Shown in pieces: positions 1 to 64,000 of a DNA stretch of 64,000 nucleotides. This DNA is from Nautilia sp. PV-1. Lineage in GTDB: Bacteria; Campylobacterota; Campylobacteria; Campylobacterales; Nautiliaceae. A program made the translations under genes and the position numbers. Below the pieces are notes generated by a model, which saw only the letters and a program-made list of their open reading frames with translations, had not been told where the DNA came from and ran no database searches. The DNA lies in NCBI RefSeq assembly GCF_004006315.1, contig NZ_CP026530.1, forward strand, positions 315,618 to 379,617. The letters run 5' to 3'. Numbering within the stretch: position 1 is the first letter of the stretch; each line of letters opens with the position of its first letter.

Positions 1-86
1 TCTTTTATTCTCAGCCACTGTTTTTTTACCGGATAATTAAATCTTGTTGAATTTCCGGCGCTTAAAACTATCAATGTAACATCCAA
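1..86 (-). CDS. ispDF: Bifunctional IspD/IspF enzyme, N-terminal fragment (runs off the window)
   Basis: The minus strand read from a TTG at 86 gives about 28 residues containing the nucleotidyltransferase start LSAGNSTRF and the motif KKQWLR. This combination is typical of the IspD half of the fused IspDF enzyme of Campylobacterota, which acts in the methylerythritol-phosphate route to isoprenoids. AAAGGAAA at 91-98 is a well-placed ribosome site for the TTG. Only the first domain start is visible, so the IspF half is assumed from family knowledge. It is divergent from the lipoprotein gene at 164. Confidence 0.75.
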   Translation of the reverse strand, partial: MDVTLIVLSAGNSTRFNYPVKKQWLRIK

Positions 87-115
87 ACTGTTTCCTTTGG
101 TAAAAGTGTTACAAA

Positions 116-121
116 ATTATA
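116..121 (-). promoter_or_regulatory. -10 box for ispDF
   Basis: The minus strand reads TATAAT 30 bp upstream of the ispDF TTG start, giving a short leader. There is no clear -35, as is usual for sigma-70 promoters of Campylobacterota. Confidence 0.45.
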
Positions 122-163
122 CATAAAAATGTTACAATTTGTAAAATCTTTGTAAGGTGAATA

Positions 164-1411
164 ATGAAGAAGTTTTTATTATCGGTTATTTTAATATTTT
201 TTATTGGTTGCGGCGGCGGCAGTATTACAGAAGAATATACCCCTTCCGAAAATAACGTAACGGCAGTAGAGTCTTGCAGTGAAGTGTTAAGTTATCTTAA
301 TTATTTAAGAGAAGGTGCGGGTATGATTGATTTGTCTTGTAACGATGCATTAAAGATTGCCGCATATAATCATGCATATTATTTATATGTAAATAATGCA
401 ACCGGTCATGAAGAAGATGCGGATAAAGAAGGATATACCGGCGAATGGCCTTCTGACAGGGCTGTTTATGCAGGTTATCTCAGCAGATATATTTTGGAAA
501 ATGTTTCTGTTGGTCAGAAAGACTACAATGCTTCTATTGACGGGCTTTTTTCAGCAATATACCATAGGTTTGGATTTTTAAATACTACAATTGACAATAT
601 AGGTATAGGTATTAAAAATGTCGACTATGTATATGATATGGGAAATTCCGATTTAAATTCTTTATGCGGAGGAGAAAGTTATGACGGCAGCGGTTCATAT
701 TATATAGATGTATGTGCAGATGAAGATTTAAAAATCTATGAAGACGATTATAATAATGCTATAAATGATATAAAAAAGAAAAATCCTGATTTAATAATTT
801 GGCCGTATAAAAATGCAATAGATATTCCTCCTGTTTTTTATAATGAAACTCCGGATCCTTTGCCGGATTATAATGTAAGCGGATATCCTGTAAGCATACA
901 ATTTAATGATTATTATTTTACAAGTGAGATTAATGTAACTTCTTTTAAGCTTTATGATGAAAACGGCAATGAAATAACAAATGTAAGACTTATGGATCAA
1001 GACAGTGATCCTAATGATGAATTTAATGCATATGAATTTGCTTTGTTTCCTTTAGACAGACTTGAATGGAATGAAACTTATAAAGCTGAAGTAAAATATA
1101 CATATGAAGGTAATGATTATAATATTTCATGGCAGTTTACAACGAGAGCTTTACCATATCCGTATTACAGAATTGATACATCTGATGAAACAATATATAT
1201 TGATAATAATAAAACATATGCTTATTATTTTGTACCTACTGATGGGAATGACTTGATTCATTCATATAAATATACTTATCCATCCGGAGACAGTGTAGAA
1301 ACTGGAATGATAGATTATAATACCATTTGGGTTAAAGTTGAAGGGAACAGCGGAGACGAATTTGATTTTGAAATGGATAACGGTGATAAACTTACGTTAA
1401 TTATTAAATAA
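164..1411 (+). CDS. CAP-domain (SCP/PR1-like) surface lipoprotein
   Basis: 415 residues. The first 16 form a lipoprotein signal ending FFIGC, so Cys16 is the likely lipidated residue, followed by a GGGS linker. Residues about 40-165 resemble a CAP domain: a helix with LNYLR, Asn69-His70, a GHEE motif at 81-84 and an AIYHR segment near 131. The last half (about 225-415) is beta-rich with an Ig-like segment ending in WQFTTR near 325. AAGGTGA lies just before the ATG. The protein is probably anchored to a membrane and faces the periplasm or surface. CAP proteins have varied roles, so the substrate is unknown. Confidence 0.7.
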   Translation: MKKFLLSVILIFFIGCGGGSITEEYTPSENNVTAVESCSEVLSYLNYLREGAGMIDLSCNDALKIAAYNHAYYLYVNNATGHEEDADKEGYTGEWPSDRAVYAGYLSRYILENVSVGQKDYNASIDGLFSAIYHRFGFLNTTIDNIGIGIKNVDYVYDMGNSDLNSLCGGESYDGSGSYYIDVCADEDLKIYEDDYNNAINDIKKKNPDLIIWPYKNAIDIPPVFYNETPDPLPDYNVSGYPVSIQFNDYYFTSEINVTSFKLYDENGNEITNVRLMDQDSDPNDEFNAYEFALFPLDRLEWNETYKAEVKYTYEGNDYNISWQFTTRALPYPYYRIDTSDETIYIDNNKTYAYYFVPTDGNDLIHSYKYTYPSGDSVETGMIDYNTIWVKVEGNSGDEFDFEMDNGDKLTLIIK

Positions 1412-1413
1412 TT

Positions 1414-1434
1414 AAGCTAATTTTAAGCTTTTTT
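1414..1434 (+). terminator. Weak intrinsic terminator after the CAP lipoprotein
   Basis: AAGCT (1414-1418) pairs with AGCTT (1426-1430) over a 7-nt loop and runs into a short T tract. The stem is only 5 bp, so termination may be partial. Confidence 0.35.
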
Positions 1435-1471
1435 AGGTAAATTCCGAGCAAATATATCTTAAAGGACATAG

Positions 1472-2857
1472 ATGAGGACTGAATGGATTAAAAAAAGAAT
1501 GAAAGATACGACCAGAACTCAGATGTACTATGCCAAAAAAGGCATTATTACTGAAGAGATGGAATATGTCGCAAAAGAAGAAAACCTGGATCCAGAGCTT
1601 GTCAGAAGCGAGGTTGCCAGAGGAAGGCTGATAATCCCCGCAAATATAAATCATAAACATTTAAAGCCGATGGCAATCGGAAGGGTCAGCAGAACAAAAG
1701 TAAACTCAAACATAGGAGCAAGCGCTCTTGCGAGTGATATCGAAGAAGAAGTCAGAAAACTTGAAACTTCCGTAAAATACGGAGCCGATACGGTAATGGA
1801 TCTGAGTGCCGGAGCCAAAAACATGGATGAAATAAGAGAGGCTATTATTGCTGCAAGTCCGGTTCCTATCGGAACTGTTCCCATGTATCAGATAATTGAT
1901 GAAATAGGAGATGTTCTTGAACTTACATACGATGATATTTTAAGAGTTCTTGAAAAACAGGCTAAACAGGGCGTCAGCTATTTTACAATCCATGCTGGGC
2001 TTTTATTAAGACATATGCCGGAAATCGCAAAAAGAAAAATGGGAATAGTGAGCCGCGGGGGAAGTCTTACGGCAAGCTGGATGCTTAAACACCATAAAGA
2101 AAATCCTTTTTATACTATATTTGATGATATTTTGGATATATGCAAGGAATATGATGTATCGCTTTCACTAGGAGACAGCCTTAGACCTGGATGTTTGTAT
2201 GACGCAAGCGACAAAGCGCAGCTTGATGAGCTAAAAACATTAGGAGAGCTGACTCTAAAAGCCTGGGATAAAGACGTTCAGGTAATGATAGAAGGCCCTG
2301 GACACGTTCCTATTAATGAAATAGAAAGAAACGTCAGGTTAGAGCAGATATACTGTCATGAAGCGCCGTTTTACGTATTGGGTCCTCTTGTACTTGATAT
2401 CGGTGCGGGGTATGATCATATAGGAAGTGCTATCGGTGCTGCAATGGCCGCATGGTACGGAGTTAGTATGCTCTGCTACGTAACACCGAAAGAACACCTC
2501 GGACTTCCGAACGAAGAGGACGTAAGGGAAGGTATGCTTGCATATAAAATTGCAGCCCATTCTGCGGATATCGCAAGGAAAATCCCTGGTGCAAGAGATA
2601 AAGACGATGAAATGAGCGACGCAAGATACAGATTTGACTGGAAAAAACAGTTTGAACTGGCACTTGACCCCGAAAGGGCAAAAGAATACCATGACGAAAC
2701 GCTTCCGCAGGAAGTTTTTAAAGAAGCGGAATTTTGCTCTATGTGCGGACCGAAGTTCTGCAGTTACAAGGTAACTCAGGATGCTATGGAGAACTTTGAC
2801 TGGGATGAATTTAAAAAAGAAGCGGAAGCAAAAATGAAAGCTGAAGCAAATAATTGA
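1472..2857 (+). CDS. thiC: Phosphomethylpyrimidine synthase ThiC
   Basis: Makes the pyrimidine half of thiamine (HMP-phosphate) from aminoimidazole ribotide by radical SAM chemistry in the cytoplasm. At 461 residues it is the short form without the N-terminal extension of E. coli ThiC. The family's C-terminal 4Fe-4S motif is visible as CSMCGPKFC at about 422-430, and barrel motifs such as IEGPGHVP are intact. No THI-box riboswitch is recognisable in the 60 bp upstream, so control by thiamine is not evident. The next gene encodes an Fe-S carrier, fitting a need to load the cluster. Confidence 0.95.
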
Positions 2858-2918
2858 TATCGGTTATTGACAAAAGCAAAAAAAAGTATTATAAAGCAAA
2901 AAAACTTAAGGAGTTAGA

Positions 2919-4034
2919 GTGAAAGAAAAAATTAAAGAGATGCTCAAAAACGTAATTTATCCCGGATTTAAAAAATCTGTGGTGGATTTCGGTTTTTTAA
3001 AAGACGTAGAAGTCAGCGAAGACGGCAAACAGGCAATTATTACATATCAAATCCCTTCAACGGATGATGAGGTCGCTCAAAAACTAAACGATACAACAAT
3101 CGACACATTAAAAGCCGAAGGCATTGAAGCAAGTGTAAACATTATAAGACCTAAAAAACCAAGGGAAACAAGCTCAAGAGGCGTAAATAAAATGCCTGGA
3201 GTAAAATCTTTCGTAATGGTTTCATCAGGTAAAGGGGGAGTGGGTAAAACTACTACTGCTGTAAACCTTGCTCTTGCACTTGCAAAAGAAGGTAAAAAAG
3301 TAGGTATCCTTGACGGTGATATTTACGGACCTAATGTAGCCAGAATGCTTGGAATGCAGGACAGAAAACCTGAAGTTGTAGGTAATAAAGTAAAACCTTT
3401 TGAAAATTACGGTGTTAAATTTATATCAATGGCAAATCTGCTTCCTGAAGGTAAAGCCCTTATGTGGAGAGGCGCTATGCTTGTAAAAGCGCTTCAGCAG
3501 TTTATGGAAGACGTAGAGTGGGGCGAACTTGATATATTGGTTATAGATATGCCTCCGGGAACGGGTGATGCGCAGATGACTATGGCTCAGCAGGTTCCAG
3601 TAACTGCAGGAGTTGCTGTCACTACTCCTCAGACTGTTGCGGTGGACGATGCAAAAAGAAGTTTTGATATGTTTAAACAACTGCATATTCCGATTGCGGG
3701 AGTAATTGAAAATATGAGCGGGTTTATATGTCCTAACTGCGGTGTCGAATATGATATTTTCGGAAAAGGCGCAGCTGCAACTTTGGCAAAAGAATATGAT
3801 ACTAAAGTACTTGCCCAGATTCCGATTGAGCCTGAAATCAGAGAAGGCGGAGATGCCGGAAGACCTATTCTTGTAAACAGACCTGATAGTGAAAGCGCTA
3901 AAAGATTTGCAAAAGCGGCAAAAGAGGTTATAGAATTTATCGATTACGTATTGGCTGAAGATCTTTCTGGAAATGAAATGATCCAGCCTGTATACGGAGT
4001 AAACGGAACGCCGAGTGCATGCAGTATGCAGTAA
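2919..4034 (+). CDS. mrp: Mrp/ApbC-type Fe-S cluster carrier ATPase
   Basis: 371 residues with an N-terminal MIP18/DUF59 domain (about 1-80) and a ParA-like P-loop ATPase domain starting with SGKGGVGKTT at 103-112. A CPNC pair lies in the second half; in this family it binds a bridging Fe-S cluster at the dimer interface. The role is transfer of Fe-S clusters to apo-enzymes. It starts at GTG 2919 behind AAGGAG. The position 61 bp after thiC fits work on the genetic link between ApbC and ThiC maturation, but a shared transcript is inference. Confidence 0.92.
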   Translation: MKEKIKEMLKNVIYPGFKKSVVDFGFLKDVEVSEDGKQAIITYQIPSTDDEVAQKLNDTTIDTLKAEGIEASVNIIRPKKPRETSSRGVNKMPGVKSFVMVSSGKGGVGKTTTAVNLALALAKEGKKVGILDGDIYGPNVARMLGMQDRKPEVVGNKVKPFENYGVKFISMANLLPEGKALMWRGAMLVKALQQFMEDVEWGELDILVIDMPPGTGDAQMTMAQQVPVTAGVAVTTPQTVAVDDAKRSFDMFKQLHIPIAGVIENMSGFICPNCGVEYDIFGKGAAATLAKEYDTKVLAQIPIEPEIREGGDAGRPILVNRPDSESAKRFAKAAKEVIEFIDYVLAEDLSGNEMIQPVYGVNGTPSACSMQ

Positions 4035-4559
4035 TTAAGAACAGCTGGCCGGAACTTTTCCGGCAAGCACACCTTTTAAAAACACTTTTAAATCGTCTAA
4101 TTTTCCTTTTTTAATTATTTTTTTAAGTCCTTCAACGGCATATTTTTGGTCAAGTTCGTTTAATGAGTTAATTAATAATTCGGCATTGTTTTTAAAATAT
4201 CTGTCTAAATCTTCGGCTGTTTTTATATTAAGCATTTTTAAAAAATCCGTAACTTTAATTTTGCTGGTTTTAAAAATGTATTTTGTGTAATATTTATATC
4301 CTAGCGTATAATCGCCTTTTTTATGAAGTATAATTAAATATTCTCCTTTTTTTACAGGTTTTGTAACTGTAATTTTCAACTGTGTGCCTTTTGAAAGGTC
4401 ATAATGTAAAGTTATGGTATAAGAAGAATTATTTTTAAGATTTTTAATAATTTGAGGCGCTATTACCGAATTAAACTGGTCTTTTACGGCTTTTTCTACA
4501 GTAATCTGAGAAGCGAATATTAACGGTGTTAAAGTGCCTAATATCAGAAGTTTTTTCAT
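4035..4559 (-). CDS. Secreted protein of unknown function
   Basis: 174 residues with a clear signal peptide (about 1-16, ending IFAS), so probably periplasmic. The mature part is lysine-rich and mixed alpha/beta: a beta-rich region at about 40-90 and a helical C-terminus ending in a Cys-Ser pair. I recognise no domain. The gene is convergent with mrp, its stop lying directly against the mrp stop. GGGGGA precedes the ATG. Confidence 0.6.
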   Translation of the reverse strand: MKKLLILGTLTPLIFASQITVEKAVKDQFNSVIAPQIIKNLKNNSSYTITLHYDLSKGTQLKITVTKPVKKGEYLIILHKKGDYTLGYKYYTKYIFKTSKIKVTDFLKMLNIKTAEDLDRYFKNNAELLINSLNELDQKYAVEGLKKIIKKGKLDDLKVFLKGVLAGKVPASCS

Positions 4560-4563
4560 AAAT

Positions 4564-4597
4564 CCCCCTTTTTTATCTATTATATGTTAAAAGGGGG
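4564..4597. promoter_or_regulatory. Inverted repeat around a -10 box
   Basis: CCCCCTTTT (4564-4572) and AAAAGGGGG (4589-4597) form a 9-bp perfect inverted repeat. Between them the minus strand reads TATAAT (4579-4584). The right-hand arm, on the minus strand, contains the ribosome site of the secreted protein at 4559. It could be a repressor operator at this promoter; no regulator is suggested by the sequence. Confidence 0.35.
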
Positions 4598-4626
4598 AGA
4601 AAAATCAAATTTGGTATAAGTTTTTA

Positions 4627-5478
4627 TTATTCGTAATGGGTAATTACTCTCTCCACCTCAGGAATAGCCTGTTTGATTTTTTCTTCCAATTGATGCACAT
4701 ATGCATGGGCTTCTTTAATTGAGTCTGTTTTTACGTCTATATCAAGATAGATAAATTTATAGCTTCCCGCGTTTCTTCCCCTGATATCGTTTATTTTCTC
4801 TATCATATCTTCTTTTTCAAGTATTTTTCTGATTTCATCAAGCGTTTCATGGTCGACTGATGCGTCTAAAAGCACTTTAATGGCATCAACTAAAATTTCC
4901 CATCCGCTGTGGAAAATAAAGTAAACGACTACCGCTACCGCTATTTTTTCTATAACCGGGTGGCCCATATACTGGCCTATAACACCTACTAAAACAACAA
5001 GAGCGGTAAAAAAGTCGCTTTTTACGTGTTCGGCATCCGCCATTAATGAAGGCGAATTAAGTTCAATCGCTTTTTTCTTTTCCCATCTTGAATACAAAAA
5101 TGTTATCACAACCGTAAGACCTATTGCTATAACCGCTACAGGCAGGTTGGTTATTTTCATAGGTTCACCGAAAAACACGTCTCTGGCTATTTCATAACCT
5201 GCGAAAAATATTGCAAAAGCCGAAATCAACGCAACAAGATTTTCCACTTTGTAAAGTCCCATAGGAAAATCTTTTGCTTTTTTATTTGCAATTATAATTC
5301 CGGCCAATACGCTGAACGATGCCGCTAGGTCTGAAAGTGAATGTATACCGTCGGCCGTCAATGCAGCAGATCCAGATATCATACCACCTATAATTTTAAT
5401 TAAAGCAAGGGTGGCATTAACCGTAACAGAAAACAGAGCTATTTTTTTCTTTTCTTTATAGATTTGAGTTCTATCCAA
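4627..5478 (-). CDS. Cation diffusion facilitator metal exporter
   Basis: 283 residues with six predicted membrane spans and a cytoplasmic C-terminal domain of about 80 residues. The family's metal site is visible as HSLSD in TM2 (about 45-49) and HVKSD in TM5. CDF proteins exchange protons for Zn2+, Fe2+, Co2+ or Mn2+ to export excess metal across the inner membrane. The HxxxD/HxxxD pattern does not discriminate cleanly among metals. It is divergent from the FmdE-like gene, with 133 bp between the starts. Confidence 0.88.
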   Translation of the reverse strand: MDRTQIYKEKKKIALFSVTVNATLALIKIIGGMISGSAALTADGIHSLSDLAASFSVLAGIIIANKKAKDFPMGLYKVENLVALISAFAIFFAGYEIARDVFFGEPMKITNLPVAVIAIGLTVVITFLYSRWEKKKAIELNSPSLMADAEHVKSDFFTALVVLVGVIGQYMGHPVIEKIAVAVVVYFIFHSGWEILVDAIKVLLDASVDHETLDEIRKILEKEDMIEKINDIRGRNAGSYKFIYLDIDVKTDSIKEAHAYVHQLEEKIKQAIPEVERVITHYE

Positions 5479-5566
5479 TTTAGTTCCTTTTATTAATTTT
5501 AGAGTGGAATTATAACTATTTTATGAGCATATGTCAAATAAAGTATGTTTTTTTCATTAAATATGG

Positions 5567-5572
5567 TATGAT
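5567..5572 (+). promoter_or_regulatory. Extended -10 promoter of the FmdE-like gene
   Basis: TGG followed by TATGAT forms an extended -10 element 40 bp before the ATG at 5612. The predicted start of transcription falls at the left edge of the palindrome at 5582. Confidence 0.5.
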
Positions 5573-5581
5573 AAACAAAAC

Positions 5582-5599
5582 TTACTTAACGGTAAGTAA
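5582..5599. promoter_or_regulatory. TetR-type palindromic operator before the FmdE-like gene
   Basis: TTACTTAACGGTAAGTAA has perfect 7-bp arms (TTACTTA/TAAGTAA) about 4 bp. It covers the predicted +1 and ends just before the ribosome site AGGAGAG, a repressor-like position. It agrees at 14 of 18 positions with the palindrome at 41809 beside the tetR gene. Confidence 0.55.
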
Positions 5600-5611
5600 A
5601 AGGAGAGAAAG

Positions 5612-6205
5612 ATGAATTATCCAAAATTTTTTGACGAAGTGGAAAAAATAATTACCTATGACGAACTGGCTCAGTTTTTAGGTGTAAATGATGACGGAAT
5701 AATAGATTTTTCTTACGCAGACGTAGTTAAAACCGCCGGGCACAGCTGTGCAACCGTGGCAGGTGCGTATTTAACGGCTTTATACGGATTAAAAGCCCTG
5801 TATCCGAAAGGCTATCCAAAAAGAGGCGAAATAAAAGTTGAAATACAGAAAACTCCCACTCAAAACAATGCCGGAGTGGTCGGATGTGTGCTTTCGAATA
5901 TAACGGGAGCTACTACGGATTACGGATTCGGAGGTATCCCTACCGGTAAATTTAATAGACGTGATCTTCTGTTTTACGGTGCCGATATTGAATGCGACGT
6001 AAAATTTACCAGGCTTGATACCAAAAGAAGCGTAGGCGTAAATTACAGACCCGGCAAAATAGTAAATCCTATGGCGATTTTAAAAAGTGCTATTTTTCCT
6101 GATGCAACCGAGGAAGATAAAAGATCTTTTCCGAAAAGATTTCAGGAAATGGTAAAAACGGTTCTTGAAAACGGAGATAAGGTAATAGAAGTTATTGAAT
6201 ACTAA
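5612..6205 (+). CDS. FmdE-like domain protein
   Basis: 197 residues. The segment GHSCATVAGAYL (about 44-55) resembles the conserved Gly-His-x-Cys motif of the FmdE (formylmethanofuran dehydrogenase subunit E) region, and FGGIPTGKFNRRDLL follows further in. The C-terminal zinc-ribbon found in many FmdE proteins is absent. FmdE-family proteins outside methanogens have no settled function and are often placed near molybdoenzymes, which is family knowledge, not shown here. It has its own promoter and operator and overlaps the convergent methyltransferase gene by 14 bp at its 3' end. Confidence 0.55.
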   Translation: MNYPKFFDEVEKIITYDELAQFLGVNDDGIIDFSYADVVKTAGHSCATVAGAYLTALYGLKALYPKGYPKRGEIKVEIQKTPTQNNAGVVGCVLSNITGATTDYGFGGIPTGKFNRRDLLFYGADIECDVKFTRLDTKRSVGVNYRPGKIVNPMAILKSAIFPDATEEDKRSFPKRFQEMVKTVLENGDKVIEVIEY

Positions 6206-7061
6206 ACACTAGGCTTTTTAGAGTTGAATTTGTGTATTCTTCCGGGTTTTTAATCCGGTTTTGAAATTTAAAGGAGGTGTTGGATTCTATCATTTCGATA
6301 AGCTCCTCTTTTGAAAACTTGGGCGAATTGATACATGCCAAGAGGATAGTGTTTTTATGTGAAAGTCCGGGCAGTTTTTTTATGATTTTGATGTAATCTT
6401 TAGAAGCTATGAAACTTCCTTTTTGATGTGTAGGCGGGTCTATTATGATTATGTCGTAAGGGGCCTGTCTTTTCAGTTTCGGAAATGCTTTTAGGATATT
6501 ATACGGCCAAAACGATATGTTTTTAATATCAAGTCCGTTTATCTGATGATTTGCCATTCCCGTGGCAAGGACCGATTTGCTCATATCCACGTTTGCTACG
6601 TATTCGGCGCCTCCTCTTCTGGCAAATAGCGAAAAGCCGCACGTATAGGCAAACAGATTGAGAATTTTTTTATCTTTGGCGATTGTTTCAATAAATCTGC
6701 GTGAATTTTTCATATCTCCGAAATAGCCTATATTTTGATTAAAAAAATTGAGTTTGAATTTTATACCGTTTTCAATTGCGAAATATTCTTCCGGTATCTC
6801 GCCTAAAACAGCAAAAGTTTCGTTGTTATAGCGTTTTTTTATGATTATTGTATGATGTCCGGTGTTTTGGATGAAGTTTTTAAGGGTGTCTGTTATATTT
6901 TTTTCCAAATCCGAACGCTCATAAAACTGAACAAAAAGAATTTCGTCTATGCTGTCTATTGTGAGAAATTTATATTCGTTTTCTCCCCGCCCGTGGTAAA
7001 GCCGTTTGAATTCACAGGTATCAGTATAATTTTCCGATATTTTTTTTAACCACAATTCCAA
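6192..7061 (-). CDS. RlmI-like class I SAM-dependent methyltransferase
   Basis: 289 residues. The Rossmann core shows the SAM-binding segment NLFAYTCGFSLFARRGG, an acidic loop VDMSKS, and the catalytic-type motif DPPTHQKGSF. This layout is that of the RlmI/RlmK group of 23S rRNA cytosine-5 or guanine-N7 methyltransferases, but the N-terminal part is short and lacks an obvious PUA domain. The exact RNA target cannot be told. It follows the DUF502 gene by 9 bp on the same strand, so they are probably co-transcribed. Confidence 0.75.
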   Translation of the reverse strand: MELWLKKISENYTDTCEFKRLYHGRGENEYKFLTIDSIDEILFVQFYERSDLEKNITDTLKNFIQNTGHHTIIIKKRYNNETFAVLGEIPEEYFAIENGIKFKLNFFNQNIGYFGDMKNSRRFIETIAKDKKILNLFAYTCGFSLFARRGGAEYVANVDMSKSVLATGMANHQINGLDIKNISFWPYNILKAFPKLKRQAPYDIIIIDPPTHQKGSFIASKDYIKIIKKLPGLSHKNTILLACINSPKFSKEELIEMIESNTSFKFQNRIKNPEEYTNSTLKSLVFSIQ

Positions 7062-7070
7062 ACCGTTTCC

Positions 7071-7637
7071 TTATTTTATACCTAATGAAATTATTTTACC
7101 AAGAGCCTCTTTTACGTTCGTATCGACTCTTTTCCATTCTCCCAGAGCCGTTATTTCGCCTTTGACTTCTTTGTCTTTGTCAAGCAGTATGACATATCCC
7201 GAAGTCGGGTTCGGAGCGGTTGGGACGAACGCTATGAATCTTTCTTTTTCCTCTTTTGTCAAAAACGCATAGGTTTTGTAGTTTGCAAACATAATCTCAA
7301 CTACGCCTAAATAATTTTTATCGTTTGTAAACATATGAATAAGCTCTTTGAAAAAATTGTATATGCTTTTGATAACGGGCACTTTGGAAAAAATGTTTTC
7401 CGTGATGTAGAGAATTATACTTTTTTGTTTTTTGGTGATTATATACCCTATGTATGTGATAAGCAGAACCGTAGCGATTATAAGGATAATGCTGTATAAA
7501 GGATTGTTGATTTTTGAATAGAAAATTTTTATAAACTGGATTAATATCCCCGCTATGTAAGTAACCACCCAGATTGTAAAAACAACGGGCAATATGGCAA
7601 AAACACCTTTTATAAAATAACGCACAAACACTTTCAT
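7071..7637 (-). CDS. DUF502 family membrane protein
   Basis: 188 residues with two N-terminal membrane spans (about 7-33 and 45-68) and the DUF502 signatures KGVFAILPVVFTIWV near the start and VFVPTAPNPTSG-like FVPTAPNPTSGY near 140. The soluble C-terminal domain carries a GE-GEW stretch typical of the family. Function is not established for bacterial members. It is divergent from addA with 57 bp between the starts. Confidence 0.85.
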   Translation of the reverse strand: MKVFVRYFIKGVFAILPVVFTIWVVTYIAGILIQFIKIFYSKINNPLYSIILIIATVLLITYIGYIITKKQKSIILYITENIFSKVPVIKSIYNFFKELIHMFTNDKNYLGVVEIMFANYKTYAFLTKEEKERFIAFVPTAPNPTSGYVILLDKDKEVKGEITALGEWKRVDTNVKEALGKIISLGIK

Positions 7638-7694
7638 ATGCTGCCTTTTTGAAATTGTAACATTTTAGGTAAAATTATATAAAAAAGGTATTTT

Positions 7695-10334
7695 ATGCAA
7701 AGACTTCTCTCTCTTAAAGCCTCAGCCGGAAGCGGTAAGACGTTTTCGCTGGCTCTCAGGTATCTTGCGCTTCTTTTCAGGGGTGTAAACCCAAGCTCGA
7801 TTCTGGCGGTTACGTTTACGAATAAAGCGGCGAATGAAATGAAAGAGAGAGTTATTAAATTTTTAAATTCTATACAAAACGATGAAGATTTGCTGGAAAT
7901 TTTAAGCGAAACGTCAGGGATAGACAAAAAAGAGATTTTAAACAAAAAAGATTTTATTCTAAAAGAGTTTCTTACAAGCGATATACATATAACCACAATA
8001 GACGCGTTTATTCAGAAAATTATCAGAAAATTCGGTTATTACGCGGGAGTGGATGCGGATTTTGATATAAAAAGCGATAATTTGGAGAATATTTTTGAGC
8101 TTTTTATTGAAAAACTGGATAATAAAGAATTTAATTCACTTATAGAATTTGCCAAAATCGAAAATAAAAAATCAAAAAGCATAGTCGAGCTTTTTGAAAT
8201 GCTGTATGAAAAAGAAAAAGAGCTCTCTGAATGGAGAATGGAGAATGGAGAATGGAGAATTAAAGATCTTTTAAAAGAGATTGAAGATATAAAATCTAAA
8301 TTTATTATGGCGACCGAAGGGTGTACACAGATAAACAATTTCTTTAAAAAAGACCCTTTTGATATGCTCAAAGTTAAAACAATACCGAGCTTTTTGGAAA
8401 ATGGGACTCTTGCCAAAGTCAGAGGTTTTAAAAAATGCTACGAAGAATGGATGGACGGTGAGTTTGAAAGGCTTATTTCACTTATAAAAGAGCTTTTGAT
8501 TTCAAAAGAAAGGTATGTTCTAAATTCTCTTTTTTCACTGTATAAAAAATATCTGGAAATAAAAAACAGCGTTAAATCAAAAGAAAACTATCTTGATTTT
8601 AAAGATATTGAGCATAAGGTTTACGAACTTTTGGTTGAAGACGAACTTAACCGCGATTTTTTGTATTTCAGACTTGATTCGAAGATAGAGCATATTTTGA
8701 TTGACGAATTTCAGGATACTTCTATAACGCAGTGGAAAATATTCGAGCCTCTTGTGGATGAGATTAAATCGGGTGAGGGCGTTAAGAATTTTAAAAGTTT
8801 CTTTTATGTGGGAGACACAAAGCAGGCTATTTACAGATTCAGAGGTGGCAGCAGCGATCTTTTCGATTATGTTTACGAACAGCTTAAACCTTTCGGAATG
8901 CAGCAGGTGGAACTTCCTAAAAATTACCGTTCGAAAGAAGTGATTGTAGAATTTGTAAACAGACTGTTTAATTTAAACCAGCAGGCGGAAAAAAAAGGCG
9001 GATATGTGGAAGTTAAAGAGGGAGATCTGTTTGAGGGGCTTGAAGATACTTTGAAGTTTTTATTTGAAAACGGCGTAAGGGAAAGGGATATTGCCGTTTT
9101 GGTATACACCAACGACGATATACTAAAAGTGGCCGATTTTATAAAGGAAAAATTTAATAAAGAAGTGGTCACCGCCACAAGGGCGAAAGTTTCTTCCCAG
9201 CCGTTTGCCAAAGCGCTGATAGATATACTTAAATACACTTTTTATACACTTGAAAACAAAAAGGCCGAAATATACAAACTTAATTTTTTAACGCTCATAG
9301 GCAGACCTTATACGTCCGAGCCTTTTTACGTTCCTGTAAAAAAACCTTCGGAAATGATCAGGGATCTGATGTTTGAATATAATCTGATAGACGAATCGAG
9401 CCTTAAACTTCTTGAACATTCACTAAAATACAAAGATCTGTATGATTTCGTATACGGAATAGACGAATACGATGAAGAGCTTCCTTTAAGCGAATTTGAC
9501 GGTATTACGGTTATGACGGTGCATAAAAGCAAAGGTCTGGAATTTGAAAACGTAATCGTAATGGAAAAAATCGGCAGGGACAATAACAGAAGCAGCAATC
9601 TGCTGTTTGATTATGAAGGTATAGATTTAAAAGATATAAAATACAATATAGCCGGAAGGGAAATTCTTGATTATGAATACGCAAAAATTAAGGAAAAAGA
9701 AAAAACTCTGGAATTCAGGGATAAAAAAAACGTCGAATATGTAGCTTTCACCAGAGCCGTTAATTCCCTTTTTATATTAAAAAAAGAAAAATCTTCTTTT
9801 GTAAGTCCGCTGAGCGCTCAAAAAATCGGTAAATTCGAAACGGAAAGTGTGCCGGAAACCAAAAAAGAAAAAAGCAGATTCAGTCTGCACCTCAGACATC
9901 ACGGTCTTCAGGATGTTAAAAAAGAGACGGAATACAAACCGAACGATTTTGGAGCCATATATTTCGGGCTTGCTCTGCATTACGCTTTTGAAATGGAAGA
10001 TTACGATGCGGTCTTAAACAAATACGGAATTTATACCGATGTAGAAAAAGCATATGCCCTGTATGAGATGAGTAAAAAAGAATTGGAAATATTCGAAGGC
10101 AGAAAATACAAAGAAATTCCTTTTGTGTTTGAAAACGAAGAGGGAATTATGGATCTGATGATTGAAAACGAAGAGGAAGTAGTTATTATAGATTACAAAT
10201 CAGCAAGGCCTGAAGACGAAAGCGGTTATATTTCACAGGTTGAAAAATATAAAACCGCGGCTGAGAAACTGACTGATAAAAAAGTAAGAGGTTTTATACT
10301 TTATGCAGATGAAAAGAGATTAAGGGAGGTTTAG
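7695..10334 (+). CDS. addA: AddA/RecB-like helicase-nuclease
   Basis: 879 residues. A UvrD/Rep-type helicase core starts with Walker A ASAGSGKTF at 9-17; the DEFQDTSITQW Walker B/motif II, the GDTKQAIYRFRGG motif III and TVHKSKGLEF are all present. The C-terminal PD-(D/E)XK nuclease shows a metal-binding Asp and the IIDYKSAR motif. Such enzymes process double-strand ends for recombination. The partner AddB is not adjacent. Residues about 179-191 are encoded by an inserted heptad repeat (8229-8263), giving a WRMENGE-WRI segment in the helicase insertion region. Confidence 0.88.
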   Translation: MQRLLSLKASAGSGKTFSLALRYLALLFRGVNPSSILAVTFTNKAANEMKERVIKFLNSIQNDEDLLEILSETSGIDKKEILNKKDFILKEFLTSDIHITTIDAFIQKIIRKFGYYAGVDADFDIKSDNLENIFELFIEKLDNKEFNSLIEFAKIENKKSKSIVELFEMLYEKEKELSEWRMENGEWRIKDLLKEIEDIKSKFIMATEGCTQINNFFKKDPFDMLKVKTIPSFLENGTLAKVRGFKKCYEEWMDGEFERLISLIKELLISKERYVLNSLFSLYKKYLEIKNSVKSKENYLDFKDIEHKVYELLVEDELNRDFLYFRLDSKIEHILIDEFQDTSITQWKIFEPLVDEIKSGEGVKNFKSFFYVGDTKQAIYRFRGGSSDLFDYVYEQLKPFGMQQVELPKNYRSKEVIVEFVNRLFNLNQQAEKKGGYVEVKEGDLFEGLEDTLKFLFENGVRERDIAVLVYTNDDILKVADFIKEKFNKEVVTATRAKVSSQPFAKALIDILKYTFYTLENKKAEIYKLNFLTLIGRPYTSEPFYVPVKKPSEMIRDLMFEYNLIDESSLKLLEHSLKYKDLYDFVYGIDEYDEELPLSEFDGITVMTVHKSKGLEFENVIVMEKIGRDNNRSSNLLFDYEGIDLKDIKYNIAGREILDYEYAKIKEKEKTLEFRDKKNVEYVAFTRAVNSLFILKKEKSSFVSPLSAQKIGKFETESVPETKKEKSRFSLHLRHHGLQDVKKETEYKPNDFGAIYFGLALHYAFEMEDYDAVLNKYGIYTDVEKAYALYEMSKKELEIFEGRKYKEIPFVFENEEGIMDLMIENEEEVVIIDYKSARPEDESGYISQVEKYKTAAEKLTDKKVRGFILYADEKRLREV
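8229..8263 (+). repeat. 7-bp periodic repeat inside addA
   Basis: Four exact GAATGGA units plus GAATTAA. Because 7 is not a multiple of 3, three units make a 7-residue peptide period; the array is open in the addA frame. Confidence 0.85.
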
Positions 10335-10335
10335 G

Positions 10336-10497
10336 ATGTGTATGCAGACAAATTTCGGATGCTGTTTAATAGACGGAAAAATCGTTGAAAGCAAAAGCGC
10401 AAAGTTAAAAGTGAAAAATGAGAAATTAAAATCTCAAAAAAGAAATGCCGGAAAATCAAAAAAAGTAATTAACCAGTCAAAGGTTGAATTTGAATAA
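10336..10497 (+). CDS. Small basic protein with an N-terminal cysteine cluster
   Basis: 53 codons from the ATG one base after the addA stop, with GGGAGG directly upstream. The N-terminus reads MCMQTNFGCCLIDGKIVE, with three cysteines; the rest is lysine-rich and partly encoded by heptad repeats (10404-10438). It overlaps the start of lpxB, so the three genes look translationally linked. The strong ribosome site, tight packing and non-repeat cysteine-containing start argue for a real gene; the tail may be a repeat-driven extension. Function unknown. Confidence 0.5.
   Translation: MCMQTNFGCCLIDGKIVESKSAKLKVKNEKLKSQKRNAGKSKKVINQSKVEFE
10404..10438 (+). repeat. 7-bp periodic repeat inside the 53-codon gene
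   Basis: Successive units GTTAAAA, GTGAAAA, ATGAGAA, ATTAAAA and TCTCAAA; the last is a poor match. Confidence 0.65.
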
Positions 10498-11524
10498 ACT
10501 GCTTGTAAGCGCTTTGGAGCCGAGCGCAAACCTGCATTTAAAAGAAATTTTGAATGAGTGTAAAGTAAAAGGTGAAAAGTGTGAAATTACGGGAGTGTTT
10601 GATAAAAGTCTTGGAAATCCTATAATAGACGGTAACGAGTTTAACGTGATGGGATTTTTGGATGTAATTCCTAAAATCAGACTTGCCAAAAAGGCTATAG
10701 AAAAATTAAGCGATATGGCCGGCGAAGCGGATAAAGTGCTTTTGATTGACGCGCCGAGTTTTAATTTAAGACTTGCCAAAAAAATAAAGCAAAAACATCC
10801 CGATAAAGAAATAATTTATTATATTTTGCCTAAAGTCTGGGCATGGAAAAAAGGCAGAATAAAAGACGTAAACAGATACGTGGACGTTAAGGCGTATATT
10901 TTTCCGTTCGAAAGAGAAATATGGAAAGACGGCGTATATGTGGGCAATCCTCTGCTTGATGAAATAAAATTTTACAGGGACAGTGAAAAATACGGAAATA
11001 TAGCTTTTTTACCCGGCAGCAGAAAAAGTGAAATAAAATCTTTAATGCCGGTATTCAGAGAGCTTATCAAGCATCTGCCTGGCGGCAAACTTTTGGCCGT
11101 GCCTGAAATTTATAAAAATAATATAAATGAGATTTACGGGGATGTCAGCGGTTTTGAGATTGTTTATGATGCGCATAAGGCTTTGTTGAAAAGCGATTTT
11201 GCGTATATATGCAGCGGAACGGCTACGCTTGAAGCAGCGATTATAGGCACTCCTTTCGTTCTTATGTATAAAGCCCGTGAAATAGAATATATTATCGCCA
11301 AAACGTTTGTTAAGCTTAATTACGTAGGGCTGGCGAATATAATTTTTGAATGCGAAGGCCTTGGAGAGTTTCACAGTGAATATCTGCAGGATTTTGATAT
11401 TGAGGATTTAATTAATGATTTTCAAAATAGCGATTTTGCGGAATTTCAAAGAAAATCAAAAAAACTTAGAGAAATATTGAAATACGGAAGTGCCGAAAAC
11501 ATGGTGAAATTATTAATAAAGTAA
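10490..11524 (+). CDS. lpxB: Lipid-A-disaccharide synthase LpxB
   Basis: 344 residues. Joins UDP-diacylglucosamine and lipid X to make the lipid A disaccharide at the inner membrane. Family motifs are visible: SALEPSANLHL at the start, DAPSFNLRLAK, KVWAWKKGRI, LPGSRKSEI and CSGTATLEAA. I chose TTG 10490 (MNKLLVSALEPS) because AAGG at 10480-10483 is 6 bp upstream; TTG 10484 has no room for a ribosome site. A heptad repeat at 10552-10586 adds a CKVKGEKCEI segment soon after NLHLKEIL. The LpxH-like gene lies 2 kb downstream in the same gene run. Confidence 0.9.
   Translation: MNKLLVSALEPSANLHLKEILNECKVKGEKCEITGVFDKSLGNPIIDGNEFNVMGFLDVIPKIRLAKKAIEKLSDMAGEADKVLLIDAPSFNLRLAKKIKQKHPDKEIIYYILPKVWAWKKGRIKDVNRYVDVKAYIFPFEREIWKDGVYVGNPLLDEIKFYRDSEKYGNIAFLPGSRKSEIKSLMPVFRELIKHLPGGKLLAVPEIYKNNINEIYGDVSGFEIVYDAHKALLKSDFAYICSGTATLEAAIIGTPFVLMYKAREIEYIIAKTFVKLNYVGLANIIFECEGLGEFHSEYLQDFDIEDLINDFQNSDFAEFQRKSKKLREILKYGSAENMVKLLIK
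10552..10586 (+). repeat. Degenerate 7-bp periodic repeat inside lpxB
   Basis: Units GAATGAG, TGTAAAG, TAAAAGG, TGAAAAG and TGTGAAA, in frame near the lpxB N-terminus. Confidence 0.6.
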
Positions 11525-11540
11525 ATACGGCTTTAAACCT

Positions 11541-11568
11541 ACACAACTTAACGACTTTATAACTTTTT
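11541..11568 (-). repeat. 7-bp periodic repeat between lpxB and greA
   Basis: Units ACACAAC, TTAACGA, CTTTATA and ACTTTTT on the plus strand. It resembles the array at 51491 but is degenerate. Confidence 0.45.
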
Positions 11569-11571
11569 AGA

Positions 11572-11577
11572 TATAAT
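11572..11577 (+). promoter_or_regulatory. -10 box of greA
   Basis: TATAAT 32 bp before the greA ATG, in a T-rich context. Confidence 0.5.
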
Positions 11578-11608
11578 TATTAAAAAATATACGGTATAAA
11601 GGATAATA

Positions 11609-12097
11609 ATGCATAAAGAACCGATGACTAAATACGGATATGAAAAATTAAGCAAAGAGCTTGAGTATTTGAAAACAAAAGCAAGACCCGAAGTGGCTAA
11701 AGAAATAGACAGCGCAAGAGAACTCGGGGATTTAAAAGAAAACGCGGAATATCACGCGGCGAAAGAAAAGCAGTCTCATATTGAAAGAAGAATAGCGGAG
11801 CTCAGCGATATATTAAGTAGAGCCGTTGTAGTGGATCCTAGTGAGCACGCCCATAACAGGGTGGCGTTCGGGAGCACCGTTTATCTTATAGACGTTGATA
11901 CGGATGAAGAAGAAAAATACACTATAGTGGGAGCTCCGGAAGCAAACCCTGAAAAAGGGCTGATTTCTTATCATTCTCCTTTGGCGAAAGCGTTAATCGG
12001 AAAAGAAGTTGGAGATGAGGTGGAAGTAAATCTTCCGGGGGGCGTTAAAGTATATGAAATAGATAAAATCTGTTTTGAAAATATCTGTTTTAGCTAA
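11609..12097 (+). CDS. greA: Transcription elongation factor GreA
   Basis: 162 residues: an N-terminal coiled coil (about 10-75) with the acidic tip in SARELGDLKENAEYHAAKE, and a C-terminal FKBP-like domain ending with ISYHSPLAKALIGKEVGDEV. GreA enters the RNA polymerase secondary channel and promotes cleavage of backtracked RNA; the acidic tip residues needed for this are present. AAAGGA lies before the ATG. dut follows by 12 bp, suggesting a shared transcript. Confidence 0.95.
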   Translation: MHKEPMTKYGYEKLSKELEYLKTKARPEVAKEIDSARELGDLKENAEYHAAKEKQSHIERRIAELSDILSRAVVVDPSEHAHNRVAFGSTVYLIDVDTDEEEKYTIVGAPEANPEKGLISYHSPLAKALIGKEVGDEVEVNLPGGVKVYEIDKICFENICFS

Positions 12098-12109
12098 TAA
12101 AGGTTTTAG

Positions 12110-12538
12110 ATGAAACTTAAAATTAAAAAATTAAATAAAAATGCGGTTATTCCCGCATATCAGACTAAAGAAGCAGCGGGGTTTGATCTGCATTCGATAG
12201 AAGACGTAATTATCAATCCCGGAGAGAGAAAACTTATCGGCACTGGTCTGGCTTTTGAGATCGAGTTCGGATACGAGGTGCAGATAAGACCGAGAAGCGG
12301 TTTGGCATACAAACACGGTATAACGGTATTAAACACTCCTGGCACAATTGACAGCGATTACAGGGGAGAGATAAAAGTGCTTTTAATCAATCACGGAAAT
12401 GAGGCTTTTGAGATAAAAGAGGGAGAAAGAATAGCTCAGGCCGTAATAGCTCCTGTGGTACAGGCGGAAATAACAGAGGTTGAAGAATTAAGCGATACCG
12501 ACAGAGGTGCCGGAGGATTCGGGAGCACAGGGAAATAA
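12110..12538 (+). CDS. dut: dUTP diphosphatase
   Basis: 142 residues, the normal length of the trimeric dUTPase family. All five motifs are recognisable: [28 protein letters not shown] with the catalytic Asp, [10 protein letters not shown], and the C-terminal [11 protein letters not shown] clamp. Hydrolyses dUTP to dUMP and pyrophosphate, keeping uracil out of DNA and feeding thymidylate synthesis. It lies between greA and argC in the same direction. Confidence 0.96.
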
Positions 12539-12542
12539 TTTA

Positions 12543-12563
12543 GAATGGAGAATTGAGAATGAA
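12543..12563 (+). repeat. 7-bp periodic repeat supplying the argC ribosome site and start
   Basis: Units GAATGGA, GAATTGA and GAATGAA. The first unit junction contains GGAG and the third contains the ATG used by argC, 8 bp apart. Confidence 0.7.
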
Positions 12564-13542
12564 AAAAATCAGTGTGGCAATAGTTGGGGCGAGCGGTTAT
12601 ACGGGGCTGGAACTTATAAAAATACTGTTAAACCATCCCCATTTTGAAATATCAGGGCTTTTCGGAAGCGAAGGAGGAGAGAGAATAGAAGAAATTTATC
12701 CTTCGCTTAAAAGTGTGTTTGAATGTGAAATACAAAAATCCGATACCGAAAAACTGGCAAAATATGATTTGGTTTTTCTTGCCGTTCCTCACAAAACAGC
12801 CATGGCGCTGGTAAAAGAGCTTTACGGCAAAACTAAAATAGTCGATTTTTCAGCGGATTACAGGCTTAATCAGAAAAATTACGAAGATTATTACTGTCCT
12901 CATACCGATCCTGCAAATCTTGAAAATTCGGCATACGGACTGCCTGAAATTTTCAGGGAGTATATTAAAAAAGCAAGTTTAATTGCAAATCCGGGATGTT
13001 ATCCTACAGCCAGCATACTGGCTATTTATCCTTTTATAGAGTATATTGAAGACGGTGTTTTCGTAGATGCCAAAAGCGGAGTAAGCGGAGCAGGCAAGAA
13101 GCTCAGCTCGACTACTCATTTTGTAAAAGACAATGAGAATTTCTTTGCCTATAACCCTGTAAAACACCGCCATTCTGTTGAAATAAAAGAAAAAACAGGA
13201 TTAAACGTCACTTTTGTTCCGCAGCTTCTGCCGATTACGAGGGGAATGCAGGTTAGCGTATATGCAAAACTGAAAAAAGAGATAGACCCGTTAGAAATTT
13301 TACAAGAAACCTACAAAAATGAAGAATTTATAAGAATAAGCGGCAAGCCGGTGGAAATTAAAAACGTTGCGGGTACGCACTACTGCGATATTTTTGCCGT
13401 TAAAAACGGCAATATGCTTTTTATTAACAGCGTAATCGACAATCTTTTAAGAGGGGCTTCCAGCCAGGCGGTTGCAAACGCAAATCTTATGTTCGGATTT
13501 GAAGAAGGGCTCGCACTGCCTAAAATAGCCTATGTTCCGTAA
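12559..13542 (+). CDS. argC: N-acetyl-gamma-glutamyl-phosphate reductase ArgC
   Basis: 327 residues from ATG 12559. NADPH-dependent reduction of N-acetylglutamyl phosphate in arginine synthesis. The N-terminal dinucleotide fold shows VGASGYTGLELIKIL; the active-site cysteine is in IANPGCYPT (about 147), and later HRHSVEI and FVPQLLPITRGM motifs are present. An in-frame TTG at 12553 is possible, but GGAG at 12547-12550 is better spaced for the ATG. The start region is built from a heptad repeat. Neighbours have no link to arginine. Confidence 0.94.
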   Translation: MKKISVAIVGASGYTGLELIKILLNHPHFEISGLFGSEGGERIEEIYPSLKSVFECEIQKSDTEKLAKYDLVFLAVPHKTAMALVKELYGKTKIVDFSADYRLNQKNYEDYYCPHTDPANLENSAYGLPEIFREYIKKASLIANPGCYPTASILAIYPFIEYIEDGVFVDAKSGVSGAGKKLSSTTHFVKDNENFFAYNPVKHRHSVEIKEKTGLNVTFVPQLLPITRGMQVSVYAKLKKEIDPLEILQETYKNEEFIRISGKPVEIKNVAGTHYCDIFAVKNGNMLFINSVIDNLLRGASSQAVANANLMFGFEEGLALPKIAYVP

Positions 13543-13544
13543 AA

Positions 13545-13586
13545 GTGAAAAGTGAAAAGTGAAAAGTGAAAAATTAAAAGTTAAAA
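13545..13586 (+). repeat. 7-bp periodic repeat at the LpxH-like gene start
   Basis: Four GTGAAAA units followed by ATTAAAA and GTTAAAA, starting 2 bp after the argC stop. Successive units put a GTG in each of the three frames. Confidence 0.85.
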
Positions 13587-14275
13587 AAATTGAACTGAAA
13601 GACAAAGCGGCCGTAATTGCCGACGTGCATTATAAAAAAGGGGATAAAAAGTTTTTAAATCTTTTAAAAAAATGGATTGAAAACCCGCCTCCTCAGGTGT
13701 TTTTTCTGGGGGATGTTTTTCATCTTCTTCTGCCTTTTGCCTATTTGAAAAATTATAATAAAGAAGCCGTAAACCTTATAAATGAACTCTCTAAAAAAAC
13801 GGAAGTGTTTTATACTCCGGGAAACCATGATTTTAATATAGAAAAAATTTTTCCAAACGCGGTTTTTGCCGATGCTTTTTTTGACGATAAAAAAAATATT
13901 TTTTTAACGCACGGCGATTTAACCGATACCGATTCTTTGTACAGGATGTATGTAAAAATTATAAGAAACGAAACAGTTGAAAAAATATTGAATGTGATTT
14001 CCCTGAACTTCATAAACAACTGGATGTTTAAAAAAATTCTTTCTAAAAAAATAAGCTGTAAAAAGCTTGAAAATTTTGAAAAAAAAATTAAAGAAAAGTT
14101 AAAATTATACGATTATGGTATAATTATTGAAGGTCATTACCATCAAAACAGAATATTACATTTTCAAGACAGAGAGTATATAAATTTGCCGGCATTTATT
14201 TGCACTAAAAGCTATATTTTAATACAATTAGACAATAATCCGATAATAAAGGAAATAGGATATGATGGACGATAA
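13559..14275 (+). CDS. LpxH-like metallophosphoesterase
   Basis: About 238 residues. The calcineurin-like metal motifs are visible in order: ADVHY, LGDVFHLL, GNHDFN, THGD and GHYHQNR. The pattern and length fit UDP-2,3-diacylglucosamine hydrolases, and lpxB upstream supports a lipid A role; identity with LpxH is inference. The N-terminus is uncertain: GTG 13559 lies inside the heptad array, has no clear ribosome site, and the first 12 residues are repeat-encoded. The conserved fold begins near residue 18. The 3' end overlaps cheV by 14 bp. Confidence 0.72.
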   Translation: MKSEKLKVKKIELKDKAAVIADVHYKKGDKKFLNLLKKWIENPPPQVFFLGDVFHLLLPFAYLKNYNKEAVNLINELSKKTEVFYTPGNHDFNIEKIFPNAVFADAFFDDKKNIFLTHGDLTDTDSLYRMYVKIIRNETVEKILNVISLNFINNWMFKKILSKKISCKKLENFEKKIKEKLKLYDYGIIIEGHYHQNRILHFQDREYINLPAFICTKSYILIQLDNNPIIKEIGYDGR

Positions 14276-15224
14276 AACGCTAAAAGTAGGCTCTAACGAA
14301 TTAGAACTTGTCGATTTCAGACTTTATAAAAAAGAACCGAACGGCGGTATTTATGAAGGTGTTTACGGTATTAACGTTGCTAAAGTAAGAGAAATTATAA
14401 AAATGCCTGAACTCACTGAGCTGCCTGGAAGCGAAGATTATATTGAAGGGATTTTCGATTTAAGGGGAGTGGTTGTCCCTGTCGTTGATCTGGCAAAATG
14501 GATGGGAATTACGGTGCCGAGCGAAGATGAGGCTCCTATTAAAAAAAGAGTGATTATTACGGAATTTAATAATATCCTTATAGGTTTTATCGTTCATGAC
14601 GCTAAAAGAATCAGAAGAATCAGCTGGGCGGATATCGAACCGGCTCAGTTCGGTGTCGGCCAGGGAAAACTGGACAGAAGTAAAATCACCGGTATTACAA
14701 GAATAGAAAACGGCGAAATTCTTTTAATACTTGATTTGGAAAGTATTGTTGAAGAAATGGGTCTTTTTGAAGCAAATCTTGAAGACGTTGATTTGGATTC
14801 TATTCAAAAATTCAGCGGTATGGTGTTGCTTGTGGACGACTCTGCTACGGCCAGAAGAATAGAAAGAGACGCGCTTGAAAAAATGGGATTTGAAGTTATT
14901 GAGGCAACAAACGGAGAGGAAGGCCTTCAAAAGCTTGAAGAGTTATATGCAGTATACAGGGATAATTTGAAAGACAAATTAAAACTTATCCTTAGCGACG
15001 TTGAAATGCCTAAAATGGACGGATATCATATGGCGGCTAAAATACATGCGGATGAAAGATTTAAAGATATTCCTCTTGTGTTCAGTTCGTCTATTTCCGA
15101 CGCATTCAGCGATATAAGAGGTAAGGCCGTAGGTGCTGAAGGATATCTTGTTAAATTCGATTCAAATAAATTTTATCAGCAGATTGCGGATATTTTACAA
15201 AACCATAAAGAAAATAATTCTTAA
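14262..15224 (+). CDS. cheV: CheV chemotaxis coupling protein (CheW-receiver fusion)
   Basis: 320 residues: an N-terminal CheW-like domain (about 10-170, with GIFDLRGVVVPVVDL) and a C-terminal receiver domain with the acidic pair VDDS and phospho-acceptor in SDVEMPKMDGY. CheV links receptors to CheA and can adapt the signal through phosphorylation of its receiver. Two adjacent ATGs (14262 and 14265) are possible starts; AAGGAAATAGGA precedes them. It is 12 bp before cheA. Confidence 0.94.
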   Translation: MMDDKTLKVGSNELELVDFRLYKKEPNGGIYEGVYGINVAKVREIIKMPELTELPGSEDYIEGIFDLRGVVVPVVDLAKWMGITVPSEDEAPIKKRVIITEFNNILIGFIVHDAKRIRRISWADIEPAQFGVGQGKLDRSKITGITRIENGEILLILDLESIVEEMGLFEANLEDVDLDSIQKFSGMVLLVDDSATARRIERDALEKMGFEVIEATNGEEGLQKLEELYAVYRDNLKDKLKLILSDVEMPKMDGYHMAAKIHADERFKDIPLVFSSSISDAFSDIRGKAVGAEGYLVKFDSNKFYQQIADILQNHKENNS

Positions 15225-15236
15225 GAAAGGTAGGCT

Positions 15237-17729
15237 ATGGATGAAATTCAAGAATTATTAGAAGACTTCCTTGTAGAAGCTTTTGAAATGATAGAGGAGA
15301 TGGACCAGGATCTTGTTGAGCTGGAGAACTCTCCCGATGATCTGGATCTTCTTAATAAAATATTCAGAGTCGCGCATACGATTAAAGGAAGCGGAAGTTT
15401 TTTAAATTTTGATAAGTTAACCAGACTTACGCATCACATGGAAGCAGTGCTGGATAAAGCAAGAAAAGGCGAGCTTACCATTACTCCTGAAATAATGGAC
15501 GTCATTCTTGAGTCCGTAGACGCCATGAAAGGTATTTTGGAATACATAAGAGACAACGGCGATGATTCGGCTCCGGATATAGATATTGAGCCTATCGTAG
15601 TCAAACTTGACGCTATTGTAAACGGAGAAAATAAAAAAGAAGCCGAATCTGAAAGTCAGGAATCTTCTAATAAACCTAAAATTGTCGGAAACATTAATTT
15701 AGATGAAATCACTCTGGAAAACGCAGATGAAATAGATCTTGATTCTTTAGAGCCTGAAGAGCTTGATGCGGTGCTTGAGCATTTAGTTGAGCTTAGAAAC
15801 AAAAAAGAAAAACCTAAAAAAATAGGCAATATCAATTTAGAAGACATAACTCTTGAAAATGCCGATGAAATAGATCTTGATTCGCTTTCTCCCGAAGAAG
15901 CCGATGCGGTGCTTGAACATTTAGTTGAGCTTAGAAACAAAGGCGGCAAAACCGAACCTAAAGAAGATAAAAAAGAACAAAGCCAAGAAGAAAAGAAATC
16001 TGAAGAGACAAAAGAAGAAAAAAAAGAAGAAAAAAAAGAAATAGCGCCTGCTAAAAAACAGGAACTTACACAAGAACAAAAGAAAAAAGAAGTTAGAAAA
16101 GCGATTTCATCCGTGGCCGAACAGACTATCAGGGTTGATGTAAAAAGACTTGACCAGTTAATGAACCTGATAGGTGAGCTTGTTCTTGCCAAAAACAGGC
16201 TTATTAAAATTTATAACGACGTAGAAGAAAGATATGAAGGCGAAAAATTCCTTGAAGAACTTAATCAGGTTGTGTCAAGTATCTCTATAGTGACTACAGA
16301 CCTTCAAATTGCCGTTATGAAAACAAGAATGCTTCCTATCGGTAAAGTATTTAACAAATTCCCTCGTTTAGTCAGAGACCTTTCACGCGAATTAGGTAAA
16401 AAAGTTAAACTGATTATCGAAGGTGAAGATACTGAACTTGATAAATCAATTATCGAAGAAATAGGCGATCCTCTTGTGCATATGATCAGAAACTCCGTTG
16501 ACCACGGTATTGAACCGCCGGAAGAGAGAAAAAAACTCGGAAAGCCGGAAGAAGGTACTGTATGGCTTAGGGCTTATAACGAAGGTAATATGATCGTTAT
16601 CGAAATTAAAGACGACGGTAAAGGTATGGATCCTGAGGTCTTAAAAAGAAAAGCTATAGAAAAAGGAATCATTACCGAAAGCGAAGCAGCTAATATGAGC
16701 GATAAAGAAGCGTTTATGCTTATCTTTAAGCCGGGATTCTCAACAGCTGCTAAAGTTACAAGCGTATCAGGACGCGGAGTCGGAATGGACGTTGTTAAAA
16801 CGAATATTGAAAAACTTAACGGTATTATTGAAGTTGACTCGGCTCCGGGTAAAGGAAGTACGTTCAAACTAAAAATCCCTCTAACACTTGCAATTATTCA
16901 GGCTCTGCTTGTGGCAAGTCAGGAAGATCTTTTTGCCGTGCCTCTTTCAAACGTTATAGAAACTGTAAGAATCGTAGAAGAAGATATCTATACAATTGAA
17001 GGAAAAAGCGTACTTAAACTCCGTGAGGAAGTGCTTCCTCTTGTAAATATGGCGGATATTTTTGAAATCGAAAAAGTACTCGAACCTGAAAAATATCTGT
17101 ATGTCGTTATTTTAGGACTCGGTGCCACTAAAATAGGTCTTATTGTAGACAGATTTATAGGTCAGGAAGAGATTGTCATTAAATCACTGGGCGAATTTTT
17201 AAAAGGTATTCCTGGAATTGCCGGTGCTACTATCAGAGGCGACGGTAGGGTTACGCTTATTATAGACGTGGGTACTTTAATGAAACTGGCTAAAGAAACC
17301 CATAACAAAAAAATAGTAACCGAATCTCTAAACGAAGCTAAAAAGAAAAAAGAAAAACCTAGCGATTATACCGTTATGCTTGTAGATGACAGCGCAATGG
17401 ACAGAAAAATCATGAGAAACGCGCTTGAAGAACTCGGAGTAAATCTTATAGAGGCAAAAGACGGCGTAGAAGCCCTTCAGATGCTTAAAAACAATGAAGT
17501 CGACGCAATGCTTATAGATATTGAAATGCCTAGAATGGACGGTTATACGTTAGCGCAGGAAATAAGAAAATATAACAAATACAGAAAACTGCCTTTAATA
17601 GCGGTTACGAGCAGAACTACAAAATCAGACAGGGTAAGAGGTGTTGAAGTGGGAATGAACGAATATATTACAAAACCGTATACTCCTGAATATTTACAAA
17701 ACGTAGTTAGAAGAAATCTTGGATTATAA
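15237..17729 (+). CDS. cheA: Chemotaxis histidine kinase CheA with C-terminal receiver domain
   Basis: 830 residues. Hpt domain with His47 in VAHTIKGSGSF; then a linker with two copies of a 46-residue unit (DNA 15687-15824 and 15825-15941) and a long Lys/Glu stretch; dimerisation domain starting near TIRVDVKRLDQLMNLIGELV; ATPase domain with IRNSVDHGIE, DDGKGMD and GRGVGMDVV; CheW-like domain; and a receiver domain with phospho-acceptor Asp761 in LIDIEMPRMDGY. The fused receiver is the CheAY arrangement of Campylobacterota. It autophosphorylates and passes phosphate to CheY. A standard CheY-binding P2 domain is not obvious. Confidence 0.95.
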   Translation: MDEIQELLEDFLVEAFEMIEEMDQDLVELENSPDDLDLLNKIFRVAHTIKGSGSFLNFDKLTRLTHHMEAVLDKARKGELTITPEIMDVILESVDAMKGILEYIRDNGDDSAPDIDIEPIVVKLDAIVNGENKKEAESESQESSNKPKIVGNINLDEITLENADEIDLDSLEPEELDAVLEHLVELRNKKEKPKKIGNINLEDITLENADEIDLDSLSPEEADAVLEHLVELRNKGGKTEPKEDKKEQSQEEKKSEETKEEKKEEKKEIAPAKKQELTQEQKKKEVRKAISSVAEQTIRVDVKRLDQLMNLIGELVLAKNRLIKIYNDVEERYEGEKFLEELNQVVSSISIVTTDLQIAVMKTRMLPIGKVFNKFPRLVRDLSRELGKKVKLIIEGEDTELDKSIIEEIGDPLVHMIRNSVDHGIEPPEERKKLGKPEEGTVWLRAYNEGNMIVIEIKDDGKGMDPEVLKRKAIEKGIITESEAANMSDKEAFMLIFKPGFSTAAKVTSVSGRGVGMDVVKTNIEKLNGIIEVDSAPGKGSTFKLKIPLTLAIIQALLVASQEDLFAVPLSNVIETVRIVEEDIYTIEGKSVLKLREEVLPLVNMADIFEIEKVLEPEKYLYVVILGLGATKIGLIVDRFIGQEEIVIKSLGEFLKGIPGIAGATIRGDGRVTLIIDVGTLMKLAKETHNKKIVTESLNEAKKKKEKPSDYTVMLVDDSAMDRKIMRNALEELGVNLIEAKDGVEALQMLKNNEVDAMLIDIEMPRMDGYTLAQEIRKYNKYRKLPLIAVTSRTTKSDRVRGVEVGMNEYITKPYTPEYLQNVVRRNLGL
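15687..15941 (+). repeat. Tandem duplication in the CheA linker
   Basis: A 138-bp unit beginning GNINL is followed directly by a second copy of about 117 bp. Both encode ENADEIDLDSL and DAVLEHLVELRNK; the DNA has diverged mostly at third positions, so the duplication is not recent. Confidence 0.8.
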
Positions 17730-17738
17730 GGGTAAAAA

Positions 17739-18263
17739 ATGGGAAGTTTAAACGAAATCGTAAAACAGCAGCAACAGTCTCTTACGCAGCCGGAAGAAAA
17801 CGTTTCTGAAGAGATTGTACAGTTAGTGGGATTTATAGTGGGTGAAGAAGAATTTGCCGTTCCTATTTTATCCATTCAGGAAATTATTAAACCTATAGAA
17901 TGGACAAGGGTTCCGTTTACTCCTGATTACGTATTAGGCGTGTTTAACTTAAGGGGTAACGTGCTTCCACTTATAGATTTAAGAATAAAATTCGGAGTTT
18001 CCGCAAACGATATTGATGAAAATACAAGATTTATCGTTATGAAAATAAAAGACGAGGATGTGGCGTTTATTATTGACAGACTTACTTCCGCCCTTAGAAT
18101 CAAGAAAAAAAACATACTTCCTCCTCCGGATACTTATTCAAATGAAGATGATATAATTGAAGGCGTGGGAAGAATGGATGACGGAAGAATTATTACTATT
18201 TTAAAAGTGGATAATTTAATAAAAAGAGAAGACATAGTGCCTTCTCAGGAAAATAATCTTTAA
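17739..18263 (+). CDS. cheW: CheW chemotaxis coupling protein
   Basis: 174 residues with a single CheW domain after a Gln-rich start: LVGFIVGEEEFAVPI, PFTPDYVLGVFNLRGNVLPLIDLR and an acidic C-terminal tail. It bridges receptors and CheA in the signalling array. It lies 9 bp after cheA, completing cheV-cheA-cheW, and its 3' end overlaps speA on the other strand by 4 bp. No receptor or cheY gene is in the window. Confidence 0.95.
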   Translation: MGSLNEIVKQQQQSLTQPEENVSEEIVQLVGFIVGEEEFAVPILSIQEIIKPIEWTRVPFTPDYVLGVFNLRGNVLPLIDLRIKFGVSANDIDENTRFIVMKIKDEDVAFIIDRLTSALRIKKKNILPPPDTYSNEDDIIEGVGRMDDGRIITILKVDNLIKREDIVPSQENNL

Positions 18264-20086
18264 TCTTTCAGATAAACCATATCGTTAAGGAGTAGTAAAA
18301 GCTCTCCGAAAATCTCTTTTTGTTTTTCTTCGTTTTTAATGTTGTTTTCTATATTGTCTTTTAATCTCCATTCAAGTTCGTTTATATCATAATCAAGATC
18401 GATTAATATTTCCCTTATTTTTTGGGTCGGTTCAAGAAATTCTATTTGGTGGTTTCCTTCTTCGTCAAAACTTACGATAGCTTCATTTGTGAAGCTGAAA
18501 AGGTTGTGTTTCATACCCAAAATTTCCTGATAGGCTCCTACAAGGAAAAATCCTAAATAATATTTTTCTTTGTTCAGGTCAACGTCATGTAAATATATAG
18601 GGTTTTCTTTGTTAAAAGGTATTTCTCCGTCGCTGTCGCAGGTGATATCCCATATAGTCGCACTTCTGTTTGGGCTAATATTCAGTTTTGTTATAGGCAT
18701 AACAGGAAATCTCTGTCCGAGTCCCCAAAAATCAGGCAGACTCTGAAAAATAGAAAAGTTTGCAAGGTATTTTTCCTGTATTTTTTCGTTAATTGATTTA
18801 AGCTCTTTATTTTTAAATCCTCTGGAAGTTGCGAATTTGAGAGCTTTTTTAATTATAAGATGTACAAGTATTTCGCTGTTGCTTCTGTCTATAAGGTCTA
18901 TATATCCCAAATCAAAAAGTGTAAGCAGACTTTCAAAATGATCCAGAGCGTCATGAAAATATTCAATATAGTTGCTTTCGTTAAGTGTATCATAAAGATC
19001 AAACAGTTCTTCCACCAGATCGGGGTTTTTGTTTTTTAACCTTAAGGATTTTTCGGTATATTCCTGAGAAAAAAGTTCGATTACCGGTGCTATTAATATA
19101 GTGGAAGGCGATGCGATAAATCGTCCGCTTTCAGTGAAAATATCAGGCATAGGAACCTGTTTTTTGTTTGAAATTTCTTTTAAAAGATACACAACGTCGT
19201 TGCTGAATTCCTCAATTGAATAGTTTTTGTCACGTTTTTCCTCCCACTGTGAATACTCTACCGCAAGTCCTCCGCCAATATTGATGGCGCTCAGGTTTTT
19301 GGCTCCGAGCTTTCTTAAATCCGCATATATGTTACCGCTTTCACGGATAGCTTTTTTAAGCGGCGATATATCGTTTATCTGACTGCCGATATGGAAATGG
19401 ATCATTTTAAGTTTGTCCAGTATGCCGTTTTGTTTGAGTATTTCAATGGCTTCTATAATTTCGGTAGAGCTTAGTCCGAATTTGCTCTCAATCCCCCCGC
19501 TTTTAGCCCATATCCCGACGCCGCTTGTATGAAGACGAATACGGATACCGATATTTACCGGCATTTTGTGGTATTCGGTACTGACTTCTATAATGGATTT
19601 GAGCTCATTTAGTCCTTCAATAGTAATAGTTACGTCAAATCCCATAAAACCGGCTATGAATGCCAGGCGTATCATGTCTTTGTCTTTAAATCCGTTAATA
19701 GTGATAGGGGCGTTTTTGTTGTTATAAGCCATTGCCAGGATAAGTTCCGCCTTGCTTCCGGCTTCCAGTCCGTAATTGTATTTATGCGCTATTTTAATGA
19801 GAGGTTTTAAAAAAGTAGGAAACTGGTTTACTTTAAGCGGGAATACCGCCTGGAATTTTCCTTTGTAATCAAACTCTTTAATAGCTTTATTGAATGATAT
19901 GTATAATGAATTGATCTGTTTTCTGATGAGATGGGGAAATCTGAGAAGAATAGGCCCTTTTATTCCTTTTTCTTCTATTTCTTCTATTATGTCTATAAGA
20001 GCCGGCTGGTTTCCGTAGTTTATTTTCAGTTTGCCGTTTTCTATAAAGAAATTGTTGGCACCCCAGATATCTATTCCGTAGTTCAT
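18260..20086 (-). CDS. speA: Biosynthetic arginine decarboxylase SpeA
   Basis: 608 residues, the normal length for the PLP-dependent, fold III (alanine-racemase-like barrel) SpeA family. Recognisable segments are FPLKVNQ with the PLP lysine, GLEAGSKAEL, HFHIGSQI, NIGGGLAVEYSQW and FTESGRFIASP. It turns arginine into agmatine, the first step to putrescine and spermidine. The start ATG at 20086 lies 27 bp downstream of the hisS stop on the same strand. Confidence 0.95.
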   Translation of the reverse strand: MNYGIDIWGANNFFIENGKLKINYGNQPALIDIIEEIEEKGIKGPILLRFPHLIRKQINSLYISFNKAIKEFDYKGKFQAVFPLKVNQFPTFLKPLIKIAHKYNYGLEAGSKAELILAMAYNNKNAPITINGFKDKDMIRLAFIAGFMGFDVTITIEGLNELKSIIEVSTEYHKMPVNIGIRIRLHTSGVGIWAKSGGIESKFGLSSTEIIEAIEILKQNGILDKLKMIHFHIGSQINDISPLKKAIRESGNIYADLRKLGAKNLSAINIGGGLAVEYSQWEEKRDKNYSIEEFSNDVVYLLKEISNKKQVPMPDIFTESGRFIASPSTILIAPVIELFSQEYTEKSLRLKNKNPDLVEELFDLYDTLNESNYIEYFHDALDHFESLLTLFDLGYIDLIDRSNSEILVHLIIKKALKFATSRGFKNKELKSINEKIQEKYLANFSIFQSLPDFWGLGQRFPVMPITKLNISPNRSATIWDITCDSDGEIPFNKENPIYLHDVDLNKEKYYLGFFLVGAYQEILGMKHNLFSFTNEAIVSFDEEGNHQIEFLEPTQKIREILIDLDYDINELEWRLKDNIENNIKNEEKQKEIFGELLLLLNDMVYLKD

Positions 20087-20113
20087 GTTAAGCCTTTGTT
20101 TAACTTAATTTAA

Positions 20114-21274
20114 TTATAGCTCTTTTTCGAAAAATTTTCCTTCTTTTAGCTCTTCTTCACCTACTATAAGAGCTTTTTTGTATCCGCCTTTGTCTGCGGC
20201 TTTAAGATGCGCTTTTAAAGATTTTGTTTTTGTTTCTACGAACACTTTTTGGTTGTGTCTTAGTTTTTTTGCTTCTTTTTGTATAAAAGGCAAAGCTTCG
20301 TCAAGCATTGCACCCATATATATACCGTCTCTGATTTCGTCTGTTTTAACAAGTTCCAGAATTCTTTCCACTCCTATTGCGAATCCGACTCCCGGTGTGG
20401 ATTTCCCTCCTAAAAACTCAACCAGCCTGTCATATCTTCCGCCTCCGCATATTGCGCTTTGGGCTCCGATTTCGGTTGATACGAATTCAAAAGTCGTTTT
20501 TGTGTAATAATCAAGACCTCTTACGAGGTTTTTGTCCACTTCGTAACTGATGCCGAGATTTTCAAGACCTTTTTTCAGTGTTTCGAAGTCTTTTTGGCAG
20601 TTTTCGCAGAGGTTGTCCGTAATTTTTGGGGCGTCTTTTAGAATCTCCTGACAGCTTTGCTGTTTACAGTCAAGTGTTCTTATAGGGTTTTGGGTGATTC
20701 TTCTTTGACAGTCTTCGCAGAGTTCTTCTTTGTGCGAATTTAAAAATTCAACCAGTTTGTTTCTGTATTCAGGCATGCATACGCTGCATCCCAAAGAGTT
20801 GATTTTAAGAGTGTAATCAATTCCTAAAGAATCGAAAATATCCGCCGCAAGGGCAATGATGTTTATATCTTCGTATATGCTAGGTTCTCCGAAGCTTTCA
20901 ATTCCGAACTGGTGGAATTCCCTCAGTCTTCCTTTTTGCGGTCTTTCATATCTGAACATAGGTCCGAAATACCAAAATCTCTTAGGAGTCTGCTGTCTGT
21001 CGTATTTGTGCTCTATAAAGCTTCTGACAACTCCCGCCGTCCCTTCGGGTCTTAGGCAGACGTCGTTGCCCCCTTTGTCTATAAACTGATACATCTCTTT
21101 ATTTACTATGTCGCTGCTTTCTCCCACGCTTCTTTTAAACAAAGACGTTTCTTCTAAAATAGGGGTTTCTATGTATGAATATCCGTAATTTTCGGCAATT
21201 TCCCTGGCGGTATCGAATATTTTTAAAAAACGAGGGTCCTCAATGTCTTTCATTCCTCTTAACGCTTTAATCAT
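20114..21274 (-). CDS. hisS: Histidyl-tRNA synthetase
   Basis: 386 residues, a short class II synthetase. Motif 2 is visible around MFRYERPQKGRLREFHQFGIE and the histidine-specific LVRGLDYYTKTTFE and AICGGGRYDRL loops are intact, with motif 3 at GVGFAIGVERI. The anticodon-binding domain is compact. Eight cysteines, mostly in CxxC-like pairs (about 175-225) suggest a metal site in the insertion domain. It appears to be first in a hisS-speA pair. Confidence 0.95.
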   Translation of the reverse strand: MIKALRGMKDIEDPRFLKIFDTAREIAENYGYSYIETPILEETSLFKRSVGESSDIVNKEMYQFIDKGGNDVCLRPEGTAGVVRSFIEHKYDRQQTPKRFWYFGPMFRYERPQKGRLREFHQFGIESFGEPSIYEDINIIALAADIFDSLGIDYTLKINSLGCSVCMPEYRNKLVEFLNSHKEELCEDCQRRITQNPIRTLDCKQQSCQEILKDAPKITDNLCENCQKDFETLKKGLENLGISYEVDKNLVRGLDYYTKTTFEFVSTEIGAQSAICGGGRYDRLVEFLGGKSTPGVGFAIGVERILELVKTDEIRDGIYMGAMLDEALPFIQKEAKKLRHNQKVFVETKTKSLKAHLKAADKGGYKKALIVGEEELKEGKFFEKEL

Positions 21275-21302
21275 TAAAATACCTTTTTTTATGAAATTTT
21301 AT

Positions 21303-22133
21303 CTAAAATTTGTAATTTAAACTTATATTTACCGCTTCTTTTAAGTGATAATCGTATGTTTTGGAATATAGAAGATAAGGCTCGAATTCTATATATATTC
21401 TTTTGGATCTGATAATATGCCTGAAAACAAGGTTCAGTTTATGAGAATAGCAAAAAGGAGCCCTGTCTGTATAGCCCGTAAAAGAGTATCCTAAAACATA
21501 AAGCCTTTTATTGTAAATAAACGATTTATAAATTCCAGAAGTGTATGTAAAAAACGAATCGTTTTTTGTTCTTGATACGGTGGTATTGAATGTGTAAGGT
21601 TTTTTTTTGATAATTACTATTGAATATTCTTCCCAGTAGTTATCAAAAGGATAATAATAAAACTGCTGGTTAAACGCATAAGTAAGATAATAAGTTTTTT
21701 GAATCAAAAAGCTGTTTTTTATAAAAAACTTGAGTTTGGAATCTCTTATTCTTAAATAGGGTCTTATTGTCAATGAGGTATATAAACTTTTGGTCTGCGG
21801 ATTCTGCTTTTTTAAATTTTTTTGTTTTGTCGTTTTATTTTTAACAATAATGTGGGAAAATTTTAAACCCGGAAGTTTTAAATGCAGTGACAGAGAGGTT
21901 GAGACCTTGCTGTTTAGCGAATCATAGCTTATTTTAAAATGAAAAAACGACTCTTTAGGGTTTATTTTCAAATAATCGGGTATAAAAAAATTAACGTTGC
22001 TGATAAGCCCTTTTTTTATAGAAATAAGGGTTTCATATAAGGTGTTTTGTTCTGTTTTTGTTTTTTTGTATACAATGTTGTCCGTAGCAAACGATAAATT
22101 AATTATAATTATAAATAAAATAAACTTTTTCAT
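21303..22133 (-). CDS. Putative outer-membrane beta-barrel protein
   Basis: 276 residues with a signal peptide (about 1-16, ending SFA), many alternating aromatic/polar strands rich in Tyr and Phe, and a C-terminal strand ending NISLNYKF. A terminal Phe after alternating residues is the usual signal for outer-membrane barrel assembly. I recognise no family. It is divergent from ymdB and lies 28 bp upstream of hisS on the same strand, so it may be co-transcribed with hisS-speA. Confidence 0.55.
   Translation of the reverse strand: MKKFILFIIIINLSFATDNIVYKKTKTEQNTLYETLISIKKGLISNVNFFIPDYLKINPKESFFHFKISYDSLNSKVSTSLSLHLKLPGLKFSHIIVKNKTTKQKNLKKQNPQTKSLYTSLTIRPYLRIRDSKLKFFIKNSFLIQKTYYLTYAFNQQFYYYPFDNYWEEYSIVIIKKKPYTFNTTVSRTKNDSFFTYTSGIYKSFIYNKRLYVLGYSFTGYTDRAPFCYSHKLNLVFRHIIRSKRIYIEFEPYLLYSKTYDYHLKEAVNISLNYKF
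22104..22109 (+). promoter_or_regulatory. -10 box of ymdB
   Basis: TATAAT 50 bp before the ymdB ATG, inside the first codons of the divergent gene. Confidence 0.4.
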
Positions 22134-22158
22134 TTTAGTATTTTACCAAAGGATTTTA

Positions 22159-22947
22159 ATGAATATACTTTTTATAGGCGATATTGTAGGCAAACCGGGA
22201 AGAAAAATGGTTAAGAAATTTCTTCCCTCTTTAAAAAAAGAGTATCAGATTAATTACGTAATTGCTAATTACGAAAACGCGGCGCACGGTTTTGGTGTGA
22301 CGGAAAAAGTGTATAAAGAATTGAAAACTGCGGGAGTGGATATTTTTACGGGAGGAAATCATACTTTTGATAAGAAAAAAGACGCTTTTACGCTGCTTGA
22401 AGAAAAAAAAATATTAAGACCGCTGAATTATTTTGAAGCTCCGGGAGAATGGTATTATGAAGACGATAATATTATCGTAATAAGTGCAATGGGGATATTT
22501 GCGATGCCTTACGGCAAAAACCCGTTTATAGAGCTCAATCAATTTGTAGAAGGAAAAGATAAGTTTATTTTTGTGGATTTCCACGCGGAAGCCACAGCAG
22601 AAAAAAGAGCCATGTATCTTATGCTAAAAGGCAGGGTGGGAGCCGTGGTAGGTACGCATACGCATATCGGTACCGATGATCTGGAAATAGAGGACGGAAC
22701 CTGTTATCTGACGGATATAGGTCTTACGGGCTGCAGGGATAACGTAATTGGCATGGAAGCGAAAGCGCCTATTGCCCATATGCTGACAGGTCTTAAGCAT
22801 AATTTTGACGTAAAAGAGAAATGCGAGGCTATTTTTCAGGCGCTGCTTATTAAAACCGACGAAAATAAGAGCGTATCGGCTAAAAAGTTTAAAGCCGTTG
22901 GTGAGGGCGAGTTGTATGTTTCCCAGGAGGTTGAAGTTGGAGTTTAG
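22159..22947 (+). CDS. ymdB: YmdB-family metallophosphoesterase
   Basis: 262 residues from ATG 22159, preceded by AAAGGA at 22148. The family's di-metal motifs are present: FIGDIVGKPG, NYENAAHGFG, GGNHTFD, DFHAEATAEK and GTHTHIGTDD. Characterised relatives hydrolyse 2',3'-cyclic nucleotides. The frame stays open upstream to 21997, but that part crosses the divergent gene and has no homology-like content, so the shorter start is used. The 3' end overlaps magIII by 11 bp. Confidence 0.9.
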   Translation: MNILFIGDIVGKPGRKMVKKFLPSLKKEYQINYVIANYENAAHGFGVTEKVYKELKTAGVDIFTGGNHTFDKKKDAFTLLEEKKILRPLNYFEAPGEWYYEDDNIIVISAMGIFAMPYGKNPFIELNQFVEGKDKFIFVDFHAEATAEKRAMYLMLKGRVGAVVGTHTHIGTDDLEIEDGTCYLTDIGLTGCRDNVIGMEAKAPIAHMLTGLKHNFDVKEKCEAIFQALLIKTDENKSVSAKKFKAVGEGELYVSQEVEVGV

Positions 22948-23563
22948 CAATTCTTACGAGCTTCTAAAAGAACTAAGAAGCAAAAATCTTTTAATAAACA
23001 AACCTAAATACTGGTGGCCGAATTACGGCACGTTTGAAGTGGTGGTCGGAGCCGTTTTGACACAAAACACAAAATGGGAAAACGTCGAAAAAGCCCTTAA
23101 TAAATGGAAAATGGAAAATGGTGAATGGAGAATTGAAGATGTTGCAAGTTTAGACCCGGTATTTTTGTCTGAAATTATAAAACCGGCGGGTTTTTACAAT
23201 CAAAAGTCAAAGCGCCTTATAGCTTTGAGCCGGAATATTCTAAGGGATTTCGGCAGTTTTGAAAGTTTCAGGGAAAATGTAAACAGAGAGTGGCTGCTTG
23301 AACAAAAAGGCATAGGGTTTGAGACGGCCGATTCTATTCTTTGCTATGCATGCGGACGTGATATAATGGTAGTAGACGCATATACCAGAAGGCTTCTTAA
23401 GAAAAAAGGATATGAATTTGAAACGTATGATGAAATGAGAGAGTGGTGCGAAAGAGGAATTGAAGAAAACTGGGATAAACTCTCTGATGTTTACGAGAAT
23501 GATTTGAATTTGTGCTATGCAAGATTTCATGGTAAAATCGTTGAATTTATGAAGAAAAAATAA
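22937..23563 (+). CDS. magIII: 3-methyladenine DNA glycosylase, MagIII-like
   Basis: 208 residues. An endonuclease-III-fold protein with the helix-hairpin-helix EQKGIGFETAD and the catalytic Asp in IMVVDAYTRR. YWWPN, GAVLTQNTKW and ARFHGKIVEF closely match my memory of Helicobacter MagIII, which removes 3-methyladenine; like MagIII it lacks the C-terminal 4Fe-4S cysteines. TTG 22937 is chosen because AGGAGG ends 6 bp upstream. Residues about 56-68 are encoded by a heptad repeat (23103-23144) that the Helicobacter protein lacks at this place. Confidence 0.85.
   Translation: MEFSNSYELLKELRSKNLLINKPKYWWPNYGTFEVVVGAVLTQNTKWENVEKALNKWKMENGEWRIEDVASLDPVFLSEIIKPAGFYNQKSKRLIALSRNILRDFGSFESFRENVNREWLLEQKGIGFETADSILCYACGRDIMVVDAYTRRLLKKKGYEFETYDEMREWCERGIEENWDKLSDVYENDLNLCYARFHGKIVEFMKKK
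23103..23144 (+). repeat. 7-bp periodic repeat inside magIII
   Basis: Units AATGGAA, AATGGAA, AATGGTG, AATGGAG, AATTGAA and GATGTTG; encodes a KMENGEWRIED-type peptide similar to the one inside AddA. Confidence 0.8.
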
Positions 23564-24127
23564 ATGGACAGACTTTTTTTCAACGGGGCTGAAATAAGAT
23601 ATAAAATAGTTAAAAAACCTATTAAAAATCTGTATCTGGAAGTAAAAGAAGGATTTGTGGAAATAAGGTGCAACGGATTCGTGCCTAAAAGACATATAGA
23701 AAAATTTATTCTAAAACATGCAGAGCATATTATTCATAAACTTTCCGAAAAAGAGTTTTTTTATCTTTTCGGTAAAAAATATGATAAAAACGGAGCTGAT
23801 GTAAAAGAGCTGTTTAAAGAAAAACTGCCTCCTGTCGTTTTGAAATATGTAAAAACATATTCGGAAAAAATGAATCTGTATCCAAGCAGGGTTTCTTTCA
23901 GATTTAATAAAACAAGATGGGGCAGCTGCAGCCCTAAAAACAGTATAAGTTTCAATTATTATCTCGCGCAGCTTCCGGAAGAGCTGATAGAGTATGTGGT
24001 AGTACACGAACTAGCTCACATAAAGCATAAAAACCATTCGAATAAATTCTGGGATGAGGTGGCGAGGTATCTTCCGGACGTAAAAAAAAGAAGAAAACTT
24101 CTAAAAGAATTTGAAAAGAAAATATAA
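23564..24127 (+). CDS. YgjP/DUF45-type metal-dependent hydrolase
   Basis: 187 residues. The zinc-protease-like site is HELAHIKHKNHSNKFW (His, Glu, His and a downstream His), preceded by the family segment TRWGSCSP. This matches the DUF45/WLM group near SprT and M48 proteases. The start ATG lies directly on the magIII stop, so translation is coupled. The protein is shorter than most family members (about 230), mainly at the N-terminus. Substrate unknown. Confidence 0.85.
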   Translation: MDRLFFNGAEIRYKIVKKPIKNLYLEVKEGFVEIRCNGFVPKRHIEKFILKHAEHIIHKLSEKEFFYLFGKKYDKNGADVKELFKEKLPPVVLKYVKTYSEKMNLYPSRVSFRFNKTRWGSCSPKNSISFNYYLAQLPEELIEYVVVHELAHIKHKNHSNKFWDEVARYLPDVKKRRKLLKEFEKKI

Positions 24128-24136
24128 AGGGGAGCA

Positions 24137-25735
24137 ATGGAAAATATTTATTTAATAATCGGTATTTTAGGGGCTTTGGTTCTGTCTGTGGGATTTACGG
24201 CATTTGTTTTGAGAAAAAAAGCCGAAAAACTTTTGGAAGAGCTTTCAAAGAAAGAAGATGAACTGAATGAGATTAATGCAGCCCTGCAGTATGAAAAAAC
24301 GCAAAATGCAATCTGTGAAGAACAGATTAAAAATTTAAACGAATACAAAAGCAGACATGAACTGCTTGAAAGCGAATATATAAAAAATAAAGAAATTTTA
24401 AAAGAAATTCAGACTAAATATGAAGAAGCGAAGAGTCAGTTAACGGAAAAAGAATTAAAAAATAGAAGTTTTGAAGAAGAAATAGAAAATTTAAGAAAAG
24501 AAAACTCCAACCTTAACATTCAGCTTCAGGAATTAAAAACCAAATATGAAGAAGCTCAAAAACAGCTCTTTGAAAAAACCGGAGAACTTGAAAATGTTTA
24601 TGAGGAACTAAAGCGGTTAAGGGAGTTAAGCTCCAAACTTTCCGTAGAAAACCAGGAGTTGAAAACAAAACTTGAAGAGAGTGAAAAATCTTTTGAAGAA
24701 AAACTGGAGCTTCTCAAAAAAAGCGAGGAAAAATTGAAAGAATCGTTTGAAAACCTCGCAAACGAAATCTTGGAAAAAACAAATGAAAAAATGACAAAAA
24801 CCTCAAAAGAAAGCCTCTCTCAAATATTGAACCCTTTACAAAACCAGATGAAAGAGTTTAAAGAAAAAATAGAATTTTTAAGTAAAGACGAAGCAGAAAA
24901 AATCAGCGCTCTGCAAAACGAACTGAAAAACTTAAAAGAACTAAGCCATAAACTCTCAACCGATGCGGAAAACCTGACAAAAGCGCTTAAGGGCGAGAGT
25001 AAAACACAGGGTAACTGGGGTGAGCTTGTTCTTGAGAGGGTGCTTGAGCTAAGCGGTCTGGAAGAGGGCAGAGAATTTGAAAGGGAAGTGAGTTTAAACG
25101 ACGAGGACAATAAAAGATACCGTCCGGACGTAATCGTTCATCTTCCGAATAACAGAGATGTGATAATCGATGCCAAAACTTCTCTTAACGCATATCAGGA
25201 ATATATAAAAACGGAAGATAAAGCGTATATCAAAGCACATATTCAGGCGCTTAAAAACCATATAGACTCGCTTGCCGAAAAAAAATACGAAAATCTTAAA
25301 GGCGTAAATTCCCTTGATTTTATTTTTATGTTCGTTCCTATCGAAAATGCGCTAATGCTGGCGCTTGAAAACGATTCTGGGCTTTTTGAGTATGCGTTTA
25401 AAAAAAGAGTGGTGCTCGTTTCTCCTACGACTCTTTTGGTATCGTTAAGAGCTATTGAGAGCAGCTGGAGATTTGAAAGACAGGCCAAAAATATTGATGA
25501 AGTGGTAAAAGCCGCCGAAAATCTTTATGATAAAGTAAGAGGCTTTACGGAAGATTTCGAAAAAGTCGGAAAGTCTCTTGAAAGCGCCCAAAAGTCATTT
25601 GACAATGCCAAAAACAGACTCACTTCCGGAAGAGGCAACGTAATAAGACAAATTGAAATACTTAAAGAAAAAGCCGGAATCAAACCTAAAAAGGAAATAT
25701 CGAAAGATTTAAGCGACAGCGCTATGTTAGAATAA
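24137..25735 (+). CDS. rmuC: DNA recombination protein RmuC
   Basis: 532 residues: one N-terminal membrane helix (about 4-24), a long coiled coil to about residue 290, then the RmuC domain with GNWGELVLERVLE, RPDVIVHLPNNRDVIIDAK and FVPIENALMLAL. The domain is a PD-(D/E)XK-like nuclease fold. RmuC limits DNA inversions at repeats in E. coli. Here it sits directly after magIII and the DUF45 gene, giving a genome-maintenance flavour. GGGGAG precedes the ATG. Confidence 0.92.
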   Translation: MENIYLIIGILGALVLSVGFTAFVLRKKAEKLLEELSKKEDELNEINAALQYEKTQNAICEEQIKNLNEYKSRHELLESEYIKNKEILKEIQTKYEEAKSQLTEKELKNRSFEEEIENLRKENSNLNIQLQELKTKYEEAQKQLFEKTGELENVYEELKRLRELSSKLSVENQELKTKLEESEKSFEEKLELLKKSEEKLKESFENLANEILEKTNEKMTKTSKESLSQILNPLQNQMKEFKEKIEFLSKDEAEKISALQNELKNLKELSHKLSTDAENLTKALKGESKTQGNWGELVLERVLELSGLEEGREFEREVSLNDEDNKRYRPDVIVHLPNNRDVIIDAKTSLNAYQEYIKTEDKAYIKAHIQALKNHIDSLAEKKYENLKGVNSLDFIFMFVPIENALMLALENDSGLFEYAFKKRVVLVSPTTLLVSLRAIESSWRFERQAKNIDEVVKAAENLYDKVRGFTEDFEKVGKSLESAQKSFDNAKNRLTSGRGNVIRQIEILKEKAGIKPKKEISKDLSDSAMLE

Positions 25736-25760
25736 AAAACCTTCGCTTATTTTGCGAAGG
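25733..25760 (-). terminator. Intrinsic terminator of the 36-aa membrane protein gene
   Basis: On the minus strand CCTTCGC and GCGAAGG form a perfect 7-bp stem around a 7-nt loop, followed by TTTTTT. The stop codon of the small gene is in the loop. Confidence 0.8.
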
Positions 25761-25857
25761 CTTTGATGTAGTTGATTACCATTGCAAATGTGAACAGCCA
25801 GAATCCGCAAACCATTACTACGTCAATACATGTATGATATTCAGGTAATTGGCACAT
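25747..25857 (-). CDS. 36-residue single-span membrane protein
   Basis: The minus strand has AAAGGAGAG, a 4-bp spacer, an ATG at 25857, 36 codons and a stop inside a strong terminator; TATAAT sits 20 bp upstream. The peptide starts MCQLPEYHTC and continues into one hydrophobic span (about 13-31, with CGFWLFTFAMV) and ends KAFAK. The complete promoter-ribosome site-gene-terminator cassette makes it a convincing monocistronic gene. I do not recognise a family; Cys2, His8, Cys10 and Cys17 could bind metal or heme. Small subunits of respiratory complexes look like this, but that is speculation. Confidence 0.7.
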   Translation of the reverse strand: MCQLPEYHTCIDVVMVCGFWLFTFAMVINYIKAFAK

Positions 25858-25877
25858 TTTCTCTCCTTTTTTTCTTT

Positions 25878-25883
25878 ATTATA
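25878..25883 (-). promoter_or_regulatory. -10 box of the 36-aa membrane protein gene
   Basis: Minus-strand TATAAT 20 bp upstream of the ATG at 25857. The rest of 25884-26019 is AT-rich promoter DNA. Confidence 0.6.
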
Positions 25884-25995
25884 ACAATTTTAACAAAATA
25901 TATGAATATTTGTTCAAATATAAGATAATTTTATAGAAATATATTTAATAAACTATTAACTATGTATTAATATTGATTTAATATTTAATAAGAGC

Positions 25996-26001
25996 TATAA
26001 T
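25996..26001 (+). promoter_or_regulatory. -10 box of the propeller-like protein gene
   Basis: TATAAT 18 bp before the ATG at 26020, giving a very short leader. It lies inside a small inverted repeat, AGAGC (25991-25995) and GCTCT (26012-26016). Confidence 0.5.
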
Positions 26002-26019
26002 TAAAAAAAAGGCTCTGCA

Positions 26020-27204
26020 ATGAAAACTATCGGCAAAATATTTATCTGTTTATCAATCGGAAGTTTGGGTTTGTCTGCTTTTAATCTGCCTCAAAGTATA
26101 GATAATTATGCAAATATTTCATCTCCAAAGACAAAGAGCGTTAAAAGGATAGAATTTAAAAATTATAAATTCGGCGATGTGATAAAAAGTAAAGAAATTT
26201 TATATCTTCCTTTTGCTCTAAAAGATGCGAATGCCACATTTACCGCTGATTTCGGTAGAAACGATAATGTTTTGTTTTTAGGTGAAAATTATCCAGAATT
26301 GGTAAAAAACTACAAAATAAGAAAAGAAAAACTGCTGATTTATAATCTCTTTAAAAATTATCAGCTGTTTGCTGAAAACAGCTATATTTCAGTGAACGGT
26401 TTAAAATATATTAGCAATAAATGGCTGGCAGTGATTTCTAGAGACGGTTCTTTTTATAATCTCCGTTTTGTTAACATTCAAAATCTATACAAACCGGAAT
26501 TTAAAAACATTGTGAAAATAAGAAAGGTGGAATGTGCTTTAAGCGATGACGGAGTCGGTTATTTTTTTACTTATAATGTAATTAACGTTTTTAAAGACAA
26601 TAAATTATATTACAAAAAAACGTTAAAAGGATATTCTGTTTCTAAATGCGAAGTTAAAATCAGTAGAAATAAAAAATATTTTTATGTTTTAACGCCTCAA
26701 AAATTCTATGTAATAGATAAAAAGTATCCAAATCATGAAAAAGTAACGGGAAGCTTGCCTTTAGGAGTGGCTTTAAGTATGTTAGTAGATGAAAACAGAA
26801 AAAGGGTTTATATTTCTGCAAAAGACATGTTTTATAACGTGGATATATCTGACCCTTCCGAACCAGATATTTCTTACGGGCTTGAATTTAAAGACAAAAG
26901 ACTCAAAGGTACGGATTTATTAAGTTTAAGTAAAAACGGAAAATATTTTTATGCCTTGGATAAAAATAAAAAAATTCTTTATAAAGTGAGTATAGAAAAA
27001 CGGAAAATCATACAGACTAAAAAACTCTTTGATAAAAAAATAAAAAAAGGAATTAACAGTTATTCAGAAGGTGAAATTGTTTATTTTAAAGTTTTTAATA
27101 AAAAACCGGAAGTGCTGTTTATAATAAAAAGAGATGTGAAATCTTTAAGTTTAAAAGGAAAAAACGGGAAAGTGTATGAAATAGATGAGGTAATGCTGCC
27201 TTGA
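26020..27204 (+). CDS. Secreted beta-propeller-like protein of unknown function
   Basis: 394 residues. A signal peptide (about 1-20, ending LSA) implies export. The mature protein has repeated beta-strand units such as KYISNKWLAVIS, NKKYFYVLTPQKFYVID and NGKYFYALDKNKKILYKV, which look like blades of a WD40/LVIVD-type propeller, probably from residue 60 to 345. It meets polA tail to tail with no spacer. No enzyme motif is visible; a binding role is the safest guess. Confidence 0.5.
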   Translation: MKTIGKIFICLSIGSLGLSAFNLPQSIDNYANISSPKTKSVKRIEFKNYKFGDVIKSKEILYLPFALKDANATFTADFGRNDNVLFLGENYPELVKNYKIRKEKLLIYNLFKNYQLFAENSYISVNGLKYISNKWLAVISRDGSFYNLRFVNIQNLYKPEFKNIVKIRKVECALSDDGVGYFFTYNVINVFKDNKLYYKKTLKGYSVSKCEVKISRNKKYFYVLTPQKFYVIDKKYPNHEKVTGSLPLGVALSMLVDENRKRVYISAKDMFYNVDISDPSEPDISYGLEFKDKRLKGTDLLSLSKNGKYFYALDKNKKILYKVSIEKRKIIQTKKLFDKKIKKGINSYSEGEIVYFKVFNKKPEVLFIIKRDVKSLSLKGKNGKVYEIDEVMLP

Positions 27205-29823
27205 TTATTTCAGTTCTCCCCATCTTTTTCCGAAGCTGATTCCGACTTTTAGCGGAACTTCTAGTTTAAATACGTTTTGCATAATTTCTTTGTATTCGTA
27301 TGCTTCATCGTGTGAGTCTATTTCGAAAATAAGTTCATCGTGTATTTGAAGAAGCATTTTGGATGACGGAAATTTTGTTTTTATTTCAAGCATCGCTTTT
27401 TTGATTATATCGGCCGCACTTCCTTGGAATATCGTATTGACCGCTTCTCTTTCAAAGTTTGCTATTGTTCTTGCGTTGGCGGCTGCAAAATCGAAAAATC
27501 TTCTTCTTTTTAGAAGCGTTTCAACGTATCCTTTTTCCCTTGCCTCGGTTTTGGTGTTTTCCAAAAACGTTTTAACGGTAGGGAATGAAGCAAAATATTT
27601 TTCTATGAATTCTTTAGCTTCTTTTGTGGAAACGTTTATTGTTTCACTGAGTTTTTTAGGGCCCATTCCGTATATAAGTCCGAAGTTGATTGATTTAGCC
27701 ACCGGACGGTATTCTTTTGCTTTGTCTTCTCCAAATATTTTTACGGCGGTTTCAAGGTGAATATCTTTATCCTGTAAAAAGGCGTTTATGAGATGTTCGT
27801 CTTTAGAAAAATGAGCAAGAAGTCTAAGCTCTATCTGGGAATAATCCAGACTTACGAATTTTTTTTCGGCTATAAAAGCGTCGCGGATATTTATTTCCGT
27901 GGAAGTGGGAATGTTTTGAAGGTTCGGGTTTTTACTTGAAAGTCTCCCGGTGGCAGTTCCCGTCTGTAAAAAGTTGGTATATATTTTATGGTTTTCGTCT
28001 TTTTTTGCGTATTCCTGCAAAGGAATGATATATGTGCTTAAAAGTTTGTCCAGTTTTCTGTATTCGAGGAGTTTTTCCATAATAGGATGGGCGTGTTTAA
28101 GGGAATTTAGCACTTTTTCATCGGTTGAATAGCCTGTTTTGGTTTTTTTCTTTGCAGGAAGTTTTAATACTTCAAATAGAATATGTCCCAGCTGTTTGGG
28201 TGATTTGATGTTAAACTCGTGACCGGCTAGGGCGTATATTTCTTCTGTGAGGTTTTTTAATTTTTCGGTGATTTCTATTTGGAGTTTATGCATATATTCA
28301 ATATCGAGTTTAATACCCTGCGATTCTATATCTATTAAAAGATTTACAAAAGGCATTTCTATATTTTCGAAATCCCATTTTACTTCTTCCCATAGTTTGT
28401 CTTTTAGGGTTTTATACAGTTTAAGTGAAATTATTGCGTCTTCAGCCGCGTATTTTGCGGCTTCTTTAATGTCCACTTCCGAGAAATTTTTTCGTTTTCC
28501 TATTATTTCTTTGAATTTTATATTTGTATGGTCAAGATATCTTTTTGCCGCGCTGTCGAGTCCTACCGAAGAATCCGGGTCTAAAATCCAGGCCATTATC
28601 ATAGTATCGGCAAACGGAACCGGAATATCTAATCCGTATTTTTTAAGCATTTTGAAATCAAATTTCAGATTGTGTCCTATTACCTTTTTATTTAGTATTT
28701 TTTGTATGGCTTCAAGTGCTTTGTTTTGCGGTATCTGATCCGTAACTCCCAAATAGAAGTGGTTTATAGGTACATAATAAGCTTTTGATTCTTCAAAAGC
28801 GAAGCTGAAGCCTACGATATTAGGATTTTCCAGACCGTCGGTTTCAGTATCGAAAGCTACGATTCTGTCTCCTATTTTATCGATAATTTCAAAAAGCTCT
28901 TTTTCGTTTTCTATAAGTATTGCGTCGAACTTTACCTGATTGTCGGGCATTTTGGTTTTTACGTAAAGGCCTTCTTTTTTGACTCTCTCCAATATCGAGG
29001 TGATGTCTAAGTCTATAAGTCTGTCCGCTACTTTTAAAATAGGGTTTATTTCAGGATATTTGAATTCTTCAAGGTTTATACTGTCAAAAAGATCCGTTTT
29101 TAAAGTAACGAGTTTACGGCTTAAAAATGCGTTTTCTTTGTCTGCTATAAGTTTTTTTTGAAGCGCTCCTTTTATTTCGTCTATATGGTCGTAAAGGTTT
29201 TCAAGTGTTTTATACTGGTTGATAAGTTTTGCGGCGGTTTTTACTCCCACTCCTTTAACTCCCGGGATATTGTCGCTGGAATCTCCGACAAGAGCCTGAA
29301 AGTTTATAAAATCTTTAGGATGGACGCCGAATTTTTCTATGCATTTTGCTTCGTTTATTTCTACTTTTTTAATGGGGTCGAATATTACTATTTTGTCATC
29401 GTCTATTAGTTGATACATGTCTTTATCATGACTTACTATTTTAACTTTAATGCCTTTGCTTGCGGCAAGTTTGGCAAGGGACGCGATGATATCGTCGCTT
29501 TCGAATCCCGGGATTTCTATCATTTTAAATCCCATTTCGTTAATTAAATCTATTGCTACAGGAAGCTGCGCCTTTAAATCTTCCGGTGCTTCAGGACGGT
29601 TGGCCTTGTAATCTTTGAATATCTCTTTTCTGAAGGTTTCTTTTTCTTTTGAATCAATAGTAAATACAATATAATCCGTTTCAAAATCTTTTCCCAAAGA
29701 AGATACGAAGTTTAAAAATCCCGTAATCATACCTGTAGGAAACCCTTTTTTGCTTTTAAGAGGAGGAAGTGCGTAAAAGTTGCGAAATAAAAATCCGAAA
29801 GTGTCGATTATAGTTAAAGTCAT
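27205..29823 (-). CDS. polA: DNA polymerase I
   Basis: 872 residues with all three domains. The 5'-3' exonuclease (1 to about 290) shows DYKANRPEAP, GFESDDIIA and GDSSDNIPGVKGVG. The 3'-5' exonuclease keeps FDTETDGLE, HNLKFDFK and YAAEDA, so proofreading residues look intact. The polymerase domain carries motif A DYSQIELRLLAH, motif B KSINFGLIYGMG and motif C QIHDELIFE. It fills gaps in repair and removes Okazaki primers. Confidence 0.97.
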   Translation of the reverse strand: MTLTIIDTFGFLFRNFYALPPLKSKKGFPTGMITGFLNFVSSLGKDFETDYIVFTIDSKEKETFRKEIFKDYKANRPEAPEDLKAQLPVAIDLINEMGFKMIEIPGFESDDIIASLAKLAASKGIKVKIVSHDKDMYQLIDDDKIVIFDPIKKVEINEAKCIEKFGVHPKDFINFQALVGDSSDNIPGVKGVGVKTAAKLINQYKTLENLYDHIDEIKGALQKKLIADKENAFLSRKLVTLKTDLFDSINLEEFKYPEINPILKVADRLIDLDITSILERVKKEGLYVKTKMPDNQVKFDAILIENEKELFEIIDKIGDRIVAFDTETDGLENPNIVGFSFAFEESKAYYVPINHFYLGVTDQIPQNKALEAIQKILNKKVIGHNLKFDFKMLKKYGLDIPVPFADTMIMAWILDPDSSVGLDSAAKRYLDHTNIKFKEIIGKRKNFSEVDIKEAAKYAAEDAIISLKLYKTLKDKLWEEVKWDFENIEMPFVNLLIDIESQGIKLDIEYMHKLQIEITEKLKNLTEEIYALAGHEFNIKSPKQLGHILFEVLKLPAKKKTKTGYSTDEKVLNSLKHAHPIMEKLLEYRKLDKLLSTYIIPLQEYAKKDENHKIYTNFLQTGTATGRLSSKNPNLQNIPTSTEINIRDAFIAEKKFVSLDYSQIELRLLAHFSKDEHLINAFLQDKDIHLETAVKIFGEDKAKEYRPVAKSINFGLIYGMGPKKLSETINVSTKEAKEFIEKYFASFPTVKTFLENTKTEAREKGYVETLLKRRRFFDFAAANARTIANFEREAVNTIFQGSAADIIKKAMLEIKTKFPSSKMLLQIHDELIFEIDSHDEAYEYKEIMQNVFKLEVPLKVGISFGKRWGELK

Positions 29824-29874
29824 AAAAAAAACCTTTTTTGATAAAATGTTAACATATTTTTAAAAGGAGAATTT

Positions 29875-32019
29875 TTGCAGCCTGTTAAAATAATAAATAT
29901 AAGAGCGGCGGTAAGTAAAATTAAATATATAGGAAATAACCAGTTATGCATTATAGACGAAAACAATACGGTTAGAATATATGATACCGCAACTTATAAG
30001 CTGTTGGACGGTTTTAAAATAAAACTTCCAAAAAACAATCCTCATGAAAACAGTGTCGATATTTCCCAAAACGGAAAGTTTTTGGCTATTGCCGTAAGAA
30101 ACAAGCATAAAACAACAGTATGGTCCCTTAAAGATAAAAAACTGATATACACACTTGGCTGGCATAAAGGAGATGTGCTTAGTGTCAGCTTTGACAGGGA
30201 AGAAAAATATCTCATGACCGGTGGAGAGGACGGAAGGGCATATATATGGTCTATGATGACGGGGAAAATGGTTTCTTCTCTTCCTCCTCATGCAGATTAT
30301 ATTACAGCTGTGGCATTTTCAAAAAACTGTCTTTGGGGAGCTACAGGAAGCTATGATAAATCCATAACGATTACAAACATATCTTCCATGGATATAAGCT
30401 ATAGGAAAAAAGCACATAAAGGAGCGGTTACCGCACTAAGGTTTATGGACAAGCAGCAGCTTGTAAGCGGTGATAAAATAGGAGAGCTTATCGTATGGAA
30501 TTATGCAAAAGGCAAGGTTCAAAAGCGTCTTGCCAATATGGTTGACAGAGTGTTTGATATAGTGTTTAACGGTGATGAAAGTTTTATGTTTGTTATATCG
30601 GACAATAATAAAAAAGTGTCTCTTTATTCTATGGACGACTATGAGCTCATAAGCGATGAATTTATAAAAATGTTGGAACTGCCCAGTTCTTTGGAATTTA
30701 TAGATGATAAAAATATACTGATAGTCGGAACTGTAGACGGAGGTGTTTATTTTTATGATCTTTTTGAAGATGAAAGAAAACTTTCTGCAATTATTGATAA
30801 AAACGAATTTGAAAAAGCATATGAACTTATATCTAAAAATCCTTTTTTAAAAAGAACAAAAACATATGAAAATCTTGAAGATAAATGGAATAAACTTCTT
30901 GTTTTGGCACAGAAAAAGTTCGAAAAAGGCGAAACGGAACTTGCAAAGCAGATACTTGCCCCGTTTTTAAAAATACCTTCAAAAAGAAGCCTGGTTCAGT
31001 CTCTTTTTAATGATTTCAGTGAATTTGAAAAATTTAAAAAAGCCGTGCTCAGTTTAAAATACCCTCTTGCATATTCGCTTGTAACGAAATACCCATATTT
31101 GAAAAACACTGTTTATTACAAAAAAATGGAGGATGACTGGAAAAAGGTATTCAAAAAAGCAAAAGAGATTATCTTTCAAAAAGGAAAAGAAGACGAAGTC
31201 AGAGAGCTTTTAAAACCTTTTAGAGGGGTTACGGAAAAAACTCCTTTAATCCAGGCTCTGTTTAACGAAAAACAGCTGTTTCATCTGCTGCATCAGAAAC
31301 TTCTGAAAAAAGAATTTTCCGAATTCTTTGCTATGATTAACAGGTTTCCGTTTTTAAGCGATTCGGAAGAATATGACAAAGCTCTCAGATACGGGGAAAG
31401 TCTTATTGAAAAAGCAAGGGATCTTTTAAAAAGAGGGGAATACAAAAAAGTTATCAATATAGTGGATCTTCTTGAACAGTTTCCTATGTTTAAAGAAGAA
31501 GCTGAAGAGTTGAAACAAAAAGCAAATATTTTACTGGAATTTCACAGAATTTTAGCTACTAACGATTTGAATCTTATTGAAAAATTTGTAAAAGAACATC
31601 CGTTTTTAGAAGATGTGATAGATTATAGAAATATAGAGAAACAATGGAGGGATAAATTTCAAAAATCAGAAATTTACGCGGCAAAAGGCCAGGTTTTGGA
31701 TATTTTAGAAGAATTACAAGATTATATGAGTGTAAAAGACAAAAGAAACAAAATCGGTCAGATAGTAAAAAGCGCATATCTGCAGCAGATAATATCTCTT
31801 CTTTCAAAAGCGTTAAAAGGTCAGAATGTTTCAAGGTATTTTGAAAACGCAGTTAAAAACTATATAAGAATTTTCGGGTTTGATATGGAAATAAGCGATT
31901 TAATAGAAAAAGCCAAAAAACTGAAAATAAATGCAGATTTAAGCGGAATAGAAGAGGGCGATATTTCCAAGTGGCATTTATATAAACTTCCCGATAAAAT
32001 ATGGGAAGACCTCGGATAA
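29875..32019 (+). CDS. WD40-repeat protein with a long helical C-terminal half
   Basis: 714 residues from TTG 29875, with AAAGGAGA ending 4 bp upstream. Residues 1 to about 310 are WD40 repeats, e.g. WHKGDVLSVSFDREEKYLMTGGEDGRAYIW, shown here by its key parts GDVLSVSF and TGGEDGRAYIW. The rest is helical and holds about four degenerate repeats of about 80 residues with a PFLK or PFL motif. No signal peptide, so cytoplasmic. Such proteins act as scaffolds; the partner is unknown. It is divergent from polA. Confidence 0.7.
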   Translation: MQPVKIINIRAAVSKIKYIGNNQLCIIDENNTVRIYDTATYKLLDGFKIKLPKNNPHENSVDISQNGKFLAIAVRNKHKTTVWSLKDKKLIYTLGWHKGDVLSVSFDREEKYLMTGGEDGRAYIWSMMTGKMVSSLPPHADYITAVAFSKNCLWGATGSYDKSITITNISSMDISYRKKAHKGAVTALRFMDKQQLVSGDKIGELIVWNYAKGKVQKRLANMVDRVFDIVFNGDESFMFVISDNNKKVSLYSMDDYELISDEFIKMLELPSSLEFIDDKNILIVGTVDGGVYFYDLFEDERKLSAIIDKNEFEKAYELISKNPFLKRTKTYENLEDKWNKLLVLAQKKFEKGETELAKQILAPFLKIPSKRSLVQSLFNDFSEFEKFKKAVLSLKYPLAYSLVTKYPYLKNTVYYKKMEDDWKKVFKKAKEIIFQKGKEDEVRELLKPFRGVTEKTPLIQALFNEKQLFHLLHQKLLKKEFSEFFAMINRFPFLSDSEEYDKALRYGESLIEKARDLLKRGEYKKVINIVDLLEQFPMFKEEAEELKQKANILLEFHRILATNDLNLIEKFVKEHPFLEDVIDYRNIEKQWRDKFQKSEIYAAKGQVLDILEELQDYMSVKDKRNKIGQIVKSAYLQQIISLLSKALKGQNVSRYFENAVKNYIRIFGFDMEISDLIEKAKKLKINADLSGIEEGDISKWHLYKLPDKIWEDLG

Positions 32020-32024
32020 TGTAT

Positions 32025-32576
32025 CTAACAGGAGAGTCTGTTTAGATCATCCAGAGTATTGATATTTACAAGTTCTTTTTTATTTATAACCGTTTTTCTT
32101 TTGTTTATATCGAATATTCTCATTTTGCCTTTCAGGTTTTCTCTTATTTTCGGAAGCATTGTGTAGTCGTAATATCCTATCAGAGGATTGTCGGAAGCCA
32201 CTGATTTTTTTCTTAGCAGTTTTATTATGCTTTTTTCATTTATATTCGGAGTGTCAACGCTTAAAATAAATATTTTTTTATATTTTTTTACTATTTCTTC
32301 CAAAGCCGGAAGAGGCGCGTAAATATCTGATTTTTCTATAAAAAAAGGATAATTTCTGAATTTTTTGTATTTTGCTGCAAAATATACATTTTTGAAGATT
32401 TTTTTGCATTTATCGTATTGGAGTTTATAAAAAAGTAAGGCTTTGTCGTCTTTTTCGCTTCCGAATCTGCTGGATCTGCCTCCCACGAGAATAAAGCAGG
32501 GAACATCGAAGTGAAAGGTGTAAAGTGGAGAGTGAAAAGTGTTAAATTTCTTATATTTTAATTTTGCATTTTTCAT
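32025..32576 (-). CDS. mobA: Molybdenum cofactor guanylyltransferase MobA
   Basis: 183 residues. The nucleotide-binding motif LVGGRSSRFGSEKDDKAL (about 30-47) and the metal-binding Asp in ILSVDTPNI identify MobA, which adds GMP to molybdopterin to make bis-MGD. Residues 1 to about 24 are encoded by two facing heptad-repeat arrays and have no counterpart in the usual MobA start; the only available in-frame start is ATG 32576. The gene follows moaC by 2 bp and is the last gene of porin-moaC-mobA. Confidence 0.85.
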   Translation of the reverse strand: MKNAKLKYKKFNTFHSPLYTFHFDVPCFILVGGRSSRFGSEKDDKALLFYKLQYDKCKKIFKNVYFAAKYKKFRNYPFFIEKSDIYAPLPALEEIVKKYKKIFILSVDTPNINEKSIIKLLRKKSVASDNPLIGYYDYTMLPKIRENLKGKMRIFDINKRKTVINKKELVNINTLDDLNRLSC

Positions 32577-32604
32577 TTTTAACTTTTAATTTCTTTCTCC
32601 ATTC
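32511..32604. repeat. Two facing 7-bp periodic arrays at the moaC-mobA junction
   Basis: Plus-strand units GTGAAAG, GTGTAAA, GTGGAGA, GTGAAAA and GTGTTAA (32511-32545) are followed by the same kind of unit on the other strand (about 32550-32604). They encode the end of MoaC and the first two dozen residues of MobA. Confidence 0.75.
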
Positions 32605-33064
32605 TTTTGAAAGTTCCGCTTTTCCCGCCGGATTTATATTCGAGTTTGATATCGCTTATCACCATTTCACGGTCAATTGCCTTTGCCATGTCGTAAATGG
32701 TAAGAAGACCGACGCTTACAGCTGTAAGAGCTTCCATTTCTATTCCGGTTTTTGAGGTTGTTTTAGCCGTTGCGGTTATTTTAAATCCGTCTTCGGTTTC
32801 TTCCACGTCTACGTCAACGCCGTCAATTAAAATATTATGACACATAGGAATCAGCTCGCTTGTTTTTTTGCTTCCCATAATAGCTGCTATTATTGCCGTT
32901 TGTAAAACGGCGCCTTTTTTTGTTTTTTCTTTTAAAATTGCTTCTTTTGTTTCTTTTTTCATATGAATGGTGCCGCTTGCCGTTGCTATTCTTTTTGTGA
33001 TTTCTTTATCTCCGACGTCTACCATTTTAGGATTGTGTTTTTCGTTAATATGCGTTAGATCCAT
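32579..33064 (-). CDS. moaC: Cyclic pyranopterin monophosphate synthase MoaC
   Basis: 161 residues from ATG 33064, preceded by AAAGG at 6 bp; the upstream ATG 33082 has no ribosome site. Motifs are [29 protein letters not shown] and [23 protein letters not shown]. It completes the cyclisation begun by MoaA to give cPMP for molybdopterin. The last residues (KEIKS) overlap a heptad repeat. It lies 53 bp after the porin on the same strand with no terminator-like hairpin between them. Confidence 0.95.
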
Positions 33065-33117
33065 ACCAGGCCTTTTTTTCATAATAATATCAAAAAGGAG
33101 AGAGAAAAAGGAGTAAA

Positions 33118-34188
33118 TTAGAATTTATAATTAATCTGTGTTTTAATAGCGGTAGAATCGTCAGTGCTTATATCGCTGCTGTATTTATCCAGGCATAATT
33201 CTGCTGAAAAATTATCATTAAACGCATAATCCGTATAAAAATCTATTTCGTTTGCTTTTTTGTCCTGGAATTTTATGTGTCCCAGATTAATGGTAAAAGA
33301 GAGTTTGTCATTCACATTTAGGGTTGAACTTGCATATACGGTTTTAGCGTCTTTTTCGAATATATGGTTACCTTCTTCCAGAGGATTCATATTGTCATAA
33401 ACGTTTCTTGCTATAGTCATTGAGCTGAGTCCGCCGTTTTTATCTGTCTGGATATATCCTAATGTCAAAGAAGCAGGATCGGCGCTGTAAGAGCCTTCAA
33501 TATTAAAATAGCTTCCGTTTGGTTTATTTGTAAGCTCGTTGCTTTTTGAATAAACCGCTTTTAAAGAACAGCTGTTTTGCTGTATATTTATTGTGGTACC
33601 GTACCAGTTTGCCAGATCAGGGGCGTTGTAAAAATACACCTGTCCTTTTATGTTTCCTGATTTTGCTTCTAATGTAATTACGTTTAAACCGTCGTTTCCG
33701 TTGATTTGTTTAAACTGTTTTAACGGAGCATGGTTATTTGCCCTTGCGTGTCTGTATGTATGTAATACTTCCAGATTTGTATTTGCCGTCGGTTTCATAT
33801 TAAGTTTGATTTCTTCCTGATATCCGTGTATCCACTGCAGAACTTCTTTTTTTCTTCCGAGTACTATATTGAAATTGTTTCCGAAAAACGTAAGGTTAGC
33901 CGTACTCAGAATGGCTTTTGTAGTATTGTCGTAATCGCCGTTGTAGAGCTCATAAAACCTGTCATTCGCTCTGAAACCTAAATTCAGCTGAATATTGTTT
34001 TCTTTTTTGCTTTTAAAGTTTAAACCCACTGAATACATTCCAAATCCGCTGTCTTGTGCGTTTTTGAAATTGTATCTTTCATAATGAATTGCAAAACTTC
34101 CTTTATACGTACCCTGTTTGAAGGCGGTATCTATAGGATTTGCAAAAAGAAATGATGAAATTAAAGCAATGCTTAAGTATTTGTTCAT
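33118..34188 (-). CDS. Opr-family outer-membrane porin, probably molybdate-regulated
   Basis: 356 residues: signal peptide (about 1-16, ending LFA), then the Opr-type start [13 protein letters not shown], about 16 amphipathic strands and a C-terminal TQINYKF. This resembles the OprD/Opr porins of Campylobacterota. A ModE-type operator (34200-34223) lies directly upstream of its ribosome site, and moaC and mobA follow on the same strand. I infer that the porin may admit molybdate or tungstate. Substrate selectivity cannot be read from the sequence. Confidence 0.75.
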
Positions 34189-34199
34189 TGTGTCTCCTT

Positions 34200-34223
34200 C
34201 GTTATATATTTTCTTATATAGCG
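34200..34223. promoter_or_regulatory. ModE-type operator before porin-moaC-mobA
   Basis: CGTTATAT-N8-ATATAGCG. Arms and 8-bp spacing match the E. coli ModE operator as I remember it (CGTTATAT-N8-ACATAACG). It sits between the porin ribosome site and the AT-rich promoter, where a bound repressor would block transcription. Confidence 0.65.
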
Positions 34224-34301
34224 AATGGTATATATTTATTTTTAATAATAAATTAAGAAAAAAAGTTCTTGTATAAATTCAGAATAGGAAGTTGAGTTTT
34301 A

Positions 34302-34448
34302 TTATAAAATCTTTTTTAAATTGAAGTGTAAAACGCTCCAGAGAATGGAGCCTACAATAAAACCTACAAGAGGAGGGAACTTGACAATGTTCAGCACTAT
34401 CATTGTTATAAGAAGCGATATTATTAATGCAAGTATGTCTTTTTTCAA
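34302..34448 (-). CDS. 48-residue two-span membrane protein
   Basis: Starts at TTG 34448, overlapping the stop of the preceding small gene by 4 bp, with AGAAGGCGAG upstream. It starts MKKDILALIISLL and has two hydrophobic segments (about 5-22 and 26-41) split by a KFPPLVG turn, ending HFNLKKIL. The overlap, ribosome site and hydrophobic composition support a real gene, the last of the efflux operon. Family not recognised. Confidence 0.6.
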   Translation of the reverse strand: MKKDILALIISLLITMIVLNIVKFPPLVGFIVGSILWSVLHFNLKKIL

Positions 34449-34597
34449 AGCTCGCCTTCTAAAAATTTATTTATATAATGAACAGACAGATACCATACTG
34501 CAGTGCCTGCGATAATATTCCAAACGATATTTTTAATCCATGCCGTGGCAAAATACGAAATAACCCCGGCAATTATCCATACGGATAATGTTTTCAT
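34445..34597 (-). CDS. 50-residue two-span membrane protein
   Basis: The ATG at 34597 overlaps the stop of the TSUP exporter gene by 4 bp (ATGA). It starts MKTLSVWIIAGVISYF and has two hydrophobic stretches (about 5-20 and 24-42) with four aromatic Trp residues, ending NKFLEGEL. Translational coupling on both sides makes it a likely accessory subunit of the exporter. Family not recognised. Confidence 0.62.
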   Translation of the reverse strand: MKTLSVWIIAGVISYFATAWIKNIVWNIIAGTAVWYLSVHYINKFLEGEL

Positions 34598-35328
34598 TTT
34601 ATTAAACTCCATATCATTTTAAATGCTATTATATATAAAAGTATACCGATTATTTTTTTAATCTGCTGCTGGTTCAGTTTAAAATGCATAAAATAATTGC
34701 CTATGTATCCTCCAAGAACGGCTCCTAATGCCGCTACAGTTAATATACCCCAATCGAATTTGACGAAACTCATATATGTTAAAAATGCCGCAAACGTTGA
34801 AAAAGGAATTACAAAGCTCATAGTGACGGCCAGTTTTTTGGCGTCAAATCCTAAAAGTATCATAATAGGCATCAGTAAAGCGCCGCCTCCTATACCTAAA
34901 AGTCCGCTTATAAAGCCTACTACGGCTCCTATCAGCACCATTACCCACTGTTTGTCGTATTGAAATTTCTGCTCTTTTTTCCCAAATAAAATCATACTGC
35001 CGCTGAATAGCAAAAAAACAGCAAACAGCCATTTTACCTCATGTACGGGTATATGTTTTGAATACATTGCTCCAAGAGGGGCGAAAGCTGCAAGAGACAC
35101 TGCCAAAGGAAGAGCGAATTTAATGTCAAGTACTTTTCTTTTTATATTCATAATTGTGGCGGTAATGGTGGTGGAGGTGTTTACGAAAAGACCTATTGCT
35201 TTTGCAAAATTAAATTCAATTCCCATCCAGTGCATTACAGGCACCATCGCCGTTGCGCTTCCGACTCCGCCGAGTGCAAAAAAAGCGCTTAAAACGGTTG
35301 AAATCAGAAAAATTTCTAAATAAAACAT
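34594..35328 (-). CDS. TauE/SafE (TSUP) family exporter
   Basis: 244 residues with seven or eight membrane spans and the two TSUP half-repeats: GGVGSATAMVPVM near 20 and GIGGGALLMPIMILLG near 140. The family moves sulfur-containing anions such as sulfite, thiosulfate or sulfoacetate across the inner membrane. It sits 54 bp after a rhodanese gene, which supports sulfur chemistry, and is followed by two tiny membrane proteins with 4-bp overlaps. Confidence 0.88.
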   Translation of the reverse strand: MFYLEIFLISTVLSAFFALGGVGSATAMVPVMHWMGIEFNFAKAIGLFVNTSTTITATIMNIKRKVLDIKFALPLAVSLAAFAPLGAMYSKHIPVHEVKWLFAVFLLFSGSMILFGKKEQKFQYDKQWVMVLIGAVVGFISGLLGIGGGALLMPIMILLGFDAKKLAVTMSFVIPFSTFAAFLTYMSFVKFDWGILTVAALGAVLGGYIGNYFMHFKLNQQQIKKIIGILLYIIAFKMIWSLIK

Positions 35329-35382
35329 TTTAAACCTTTTGATTAATTTATGGAAAATAAAAGAAAAGACAACCGGAAAATT

Positions 35383-35739
35383 TTAATTTTCCAGAAATTT
35401 TTTGGCTTCACCGCCTTTTAACTTAGCCATAAGCTCAAGCAGACCTTCTTCTAAAAATTTTGCATTAAAACCATTTTCTTTAAGAAAGGCTGCTGCAAAA
35501 GGTGAACGCCCTTTGCCGGGGCATGCCGTTACTATCAGTTTGTCTTTTGGAAGTTTGTCAAGGTTTGATTCCAATTCTTCCGGCGTCATTTCCGTTGTAA
35601 ATTTAAGACCCCAAACTTTTTTTTCAAAAGGCATTCTTATATCTATCAATACAGCTTTATTTTCTTTATAAAGCTTTAAAAATTCTTCTATATTAGTTCT
35701 TAATTCATTATATCCGGCAGGTGTTGCGTATTTGAGCAT
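35383..35739 (-). CDS. Single-domain rhodanese-like protein
   Basis: 118 residues. The catalytic loop is ACPGKGRSP (about 72-80), with the active-site Cys as in sulfurtransferases, preceded by a LIDIRMPFE strand typical of rhodanese CH2 motifs. No signal peptide, so cytoplasmic. It could carry persulfide sulfur. Placed 18 bp after the RND pump gene and just before the TSUP exporter, which ties sulfur transfer to this efflux operon. Confidence 0.85.
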   Translation of the reverse strand: MLKYATPAGYNELRTNIEEFLKLYKENKAVLIDIRMPFEKKVWGLKFTTEMTPEELESNLDKLPKDKLIVTACPGKGRSPFAAAFLKENGFNAKFLEEGLLELMAKLKGGEAKKFLEN

Positions 35740-35757
35740 ATATTCTCCTTTAATTAT

Positions 35758-38700
35758 TTATTTTTTATCTTCAATTTTTTCAAAAACATTTGTTTTTTTA
35801 TTTTTAGGATCTGTTGAATAAGCTATCATTGGAACATATACAAGTGTTAATAATGTACCGATTAATAATCCACCTACGGCTACATCTGCAATAGGTGAAA
35901 GTCTTTCAAGCCCTATGGCTTGTTCAAGGGCAATAGGAATCATTCCGGCTATTGTTCCGAAAGCAGTCATCATTACAGGTCTGAATCTTACTTTGATAGC
36001 CGTAATAGCGCTTTCAAACGGAGTTTTACCTTCTTTTTCGAATTCTTTATAAAAGTCTATTAAAAGTACTGCGTTTTTGATAATAATACCGAAAAGCAGC
36101 AGCAAACCTACCATACTAGGCATACAGGAAGGTTTGTGTGCAATTAACAGTGCCCAGCTTCCCCCAATCATTGAAAGCGGAAGCACTATTATCATAATAA
36201 GCGATAATCTCAATGACTGATATACGACCATCAGTGTCATTATAAGGATAATTACACCGATAGCAACTGCTTTTATCAGTCTTGAAAATGCGTCGTTAAG
36301 CTCTTTCATATCACCCTGCTGAGAATAGTGGGTAATACCGTGTTTATGCAGTAATTTATCGGCATCGGTGGTAATTTTACTGATAGGTCTTTTAACCCTG
36401 TAAGCCTGTGCTTCAATTGCGTACTGTAAATCAAATCTGTCGATTTTATTGTATGTGAAATGAGTTTTTATTTTCGCTACGGCGCTAAGAGGAATTACTC
36501 CTTTTGGCGTATCAATAGGAAGGAGTTTAAGCGTTTGTATGTTTTTGCCGAAATCTCCCGCAAATCTTACCCTTACAAACTGTACGTTCATAGAGCTTAA
36601 TTTACTTGAAATTGCCGCCGGCTGATCTTTAAGGGCTATTTGGTAAACAATTGCTCCAGGAGTCAGACCGTAGCTTAAGGCTTTGTTTTTATCAATTTCT
36701 ATAACTGCTTCTTTATAGTCTTTATCCCAACTTATCTGGGTTGTTGTAAGCCCCTTAATGTTTTGTATGATTTTTTCTGCTTCATGTGCAAGTTTAGGCA
36801 GATCTTGATAATTGTCGCTTCTAAATTGTACGGCTAAAGGAGCTGAAATTGTAGAAAGCGCAGTTGCACCGAAATCGAATACGTTTAGGTATTTGATTCC
36901 TTCGATTTTGGCAAGCTGATTTCTTACTTCGTTTTCAAGCTGCCATATAGTTTTTTTTCTGTGAAATCTGTCTACGGCTATAATTGTCATCATTACACTG
37001 TTTCCGCTTCCGCCTCCCCCTATTGAAAGGACTCCTTTTTCTGTACCGATGGCAACAGAACTTTGTACCAGCCAAGGCTGTTTATTAAGCCATTTGAAAA
37101 ACGGTTTAAGTCTGTTTTCACTTTCGTTTGCGTTTAAATTACTTGAAAATTCCACTTTTGCTTTCATAATACCTGTATCCATAGGAGGCATTACATCTCT
37201 TCCGATAAGAGGCATAACAGTTTTCATACTGATCATTAAAACTATCATTGCTCCGGCGATTAATACCATTCTTCTTAATACGTAGAATTTTCCGTTAGTC
37301 CATTTAATGATTCCTACGTATGGGATAATAAGTTTACCTATTGTGTTTTGATACATTCTTTCAAAGAATTTTTCTATTTTGCTTTTTTCGAATCCGTTTT
37401 TATACAGATAATTTGACAGTATAGGAATAAACGTTACGGATAAAAACCAGCTTATAAGAAGTGAAACTATAAGTGTTTCGATTAGCGGACGGAATATTTT
37501 TTGAGGATATCCTCCTACGAACATTAACGGGAACACGATTGCGATGGTTGAGATTGTCCCTGCGAAAATAGGAAGAAGAACTTCTTTGGTTCCGTTATAA
37601 ATGGCGTTTTTAAGCTCATCTCCCTCTTCGAGATGCCTTTCAATGTTTTCAAGTACGACCACGGCGTCGTCTGTAAGCATTCCGAGTGCCAGGATAATGG
37701 CGGTGTAAATAACGATATTTAGACCTTGTCCGGTTAGATATAAAAACGCCAATACTCCGAAAAATACCATTGGAATGGATAAAGAAGCCGCAATCAAAGC
37801 TCTGAAGTTTCCTAAGAAAATCATAAGTACAAGCAGTGTATAAAAGATTGCATCCCTGAGAGCTTCAAGCATGTTTGTATTCGAAGTTTCTACAAGTGTT
37901 CTTTGAGTATCAGAAATGCTTACTTTAATATTAGGATAATTTTTTTCTATTTTTTTCATAATTTCCCTGGCGGCGTCACTGGTTCCCAGAACACTTCCCC
38001 CCGGGGCTCTTTCTACGGAAATTGCTATAGCGGGAGTATCGTTTCCTATATATGTACTGTTGTTTGTTTTATAATTCCATGAAATATTTGCTACGTCGCT
38101 TAATTTAACGTTAGGTTTTATAAACATGTTTTTTAGTTTTTTAACATCGCTTTCGTCTCCGTAAAATGAAAGCGTAATAAAGTTGTTTTTGTTTTTTATA
38201 AACCCTATAGGGAAATCTCTGTCAGTAGTCTGCAGAACTTTTAAAAGATTATCAAAGGAAATTTTATATTTCTGCAGTTTAAGCGGGTCTATTTTGATCA
38301 TTATTGCGCTTTGATAACCGCCGAAAACTTCCACGTTTCCGATATCTTTACTGTTAAGAAGTCTAGGTTTTATAAAACTGTCGGCTATTTTTCGTATTTC
38401 CGGCAGTGTAATTGAGCTGTTTTTAGGACTCAGTGCAAAAACGTCCACAGGAGCGGTGAAGTCTCCCACAAGATACAGTGCGGGGGTAGAGCCCTGAGGC
38501 AGTTTGTCTTTTATACGGTTTAGCGCGTTGCTGACGTCAACCGCAGATGCCTGAAGTGTTTTGGTGTAGTCGAATACTACGTGTACTATAGAAAAGTTGG
38601 CCACGTTAGTGGATTTTATTTCATACACATGACTTAATGTGGCCATTTCTTCTTCAATAGGTTTTGAAACAGTAGTGGCAACAACGTTTGCGGGTGCTCC

Positions 38701-38850
38701 CGGAACCTGGGTAAATATAACCACTTCCGGTCTGTTTGCGTCCGGAAAGAGGTTTTTAGGCATTTTAAAAAGACCTATAAGTCCGAAAACGAACATAACC
38801 GCAATGATTGCAAAGAGGAAATGTCTTCGTTTATAAAAATATTCAAACAT
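35758..38850 (-). CDS. RND-family efflux pump, inner-membrane subunit
   Basis: 1030 residues, the usual AcrB-like length: N-terminal span, large periplasmic loop (about 35-330), spans 2-6 containing the intramembrane DDAVVVLENIERH motif (proton relay Asp pair), second loop, and the final six spans. Pumps drugs, bile-like compounds or metals outward using the proton gradient. It is flanked by an adaptor and a TolC-like gene, making a full tripartite set. The substrate is not evident. Confidence 0.95.
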   Translation of the reverse strand: MFEYFYKRRHFLFAIIAVMFVFGLIGLFKMPKNLFPDANRPEVVIFTQVPGAPANVVATTVSKPIEEEMATLSHVYEIKSTNVANFSIVHVVFDYTKTLQASAVDVSNALNRIKDKLPQGSTPALYLVGDFTAPVDVFALSPKNSSITLPEIRKIADSFIKPRLLNSKDIGNVEVFGGYQSAIMIKIDPLKLQKYKISFDNLLKVLQTTDRDFPIGFIKNKNNFITLSFYGDESDVKKLKNMFIKPNVKLSDVANISWNYKTNNSTYIGNDTPAIAISVERAPGGSVLGTSDAAREIMKKIEKNYPNIKVSISDTQRTLVETSNTNMLEALRDAIFYTLLVLMIFLGNFRALIAASLSIPMVFFGVLAFLYLTGQGLNIVIYTAIILALGMLTDDAVVVLENIERHLEEGDELKNAIYNGTKEVLLPIFAGTISTIAIVFPLMFVGGYPQKIFRPLIETLIVSLLISWFLSVTFIPILSNYLYKNGFEKSKIEKFFERMYQNTIGKLIIPYVGIIKWTNGKFYVLRRMVLIAGAMIVLMISMKTVMPLIGRDVMPPMDTGIMKAKVEFSSNLNANESENRLKPFFKWLNKQPWLVQSSVAIGTEKGVLSIGGGGSGNSVMMTIIAVDRFHRKKTIWQLENEVRNQLAKIEGIKYLNVFDFGATALSTISAPLAVQFRSDNYQDLPKLAHEAEKIIQNIKGLTTTQISWDKDYKEAVIEIDKNKALSYGLTPGAIVYQIALKDQPAAISSKLSSMNVQFVRVRFAGDFGKNIQTLKLLPIDTPKGVIPLSAVAKIKTHFTYNKIDRFDLQYAIEAQAYRVKRPISKITTDADKLLHKHGITHYSQQGDMKELNDAFSRLIKAVAIGVIILIMTLMVVYQSLRLSLIMIIVLPLSMIGGSWALLIAHKPSCMPSMVGLLLLFGIIIKNAVLLIDFYKEFEKEGKTPFESAITAIKVRFRPVMMTAFGTIAGMIPIALEQAIGLERLSPIADVAVGGLLIGTLLTLVYVPMIAYSTDPKNKKTNVFEKIEDKK

Positions 38851-38901
38851 TTTTATCCTTTAAATTGATGGATTCGTTTATTGACATATATATTTTCATT
38901 T

Positions 38902-39981
38902 TTAATTCTCTATTTTTATCGTATGTCCGGCTTTTATTTTTAAAAGCAGATCAGGCTCTGCAAGAATCACCGGCGTATTTATTTTTTCTTTTATCGCAAC
39001 TACTTTTTTGCCCTGGGCGATAATATGAACCGGTTTTACCTCGGCTTTGTTGCCGTCAGGTATAAATACATAATTTTTATTTCCTATTGTCAATACCGCT
39101 TTATAAGGAAGCGCAGTGGCTTTTCCTTTGAATTCCACTACATCTATATCAACTCTTTCTCCAGGTAAAAGAGTGTTGTCTTTAACTTCGGCTTTGAATG
39201 TTTTAAGTCCTTCAAACGTTGAATTTAGAGGAATTAAAGAATATTCTTTGTTTTTGTAAATTATCTCTTTTCTGTCTTGAGGGAGAGCTATGAACAGATA
39301 GTTTCCTTTATTTGACGTAATTTTAAGAATAGGTTTTCCAGGAAACGCATTATCGTCTTTATTTAGAAATTTTGCGCTTATTACACCGTTAATAGGCGAT
39401 TTTAACGTTGTGTATGTCAGGTTTTGCAAAATAGCGTTTTTATTGGCTTTGGCAGCTTTCAAAGAGTTTTTAGTAGCATTTATAGATGCTTTTAGCTCAG
39501 CTATTTTATTTTCTTCGCTTTGATACTGCTCAATTGAAGCCATTTTTACAGCAAGCAGTTTTTTTGTTCTTTCATGCGTTAAAAGAAGATTGTCAAGTGA
39601 TATTTTCTGGGCTCTTAGTTTGTCTTTTAACGATTTGATGTTTTCATCTATTTCTTTTAGTTTTGCTTTTAAGTCGCTGCTGTCTATTCTGGCAACTATA
39701 TCGCCTTTTTTTACTTTGTCACCGAGATTTTTAACATAAGTGATTCTTCCCGCAAATTTCGAATTTACGATAACTTCGTTTGAATTCTTCACCGTAGCAA
39801 GATACGGCAGCGAAAGTGTCAGGTTTTTTTCCTGAGGCTGGTATGTTTTAACAATTATAGGATATACCAGAGCTTTGTGCATTTTGGCTTCTTCGGCCTT
39901 TCTTACTTTTACAAGTTTAACGGCTCCTCCTATAAGAACCGCCGCTATTACGATTGGTACGATTATTTTTAATGCTTTCAT
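38902..39981 (-). CDS. RND adaptor (membrane fusion) protein
   Basis: 359 residues. An N-terminal hydrophobic anchor (about 5-22), a biotinyl-lipoyl half NLGDKVKKGDIVARIDSSDL, an alpha-hairpin of about 90 residues (about 110-195) and the second lipoyl half with TTLKSPINGVIS-type sequence, then beta-barrel domains. It joins the inner-membrane pump and the outer-membrane channel. It overlaps the TolC-like gene by 4 bp. Confidence 0.93.
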   Translation of the reverse strand: MKALKIIVPIVIAAVLIGGAVKLVKVRKAEEAKMHKALVYPIIVKTYQPQEKNLTLSLPYLATVKNSNEVIVNSKFAGRITYVKNLGDKVKKGDIVARIDSSDLKAKLKEIDENIKSLKDKLRAQKISLDNLLLTHERTKKLLAVKMASIEQYQSEENKIAELKASINATKNSLKAAKANKNAILQNLTYTTLKSPINGVISAKFLNKDDNAFPGKPILKITSNKGNYLFIALPQDRKEIIYKNKEYSLIPLNSTFEGLKTFKAEVKDNTLLPGERVDIDVVEFKGKATALPYKAVLTIGNKNYVFIPDGNKAEVKPVHIIAQGKKVVAIKEKINTPVILAEPDLLLKIKAGHTIKIEN

Positions 39982-41243
39982 TTGAACACCTTTTTAAGAT
40001 TTTTTCCGTATATAAACGCTTTTTGAGCTATTAATGAATTTTTTAATGCGATTAGGCTTGCATAATCGGCTCTGGCTTTTGCCAGATCGTTTTCATATCC
40101 TAAATATTCGTCTACAGTCATTCTGTTTAATTTAAACGCCACTTTTGCTCCTTTTAACAGTTCTTCTTTCAGAGAAATAGACTCTTTTGTTAAAAGAAGC
40201 TGTTTTTTTATCTGTTTTAGGTTTTTGTTTATGTTTATAATCTGGGAAGTCAGTTCGTTTAAGGTTTTTTGTATCTGAAGCTGTGTTTTTGTCTGTGAAA
40301 TTTTTGCTTTTTGAACTTCCGAATTGTTTTTTCTATTGAATATATCCCAGCTTACATATATTCCGGCACTGGCATAATTTAAAGCTAAATTGTCGTCATT
40401 GTTGTATGCTTTGGCAAACGCACGGTTTCCCTGTATTTTAAGAGATACTTTAGGAAGGTATGCGTCTTTTTTTGATTTTATTTCGTAATATGTGGCTTTT
40501 AAATTTTCTTTAAGAGGTTTAAGAGCAAAAAATTCGCCTTTTTTTACTTTAAAACTTATGAAATTTACAGGTTTGTTTACATATATGTCGGTCAGTACGT
40601 ATATTTTGGCTTTTATGTCTTCTATTTTCGTATCGACTTCGCTTATTTTTGTTTTTATCTGATTTAAAGAATCTTTAAGTCTAAGCAGTTTAAATTCCGG
40701 TATTCTTCCCACGTTTACGCCTACTTTTATTGCGTTGTATGTGGTTTGTATTGAATTTTGCTGTATTTTCAGCGCTTTTTTTAGATCAAACAGATAATTA
40801 AGGTTGCTGATTAAAGTTATAAGAGATGCTTCCCTTTTTAAAAGATTCAGTTTGGCCTGATATTTTGTGGCTTTTAATAAGAAGTCCATTCTTTTTTTAT
40901 TATCGTATATTTCTTTGATAAAAATCGGCATTGAAATATTAAAACCGATGCGGTAAATGTTTTTTGAAAACGGCAAAGTTCCGTTTGTTTTGAGAAGCAT
41001 TGCGCTTTCAGTAGGAGGCAGAGGCCTCATGCTTGTAGGTACGTTGAAATGTTCGGCACTGGCGAAAAGAGAAACTTTCGGGTATAAAGAGTTTATAAGC
41101 TCTTTTTTGTTCGTTTTCATTTCTTTAATCATAATATTGTCCAGTTTAGTATCCGGCGTTTTTTGTATCGCATCCAGAAGTTTGGTGATTTCTGATGCGT
41201 TTAACGTCAGTATCAGTGATGTTAACAGTAGCGTTTTTTTCAT
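39978..41243 (-). CDS. TolC-like outer-membrane efflux protein
   Basis: 421 residues with a signal peptide (about 1-16, ending NAS) and two long heptad-rich helical regions typical of the OEP family (about 110-230 and 300-410), separated by a beta segment. It forms the trimeric outer channel of the pump. The gene overlaps the tetR stop by 4 bp upstream and the adaptor start by 4 bp downstream. Confidence 0.9.
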   Translation of the reverse strand: MKKTLLLTSLILTLNASEITKLLDAIQKTPDTKLDNIMIKEMKTNKKELINSLYPKVSLFASAEHFNVPTSMRPLPPTESAMLLKTNGTLPFSKNIYRIGFNISMPIFIKEIYDNKKRMDFLLKATKYQAKLNLLKREASLITLISNLNYLFDLKKALKIQQNSIQTTYNAIKVGVNVGRIPEFKLLRLKDSLNQIKTKISEVDTKIEDIKAKIYVLTDIYVNKPVNFISFKVKKGEFFALKPLKENLKATYYEIKSKKDAYLPKVSLKIQGNRAFAKAYNNDDNLALNYASAGIYVSWDIFNRKNNSEVQKAKISQTKTQLQIQKTLNELTSQIININKNLKQIKKQLLLTKESISLKEELLKGAKVAFKLNRMTVDEYLGYENDLAKARADYASLIALKNSLIAQKAFIYGKNLKKVFK

Positions 41244-41800
41244 TTATGCGCCTTTATGTATTGGATTAGTGTCTGATATATCTCTTCCGTTATATCAAAA
41301 TCTTTGATTAAATTTTCGGCTTTTACAATACCGGTCATTTTTTCTCTTAGTTTCAGCGTATTGGCGTATGTCGTAAACGTTGAAACTATAACGGTTTGGA
41401 CGTAAAACGGATTTAAGTCCGTTTCTTTGAGTATTACCGTTAAATGTTTAAGAGTTTTTGAGATGATTTTTAAGGTTTCGTCTTCAAGATGTACGGCTTC
41501 GCTTGTAATTTCTTTTGCGAAAAGTTTTGCCATACAAGGATTTTTGATAAAAAACTCACCCAGCGTATAGATATAGTTTTTTATATTCTCTTCCAATGTC
41601 GACTTAAATTCAAAAGATAGTTTTTTGAATTTTTCTACAAAAATTTCATTGTATAGCTTTTTTTTGTTTTTAAAATGATAATAAATAGCCGGTTTGGTAA
41701 TTCCGGCTTCTTTGGCTATCTCTTCCAAAGAAGTGTTTTCATAGCCGTTGTTTGCGAACAGTTTAATGGATACTTTTAAAATTTCGTCTTTTGTGGCCAT
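41240..41800 (-). CDS. TetR-family transcriptional repressor of the efflux operon
   Basis: 186 residues. The N-terminal helix-turn-helix is clear: FANNGYENTSLEEIAKEAGI followed by KPAIYYHFKNKKKLY. The C-terminal ligand domain is helical with no recognised signature. It is first in the operon, and a near-perfect palindrome (41809-41826) lies just upstream of its ATG next to a -10 box, so autoregulation is likely. Ligand unknown. Confidence 0.92.
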   Translation of the reverse strand: MATKDEILKVSIKLFANNGYENTSLEEIAKEAGITKPAIYYHFKNKKKLYNEIFVEKFKKLSFEFKSTLEENIKNYIYTLGEFFIKNPCMAKLFAKEITSEAVHLEDETLKIISKTLKHLTVILKETDLNPFYVQTVIVSTFTTYANTLKLREKMTGIVKAENLIKDFDITEEIYQTLIQYIKAHK

Positions 41801-41808
41801 TTTTTTCC

Positions 41809-41826
41809 TTACTTACTAGTCAGTAA
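41809..41826. promoter_or_regulatory. TetR operator of the efflux operon
   Basis: TTACTTACTAGTCAGTAA is an 18-bp palindrome with one mismatched pair, centred on ACTAGT. It lies between the -10 box and the tetR ATG. Confidence 0.75.
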
Positions 41827-41831
41827 ATACA

Positions 41832-41837
41832 ATTATA
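41832..41837 (-). promoter_or_regulatory. -10 box of the efflux operon
   Basis: Minus-strand TATAAT 6 bp from the operator, so the operator covers the predicted +1. Confidence 0.6.
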
Positions 41838-41876
41838 ATACTTTTTTGATAAAATAGCAAGAAAAAAAGGGTAAGA

Positions 41877-42464
41877 ATGAAAAAGTTACTGTTAATAGGG
41901 TTAAGCGCGGCTGTTTTGTTTGCGGCTTCTAATGAAGATATTAATAAAAAACTGGACCTACTGCTTCAAAAAATTGAACAGCTTGAGAAAAAAGTTGATA
42001 AAAAAGACGCTGAAATAAATCAGTTAAAACAAGAAATCCAGACACAGCAAAAAGAGATTAAAAAAAGCAATGAAGAAGTGAAAAAAGAGGTTAAAACCCA
42101 GCTTGCCACAAAAAGCTGCAAAAAAATCAAAGTTGTAAACCTAAAATATAAATATCATGACGAAGTGTTGCCTTATTATGATTTAACTGTAACATTAAAA
42201 AACACATATCCTAAAAAGATAGTATATCTTTCAGGGAATCTTTTCGTTGAAGATAAAGACGGTGTAAAAATTTTGCAGGATTACATAAAAAGAAAAGTAG
42301 ATCTTCCTGTCGGAGCGGAAATTACCATACATAAAACACATCAGTTAAATTCTGATTTGGAAAAATATTTGGCAACTGAAAATCCTAAAAATCTGAAAAT
42401 ATATTTTGAAGTAATAAAAGCCAAATTTGCAGACGGAACAAACGTAGAGTGCGGAATATTCTAG
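41877..42464 (+). CDS. Secreted coiled-coil protein of unknown function
   Basis: 195 residues: signal peptide (about 1-17, ending FAA), a heptad-patterned coiled coil at about 20-75 (LDLLLQKIEQLEKKV onward), a lone Cys near 80, and a C-terminal beta-sandwich-like domain with VVNLKYKY, DLTVTLKNTYPKKIVYLSGNL and a second Cys near the end. The two cysteines could form a disulfide in the periplasm. It is divergent from tetR and ends in a terminator. Confidence 0.65.
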   Translation: MKKLLLIGLSAAVLFAASNEDINKKLDLLLQKIEQLEKKVDKKDAEINQLKQEIQTQQKEIKKSNEEVKKEVKTQLATKSCKKIKVVNLKYKYHDEVLPYYDLTVTLKNTYPKKIVYLSGNLFVEDKDGVKILQDYIKRKVDLPVGAEITIHKTHQLNSDLEKYLATENPKNLKIYFEVIKAKFADGTNVECGIF

Positions 42465-42477
42465 CACTCTGTTTTTT
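42446..42477 (+). terminator. Intrinsic terminator after the coiled-coil protein gene
   Basis: AGAGTGC (42446-42452) and GCACTCT (42464-42470) form a 7-bp stem, followed by TTTTTT at 42472-42477. It overlaps the stops of both convergent genes. Confidence 0.7.
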
Positions 42478-43264
42478 CATTTAATATTTTAAGCTCTTTG
42501 CATGTAAAGCCGGCTTTGAGTCTGGCCGCTACATTTAAATCTTTTTTCTTCCAGTCTTTAAAAAAACTGTCGACTATTTTAAAATACGTTTCTACCGGTT
42601 CGAGATTTTGGCGTTTGCACTCGAATTTAAACCATTTGTCTCCTTTTTTGACATGAGGGATTTCTTCTTTAAGTATTACAAGCAGAGCTTCGATTAGCTC
42701 ATTTGCAAACGGATCGTTTGTTTTTTGAAGTTTTTTTATTATTTTTTCATTGGCGTCAAGTCCTCCGGCTTCGTACCATCTCGGTATTATTGCCATTCTG
42801 CTTAAAAGGTCCTGTGTTTTTTGACTGGCTTCGAATAAAGAGTTATGAACGGGGAAATCTCCGTATTTATAACCGGTTTTTTGTAAAAGTGAATTTATCA
42901 TCTGAAAATGTCTAATTTCATCTTCCGCCACTTCGAGCCAGTCGAAGTAAAATTCTTCCGGCAGATTTCTGAATCTGTAGCAGGCGTCAAGCGCCAGATC
43001 GATTGCGCTGTATTCTATATGAACAATTGCATGTAAAAGCACGGCTTTTTTTTCATTTGTTTCAAATCCTCTTCTTCTAGGCACTCTTGAGGGATGGACT
43101 ATTTCGCAAAAATCCGCATAGCTCGGTTTTGTAAATGTTTCAGGCTGTTTGTCTGATGTGAAATTTAAATTTTCTTTATTATTCCAAAGCTCGTAAAACA
43201 TTTCGAATTTTTTATTTATATCGCTGCACTTTATAATTTTTTCTAAATTTTCATAAAAAAACAT
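42461..43264 (-). CDS. DUF455 ferritin-like protein
   Basis: 267 residues. The four-helix core shows a metal-site pattern: HAIVHIEYSAIDLALDACYRF with Glu and His, then EVAEDEIRHFQMI with a classic ExxH, and later EEIPHVKKG. This matches the DUF455 group related to the tRNA hydroxylase MiaE. Substrate not established. It is divergent from moaA and overlaps the coiled-coil gene by 4 bp tail to tail. Confidence 0.85.
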   Translation of the reverse strand: MFFYENLEKIIKCSDINKKFEMFYELWNNKENLNFTSDKQPETFTKPSYADFCEIVHPSRVPRRRGFETNEKKAVLLHAIVHIEYSAIDLALDACYRFRNLPEEFYFDWLEVAEDEIRHFQMINSLLQKTGYKYGDFPVHNSLFEASQKTQDLLSRMAIIPRWYEAGGLDANEKIIKKLQKTNDPFANELIEALLVILKEEIPHVKKGDKWFKFECKRQNLEPVETYFKIVDSFFKDWKKKDLNVAARLKAGFTCKELKILNEKTEC

Positions 43265-43299
43265 TCATTTATCCTTTTTTGTGCTACAATTTTCAAAAG

Positions 43300-43323
43300 C
43301 GTTATATTTTGTTATATATAACC
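43300..43323. promoter_or_regulatory. ModE-type operator before moaA
   Basis: CGTTATAT-N8-ATATAACC, 8-bp spacing, centred about 48 bp before the moaA ATG. A second shorter inverted repeat, GTTAT-N6-ATAAC, follows at 43330-43345 and covers the likely -10. Confidence 0.65.
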
Positions 43324-43359
43324 AAAAACGTTATTTTATTATAACATTAAAGGCAGGGA

Positions 43360-44316
43360 ATGTTAATTGATAAATTCGACAGAAAAATAGACTATATCAG
43401 GGTTTCGGTTACAAGCAGATGTAATTTCAGGTGTCTTTACTGTATGCCTAACACTCCGTTTGAATGGGAACCTCACGAAAACATACTCAGATACGAAGAG
43501 ATGTTTGAATTTCTGAAACTCGCGATTGACGAAGGAATCAAAAAAATAAGAATTACAGGCGGAGAACCGCTTCTAAGAAAAGATTTGGACGTATTCGTAA
43601 AAATGCTTCACGATTATAAACCTGATCTGGATCTGGCTCTTACAACAAACGGCTATTATCTTAAAGAATACGCAAAGGTGTTAAAAGACGCAGGGCTTAA
43701 AAGGGTCAATATGTCCCTTGATTCCCTAAAGCCGGAAGTAGCGGCTAGAATAGCTCAGAAAGATATGTTAAAAAGAGTTATGGAAGGGCTGGACGAAGCT
43801 TTGGACGCGGGGCTTAAAGTAAAGCTCAATACGGTTGTAATGAACGGAATAAACGACGGTGAAATTGTTGATTTGTTAGATTTTGCCAAAAGTAAGAACG
43901 TAATAATCAGATTTATTGAATTTATGGAAAACGAAAGAGCTTATCCCGGAATCAAAAGAGTGGATTCAAAAATAATTCTAGATAAAATAAAAGAAAAGTA
44001 TTCATTTAAAGAACTGCCTAAAGATAACAGCGCAAGCAGATATTTCGAAATGGAAGACGGTTATGTTTTCGGTATAATCGAACCGCACAACGAAGATTTT
44101 TGTAAAAGCTGCAACAGAATCCGTCTGACTGCCGAAGGGTATCTGATTCCGTGTCTTTTCTTTACGGAAAGCTACAATATAAAAGAAGCGTTAAGAGCGG
44201 GGGATATTAATAAAGCGGCGCATATATTAAAAGAAGTTGTTGCAAACAAACCCGAAAAAAACGACTGGCAGGATGAAGAAGTGTCAACACGAGCGTTTTG
44301 GGAAACCGGAGGATAA
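43360..44316 (+). CDS. moaA: GTP 3',8-cyclase MoaA
   Basis: 318 residues. Radical SAM enzyme with CNFRCLYC (Cys21, Cys25, Cys28), the GGEPLLR motif, and a second cluster with [20 protein letters not shown] near the C-terminus. It starts molybdopterin synthesis by rearranging GTP. The product is finished by MoaC, whose gene is in the porin operon 10 kb away under a similar operator. The last residues end ETGG, the conserved double-Gly tail needed for catalysis. Confidence 0.96.
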
Positions 44317-44322
44317 TTATTC

Positions 44323-44370
44323 AATGGAAAATGTAAAATGGAAAGTTAAAAATGTAAAATGTAGGTAATA
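44323..44370 (+). repeat. 7-bp periodic repeat after moaA
   Basis: Units AATGGAA, AATGTAA, AATGGAA, AGTTAAA, AATGTAA and AATGTAG. Confidence 0.75.
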
Positions 44371-44411
44371 TTGAAAATAAATTAGAAGACTACAATCATA
44401 TAAATCCAAAT

Positions 44412-44460
44412 AACTAGTATACTAATACACTGATAACAAATAACTAATACACCAATATTT
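44412..44460 (+). repeat. Second class of 7-bp periodic repeat before the sirtuin gene
   Basis: Units AACTAGT, ATACTAA, TACACTG, ATAACAA, ATAACTA, ATACACC and AATATTT; a different consensus (actaata/cacta-like) from the purine-rich arrays. Confidence 0.5.
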
Positions 44461-44472
44461 AAAAGGAGGGGA

Positions 44473-45267
44473 ATGGAAGAGATTAAAAAAGCGGCAAGAG
44501 CCATCAGGGAAGCTAAATATATGCTTATAACCGCGGGAGCCGGAATGGGCGTTGACAGCGGGCTTCCTGATTTCAGGGGGAATGAAGGCTTTTGGAAAGC
44601 ATATCCTATTGCCGAAAAACTAGGTCTTAGTTTTCAGGCCCTAGCGAATCCCAGATGGTTTGATATAAACCCGCGCCTTGCCTGGGCTTTTTACGGACAC
44701 AGGCTTAATATGTATAGAAATACCGAACCTCATGAAGGTTTTAAAATACTTTTAACCATGCCTCACAGTAAATTTGTTTTTACTTCCAATGTTGACGGAC
44801 ATTTTCAAAAAGCGGGTTTCAGCGAGCTTAAAGTGGTTGAAATACATGGAAGTATACATTATCTGCAGTGCAGCGAGCCGTGCAGCGATTCAATATGGGA
44901 AAACAGGGAGAATATTGAGATTGACGAAGAAAAGTTCGAAGCGCTTAATTTCCCTCTTTGTAAAAACTGTAAAAATATCGCTAGACCTAATATTCTGATG
45001 TTCAGCGATTTAAGGTTTGTAGATAAAAGAGTGGATTTGCAGCTTGCAAGATTTGAATACTGGCTTTCTCAAATTGACGATAAACTTGTTATAATTGAAA
45101 TCGGTGCAGGCAAAGCAGTGCCTACAGTCAGAATGATGAGTGAAAAAGTTAAAAGAAATTTTGACGCCACGCTCATAAGAATAAATCCTTTAGAAGCCGA
45201 AGGCGCCGATATACAGATAAAAAAAGGCGCATTGGACGCTTTGAGGGAAATCAGAAAGTATATGTAA
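44473..45267 (+). CDS. Sir2-family NAD-dependent protein deacylase
   Basis: 264 residues. NAD-binding motifs GAGMGVDSGLPDFRG, TSNVDGHF and the catalytic His in EIHGSIHYLQC are present. A zinc ribbon is formed by two Cys pairs, CSEPC and CKNC. It removes acyl groups from lysines in the cytoplasm. AAGGAGGGG precedes the ATG. The next gene is 9 bp away, so the following secreted protein and GGCT-like gene may be co-transcribed. Confidence 0.9.
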   Translation: MEEIKKAARAIREAKYMLITAGAGMGVDSGLPDFRGNEGFWKAYPIAEKLGLSFQALANPRWFDINPRLAWAFYGHRLNMYRNTEPHEGFKILLTMPHSKFVFTSNVDGHFQKAGFSELKVVEIHGSIHYLQCSEPCSDSIWENRENIEIDEEKFEALNFPLCKNCKNIARPNILMFSDLRFVDKRVDLQLARFEYWLSQIDDKLVIIEIGAGKAVPTVRMMSEKVKRNFDATLIRINPLEAEGADIQIKKGALDALREIRKYM

Positions 45268-45276
45268 AGGACAAGA

Positions 45277-45660
45277 ATGAAAAAAATCGCATTAATCGGT
45301 CTGGTATCTTTGGCTTTTGCGTTTAACCTTAATCAGGTATATAAATGCGAAACTTTAGGAATCAGTTTTAAAGACAATAACAAAACATACAACGTGCCAA
45401 ACAACGAAAAAACCAAAAAACAGCTTCAAAACAGTCTAAAAGAACTATACAGTGTTCAAATTAAACCGGAAAAAAGTTCTTTGGTTGTTTACGTAGGTAA
45501 AAAAAGCGATACTTTGAGTTATGTTAAAACAATAGATAAAAAAGTAAAACTGTATAAAACAAAAGCTTCAGATCTTTTTATTTTGACTGATCCCAAATCT
45601 TCACAGATAGGTTTAAGCATACCTTCTCAAAAAATGATTATTTACTATCAGTGTAAATGA
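45277..45660 (+). CDS. Small secreted protein of unknown function
   Basis: 127 residues with a signal peptide (about 1-15, ending AFA). The mature part is lysine-rich with Cys24 near its N-terminus and a C-terminal IIYYQCK, so a disulfide linking the two ends is possible. Family not recognised. The stop overlaps the next gene's start by 4 bp. Confidence 0.55.
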   Translation: MKKIALIGLVSLAFAFNLNQVYKCETLGISFKDNNKTYNVPNNEKTKKQLQNSLKELYSVQIKPEKSSLVVYVGKKSDTLSYVKTIDKKVKLYKTKASDLFILTDPKSSQIGLSIPSQKMIIYYQCK

Positions 45661-46013
45661 CAGTTTTTGTTTACGGCAGTTTAAAACAAAATAAAAAACT
45701 TCACGACTTTCTCAAAAACGCCGAGTTTTTGGGAAAAGCCGTAACATGTAAAAAATATCCTCTTATTTTAAGCCCTTCCGGATGGTATCCATATCTGCTT
45801 AATATTCCTAATACCGGTTTTAATATCAAAGGCGAAGTGTATAAAATAAATTATAATCTGTTAAAAAAACTGGACAGGCTTGAAGAAGTGCCTTTTTATT
45901 ACAAAAGAAAACGTATTTGTGTTAAAATTAACAGTAAAAGCATATCGGCATGGGTGTATTTTTATGCCGGTAATAAAAAGTTTCTTGTTAAAGACCTTAT
46001 TGAAGAGTTTTAG
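45657..46013 (+). CDS. Gamma-glutamylcyclotransferase-like protein
   Basis: 118 residues with the AIG2/GGCT fold: the substrate loop FVYGSLKQN at 4-12 and the catalytic Glu region DRLEEVPFYYKRK. Such enzymes make 5-oxoproline from gamma-glutamyl compounds or gamma-glutamylamines. The substrate is unknown here. The ATG overlaps the previous stop. Confidence 0.82.
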   Translation: MTVFVYGSLKQNKKLHDFLKNAEFLGKAVTCKKYPLILSPSGWYPYLLNIPNTGFNIKGEVYKINYNLLKKLDRLEEVPFYYKRKRICVKINSKSISAWVYFYAGNKKFLVKDLIEEF

Positions 46014-46045
46014 TTTAAGTACGGTTGAGGTTGTAGTTTTACAAT
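46012..46045 (+). promoter_or_regulatory. Response-regulator site and promoter of the two-component genes
   Basis: AGTTTA, 5 bp, GGTTGA, then exactly 11 bp to TACAAT (46040-46045). The second half-site has two mismatches to the sites at 47853 and 49604. Confidence 0.45.
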
Positions 46046-46064
46046 AAAAGAAAAAAAGGCCGTT

Positions 46065-46724
46065 ATGAAAAGAAGAATATTAATAGTGGAAGACGATATC
46101 ACGTTAAATGAAACGCTTAAAGAGTTTTTAGAATATAACAACTTTAAAACAATCAGCGTATATGACGGAGACAGTGCAGTAAGCGAAGCGTATGAGAACC
46201 TTTACGATTTGATTTTGCTTGATATTAAACTTCCAGGAATGAACGGTTTTGACGCGGCTAAAGAGATTAGAAAATTTTCTGACGCTCCCATTATTTTTAT
46301 AACATCCCTTGACAGTGAAAAAGACGTTGAAAAAGGCTTCATAAGCGGAGGAGACGATTATATAAGAAAACCTTTTTCGTTAAAAGAGCTGAAACTCAGG
46401 ATAGACGCCGTGTTTAGAAGAATCTACGGCAACAGCGAGAAAGTTGATTTAGGAGACAGGTTTGAGTTTGATGTTATAAATATGGAACTTTTAAAAAATT
46501 CCGAACCCGTACATCTCAAAACCAAAGTCGTCAAATTATTAAATCTATTTATAAAACACAAGGGTGAGGTGTTGAGCAAAGAGCAGATATTCAACGAAAT
46601 ATACGATTACAACGAAACTCCTAACGAAGCGTCTTTAAGAACTTTTGTTAAAACTTTAAGATCCGTTTTGGGCAATGATAAAATACAAACGGTAAAAGAA
46701 GTGGGGTATAAATTTGTCGGCTGA
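46065..46724 (+). CDS. OmpR-family response regulator
   Basis: 219 residues. Receiver domain with the acidic pair EDD (9-11), phospho-acceptor Asp53 in LLDIKLPGMNG, Thr and Lys (FITS, RKPFS); then an OmpR-type winged helix (about 125-219) ending VKEVGYKFVG. It overlaps the kinase gene by 11 bp. I infer that it activates its own gene and the two DUF2202 genes downstream, based on shared direct repeats. Confidence 0.93.
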   Translation: MKRRILIVEDDITLNETLKEFLEYNNFKTISVYDGDSAVSEAYENLYDLILLDIKLPGMNGFDAAKEIRKFSDAPIIFITSLDSEKDVEKGFISGGDDYIRKPFSLKELKLRIDAVFRRIYGNSEKVDLGDRFEFDVINMELLKNSEPVHLKTKVVKLLNLFIKHKGEVLSKEQIFNEIYDYNETPNEASLRTFVKTLRSVLGNDKIQTVKEVGYKFVG

Positions 46725-47853
46725 GAAAAAAAGTTTAAGAAGGTTTTTGTTTATATATATTATATCTACACTGCTGCTTGCCGGGATAGGCGAGTGGTTT
46801 TATTTCAAATCCAAATACCATGCGCAGATAGATTCCCAGATTTTACAGCTTAGTAATGAACTTAAGCTTTTTTTGGCGGAAAACAAGGGAATGCTTAGAA
46901 AATTAAGATTTTCTAATTTAAAAAAAATTCCTGAAATAAAAAATTTAGATATTGCGGTATATAAAGACGGCAGTTATATGTTCGGTAATTTTAAACCGTC
47001 AAAAATACATTGGAATAAAGAATACTGGATGGATAGCAACAAAATTTATTATCTTTATACAATGCCTAAAAGATGGGGGAAAGTGGATATTCTGGTTTCC
47101 AAGCCTGTCGATAAAAGGCAGATAAAGGAGCTGAAAAATCAGATTATTGTTTTTAACGCTTTTTTACTTATATTTGTGATTTTCGTTGCTTATATGCTTG
47201 GAAAGATATTTTTAAAACCTCTTAAAAGCAGCGTTGAAATGCTTGAAGACTTCATACGCGACGCCACACATGAGATGAATACGCCGATAAGCGTTATTCT
47301 GACCAATATAGAAATGCTTAAAATGAAAGATATCGAGTCCAAAGAGCTTAGCAGGATAGAGTTTTCGGCTAAAAGACTTGAAAAGATATTTAAAGATCTC
47401 GCTTTTGTGAGGCTTAATCACAGACAAAAAAAAGATATCGGCAAAATGAATTTAAAAGAGCTGTTGCAAAACAGAATTACAATATTTAACACCCTTCTTG
47501 AAAATAAAAACATAAGACTTCAGAAAAACTGCGAAGACGTGTATGTGGAAGCGGACAGGGAAGATATTATCAGGCTTGTAGACAATCTGCTTTCAAATGC
47601 GATTAAATATTCTCCTTCCAATGAAATAGTGATTATCTCCTTAAAAGACGGTGTTTTACAGATGTTCAATAAAGGGAAAATACAAAATATTTCAAAAATT
47701 ACCAGAAAATTTTACAGGGAAAATAATAATGAAGGCGGTTTTGGGCTGGGACTTTATATTATTAAAAAAATTTGCGACTACTACGGTTTTGAGTTCAGTA
47801 TCAAAAATGAAAACGGTTTTGTAAAAACACAAGTTTCTTTTAAAACCGGATGA
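46714..47853 (+). CDS. Sensor histidine kinase partner
   Basis: 379 residues from TTG 46714. Two membrane spans (about 9-29 and 145-168) bracket a periplasmic sensor region of about 115 residues with no recognised domain. The phospho-acceptor His is in FIRDATHEMNTPIS, followed by the DNLLSNAIKYSP N-box and GFGLGLYIIKK G2 box. There is no HAMP domain signature of normal length. The short sensor region gives no clue to the stimulus. Confidence 0.92.
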   Translation: MSAEKKSLRRFLFIYIISTLLLAGIGEWFYFKSKYHAQIDSQILQLSNELKLFLAENKGMLRKLRFSNLKKIPEIKNLDIAVYKDGSYMFGNFKPSKIHWNKEYWMDSNKIYYLYTMPKRWGKVDILVSKPVDKRQIKELKNQIIVFNAFLLIFVIFVAYMLGKIFLKPLKSSVEMLEDFIRDATHEMNTPISVILTNIEMLKMKDIESKELSRIEFSAKRLEKIFKDLAFVRLNHRQKKDIGKMNLKELLQNRITIFNTLLENKNIRLQKNCEDVYVEADREDIIRLVDNLLSNAIKYSPSNEIVIISLKDGVLQMFNKGKIQNISKITRKFYRENNNEGGFGLGLYIIKKICDYYGFEFSIKNENGFVKTQVSFKTG

Positions 47854-47886
47854 GTTTATATTCAGTTCATTTCATCCTTTTATAAT
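47853..47886 (+). promoter_or_regulatory. Response-regulator site and promoter of DUF2202-DUF4405
   Basis: AGTTTA, 5 bp, AGTTCA, 11 bp, TATAAT (47881-47886). Half-sites are 11 bp apart, as for OmpR/PhoB-type activators, and take the place of a -35. Confidence 0.6.
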
Positions 47887-47912
47887 TAGTTAAAACCTAT
47901 AAGGAGGATGGA

Positions 47913-48842
47913 ATGAAAAAACTAATTATTCCAGTTATTGCAGCGGTTTTCGGAATGCCTCTTATTGCTTCTACATCTTTTTCGCCTATAGAAAAAACTG
48001 TTCTTAATATTAAAAAATCGGCTTTAAGTATCAGAGAGAAAAAAGATCTTATTCATATGAGAGAAGAAGAAAAACTGACACACGATGTATATCTGACACT
48101 GTATAAAAAATGGAAACTTCCTGTATTTAAAAACATAGCAAAAGCCGAGCAGTGGCATATGCATATGATTAAACTTCTGCTTGATAAATATAACCACCTT
48201 CCGGATCCTGTATTTAAAACAGGAGACAGAATAGGAGTATTTAAAAACAGAAAACTTCAAAGACTTTACGACAAACTGGTTGCCAAAGGGTCAAAGAGCC
48301 TTATTGACGCTTTAAAAGTCGGAGCCACTATAGAGGATGTGGATATTTATGACCTTAAAAAAGCTATTGAAGATACGGACAATAAAGACATAGCTGTTGT
48401 ATATAGAAATCTTGAAAAAGGAAGCCGTAACCATATGAGGGCTTTTGTAGGTATTTTAAGAAAATACGGAAGCGATTATACTCCTCAGTATATTTCGTCA
48501 AAAGAATTCAGACGTATTTTAAATATGAAACACGAAGCCGGTATGATCGGAAGCGTTCAATACGGTTCGGGAGAGATTTACGGAAAAGTATTGAAAGTAT
48601 ATAAAACTCCCGGAATTAAAAACAGAAAAATAAACTGGTGGATTGTTGAGGTTAAAACCCCAAAAGGTATTTTAAAAGCGGCGGTTACTACGGATTTCGT
48701 TTATAAAAAACTGAACGTTAAACCGGGTGATAGAGTTGAATTGAAAGGTTATAACGGAATATACGGTTTCGTAACATGCGAAATAGAGGATAAAACAAGC
48801 GGATTTGAGCATAAAAACAGCTTTAAAAGGTGTAGAAAATGA
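47913..48842 (+). CDS. Secreted DUF2202 ferritin-like protein with C-terminal extra domain
   Basis: 309 residues: signal peptide (about 1-22), a DUF2202 ferritin-like domain (about 45-195) with the possible metal ligands EEEK at 51-54, Glu79 and His82, Glu141, and Glu168/His174, then a C-terminal beta-rich domain (about 210-309) that looks OB-like, with two Cys near the end. Probably periplasmic di-metal. It overlaps the DUF4405 gene by 4 bp. Function of DUF2202 is not established. Confidence 0.82.
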   Translation: MKKLIIPVIAAVFGMPLIASTSFSPIEKTVLNIKKSALSIREKKDLIHMREEEKLTHDVYLTLYKKWKLPVFKNIAKAEQWHMHMIKLLLDKYNHLPDPVFKTGDRIGVFKNRKLQRLYDKLVAKGSKSLIDALKVGATIEDVDIYDLKKAIEDTDNKDIAVVYRNLEKGSRNHMRAFVGILRKYGSDYTPQYISSKEFRRILNMKHEAGMIGSVQYGSGEIYGKVLKVYKTPGIKNRKINWWIVEVKTPKGILKAAVTTDFVYKKLNVKPGDRVELKGYNGIYGFVTCEIEDKTSGFEHKNSFKRCRK

Positions 48843-49603
48843 AAAGAAAATGGATAGACCTGCTGCTGTTTTACGTAATGGTTATGATTATTGTAAGCGG
48901 TATAGTTTTATATATTATGCCGCACGGCCGGGTGGCTTATTTTACCGGCTGGAAATTTTTGGGTGTTGACAAGGACGGATGGGATAATATTCACGTTATT
49001 TTCGGCTTTTTAATGGTTGTAGTTGCCGTATGGCATATTATTGTAAACTGGAAAGTTATGAAAAAATACCTTTTGCAAAAAGAGTCTGTTTTTGCCCTGC
49101 TTATTACTGCGGTTATTACAATAGGCACCGTTGCGAATATTCAGCTGTTTAAGAGCGTGAGCGATTTGGAAGAAACGATTAAAAATTCATGGGATGTGAA
49201 TAAAAAAGCGATTCCAATTTCGCACGGTGAACTGCTTAGTCTTAAAGATTTTTGCGAAAGACTTAATATTAATCTGAATAAAGCCGTGCAGAAACTTAAA
49301 TCTAAAAGATACAGTTTTAATATAAACGATACGTTAAAAACCATTGCCAAAAACAACAATACAACACCGGCAGACATTTATGAAGTTATTAAAAACGCAA
49401 AAACCGTTTCACTTCTGCAGGGAAGCGGTTTTGGAAGAATGACTTTAAAAGAAGTGTGTCAAAAAGAGGGTGTCGATGTTAACGTATGTGTTAAAAAACT
49501 AGAATCCAAAGGCATAAAAGCTTCAGCTGACAAAACACTTAGAGAAATTGCTTTTCCTAACGTAATTACACCTATGGATATTATAGATATGATTAAAAAT
49601 TAG
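48839..49603 (+). CDS. DUF4405 membrane protein, possible b-type heme protein
   Basis: 254 residues with three membrane spans (about 7-27, 51-71, 83-103). His52 and His66 in span 2, plus His29, are candidates for heme ligands, as in the cytochrome-b-like DUF4405 family. The C-terminal part contains two repeats of about 57 residues, one with LKDFCERLNINLNKAV and one with LKEVCQKEGVDVNVCV. It is translated with the upstream DUF2202 gene. A role in electron supply to the ferritin-like partners is inference. Confidence 0.8.
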   Translation: MKRKWIDLLLFYVMVMIIVSGIVLYIMPHGRVAYFTGWKFLGVDKDGWDNIHVIFGFLMVVVAVWHIIVNWKVMKKYLLQKESVFALLITAVITIGTVANIQLFKSVSDLEETIKNSWDVNKKAIPISHGELLSLKDFCERLNINLNKAVQKLKSKRYSFNINDTLKTIAKNNNTTPADIYEVIKNAKTVSLLQGSGFGRMTLKEVCQKEGVDVNVCVKKLESKGIKASADKTLREIAFPNVITPMDIIDMIKN

Positions 49604-49637
49604 AGTTTATATACAGTTTACGTTATGTAAATAAAAT
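49604..49637 (+). promoter_or_regulatory. Response-regulator site and promoter of the second DUF2202 gene
   Basis: AGTTTA, 5 bp, AGTTTA, 11 bp, TAAAAT (49632-49637). The stretch 49603-49626 matches 47852-47875 at 19 of 24 positions. Confidence 0.6.
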
Positions 49638-49668
49638 TGCGAAAAACAATATCTATAAAAGGGTTGAT

Positions 49669-50280
49669 ATGAAAATAAAAATACTTGCTTTTTTGATGCT
49701 GGCGGTGAATCTTTTTGCTCTTACGCCTAAAGAAAAACACGCTTTGAATTATATGTATCAGGAAGAAAAACTTGCACGCGACGTATATTTTGAACTTGGA
49801 AAAATGTATCCGGATTTGAGGGTGTTTAATATATACCGTTCTGAGATTATGCATGAAAACAGTGTCGCTAACGTAATGAAACATTACGGGCTGCCTCTTC
49901 CTGTAAGAGGAGACAAAGTCGGTAAATTTGTAAATCCTGAGCTTCAGAAACTTTATGACGAACTGATTGCAAAAGGGAAAAAATCTCTCAAAGACGCACT
50001 TGAAGTGGGAATTATGGTTGAGGTTACGGATGTTAACGATTTAAACAAATATTTATATAATGCCGTGTCTCCGGATGTGATAGCTCTATTTAAATTTTTA
50101 AGAGCCGGAAGCTATAATCATTATAATGCATTTAACAGGACTCTTATTTCTGTAACAGGCAAAAGCGCATGTCAGTTAATGAGTAAAGAATGGTGTAAAC
50201 ATTATCCGTTTCAAAGAGGTGTCGGAAGAAAATATATCAATTATTACTGGTTTGCTGGCAAAGGTATGATGAGAAGATAA
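49669..50280 (+). CDS. Second secreted DUF2202 ferritin-like protein
   Basis: 203 residues: signal peptide (about 1-17, ending LFA) and a DUF2202 domain with EEKL at 32-35, Glu59 and His62, and a later FLRAGSYNHYNAF helix. It lacks the extra C-terminal domain of the first DUF2202 protein; the tail is basic with a Cys pair near 165-170. Its promoter site matches that of the first copy, so both are likely induced together. It ends in a terminator. Confidence 0.82.
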   Translation: MKIKILAFLMLAVNLFALTPKEKHALNYMYQEEKLARDVYFELGKMYPDLRVFNIYRSEIMHENSVANVMKHYGLPLPVRGDKVGKFVNPELQKLYDELIAKGKKSLKDALEVGIMVEVTDVNDLNKYLYNAVSPDVIALFKFLRAGSYNHYNAFNRTLISVTGKSACQLMSKEWCKHYPFQRGVGRKYINYYWFAGKGMMRR

Positions 50281-50303
50281 GGGCTGAATTATATAGCCCT
50301 TTT
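50281..50303 (+). terminator. Intrinsic terminator after the second DUF2202 gene
   Basis: GGGCT (50281-50285), 9-nt loop, AGCCC (50295-50299), TTTT. It overlaps the amtB stop on the other strand. Confidence 0.6.
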
Positions 50304-51449
50304 GAATTCAGGATAACTTTCAATCCCGCATTCACTGACGTCTAATCCTTCAACCTCATCTTCTTCATTTGCCCTGAAGGCAACTATTTTATTTATAATA
50401 TAAATAACTACAAAAGAAGCAACAAAAGCAAAAACTCCGACTACAACAATACCTTTTATCTGAGCTGCAAGACTTACGCCTTTACCCCAGATACCTGTAC
50501 CGATTGTTCCCCAGATACCGTTTACAAGGTGAACGGAAAGCGCACCGACCGGATCGTCTATTCTTAATTTGTCAAAGAAAGGAACTGCGTAAAATACAAG
50601 TGCTCCACCGATTGCTCCGATTGCCAAAGCGGCATAAGGACTGACTACGTCTGCTCCCGCAGTAATGGCTACCAGTCCTCCCAGTGCGCCGTTTAAGATC
50701 ATAGTAATATCAAGCTTTTTATATGTTAAATAACCCAAAATCATTACCACAAGACCGCCTATTAAACCGGCGTTGTTTGTATTCATTACAACCAATGCCA
50801 CTGTATCCGCAGCTTCTTTGCTTGAAATGCTTCCAACGCTTCCGCCGTTGAATCCGAACCATCCGATCCAAAGCAGCAGCGCACCAAGCACGACTAACGG
50901 AATGTTGCTGGCAGGAATAACTCTTACTTTACCGTCTTTTGAATATCTGCCTTTTCTCGGCCCTATAATTAAAATCGCCGCTAAAAGCGCCCATGCGCCT
51001 GTTGAGTGAATTACCGTACTTCCCGCTAAATCATGCATAGCGGAAATATCAAGAAGAGTGCCTTTTAACATGTCCGCACCCCATGTCCAGTTAACGATAA
51101 GCGGATAAATAAGCCCGGCCATAAACAGTGTGAATATCGCAAGAGGAACTATTTTAGTTCTTTCACTTACACCGCCGCTCATAATATTGACCGTTTTACC
51201 GACGAATGCCATCTGGAATAAAAATGCGGCGTACATACTCATACTTTCTCCGCTCCATCCTCCAAAAGCCAGCGTATATCCCCATAGGAAGAACACAAGG
51301 CTTGCCACTATGTAAATCATGGTGTTTACCGTTAAAACGGCAGTTACGTTTTTAGTTCTTACAAGTCCAGCTTCAAGCATTGCGAAGCCGGGAACCATTA
51401 AAATAATCAGCGTAAACGCAAACAGCGCAAAAAAGGTATCAATTACCAT
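50289..51449 (-). CDS. amtB: Ammonium transporter AmtB
   Basis: 386 residues with about eleven membrane spans. The gate and twin-His pore features are visible: FAMLEAGLVRTKN, GGVSERTK, HSTGAWALL and HLVNGIWGTIGTG. It conducts ammonium at the inner membrane and is controlled by PII binding. The PII gene is 83 bp upstream on the same strand; the gap holds a 7-bp periodic repeat. Confidence 0.95.
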   Translation of the reverse strand: MVIDTFFALFAFTLIILMVPGFAMLEAGLVRTKNVTAVLTVNTMIYIVASLVFFLWGYTLAFGGWSGESMSMYAAFLFQMAFVGKTVNIMSGGVSERTKIVPLAIFTLFMAGLIYPLIVNWTWGADMLKGTLLDISAMHDLAGSTVIHSTGAWALLAAILIIGPRKGRYSKDGKVRVIPASNIPLVVLGALLLWIGWFGFNGGSVGSISSKEAADTVALVVMNTNNAGLIGGLVVMILGYLTYKKLDITMILNGALGGLVAITAGADVVSPYAALAIGAIGGALVFYAVPFFDKLRIDDPVGALSVHLVNGIWGTIGTGIWGKGVSLAAQIKGIVVVGVFAFVASFVVIYIINKIVAFRANEEDEVEGLDVSECGIESYPEFKRAI

Positions 51450-51490
51450 GCTAAATCCATTTTTTCTCCTTTATATTTTTCTTATCAGCT

Positions 51491-51532
51491 TTACAACTTA
51501 ACCTCTTCTCAACTTCACAACTTAACTACTTA
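51491..51532 (-). repeat. 7-bp periodic repeat between the PII gene and amtB
   Basis: Plus-strand units TTACAAC, TTAACCT, CTTCTCA, ACTTCAC, AACTTAA and CTACTTA. Read on the coding strand the array is rich in GTTAAGT and GAAGTTG. Confidence 0.55.
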
Positions 51533-51904
<372 letters not shown>

Positions 51905-51964
51905 TTAAACAACGTTCATTAAAAAAATATTAAAAGTGATTAAATTTTATACAAAAGAGCGGAA

Positions 51965-52228
51965 ATGGATAAAAAAGAATTTTTTTTAGCGGTAAAAAAT
52001 ATAATTGATAAGACCGATCCCTCCAGACTTCTTCAGTATAGTGAAGATGAATATTTCGGCGAGGCCGCAATGATATGCGACAGTATATACCGGAAAAATT
52101 TAAATGAAAAAGAGATAACGGAGGTGATTTTGGATACGTTTTATTATATGTTCGGCGATAAAAGCTACTGCAGTAAAAAAGACGCCGAAAAAATGGCGAA
52201 AGAGATCAGAGAGAAACTTTTTGAATAA
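51965..52228 (+). CDS. Small acidic protein of unknown function
   Basis: 87 residues, mostly predicted helices, with two cysteines. No signal peptide and no motif that I recognise. It is divergent from the PII gene and overlaps the purT stop by 23 bp tail to tail. The ribosome site is weak, so the call is tentative. Confidence 0.45.
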
Positions 52229-53372
52229 GAAGCTGTGCCTGTTTTAAAGCCTCTTTTGCCTCTTTGTCGCTTACAAGCAGCACTCCCATCCTTCTTCCCG
52301 GATGGGCTTCCGGCTTTCCGAATACCACGAATCTTGAATTGATTCTGAAAATAGAAGGGTCGATTTTAAATTCAGGGGTATATGTGTCTTTATCGGCTTT
52401 AAACGCCGCGCTGGCTCCCGGAGTTAAAAATTCAAATCCCAAAGGCAGATTTAATACCGCTCTTACGTGAAGGGCAAATTCGCTTTGAGACTGTGTTATA
52501 AGCGTAACAAGTCCCGTATCGTGAGGTCTTGGAGAAACTTCTGAAAAATACACTTCATCGCCCTCAACGAACAGTTCAACTCCGAATATACCTCTTCCTC
52601 CCAGACCTTCAACGATTTTTCGGGCGATATCTTTTGCTTTGTTTAAAGCCGTTTCGCTCATTTCCATTTCCTGCCATGAGAAAATATAATCCCCTCCGCT
52701 TTGAATATGTCCTATAGGCGGACAGAAAACTATTTCACTGTCGTTTTTGGCTGTTAAAAGCGTAATTTCATAATCAAAATGAATAAATTCCTCCACTATA
52801 AGCTCATCCGCGCTTCCTCTTGCGTCTTCTTTTGCAAACTCCCATGCTTCTATTACTTCTTCGGGGCTTTTTACTATGCTCTGTCCGTGTCCGGATGAAC
52901 TCATAATCGGTTTTACGACTACGGGATATCCTAAAGCGTCGCATGCTTTTTGCAGATCTTCCAGGGTTGATACGAATTCGTATTTGGAAGTTTTGAGCCC
53001 GAGCGTTTCCGCTGCGAAAACCCTTATATTTTTTCTGTTCATTGTCTTGTTTACGGCTTCTGCGTTGGGAATAACGTGAAACCCTTCTTTTTCGGCTTCA
53101 AAAAGAGCTTCTATATTGATAGCTTCAATTTCGGGAAGAATATATGTAGGTTTTTCCCTTTTTATTACATCAAGAACCTGCTCTTTGTTTTTCATATCTA
53201 TTACATACGATTTTTGGGCAACTAAACTTGCCGGCGCATTCGGATATCTGTCAACGGCTATTACTTCGCATCCGAGCCTGTTTGCTTCTATCGCGACTTC
53301 TTTCCCCAGCTCGCCGCTTCCTAAAAGCATTATTTTGACTGAGTTAGACTTAAGAGGAGTAGTGAGTTTCAT
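52206..53372 (-). CDS. purT: Formate-dependent GAR transformylase PurT
   Basis: 388 residues with the ATP-grasp fold: [19 protein letters not shown] at the start, the glycine-rich loop SSSGHGQS, and metal-site Glu residues in GVELFVEG and [11 protein letters not shown]. It adds formyl to glycinamide ribonucleotide using formate and ATP in purine synthesis. It needs no folate, fitting a formate-rich anaerobic or vent lifestyle. Confidence 0.95.
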
Positions 53373-53404
53373 AAACGTCCTTTTTTAAAGCGATTATAAC
53401 ATTT

Positions 53405-53418
53405 TTGATATTTATCAA
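53405..53418. promoter_or_regulatory. Possible Fur-type operator before feoA
   Basis: TTGATA-TT-TATCAA is a 14-bp palindrome 61 bp before the feoA ATG. It is a loose match to Fur boxes; the family is a guess from the genes it precedes. Confidence 0.3.
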
Positions 53419-53440
53419 GAAATAAATTATAAAGTATTGA

Positions 53441-53446
53441 TATGAT
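53441..53446 (+). promoter_or_regulatory. Extended -10 promoter of feoAB
   Basis: TGA followed by TATGAT, an extended -10, 33 bp before the feoA ATG. Confidence 0.5.
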
Positions 53447-53478
53447 ACGGAAAAATATTTACATGCCAAAGGACGGAT

Positions 53479-53709
53479 ATGAGATTAAACGAATTAACTA
53501 TAGGAGATGAGGCTACAGTTAAAAAAGTACATGCCAAAGAACCTTTAAAAAGCCGTCTTTTTGCCTTTGGAATAGCTAAAGGACAGAAAGTTAAAGTCCT
53601 CAAACACACACTTGCAAAAAATACTTTTGAAATAGAAATAGGAAACACCAAAGTGGCCCTTCGCGATGAAGAGGCCGCCGATGTGGAAGTGGAAAAAGAT
53701 GTTAAGTGA
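53479..53709 (+). CDS. feoA: Ferrous iron transport protein FeoA
   Basis: 76 residues, an SH3-like domain of the FeoA family: TIGDEATVKKVHA at the start, RLFAFGIAKGQKVKVL in the middle and a KVALRDEEAADVEV C-terminus. It supports FeoB in Fe2+ uptake. The stop is embedded in a heptad repeat that spans the gap to feoB. Confidence 0.92.
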   Translation: MRLNELTIGDEATVKKVHAKEPLKSRLFAFGIAKGQKVKVLKHTLAKNTFEIEIGNTKVALRDEEAADVEVEKDVK

Positions 53710-53740
53710 AAAATTAAAAATTAAAAATGAAAAGTTATGG
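53706..53740 (+). repeat. 7-bp periodic repeat between feoA and feoB
   Basis: Units GTGAAAA, ATTAAAA, ATTAAAA, ATGAAAA and GTTATGG. It contains a false upstream ATG at 53727; GGAG follows at 53739. Confidence 0.75.
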
Positions 53741-53747
53741 AGTTGAT

Positions 53748-55805
53748 ATGAAAGAAATAGTTGTAGCGTTAGTCGGGCAGCCGAATGTCGGAAAGAGCCA
53801 TCTTATCAATTCGATTTCGGGTGCGCAGCTTCATGTCGGGAATTTCAGCGGCGTAACCGTTGAAAAAAAAGAAGTTGTTTTTGAAAGAAACGGATATAAA
53901 ATAAAACTTATAGACCTTCCGGGAACATATTCCCTTCATACGTACACTCCCGAAGAGCAGGTAACTAAAGACTTTTTGTTTAAAGAAGAGTATGATCTGA
54001 TTTTAAATGTTTTGGATTCCAACCAGCTTGAAAAAAACCTGACTCTTACATGGCAGCTAAGCGACCTTCAAAGACCTATGGCCCTTGCGTTTAACATGTA
54101 TGACGAATTTGCCAGGGAAGGCGGGGAGATTGATACGGATAAATTTTACAGACTTACCAATATAAAAGCGCAAAACGTTTCCGCAAAAGAAAATTTCGGA
54201 CTTGAGGAGCTGTTTGAAAAGGTAATTCAGACATATGAAGAACAAAATATTCCGAAAGTATATTACAGCGAAATCGTTGAAGAAGAAATAGAAAATCTTA
54301 AAAGAAAAATAAAATCATGCAGATTTTCAAAAAGATTCGTAGCCGTCAGACTTCTTGAAGACGATGAGGATATGTATAAAGCCGTTCACGAAAAGCCTTG
54401 GTTTGTGGATATTATGAATACGCTAAAAAGCGCTAAAGAGAGACTTAGAATCGAATTCGACGAAGATGACACCAAAACGGTGCTTTTTGAAGAGAGGCTG
54501 GCACTTGCAAAAGGTATAGTGACACAGGTGGCCAAAAAGGCCAAAAAAGAAACATTAACGGAAAAAGTGGATAAAATTCTGATTCATCCTATTTTGGGAC
54601 TGCCTCTGTTTTTGCTGATTATGTGGGCGATATTTCAGGCGACGTTTTCACTCGGCGCCGTTCCTATGGAATATATAGACAAGGCGTTTAGCGCATTTGG
54701 AGCGAATCTTGCGCATTTTCTTCCTAAAGGAATCGTAAGCGAAGCGATAATCAACGGAGTTATTCCGGCAGTGGGCGCTGTTGTGATGTTTTTGCCTAAT
54801 ATCCTTATTCTGTTTTTGGGAATAAACCTGCTCGAACAGACCGGATATATGGCAAGGGCGGCGTATATTATGGACGGTGTTCTTAAAAGGTTCGGACTGC
54901 AGGGAAGGGCGTTTATTCCGCTTGTTTCCGGGTTCGGATGTTCTGTACCCGCTTATATGGCGGCAAGAACGCTTAAAAATCCTAAAGACAGACTTATAAC
55001 AATGCTGGTAATTGGGTTTATGAGCTGTGGGGCGAGGCTTCCTGTTTATGTTCTTTTGGTGAGTGCGTTTTTCAGACCTGAAATTCAGGGTAACGTACTT
55101 TTTGCCATTTATATCGGAGGAGCATTGACAGGCCTGATAGTAGCCAAAATTTTAAGGCATGTATTGTTCAAAGGAGAGCCTGAGCCGTTTGTTATGGAGC
55201 TTCCGAAATACAGATTTCCGAAACTTAAAGGTATTTTGTTTGATTTGTGGATAAAAAGCAAGCTTTACCTTAAAAAAGCCGGGACTTTTATCGCTACGGC
55301 GAGTCTGATAGTGTGGGTTTTAAGTTCATTCCCGAGAGCCGGAATAGAACAAAAATACCAACATCTGATTGCTCAGAATCCAGCTAAAAAAGCTGAGCTT
55401 GTTCAGCAGATGAACAGAGAAATTCTGCAAAATTCATATCTGGCCGATATAGGCAAATTTATAGCACCCGTGTTTAAACCGCTCGGTCTTACCTGGAGGG
55501 AGGACGTTTCTTTAATAGCCGGGCTTGCGGCTAAAGAGGTTGTCGTTTCAACCCTTACGGTGCTTTACGGCGGCAATAACAAATCAAAAGAAACGGTAAA
55601 CGTTATTAAAAACAATATGACGTTTACAGCGGCGGTGGCCATGATAATTATCATAATGTTTTATTCGCCTTGTCTTGCCGCGATGGGTACTTTCTGGGCT
55701 GAGGTGCCTCAGTGGCAGTGGAGAATATTTTATACGGTATATCCTAACGTATTCGCCTATATTGCGGCTTTTATAGGAGTGAGTCTCATTAAACTTTTCT
55801 CCTGA
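53748..55805 (+). CDS. feoB: Ferrous iron transporter FeoB
   Basis: 685 residues from ATG 53748, which has GGAG 5 bp upstream; ATG 53727 lies in a repeat and lacks a ribosome site. N-terminal G domain with G1 GQPNVGKS, G3 DLPGTY and G4-like NMYDEF; a helical GDI-like region (about 170-260); and a membrane part with the two Gate motifs, including GFGCSVPAYMAARTL. It imports Fe2+. The first G1 residues match the FeoB class. Confidence 0.96.
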   Translation: MKEIVVALVGQPNVGKSHLINSISGAQLHVGNFSGVTVEKKEVVFERNGYKIKLIDLPGTYSLHTYTPEEQVTKDFLFKEEYDLILNVLDSNQLEKNLTLTWQLSDLQRPMALAFNMYDEFAREGGEIDTDKFYRLTNIKAQNVSAKENFGLEELFEKVIQTYEEQNIPKVYYSEIVEEEIENLKRKIKSCRFSKRFVAVRLLEDDEDMYKAVHEKPWFVDIMNTLKSAKERLRIEFDEDDTKTVLFEERLALAKGIVTQVAKKAKKETLTEKVDKILIHPILGLPLFLLIMWAIFQATFSLGAVPMEYIDKAFSAFGANLAHFLPKGIVSEAIINGVIPAVGAVVMFLPNILILFLGINLLEQTGYMARAAYIMDGVLKRFGLQGRAFIPLVSGFGCSVPAYMAARTLKNPKDRLITMLVIGFMSCGARLPVYVLLVSAFFRPEIQGNVLFAIYIGGALTGLIVAKILRHVLFKGEPEPFVMELPKYRFPKLKGILFDLWIKSKLYLKKAGTFIATASLIVWVLSSFPRAGIEQKYQHLIAQNPAKKAELVQQMNREILQNSYLADIGKFIAPVFKPLGLTWREDVSLIAGLAAKEVVVSTLTVLYGGNNKSKETVNVIKNNMTFTAAVAMIIIIMFYSPCLAAMGTFWAEVPQWQWRIFYTVYPNVFAYIAAFIGVSLIKLFS

Positions 55806-55944
55806 TTTTCTTTTCGTATTATTTTTAATTATAGCTTTTATCAAACTTTAAATTTATTGTGTTATTATTACGATTATTTAAAATTTCAATAGACTTGCGT
55901 CTTAAAATCACTAACAATATTTTGTTTTAACAAAAAGGAGAATA

Positions 55945-58383
55945 ATGTATCCGGGGATTACAGTTATTAAAAGAAACGGCAGAAGAGAACCGCTAGATAT
56001 TTCCAAAATCAGAAAATATACAAAAGCGGCCTGCGAAGGTTTAGAGGGGGTGGATTATACGGAACTTGAACTTGATGCGAAACTTCAGTTCAGAGACGGT
56101 ATTACAACTGCTGAAATTCAAGATACTCTTATTAAAACGGCGGTTGATAAAATAGACATAGATAGACCGAACTGGAATTATGTTGCGGCAAGGCTGTTTT
56201 TGTATGATTTGTATCACAGGGTGACAGGGTTTACCGGATATAATCATTTAAAAGATTATTTCCAAAAAGGAGAGGAAGCCGGGAGAATTCTGCTCGGTCT
56301 AAAAGAAAAATTCGATCTTGAAGACTTAAACGCATACATTAAGCCTGAAAGAGATCTTCAGTTTACGTATCTCGGAATTAAAACTCTTTATGACAGATAT
56401 ATTATTAAAAACAGAAACGGCGAGCCGATTGAGCTTCCGCAGCAGCTTTTTATGGGTGTTGCGATGTTTTTGGCACAGAATGAGACAAATTACGAATCTA
56501 TTCCGGAATATGAAAGAGCCGGTATTCCGAACGATCCGAAAGCCGTAAGAGGATACTGGGCTAAAAAATTTTACGATGTGATAAGCAAATTCGAAGTAAT
56601 GGTGGCGACTCCTACGCTCAGCAACGCCAGAACCACAAGACATCAGCTCAGCAGCTGCTATGTCGGAAGCATGAACGACAATATCGAAGGTATTTTCGAC
56701 GATTTTAAAGAGATGGCTCTTTTAAGCAAATTCGGCGGCGGTATCGGATGGGACGTAAGCAGAATCAGGGCTCTGGGAAGCTTTATCGATAACCACAAAA
56801 ATGCGGCCGGAGGAGTTATTCCTTGGCTTAAAATTACAAACGACATCGCTATTGCGGTTGACCAGCTGGGAACCCGTAAAGGTGCGATTGCCGTATATCT
56901 CGAGCCTTGGCATATGGATATATTGGACTTTCTTGATCTTAAGAAAAACAGCGGAGAAGAAAGAAGAAGAGCGCATGACCTTTTCCCTGCTTTATGGATA
57001 AGCGATCTGTTTATGAAAAGAGTTGAAAAAGATGAACTCTGGACGCTTTTTGACCCTTATGAAGTAAAAGATCTGACGGATCTTTACGGTGAAGAGTTTG
57101 AAAAAAAATATATAGAATACGAAAACGATCCTAATATTTCAAAAGAAACGATAAAAGCCAAAGAACTTTGGAAAAAAATACTTCTTGAATATTACGAAAC
57201 GGGAAATCCTTTCCTTTGTTTTAAAGACAATGCCAACAGAAGAAACCAAAACGACCACGCAGGAATTATCAGAAGCTCAAATCTTTGTACGGAAATTTTC
57301 CAAAACACGGAGCCTAACCATTATAAAGTGAAAGTTACGTTTGAAGACGGAAGTTTTAATATGTATGACGAGGAAGAAGACGTAACAGTAGAACACGGGG
57401 ACGTAAAACTTACTAAAAAAGCTAAAAAAATTACGTCAATCGACGCAATCAACGGCAAACAGGTATATATTGTAGAAAAAGTGCCGGTAGAAGGCAAAAC
57501 GGCTGTTTGTAACCTTGCAAGCGTAAATTTGAGCAAAGTAAACACGCCTGAAAAAATCAAAGAGGTCGTTCCTATTGCTATAAGAATGCTTGATAACGTA
57601 ATAGACCTTAACTATTATCCTGTAAGAAAAACGAAAGATACGAACCTTAAAAACAGAGCAATAGGGCTCGGTGCCATGGGTGAAGCGCAGATGCTGGCGG
57701 AAAAACAGATTTTCTGGGGAAGCGACGAACATCTCAAACTGATTGACGAAGTGTTTGAAGGCATCAGCTACTGGGCTATTAAAACCAGCGCGGAGCTTTC
57801 CGAAGAAAAAGGCATTTATCCTGAATTTGAAGGAAGCAGATGGTCAAAAGGGCTTCTTCCGATAGACAGTGCCAGCGAAGAGGCTAAAAGACTTGTCGAA
57901 AGAGATCTGTTCAGCGCAATGCAGTATGACTGGGAAGGGTTGAGAGAACAGGTTAAAAAAGGAATGAGAAACGGATACCTGATGGCTATTGCGCCTACAA
58001 GTTCTATTTCAATTTTAACCGGAACGACTCAGACGATAGAGCCTGTATATAAAAGAAAATGGTACGAAGAAAACTTGAGCGGTCTTATTCCGGTGGTTGT
58101 GCCGAATTTATCTGCAGAGACGTATATGTTCTATACGCCGGCGTATGAACTTGAACAGACGGTATTGGTTAAAGCAGCGGCTATCAGACAGAAATGGATA
58201 GACCAGGGGCAGAGTCTTAATATATTCATTACAACGGATAGGGCGAGCGGAAGATATCTCAATGAAATCTATACGCTGGGATGGAAACTGGGTCTAAAGA
58301 GTTTTTATTATTTAAGAAGCCAGTCTCCTGAAGTTAAAGAGGAGGTTATGGACAGAAGTATAGAATGCTTCGGCTGTCAGTAA
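55945..58383 (+). CDS. nrdA: Class I ribonucleotide reductase large subunit
   Basis: 812 residues. An ATP-cone lies in the first 100 residues. The catalytic core has ATPTLSNARTTRHQLSSC with the active-site Cys, NLCTEIFQN and NLASVNLSK; the C-terminal shuttle pair is ECFGC. It reduces ribonucleoside diphosphates to deoxy forms. The C-terminal end overlaps the GH5-like gene by 19 bp. The 139 bp upstream have an AT-rich promoter; no NrdR box is evident to me. Confidence 0.96.
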   Translation: MYPGITVIKRNGRREPLDISKIRKYTKAACEGLEGVDYTELELDAKLQFRDGITTAEIQDTLIKTAVDKIDIDRPNWNYVAARLFLYDLYHRVTGFTGYNHLKDYFQKGEEAGRILLGLKEKFDLEDLNAYIKPERDLQFTYLGIKTLYDRYIIKNRNGEPIELPQQLFMGVAMFLAQNETNYESIPEYERAGIPNDPKAVRGYWAKKFYDVISKFEVMVATPTLSNARTTRHQLSSCYVGSMNDNIEGIFDDFKEMALLSKFGGGIGWDVSRIRALGSFIDNHKNAAGGVIPWLKITNDIAIAVDQLGTRKGAIAVYLEPWHMDILDFLDLKKNSGEERRRAHDLFPALWISDLFMKRVEKDELWTLFDPYEVKDLTDLYGEEFEKKYIEYENDPNISKETIKAKELWKKILLEYYETGNPFLCFKDNANRRNQNDHAGIIRSSNLCTEIFQNTEPNHYKVKVTFEDGSFNMYDEEEDVTVEHGDVKLTKKAKKITSIDAINGKQVYIVEKVPVEGKTAVCNLASVNLSKVNTPEKIKEVVPIAIRMLDNVIDLNYYPVRKTKDTNLKNRAIGLGAMGEAQMLAEKQIFWGSDEHLKLIDEVFEGISYWAIKTSAELSEEKGIYPEFEGSRWSKGLLPIDSASEEAKRLVERDLFSAMQYDWEGLREQVKKGMRNGYLMAIAPTSSISILTGTTQTIEPVYKRKWYEENLSGLIPVVVPNLSAETYMFYTPAYELEQTVLVKAAAIRQKWIDQGQSLNIFITTDRASGRYLNEIYTLGWKLGLKSFYYLRSQSPEVKEEVMDRSIECFGCQ

Positions 58384-59276
58384 TCTTATTTTTTTTATTT
58401 TCTTTTTCCTTTTCTTATTCTCCTAAAGATTATCAAAAAAAGCTCGGTGTCGGAATTAACGTAAACTGGGCGCTTTTTAAAAAAATAGAAAAACGTTTTT
58501 GTTTAAGCGATATAGACTCTTTTAAAAAAAGAGGGTTTAACAGTGTCAGAATCAGATTTGACGATAACGTCGATTTGAAAAGACTTGATAAAATCATAAA
58601 CAGATGTTTAAAAGACGGGCTTATTCCCGTTTTGTCATACAGCGGCAGAAATTTCAGATTAAATCCTCAAAAATACGAAAATCAGGCTGTTCATATCTGG
58701 GAGATAATAGCCAAAAGATATAAAAACGAGCCTTATGAATTGAGCTACGATCTGCTGATAGAACCGAATAAAAAAATAAAAAAACATAATAATATACTTA
58801 ACGGTTTTTATAAAAAAGCAGTAAAAAACATCAGAAGAATAGATAAAAAAAGGATTCTGTTTTTAGCACCCAACCATATCAGCAATCCTTACTGGCTCAA
58901 CAGACTTTATATTCCGAAAAATGACGGATATATAATGATCGAATGGCATTTTTATGCGGCGGGCCCTAAAAGGGCTTTGGACGATGCCATGAAAAGAGAT
59001 ATTTTAAATAAAATAAAATATGCAAAAAACTGGTGTGAATCCCACGGACTGTATTCATGGGTCGGAGCATGGATGCCGGGCAATTACAACCACGGCAATA
59101 CGGTTGAGATAAAGGAACAGATAAAATTTGCCGAATTTCTCAGCTGTGCTCTTAGAAAAAACTCTATTCCTTATGCCGTTAATGCCGGAGCTAAATTTTA
59201 TGATTATAAAACACATATGTGGATTAAGAAATATCAAAAAGTGCTAAACGCATTCTTGTTTCCTGAGTGTAAATAG
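58365..59276 (+). CDS. Secreted GH5 (cellulase-like) protein
   Basis: 303 residues with a signal peptide (about 1-18). Barrel motifs of the GH5/clan A fold are recognisable: GVGINVNWALF, FKKRGFNSVRIRFD, an acid/base-like Glu in LLIEPN and a His-Tyr pair in IEWHFYAAGP. At the nucleophile position, where VGEFG is expected, it has VGAWMPGNYNHGN. The protein is therefore either a divergent enzyme or an inactive carbohydrate binder. It is wedged between nrdA and nrdB. Confidence 0.7.
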   Translation: MLRLSVILFFLFSFSFSYSPKDYQKKLGVGINVNWALFKKIEKRFCLSDIDSFKKRGFNSVRIRFDDNVDLKRLDKIINRCLKDGLIPVLSYSGRNFRLNPQKYENQAVHIWEIIAKRYKNEPYELSYDLLIEPNKKIKKHNNILNGFYKKAVKNIRRIDKKRILFLAPNHISNPYWLNRLYIPKNDGYIMIEWHFYAAGPKRALDDAMKRDILNKIKYAKNWCESHGLYSWVGAWMPGNYNHGNTVEIKEQIKFAEFLSCALRKNSIPYAVNAGAKFYDYKTHMWIKKYQKVLNAFLFPECK

Positions 59277-59308
59277 AATATAATACAAAAAAAATGTAAA
59301 GGAAAGAT

Positions 59309-60349
59309 ATGCAAATTAAAAAGCTTTTCAATTACGACTGCCCTTTACATAAAGGTTCTACTACATCGATAATTAACGGATGTACGGAAGGGATAATTAA
59401 TCTTAATAAACTTAGTTATCCGTGGGCGTATAATTTATGGGAAATGATGCTTGCAAACACATGGTTTCCGAGAGAAGTGGATTTAACCGAAGACGCAAGA
59501 CAGTACAGACAGCTTTTGCCGGCTGAGAAAAGAATGTATGATAAGGCTTTAAGCCAGCTTATTTTTATGGATTCTATCCAGACAAATAATACTCCGGACC
59601 ACGTAAATCCATGGATTACGGCGCCGGAAGTAAATATGTGCATAGTAAGACAGGCGTATGAAGAGGCTCTTCATTCACAAAGCTACGCAGTTATGGTTGA
59701 CAGTATTTCTCTTAATACGGATGAAATTTATGAAATGTGGAGAGTCGACAATAATCTAAGAAAGAAAAACGAATTTATCGGAAATGTTTATGAAGAGTGG
59801 GGCACAAAAGCGCTTAACGGAGATGATGAAGCTAAAGTTTATATGATTGTGGCTAACCAGTGCCTTGAAGGTGTTTATTTTTATAACGGTTTTGCGGCGT
59901 TTTACGTGCTTGCAAGAGCCGGTAAAATGCTTGGAAGCGCACAGATGATCAGATTTATTCAAAGAGATGAAGTGACTCATACGCTTTTATTTGCAAACAT
60001 CTTTAAAGAAATTAAAAAAGAATTTCCGGATCTTTTCACTCCTGAAGTTATAAAAAACATTAAAGATATGCTTTTTGCAGCGTACGAACTTGAAAGAGAC
60101 TGGGGATGGTATATCACAAATGACGAGATTTTGGGTATGAGCAAAGAACTTATTGACAGATTTACACAATATCTGGCAAATAAAAGGGCACAGGCTATGG
60201 GGCTTGATCTGCTGTTCCCTGAAGTGGGACTTAAAAATCCTATCAGCTGGTTTGACGGATTCTCAAGTTTTAACGAGCAAAAAACAAACTTCTTCGAAGG
60301 AAATGTGGTTAACTACTCCAAAGGAAGCCTTAACCTTGATGATTTTTAA
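59309..60349 (+). CDS. nrdB: Class I ribonucleotide reductase small subunit
   Basis: 346 residues, ferritin-like. Metal ligands are in EEALHSQSY and in QCLEGVYFY and RDEVTHTLLF; the Tyr in HSQSYAVMV occupies the radical-tyrosine place. The C-terminal tail SLNLDDF would dock into NrdA. It generates the radical for NrdA. It is 32 bp downstream of the GH5-like gene and its stop overlaps yjbQ by 11 bp. Confidence 0.96.
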   Translation: MQIKKLFNYDCPLHKGSTTSIINGCTEGIINLNKLSYPWAYNLWEMMLANTWFPREVDLTEDARQYRQLLPAEKRMYDKALSQLIFMDSIQTNNTPDHVNPWITAPEVNMCIVRQAYEEALHSQSYAVMVDSISLNTDEIYEMWRVDNNLRKKNEFIGNVYEEWGTKALNGDDEAKVYMIVANQCLEGVYFYNGFAAFYVLARAGKMLGSAQMIRFIQRDEVTHTLLFANIFKEIKKEFPDLFTPEVIKNIKDMLFAAYELERDWGWYITNDEILGMSKELIDRFTQYLANKRAQAMGLDLLFPEVGLKNPISWFDGFSSFNEQKTNFFEGNVVNYSKGSLNLDDF

Positions 60350-60755
60350 GCAAAAAGAGATTACTGTAAAAGCTCCGAAAAGGGGCTTTTTCGTAATTAC
60401 AGACAAAATTCTCTCTTCAATCAATATTTCGGATATAAATGTCGGAATGATGAATCTTTTTTTAAAACACACTTCAGCTTCCCTTACAATAAATGAAAAT
60501 GTTTCACCCGATGTCAGGGTGGATATGGAAAATATATCCAATAATTTAATTCCCGACGGATATCATTACGAACACTCCCTTGAAGGGAAAGACGATATGC
60601 CGGCACATTTTAAATCTTCAATGTTCGGAGTCAGTCTGAACATTCCGATTACAGACGGAAAACTTAATCTAGGGACCTGGCAGGGAATATATCTTAACGA
60701 ACACAGGGACTATCCAAGCAGCAGAAAAATAGTAATTACGGTATACGGTCAGTAA
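60339..60755 (+). CDS. YjbQ-family protein (possible secondary thiamine-phosphate synthase)
   Basis: 138 residues from ATG 60339; AAGGAAG lies 11 bp upstream. Motifs HTSASLTINEN, HYEHSLEGKDDMPAHFKSS and LGTWQGIYLNEHRD match the YjbQ/UPF0047 fold. Some members have weak thiamine-phosphate synthase activity, of uncertain physiological meaning. It overlaps nrdB and is convergent with the next gene by 7 bp. Confidence 0.88.
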   Translation: MIFKQKEITVKAPKRGFFVITDKILSSINISDINVGMMNLFLKHTSASLTINENVSPDVRVDMENISNNLIPDGYHYEHSLEGKDDMPAHFKSSMFGVSLNIPITDGKLNLGTWQGIYLNEHRDYPSSRKIVITVYGQ

Positions 60756-61369
60756 CACTCTATTTTATAATCTGCTTTTATTGATATTTTTTTGTTCTGT
60801 TTAGGTACCGGAAGTGCGGAATAGGCTTTCATGGTATAAAATCCGGCTGACTTTTGATAAGGTGTGAATATTTTTACATCCGTTACAAAACATTTTTGAT
60901 TCAGTTTTTTTGAAAGATTTTTTGTTTCTTTTTGAATATCCGTATAAGCTTTTGTTTTTAAAGTATTGATTATAGATTTTCTTTCATTGTCGGTCACTGT
61001 GAAATTCAGAGATGTAAGTTTTACTTTTGCTTTTTGCAGATTGTTCATGAGTGCTGAGAATTTTTTAATTTCGGATGTTTTGAACAGACACTCGGCATTT
61101 ATATAGGCTTTATAATCTACGAAGACTTCTTTTTTATTAATGTATTTATACACCGGATTAAAAGAATATACAGTATTTTGACATAAGGTTTTAAGTCTGT
61201 TAACGTTTTTATGAAGTAGGTTTATTAAACCGTTTAAGCTTTTGTGTGTGATTATCACTTCCAGATTTGCTTTCAGTGTTGAAGGTTGTATGTTCTGATA
61301 ATATGTTTTGGTGTTTGTAATTGTGTATGCGAACAATATACCGCTTAAGAAAATAATCAGCTTTTTCAT
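60749..61369 (-). CDS. Periplasmic SIMPL/DUF541-like protein
   Basis: 206 residues with a signal peptide (about 1-15). The later part shows a SIMPL-like order: a helix KSIINTLKTKAYTDIQKETKNLSKKL and a beta end SIKADYKIECY, shown by key parts only. Five cysteines. DUF541 proteins are linked to oxidative or envelope stress; the match is a weak one by eye. Confidence 0.5.
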   Translation of the reverse strand: MKKLIIFLSGILFAYTITNTKTYYQNIQPSTLKANLEVIITHKSLNGLINLLHKNVNRLKTLCQNTVYSFNPVYKYINKKEVFVDYKAYINAECLFKTSEIKKFSALMNNLQKAKVKLTSLNFTVTDNERKSIINTLKTKAYTDIQKETKNLSKKLNQKCFVTDVKIFTPYQKSAGFYTMKAYSALPVPKQNKKISIKADYKIECY

Positions 61370-61419
61370 AATAAGCCTTTTTTTCTTAATTATAATATAA
61401 TTTCAAAAAAAGGTCAGAG

Positions 61420-61971
61420 ATGATTTTGGATTTTACTAAAACCGACAGCAAAGAAATATACAAACTTATGGCCGGAAATATCATCCCAAGACCGGTTGCC
61501 TGGATTGTGACTGAGAATAAAGGTAAAATAAACGTAGCTCCTTTTAGCTATTTTACGGGTATTTCAAGCAAACCTCCTCTTTTGATGGTAAGTATTGGAA
61601 GAAAAAAGCCTGATATTGACGAGCCGAAAGATACATACAAAAACATAAGAGAAACAAAAAAAGCGACTGTTTGTCTTGTGCCTGTCGAACTGTATGAAAA
61701 AATGGACAAAACCGGAGAAGTTCTGCCGTTCGGTGTAAATGAAGCGGAGAAATTCGAAATTATGCTTGAAAGAATAGATGAAAACTTTCCTCCTATTGTG
61801 AAGGGCTGTAAGAGGGCATTTTTGACAGAACTTTACGGAACTTTTGAAAATGAAGAAATGGCTACAGTTCCTTTCTTTTTAAAAATTCACAAAATGTACA
61901 TAGACGGAGATTTTGAACCGGTTGCGAGAGTCGGAAGAGGATATGCGAAACTAACAGAAATTAAAAATTAA
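61420..61971 (+). CDS. Flavin reductase-like FMN-binding protein
   Basis: 183 residues with the split-barrel FMN-binding fold: KLMAGNIIPRPVAWIVT, NVAPFSYFTGISSKPPLLMVS and KDTYKNIRETKKATVCLV. Such proteins reduce or bind FMN; the substrate is unknown. The stop is inside a heptad repeat that leads into the next gene. Confidence 0.88.
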   Translation: MILDFTKTDSKEIYKLMAGNIIPRPVAWIVTENKGKINVAPFSYFTGISSKPPLLMVSIGRKKPDIDEPKDTYKNIRETKKATVCLVPVELYEKMDKTGEVLPFGVNEAEKFEIMLERIDENFPPIVKGCKRAFLTELYGTFENEEMATVPFFLKIHKMYIDGDFEPVARVGRGYAKLTEIKN

Positions 61972-62000
61972 AAATGAAAAGTGTAAAGTTAAATGGAGTA
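61960..62000 (+). repeat. 7-bp periodic repeat between the flavin reductase and FAH genes
   Basis: Units ATTAAAA, ATTAAAA, ATGAAAA, GTGTAAA, GTTAAAT and GGAGTAT. The last contains the GGAG used by the FAH-family gene. Confidence 0.75.
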
Positions 62001-62004
62001 TATT

Positions 62005-62574
62005 ATGAATAATAAAATCGTATGTGTGGGAAGAAATTACGTAGAACATGTGAAAGAGCTTAATAACGAAATGCCGAGTGAGCCTGTATATTTTATGAAA
62101 CCTTTTAGCAGTATCAGTAATGAAATTAAACTTCCTGAATATTCTTCTATGCATTATGAGGGTGAAATATGTTTTTTAATTGGCGATACGCTTAAAGTCG
62201 GATTCGGGTTTGATTTCACTCTTCGTGAAGTGCAGAGTGAACTCAAGAAAAAAGGACTGCCTTGGGAGAGAGCTAAAGCTTTTAAAGGCGCGGCTGTTTT
62301 CAGCGATTTTGTAGAATTTGAAAATATAGATGATTTAGGGCTTGAAGTTTATAAAAACGGAGAACTTATACAAAAAGCAGGTGTGGAGCTTATGATGTAC
62401 AAGCCGGAATTTTTGTTTGAGGATATTGAGAGGATTTTTGGATTAAACGAGGGAGATATCGTAATGACAGGAACTCCTAAAGGTGTAGGAATTGTAAATG
62501 CAGGGGATGAGTTTGAAGGTAAGATATTGGAAGACGGCAAAGTGCTTGTTTCTAAAAAATGGACAGTTAAATAA
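62005..62574 (+). CDS. Fumarylacetoacetate hydrolase (FAH)-family protein
   Basis: 189 residues from ATG 62005 (GGAG 6 bp upstream; ATG 61993 in the repeat is less likely). Metal-binding Glu pair in HYEGEICFLI, a downstream Asp in FGFDFT, and the C-terminal TGTPKGVGIVNAGDEF. FAH-fold enzymes are hydrolases, decarboxylases or isomerases of diketo acids; oxaloacetate decarboxylase is common. The substrate cannot be read. Confidence 0.87.
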   Translation: MNNKIVCVGRNYVEHVKELNNEMPSEPVYFMKPFSSISNEIKLPEYSSMHYEGEICFLIGDTLKVGFGFDFTLREVQSELKKKGLPWERAKAFKGAAVFSDFVEFENIDDLGLEVYKNGELIQKAGVELMMYKPEFLFEDIERIFGLNEGDIVMTGTPKGVGIVNAGDEFEGKILEDGKVLVSKKWTVK

Positions 62575-62607
62575 TGGAGAATTGAGAATTGAGAATTGAG
62601 AACGAAA
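62573..62607 (+). repeat. 7-bp periodic repeat before queE
   Basis: AATGGAG, three AATTGAG units and AACGAAA. The in-frame TTG 62589 in it has GGAG 9 bp upstream and would add 20 residues to QueE. Confidence 0.8.
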
Positions 62608-62626
62608 CAAAAAAAAATCAAGGGGT

Positions 62627-62654
62627 CCCCACAAAATCGTCAGATTTTATGGGG
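62627..62654 (+). other. Strong hairpin covering the queE ATG
   Basis: Two 12-nt arms (62627-62638 and 62643-62654) with one mismatch surround a GTCA loop. The ATG at 62649 lies in the right-hand arm. GGGGTCCCC just before (62622-62630) is itself palindromic, so two folds compete. Confidence 0.6.
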
Positions 62655-63341
62655 CATATACCCATAAGCGAAATCTTCTATTCCATTCAGGGAGAAGGTA
62701 AATACGCAGGGCATCCGAGTGTTTTTGTAAGAGTCGGGGGATGTAACCTCAAATGTCCCGGATTTGGAGAAAAAGGGTGTGACAGTTACTATGCCGTTGA
62801 TAAATCGTACAAAAGCGAATGGAAACTTATGAATGTGGAAGAAATAAAATCCGAAGTTTCCAAATATCTTAATAAAAATACTCATCTTGTAATAACCGGA
62901 GGCGAGCCTACACTTTTTTATAAACAGCTGTATCCGCTGGTAGAATGGTTTAAAGGGCAGATTACGATAGAAACAAACACTACGGTTGATATAAATTTTG
63001 AAAAATATCCGGCATATAAAAAAGCGGCGTTTGCCATGAGCGTAAAACTCTCAAACAGCGGTGAAGAATATACTAAAAGAGTGAAAAAGGGAATAATTGC
63101 GTCATATGTCAAAAACGCTCCGAAAAGTTTTTTTAAATTTGTAATTGACAGAGATTTGAACGATGAAATAAAAGAAATTACCGGTGAGACAAATGCAGCG
63201 GTTTACTGTATGCCTCTTGGTGCTGACAGGGAAGAACTTGAAAAAAACGCTCCATTTGTATTTGGGTTTTGCTTAAAACACGGGTATTGTTACAGCGACA
63301 GAATACATATAAGGCTTTTTGGCAAAAAAAAGGGTGTTTAA
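62649..63341 (+). CDS. queE: 7-carboxy-7-deazaguanine synthase QueE
   Basis: 230 residues from ATG 62649. Radical SAM enzyme: EIFYSIQGEGKYAG, GGCNLKCPGFGEKGC with the cluster cysteines spaced as in QueE rather than plain CxxxCxxC, and ITGGEPTLF. It makes CDG from CPH4, the step after QueD, on the way to queuosine. TTG 62589 would give a 250-residue product with a repeat-encoded head. queD follows, so the pair forms a pathway unit. Confidence 0.9.
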   Translation: MGHIPISEIFYSIQGEGKYAGHPSVFVRVGGCNLKCPGFGEKGCDSYYAVDKSYKSEWKLMNVEEIKSEVSKYLNKNTHLVITGGEPTLFYKQLYPLVEWFKGQITIETNTTVDINFEKYPAYKKAAFAMSVKLSNSGEEYTKRVKKGIIASYVKNAPKSFFKFVIDRDLNDEIKEITGETNAAVYCMPLGADREELEKNAPFVFGFCLKHGYCYSDRIHIRLFGKKKGV

Positions 63342-63440
63342 AATTAAATATAGATAAAAACATATCGCGCTAGTTATAGTGACAGACACTTATAGAAAGC
63401 TAAAAATGTGATAAAATTAAATAAAAATAACTATGTAAAG

Positions 63441-63446
63441 TATAAT
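63441..63446 (+). promoter_or_regulatory. -10 box of queD
   Basis: TATAAT 28 bp before the queD GTG. No preQ1 riboswitch is recognisable in 63342-63473. Confidence 0.45.
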
Positions 63447-63473
63447 TTTATATTAATAATAAAAAGGAAATAA

Positions 63474-64000
63474 GTGATAATAAGGAAACTTTTTAAATTC
63501 GAAAATGCCCATATAGTCAGAAACTGCACAAGCAGAAGATGCAGCCGTTCAATTCACGGGCACAGTTACAAAGTAGAGGTAAAGCTAAGTTCAAATTATC
63601 TCGATAATGGTGAAATGGTATACGATTTCGGGCTTATGAAGGTTACGATAAAAGATCTTATCGACAGTTTTGACCATGCGATTACATTATGGGCTAAAGA
63701 TGATGATGAATATATAAAGTATGCCAAGAAGTTTAGCGAAAGATGGATTGTACTGCCTGTAAACCCGTCTGCCGAGCAGTTTAGCAGGGTGTTTTTTATA
63801 ATAATTGACAGGGTTTTAAATTTGATGGAGTTTAATAACGGGGAAAAGGAAGTAAAACTTCACTCAATTACAGTGCATGAAACAGATACGGGATATGCCG
63901 AATGTTTCAGGGAAGATGCGTATAATTTTAAAGGAATGGGCGAAATAAAATTTGAAGATATTATTTTTAGTGATAGAATTAAACAAGAGTGGAACGATTC
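63474..64000 (+). CDS. queD: 6-carboxy-tetrahydropterin synthase QueD (truncated by window end)
   Basis: At least 175 residues from GTG 63474 (AAGGAA upstream), open to the window end. FENAHIVRNC and HGHSYKVEV provide the zinc histidines and catalytic Cys; FDHAIT and HETDTGYAEC complete the site. It converts dihydroneopterin triphosphate to CPH4, the substrate of QueE. It is longer than the 120-residue E. coli form; such a long form is common in Campylobacterota as I recall. Confidence 0.88.
   Translation, partial: MIIRKLFKFENAHIVRNCTSRRCSRSIHGHSYKVEVKLSSNYLDNGEMVYDFGLMKVTIKDLIDSFDHAITLWAKDDDEYIKYAKKFSERWIVLPVNPSAEQFSRVFFIIIDRVLNLMEFNNGEKEVKLHSITVHETDTGYAECFREDAYNFKGMGEIKFEDIIFSDRIKQEWND

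Follow-up and report, generated by a model that had tools for sequence, protein, structure and literature searches.

Response regulators of the OmpR/PhoB family bind direct repeats set one helical turn apart, as exemplified by PhoP of M. tuberculosis, which occupies its repeat as a tandem dimer (PMC4832192); PhoB, moreover, contacts sigma-70 (PMC4415409). The closest described system to the one presented here may be DccRS of Campylobacter jejuni, an OmpR-type pair that becomes activated in late stationary phase and governs a small regulon of putative periplasmic and membrane proteins, dccR included (PMC7118207, PMC9449129). HsrA (HP1043) of Helicobacter pylori is an orphan, essential OmpR-type regulator of direct hexamers (TTTAAG) separated by a 5-bp spacer (PMC5253667). 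PceP/RR2 of Sulfurospirillum, a Campylobacterota OmpR-type regulator of PCE respiration, likewise has direct repeats over the -35 position, and its gene region contains a DUF4405 gene (PMC7755780). DUF4405 proteins have themselves been found to bind heme b in vitro, and resemble the ferrosome protein FezC and MsrQ (PMC11334425).

The window analysed here, a stretch of 64,000 nucleotides, corresponds to positions 315618-379617 of the single 1.79-Mb contig of Nautilia sp. PV-1; the whole genome was examined by pattern search, and sequence stretches were chosen for a closer look. Five genes on the forward strand of the window are of concern, and the identities proposed for them by a sequence-only reading are borne out by their Pfam domains. 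The regulator (46065-46724; 219 aa) comprises a receiver and a winged helix (PF00072, 1.6e-25; PF00486, 1.2e-17), both above the cut-off, as expected of the OmpR/PhoB family. It stays below the cut-offs of the more specific NCBIfam models for PhoB (138.2 against 296.2) and for CusR/CopR/CzcR (TIGR01387; 115.9 against 279.2), as does the kinase for TIGR01386 (76.9 against 292.6). The latter, a membrane sensor histidine kinase with HisKA and HATPase_c domains and a TTG start (46714-47853), overlaps the regulator gene. DUF2202 protein A follows (47913-48842; PF09968, 9e-59), with a hydrophobic, signal-like N-terminal stretch and an extra C-terminal domain of ~90 aa; its gene is overlapped by that of a DUF4405 membrane protein with a soluble C-terminal half (48839-49603; PF14358, 4.8e-18), and the two are therefore probably co-transcribed. 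DUF2202 protein B (49669-50280; PF09968, 1.4e-32) completes the set. The DUF2202 matches score 198 and 113 bits against a gathering threshold of 22, and the DUF4405 match 65.9 bits against 26.7.

Three promoter boxes of one layout precede these genes on the forward strand, and the letters, spacing and positions first read from the sequence were all recovered. Box 1, at the regulator gene, spans 46012-46045 and reads AGTTTA-AGTAC-GGTTGA-N11-TACAAT (half-sites at 46012-46017 and 46023-46028; -10 element at 46040-46045). Box 2, at DUF2202 A, spans 47853-47886 and reads AGTTTA-TATTC-AGTTCA-N11-TATAAT (half-sites at 47853-47858 and 47864-47869; -10 element at 47881-47886), and box 3, at DUF2202 B, spans 49604-49637 and reads AGTTTA-TATAC-AGTTTA-N11-TAAAAT (half-sites at 49604-49609 and 49615-49620; -10 element at 49632-49637). 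Each starts at the stop codon of the gene before it or within 1-2 bases of that codon, the start of box 2 (47853) falling on the kinase stop codon itself. The 11-bp period is that of the pho box and of the M. tuberculosis PhoP sites, from which the boxes differ in their half-site (here GTTTA), as do the systems in their targets and sensor. The DccR box reportedly reads WTTCAC-N6-TTCACW and lies over the -35 position; on that consensus its register would be the one seen here, with TTCAC in relatives outside the family and GTTTA in the Nautiliaceae, where the cargo is DUF2202 and DUF4405. The best candidates for orthologues of DccRS (Cj1223c/Cj1222c) in 30 other genomes of the class are 32-43% identical. 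HsrA differs in being an orphan with TTTAAG half-sites; here a kinase adjoins the regulator. The PceP/RR2 sites are unlike the present ones in their half-site (CTATW), their 17-bp gap and the organohalide respiration genes that they serve. The heme b-binding DUF4405 family, related to FezC, stands here under a two-component box beside DUF2202 rather than beside apbE or fez.

In AT-rich intergenic DNA such boxes might resemble one another by chance, and loose searches do little to dispel the idea: with 3 mismatches allowed, the genome yields 95 matches against 76 for the reversed control, which is chance level, and the window holds 6 matches at ≤3 mismatches against 2.5 expected, box 1 being one of them at exactly 3. 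Stricter searches behave otherwise. The pattern as first proposed, with 0 mismatches, matches the window at 47853 and 49604 only, where a near-identical degenerate pattern is expected 0.002 times per 64 kb; at ≤1 mismatch the entire 1.79 Mb contains only 3 sites, 2 of them in the cluster and 1 within coding sequence, such that the genome-wide scan left few equals elsewhere. The neighbour-species copy of the coding-sequence site matches too; these exact matches (G000:657723 and G018:632120), lying inside orthologous coding sequence, were not counted as targets. A matrix trained on 14 promoter sites from other genera, with the own genus left out, ranks box 3 first (22.1), box 2 second (20.6) and box 1 fourth (15.3) among the ~128,000 positions of the window, where the next best scores 12.7; box 1 is thus not outstanding by pattern alone but is so when scored by this matrix. 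The third-ranking site (41749-41782; 18.3) lies antisense inside a TetR-type gene, 95 bp before an ORF at 41877, and is possibly a chance match; since it outscores box 1, it is counted against the main reading. Across the 21 family genomes (30.5 Mb), exact GTTTA-N6-GTTTA-N11-TATAAT occurs 16 times, against 0.23 expected from an order-1 model, and 11 of the 16 lie at the orthologous cluster. Similarly, among 397 genomes of the class, exact GTTYA-type matches are present in 8 of 9 Nautiliaceae but in just 12 of the remaining 388, a single one of these lying at the locus of the related regulator. With out-of-sample ranking, exact matches and linkage all far above expectation, a chance origin is hardly credible: to the extent that sequence allows, the comparative data refute it.

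Relatives were found by sequence; they bear the labels of Nautiliaceae or Campylobacterales MAGs, apart from a few that fall outside. Orthologues of the regulator occur in 13 of the 21 family genomes, its own included, and the presumed recognition helix hardly varies within the family. Comparison of the orthologous promoters upheld the expectation that the repeat would be kept with the cluster: in each of the 12 relatives whose promoter is visible, the box precedes the first gene after the kinase. This gene may be DUF2202A, a small secreted protein that stands alone, or DUF2202B, which comes directly after the kinase in G011 and G014. The box before DUF2202B is found in G000 and G018. No clear box was seen at two DUF2202 genes that lie outside a two-component cluster, one in G009 and the other an additional copy in G004, and family genomes without the regulator have no exact matches to the family pattern, except for the decayed cluster copy of G017, itself one of the 12. 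On this comparative evidence, the pairing of regulator and box is very probably a real and previously undescribed control circuit.

Several local rearrangements were observed. The C-terminal ~90 aa of DUF2202A (48560-48842) recur as the stand-alone small secreted protein at five loci (L034, L035, L037, L110 and L118), often under the same box; the one that was tested has no Pfam match. In G018 (L106, 5629-6962), the kinase and DUF2202A are separated by two inserted genes, for a membrane transporter and a regulator of ArsR type, yet the box before DUF2202A is kept. In the G017 copy (L109, 3900-6400), frame breaks and small deletions affect the regulator, kinase and DUF2202 genes while the box seems intact; the copy is either decayed or marred by assembly errors.

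The putative regulon appears to exceed the cluster. An unlinked site at 940311 on the reverse strand, AGTTTAAGAACGGTTGA-N11-TATAAT, starts 57 bp before an HlyD-FtsX-ATPase-TolC operon. HlyD orthologues are confined to 4 of the 21 family genomes; in genus g3, TolC-HlyD-FtsX genes lie directly after the DUF2202 or small-protein gene, inside the two-component cluster (identities of 78-81% for FtsX, 52-53% for HlyD and 33-35% for TolC), and in G359, from another family, HlyD, FtsX (60%) and ATPase (64%) genes directly precede a related regulator-kinase pair. A second site, at 1284239 on the reverse strand, precedes a gene for a Gln/Met-rich protein of 91 aa that is present in only three family genomes; an in-register box lies before it in all three, with one half-site degenerate in each, and this small protein is probably also a member. 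Separately, operons for a LolD-type ATPase and FtsX in two genera (G002:C1:292629 and G018:C1:533646) both carry the box; the ATPases are 93% identical in protein, and the copies may share a recent transfer. In G002, another OmpR-type two-component system is divergent to this operon.

A different box emerged at an operon encoding PqqD-like, ATP-grasp and decarboxylase-like proteins (G000:C1:653323 and orthologues L159-L175). Matches there (L130, L152 and L154) were considered as targets and rejected, as they turned out to belong to a distinct conserved 11-bp direct repeat of GTTWAC type, a second OmpR-type box, located 10-11 bp from the -10 element in nearly all family genomes that have the operon, with or without the two-component system. 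With some unlinked matches belonging to this other box, a different regulator might bind some of the sites, a point that counts against the main reading.

Taking the boxes together with gene linkage and the way in which they are conserved at these genes, we infer that NGTTTA-N5-NGTTTA, 11 bp before the -10 element, is the operator of the regulator at 46065-46724, and we think it highly probable that the cluster, the exporter and further genes are activated from it in a PhoB-like manner. The system may work as DccRS and PhoB do. In this mechanism, the adjacent kinase would phosphorylate the regulator, two molecules of which would line up head-to-tail along one DNA face at the -35 position and recruit RNA polymerase. 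The regulator would act directly on DUF2202B, on the operon of DUF2202A and DUF4405 and on the unlinked HlyD-FtsX-ATPase-TolC operon, probably on the gene for the small Gln/Met-rich protein and, within this genus and some of the next, on its own operon. The 11-bp repeat, one helical turn, recurs in the relatives and is in keeping with the OmpR/PhoB-type period originally suggested; because the second half-site ends 11 bp before the -10 element, the pair straddles the -35 position, a geometry that fits class II activation. Period, placement and putative targets as first proposed are supported by the sequence comparisons; binding and the direction of regulation are predicted. Occupancy of the -35 region would also suit a repressor, with polymerase blocked until a signal relieves it; yet neither box 1 nor box 2 has a consensus -35 or was picked up as a sigma-70 promoter with one. 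Such promoters should be weak unaided, as expected where transcription depends on an activator, and class II activators, PhoB among them, typically keep a strict spacing to the -10 element, which makes repression by the linked regulator quite improbable.

Alternatively, a different OmpR-type regulator of the cell might occupy the boxes, for instance an orthologue of the orphan HsrA/HP1043/CosR, whose TTTAAG-N5-TTTAAG site has the 11-bp period and 5-bp spacer in common with them (PMC5253667). Box 1 can be read as TTTAAG-N5-TTGAGG, and the presence of the GTTWAC box at an unrelated operon implies several such regulators in the family. In the 14 training sites, however, the G of GTTTA never varies, while HsrA's AAG is not retained. 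In the same frame, box 2 is TTTATA-N5-TTCATT and box 3 is TTTATA-N5-TTTACG; only box 1 has a TTTAAG, and a single one. Exact matches to the family pattern are, furthermore, absent from family genomes that lack the linked regulator, apart from the decayed copy noted above. We therefore regard an HsrA-type regulator as a very doubtful candidate, and return to the linked regulator as the likely activator.

Whether this activator also controls itself is the weaker part of the interpretation. Box 1 is degenerate in its second half-site (GGTTGA) and -10 element (TACAAT), and a box is missing at the regulator in 7 of the 13 family genomes (G001, G004, G005, G010, G011, G014 and G015), in several of these because the gene lies flush with, or overlaps, the one upstream. 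These observations would suit a regulator that controls its targets and not itself, box 1 being decayed or a chance match. We nevertheless consider this unlikely, given that the regulator promoter of G018 has a good box (AGTTTA-N5-GGTTTA) in the same place as box 1, as do G002, G003, G006 and G007, bringing the genomes with a box at the regulator, G000 included, to 6 of 13. Self-regulation is accordingly likely in this genome, though not constant across the family; of the self-activating regulator with direct targets that was originally envisaged, it is the targets, with boxes in 12 of 12 relatives, that are the better supported.

Related regulators in other families, mostly 43-54% identical, are accompanied by TTCAC-type repeats that share the 11-bp period and likewise stand 11 bp from the -10 element. 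These precede adjacent genes for periplasmic proteins, namely small cytochrome-type proteins in f8, TolC in G262 and, in f2 and f3, proteins with signal peptides, those of DUF1104 type among them. In f8, the presumed recognition helix differs from that of the Nautiliaceae, as does the half-site. A fixed scan found such repeats on the sense strand at 11/17 and 14/30 loci, compared with 2 and 2 on the antisense strand and 0.1 and 0.45 in shuffles; the TTCAC consensus had been picked after some of the scanned loci were viewed, so these counts are supportive rather than a blind test. At a Sulfurospirillum MAG locus (L036), simple GTTTA repeats were looked for and not found; a degenerate in-register pair, ATTTCA-N5-CATTAA-N11-CATAAT, is readable by eye. 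In the Desulfurellaceae, a regulator orthologue (L031/L032) adjoins TonB-ExbBD and TonB receptor genes, with a GTTYA repeat ~200 bp before the regulator; the best NCBIfam match of the receptor is to a copper receptor, below the cut-off. Tentatively, these loci might reflect a regulator lineage spanning the class in Campylobacterota, with relatives in the Desulfurellaceae, in which the promoter design (the 11-bp repeat, 11 bp from the -10 element) is constant and the periplasmic cargo is swapped: DUF2202 and heme DUF4405 in the Nautiliaceae, c-type cytochromes, DUF1104 or Met-rich proteins elsewhere, and a tripartite exporter repeatedly alongside. This would amount to a general response of the envelope to metal or redox stress, of which DccRS would be the part already known, a proposal that we think slightly more apt to fail than to hold.

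No paper on DUF2202 was found in the library searched. DUF2202A closely matches the protein MJ0754 of an archaeal methanogen (PDB 3q4n; E 2e-65), a likeness that suggests transfer between vent organisms. We take the fold of MJ0754, and of the DUF2202 family, to be ferritin-like; the predicted structure of DUF2202A (mean pLDDT 59) is too uncertain to use. Given DUF2202, the heme-b DUF4405 protein, the exporter and the Met-rich proteins in related loci, we infer that the likeliest role of the cluster is a periplasmic metal or redox stress response, for which we would allow about an even chance. Copper as the signal is weakly suggested by the Met-rich proteins and the sub-threshold match of the TonB receptor; copper was reported not to activate DccRS in C. 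jejuni (PMC7118207).

What appears to be new is the cargo, DUF2202 and DUF4405, under an OmpR/PhoB-type pair of known type. The circuit would open a first way into the regulation of DUF2202, a domain that it would place, through a single regulator, alongside a tripartite exporter and a family of heme-b cytochromes. The promoter design, being deeply conserved, would also offer a test case of how one regulator keeps its geometry constant while half-site and targets drift, and the box would make the regulon predictable in the hydrothermal-vent Nautiliaceae, where regulation has been little studied.
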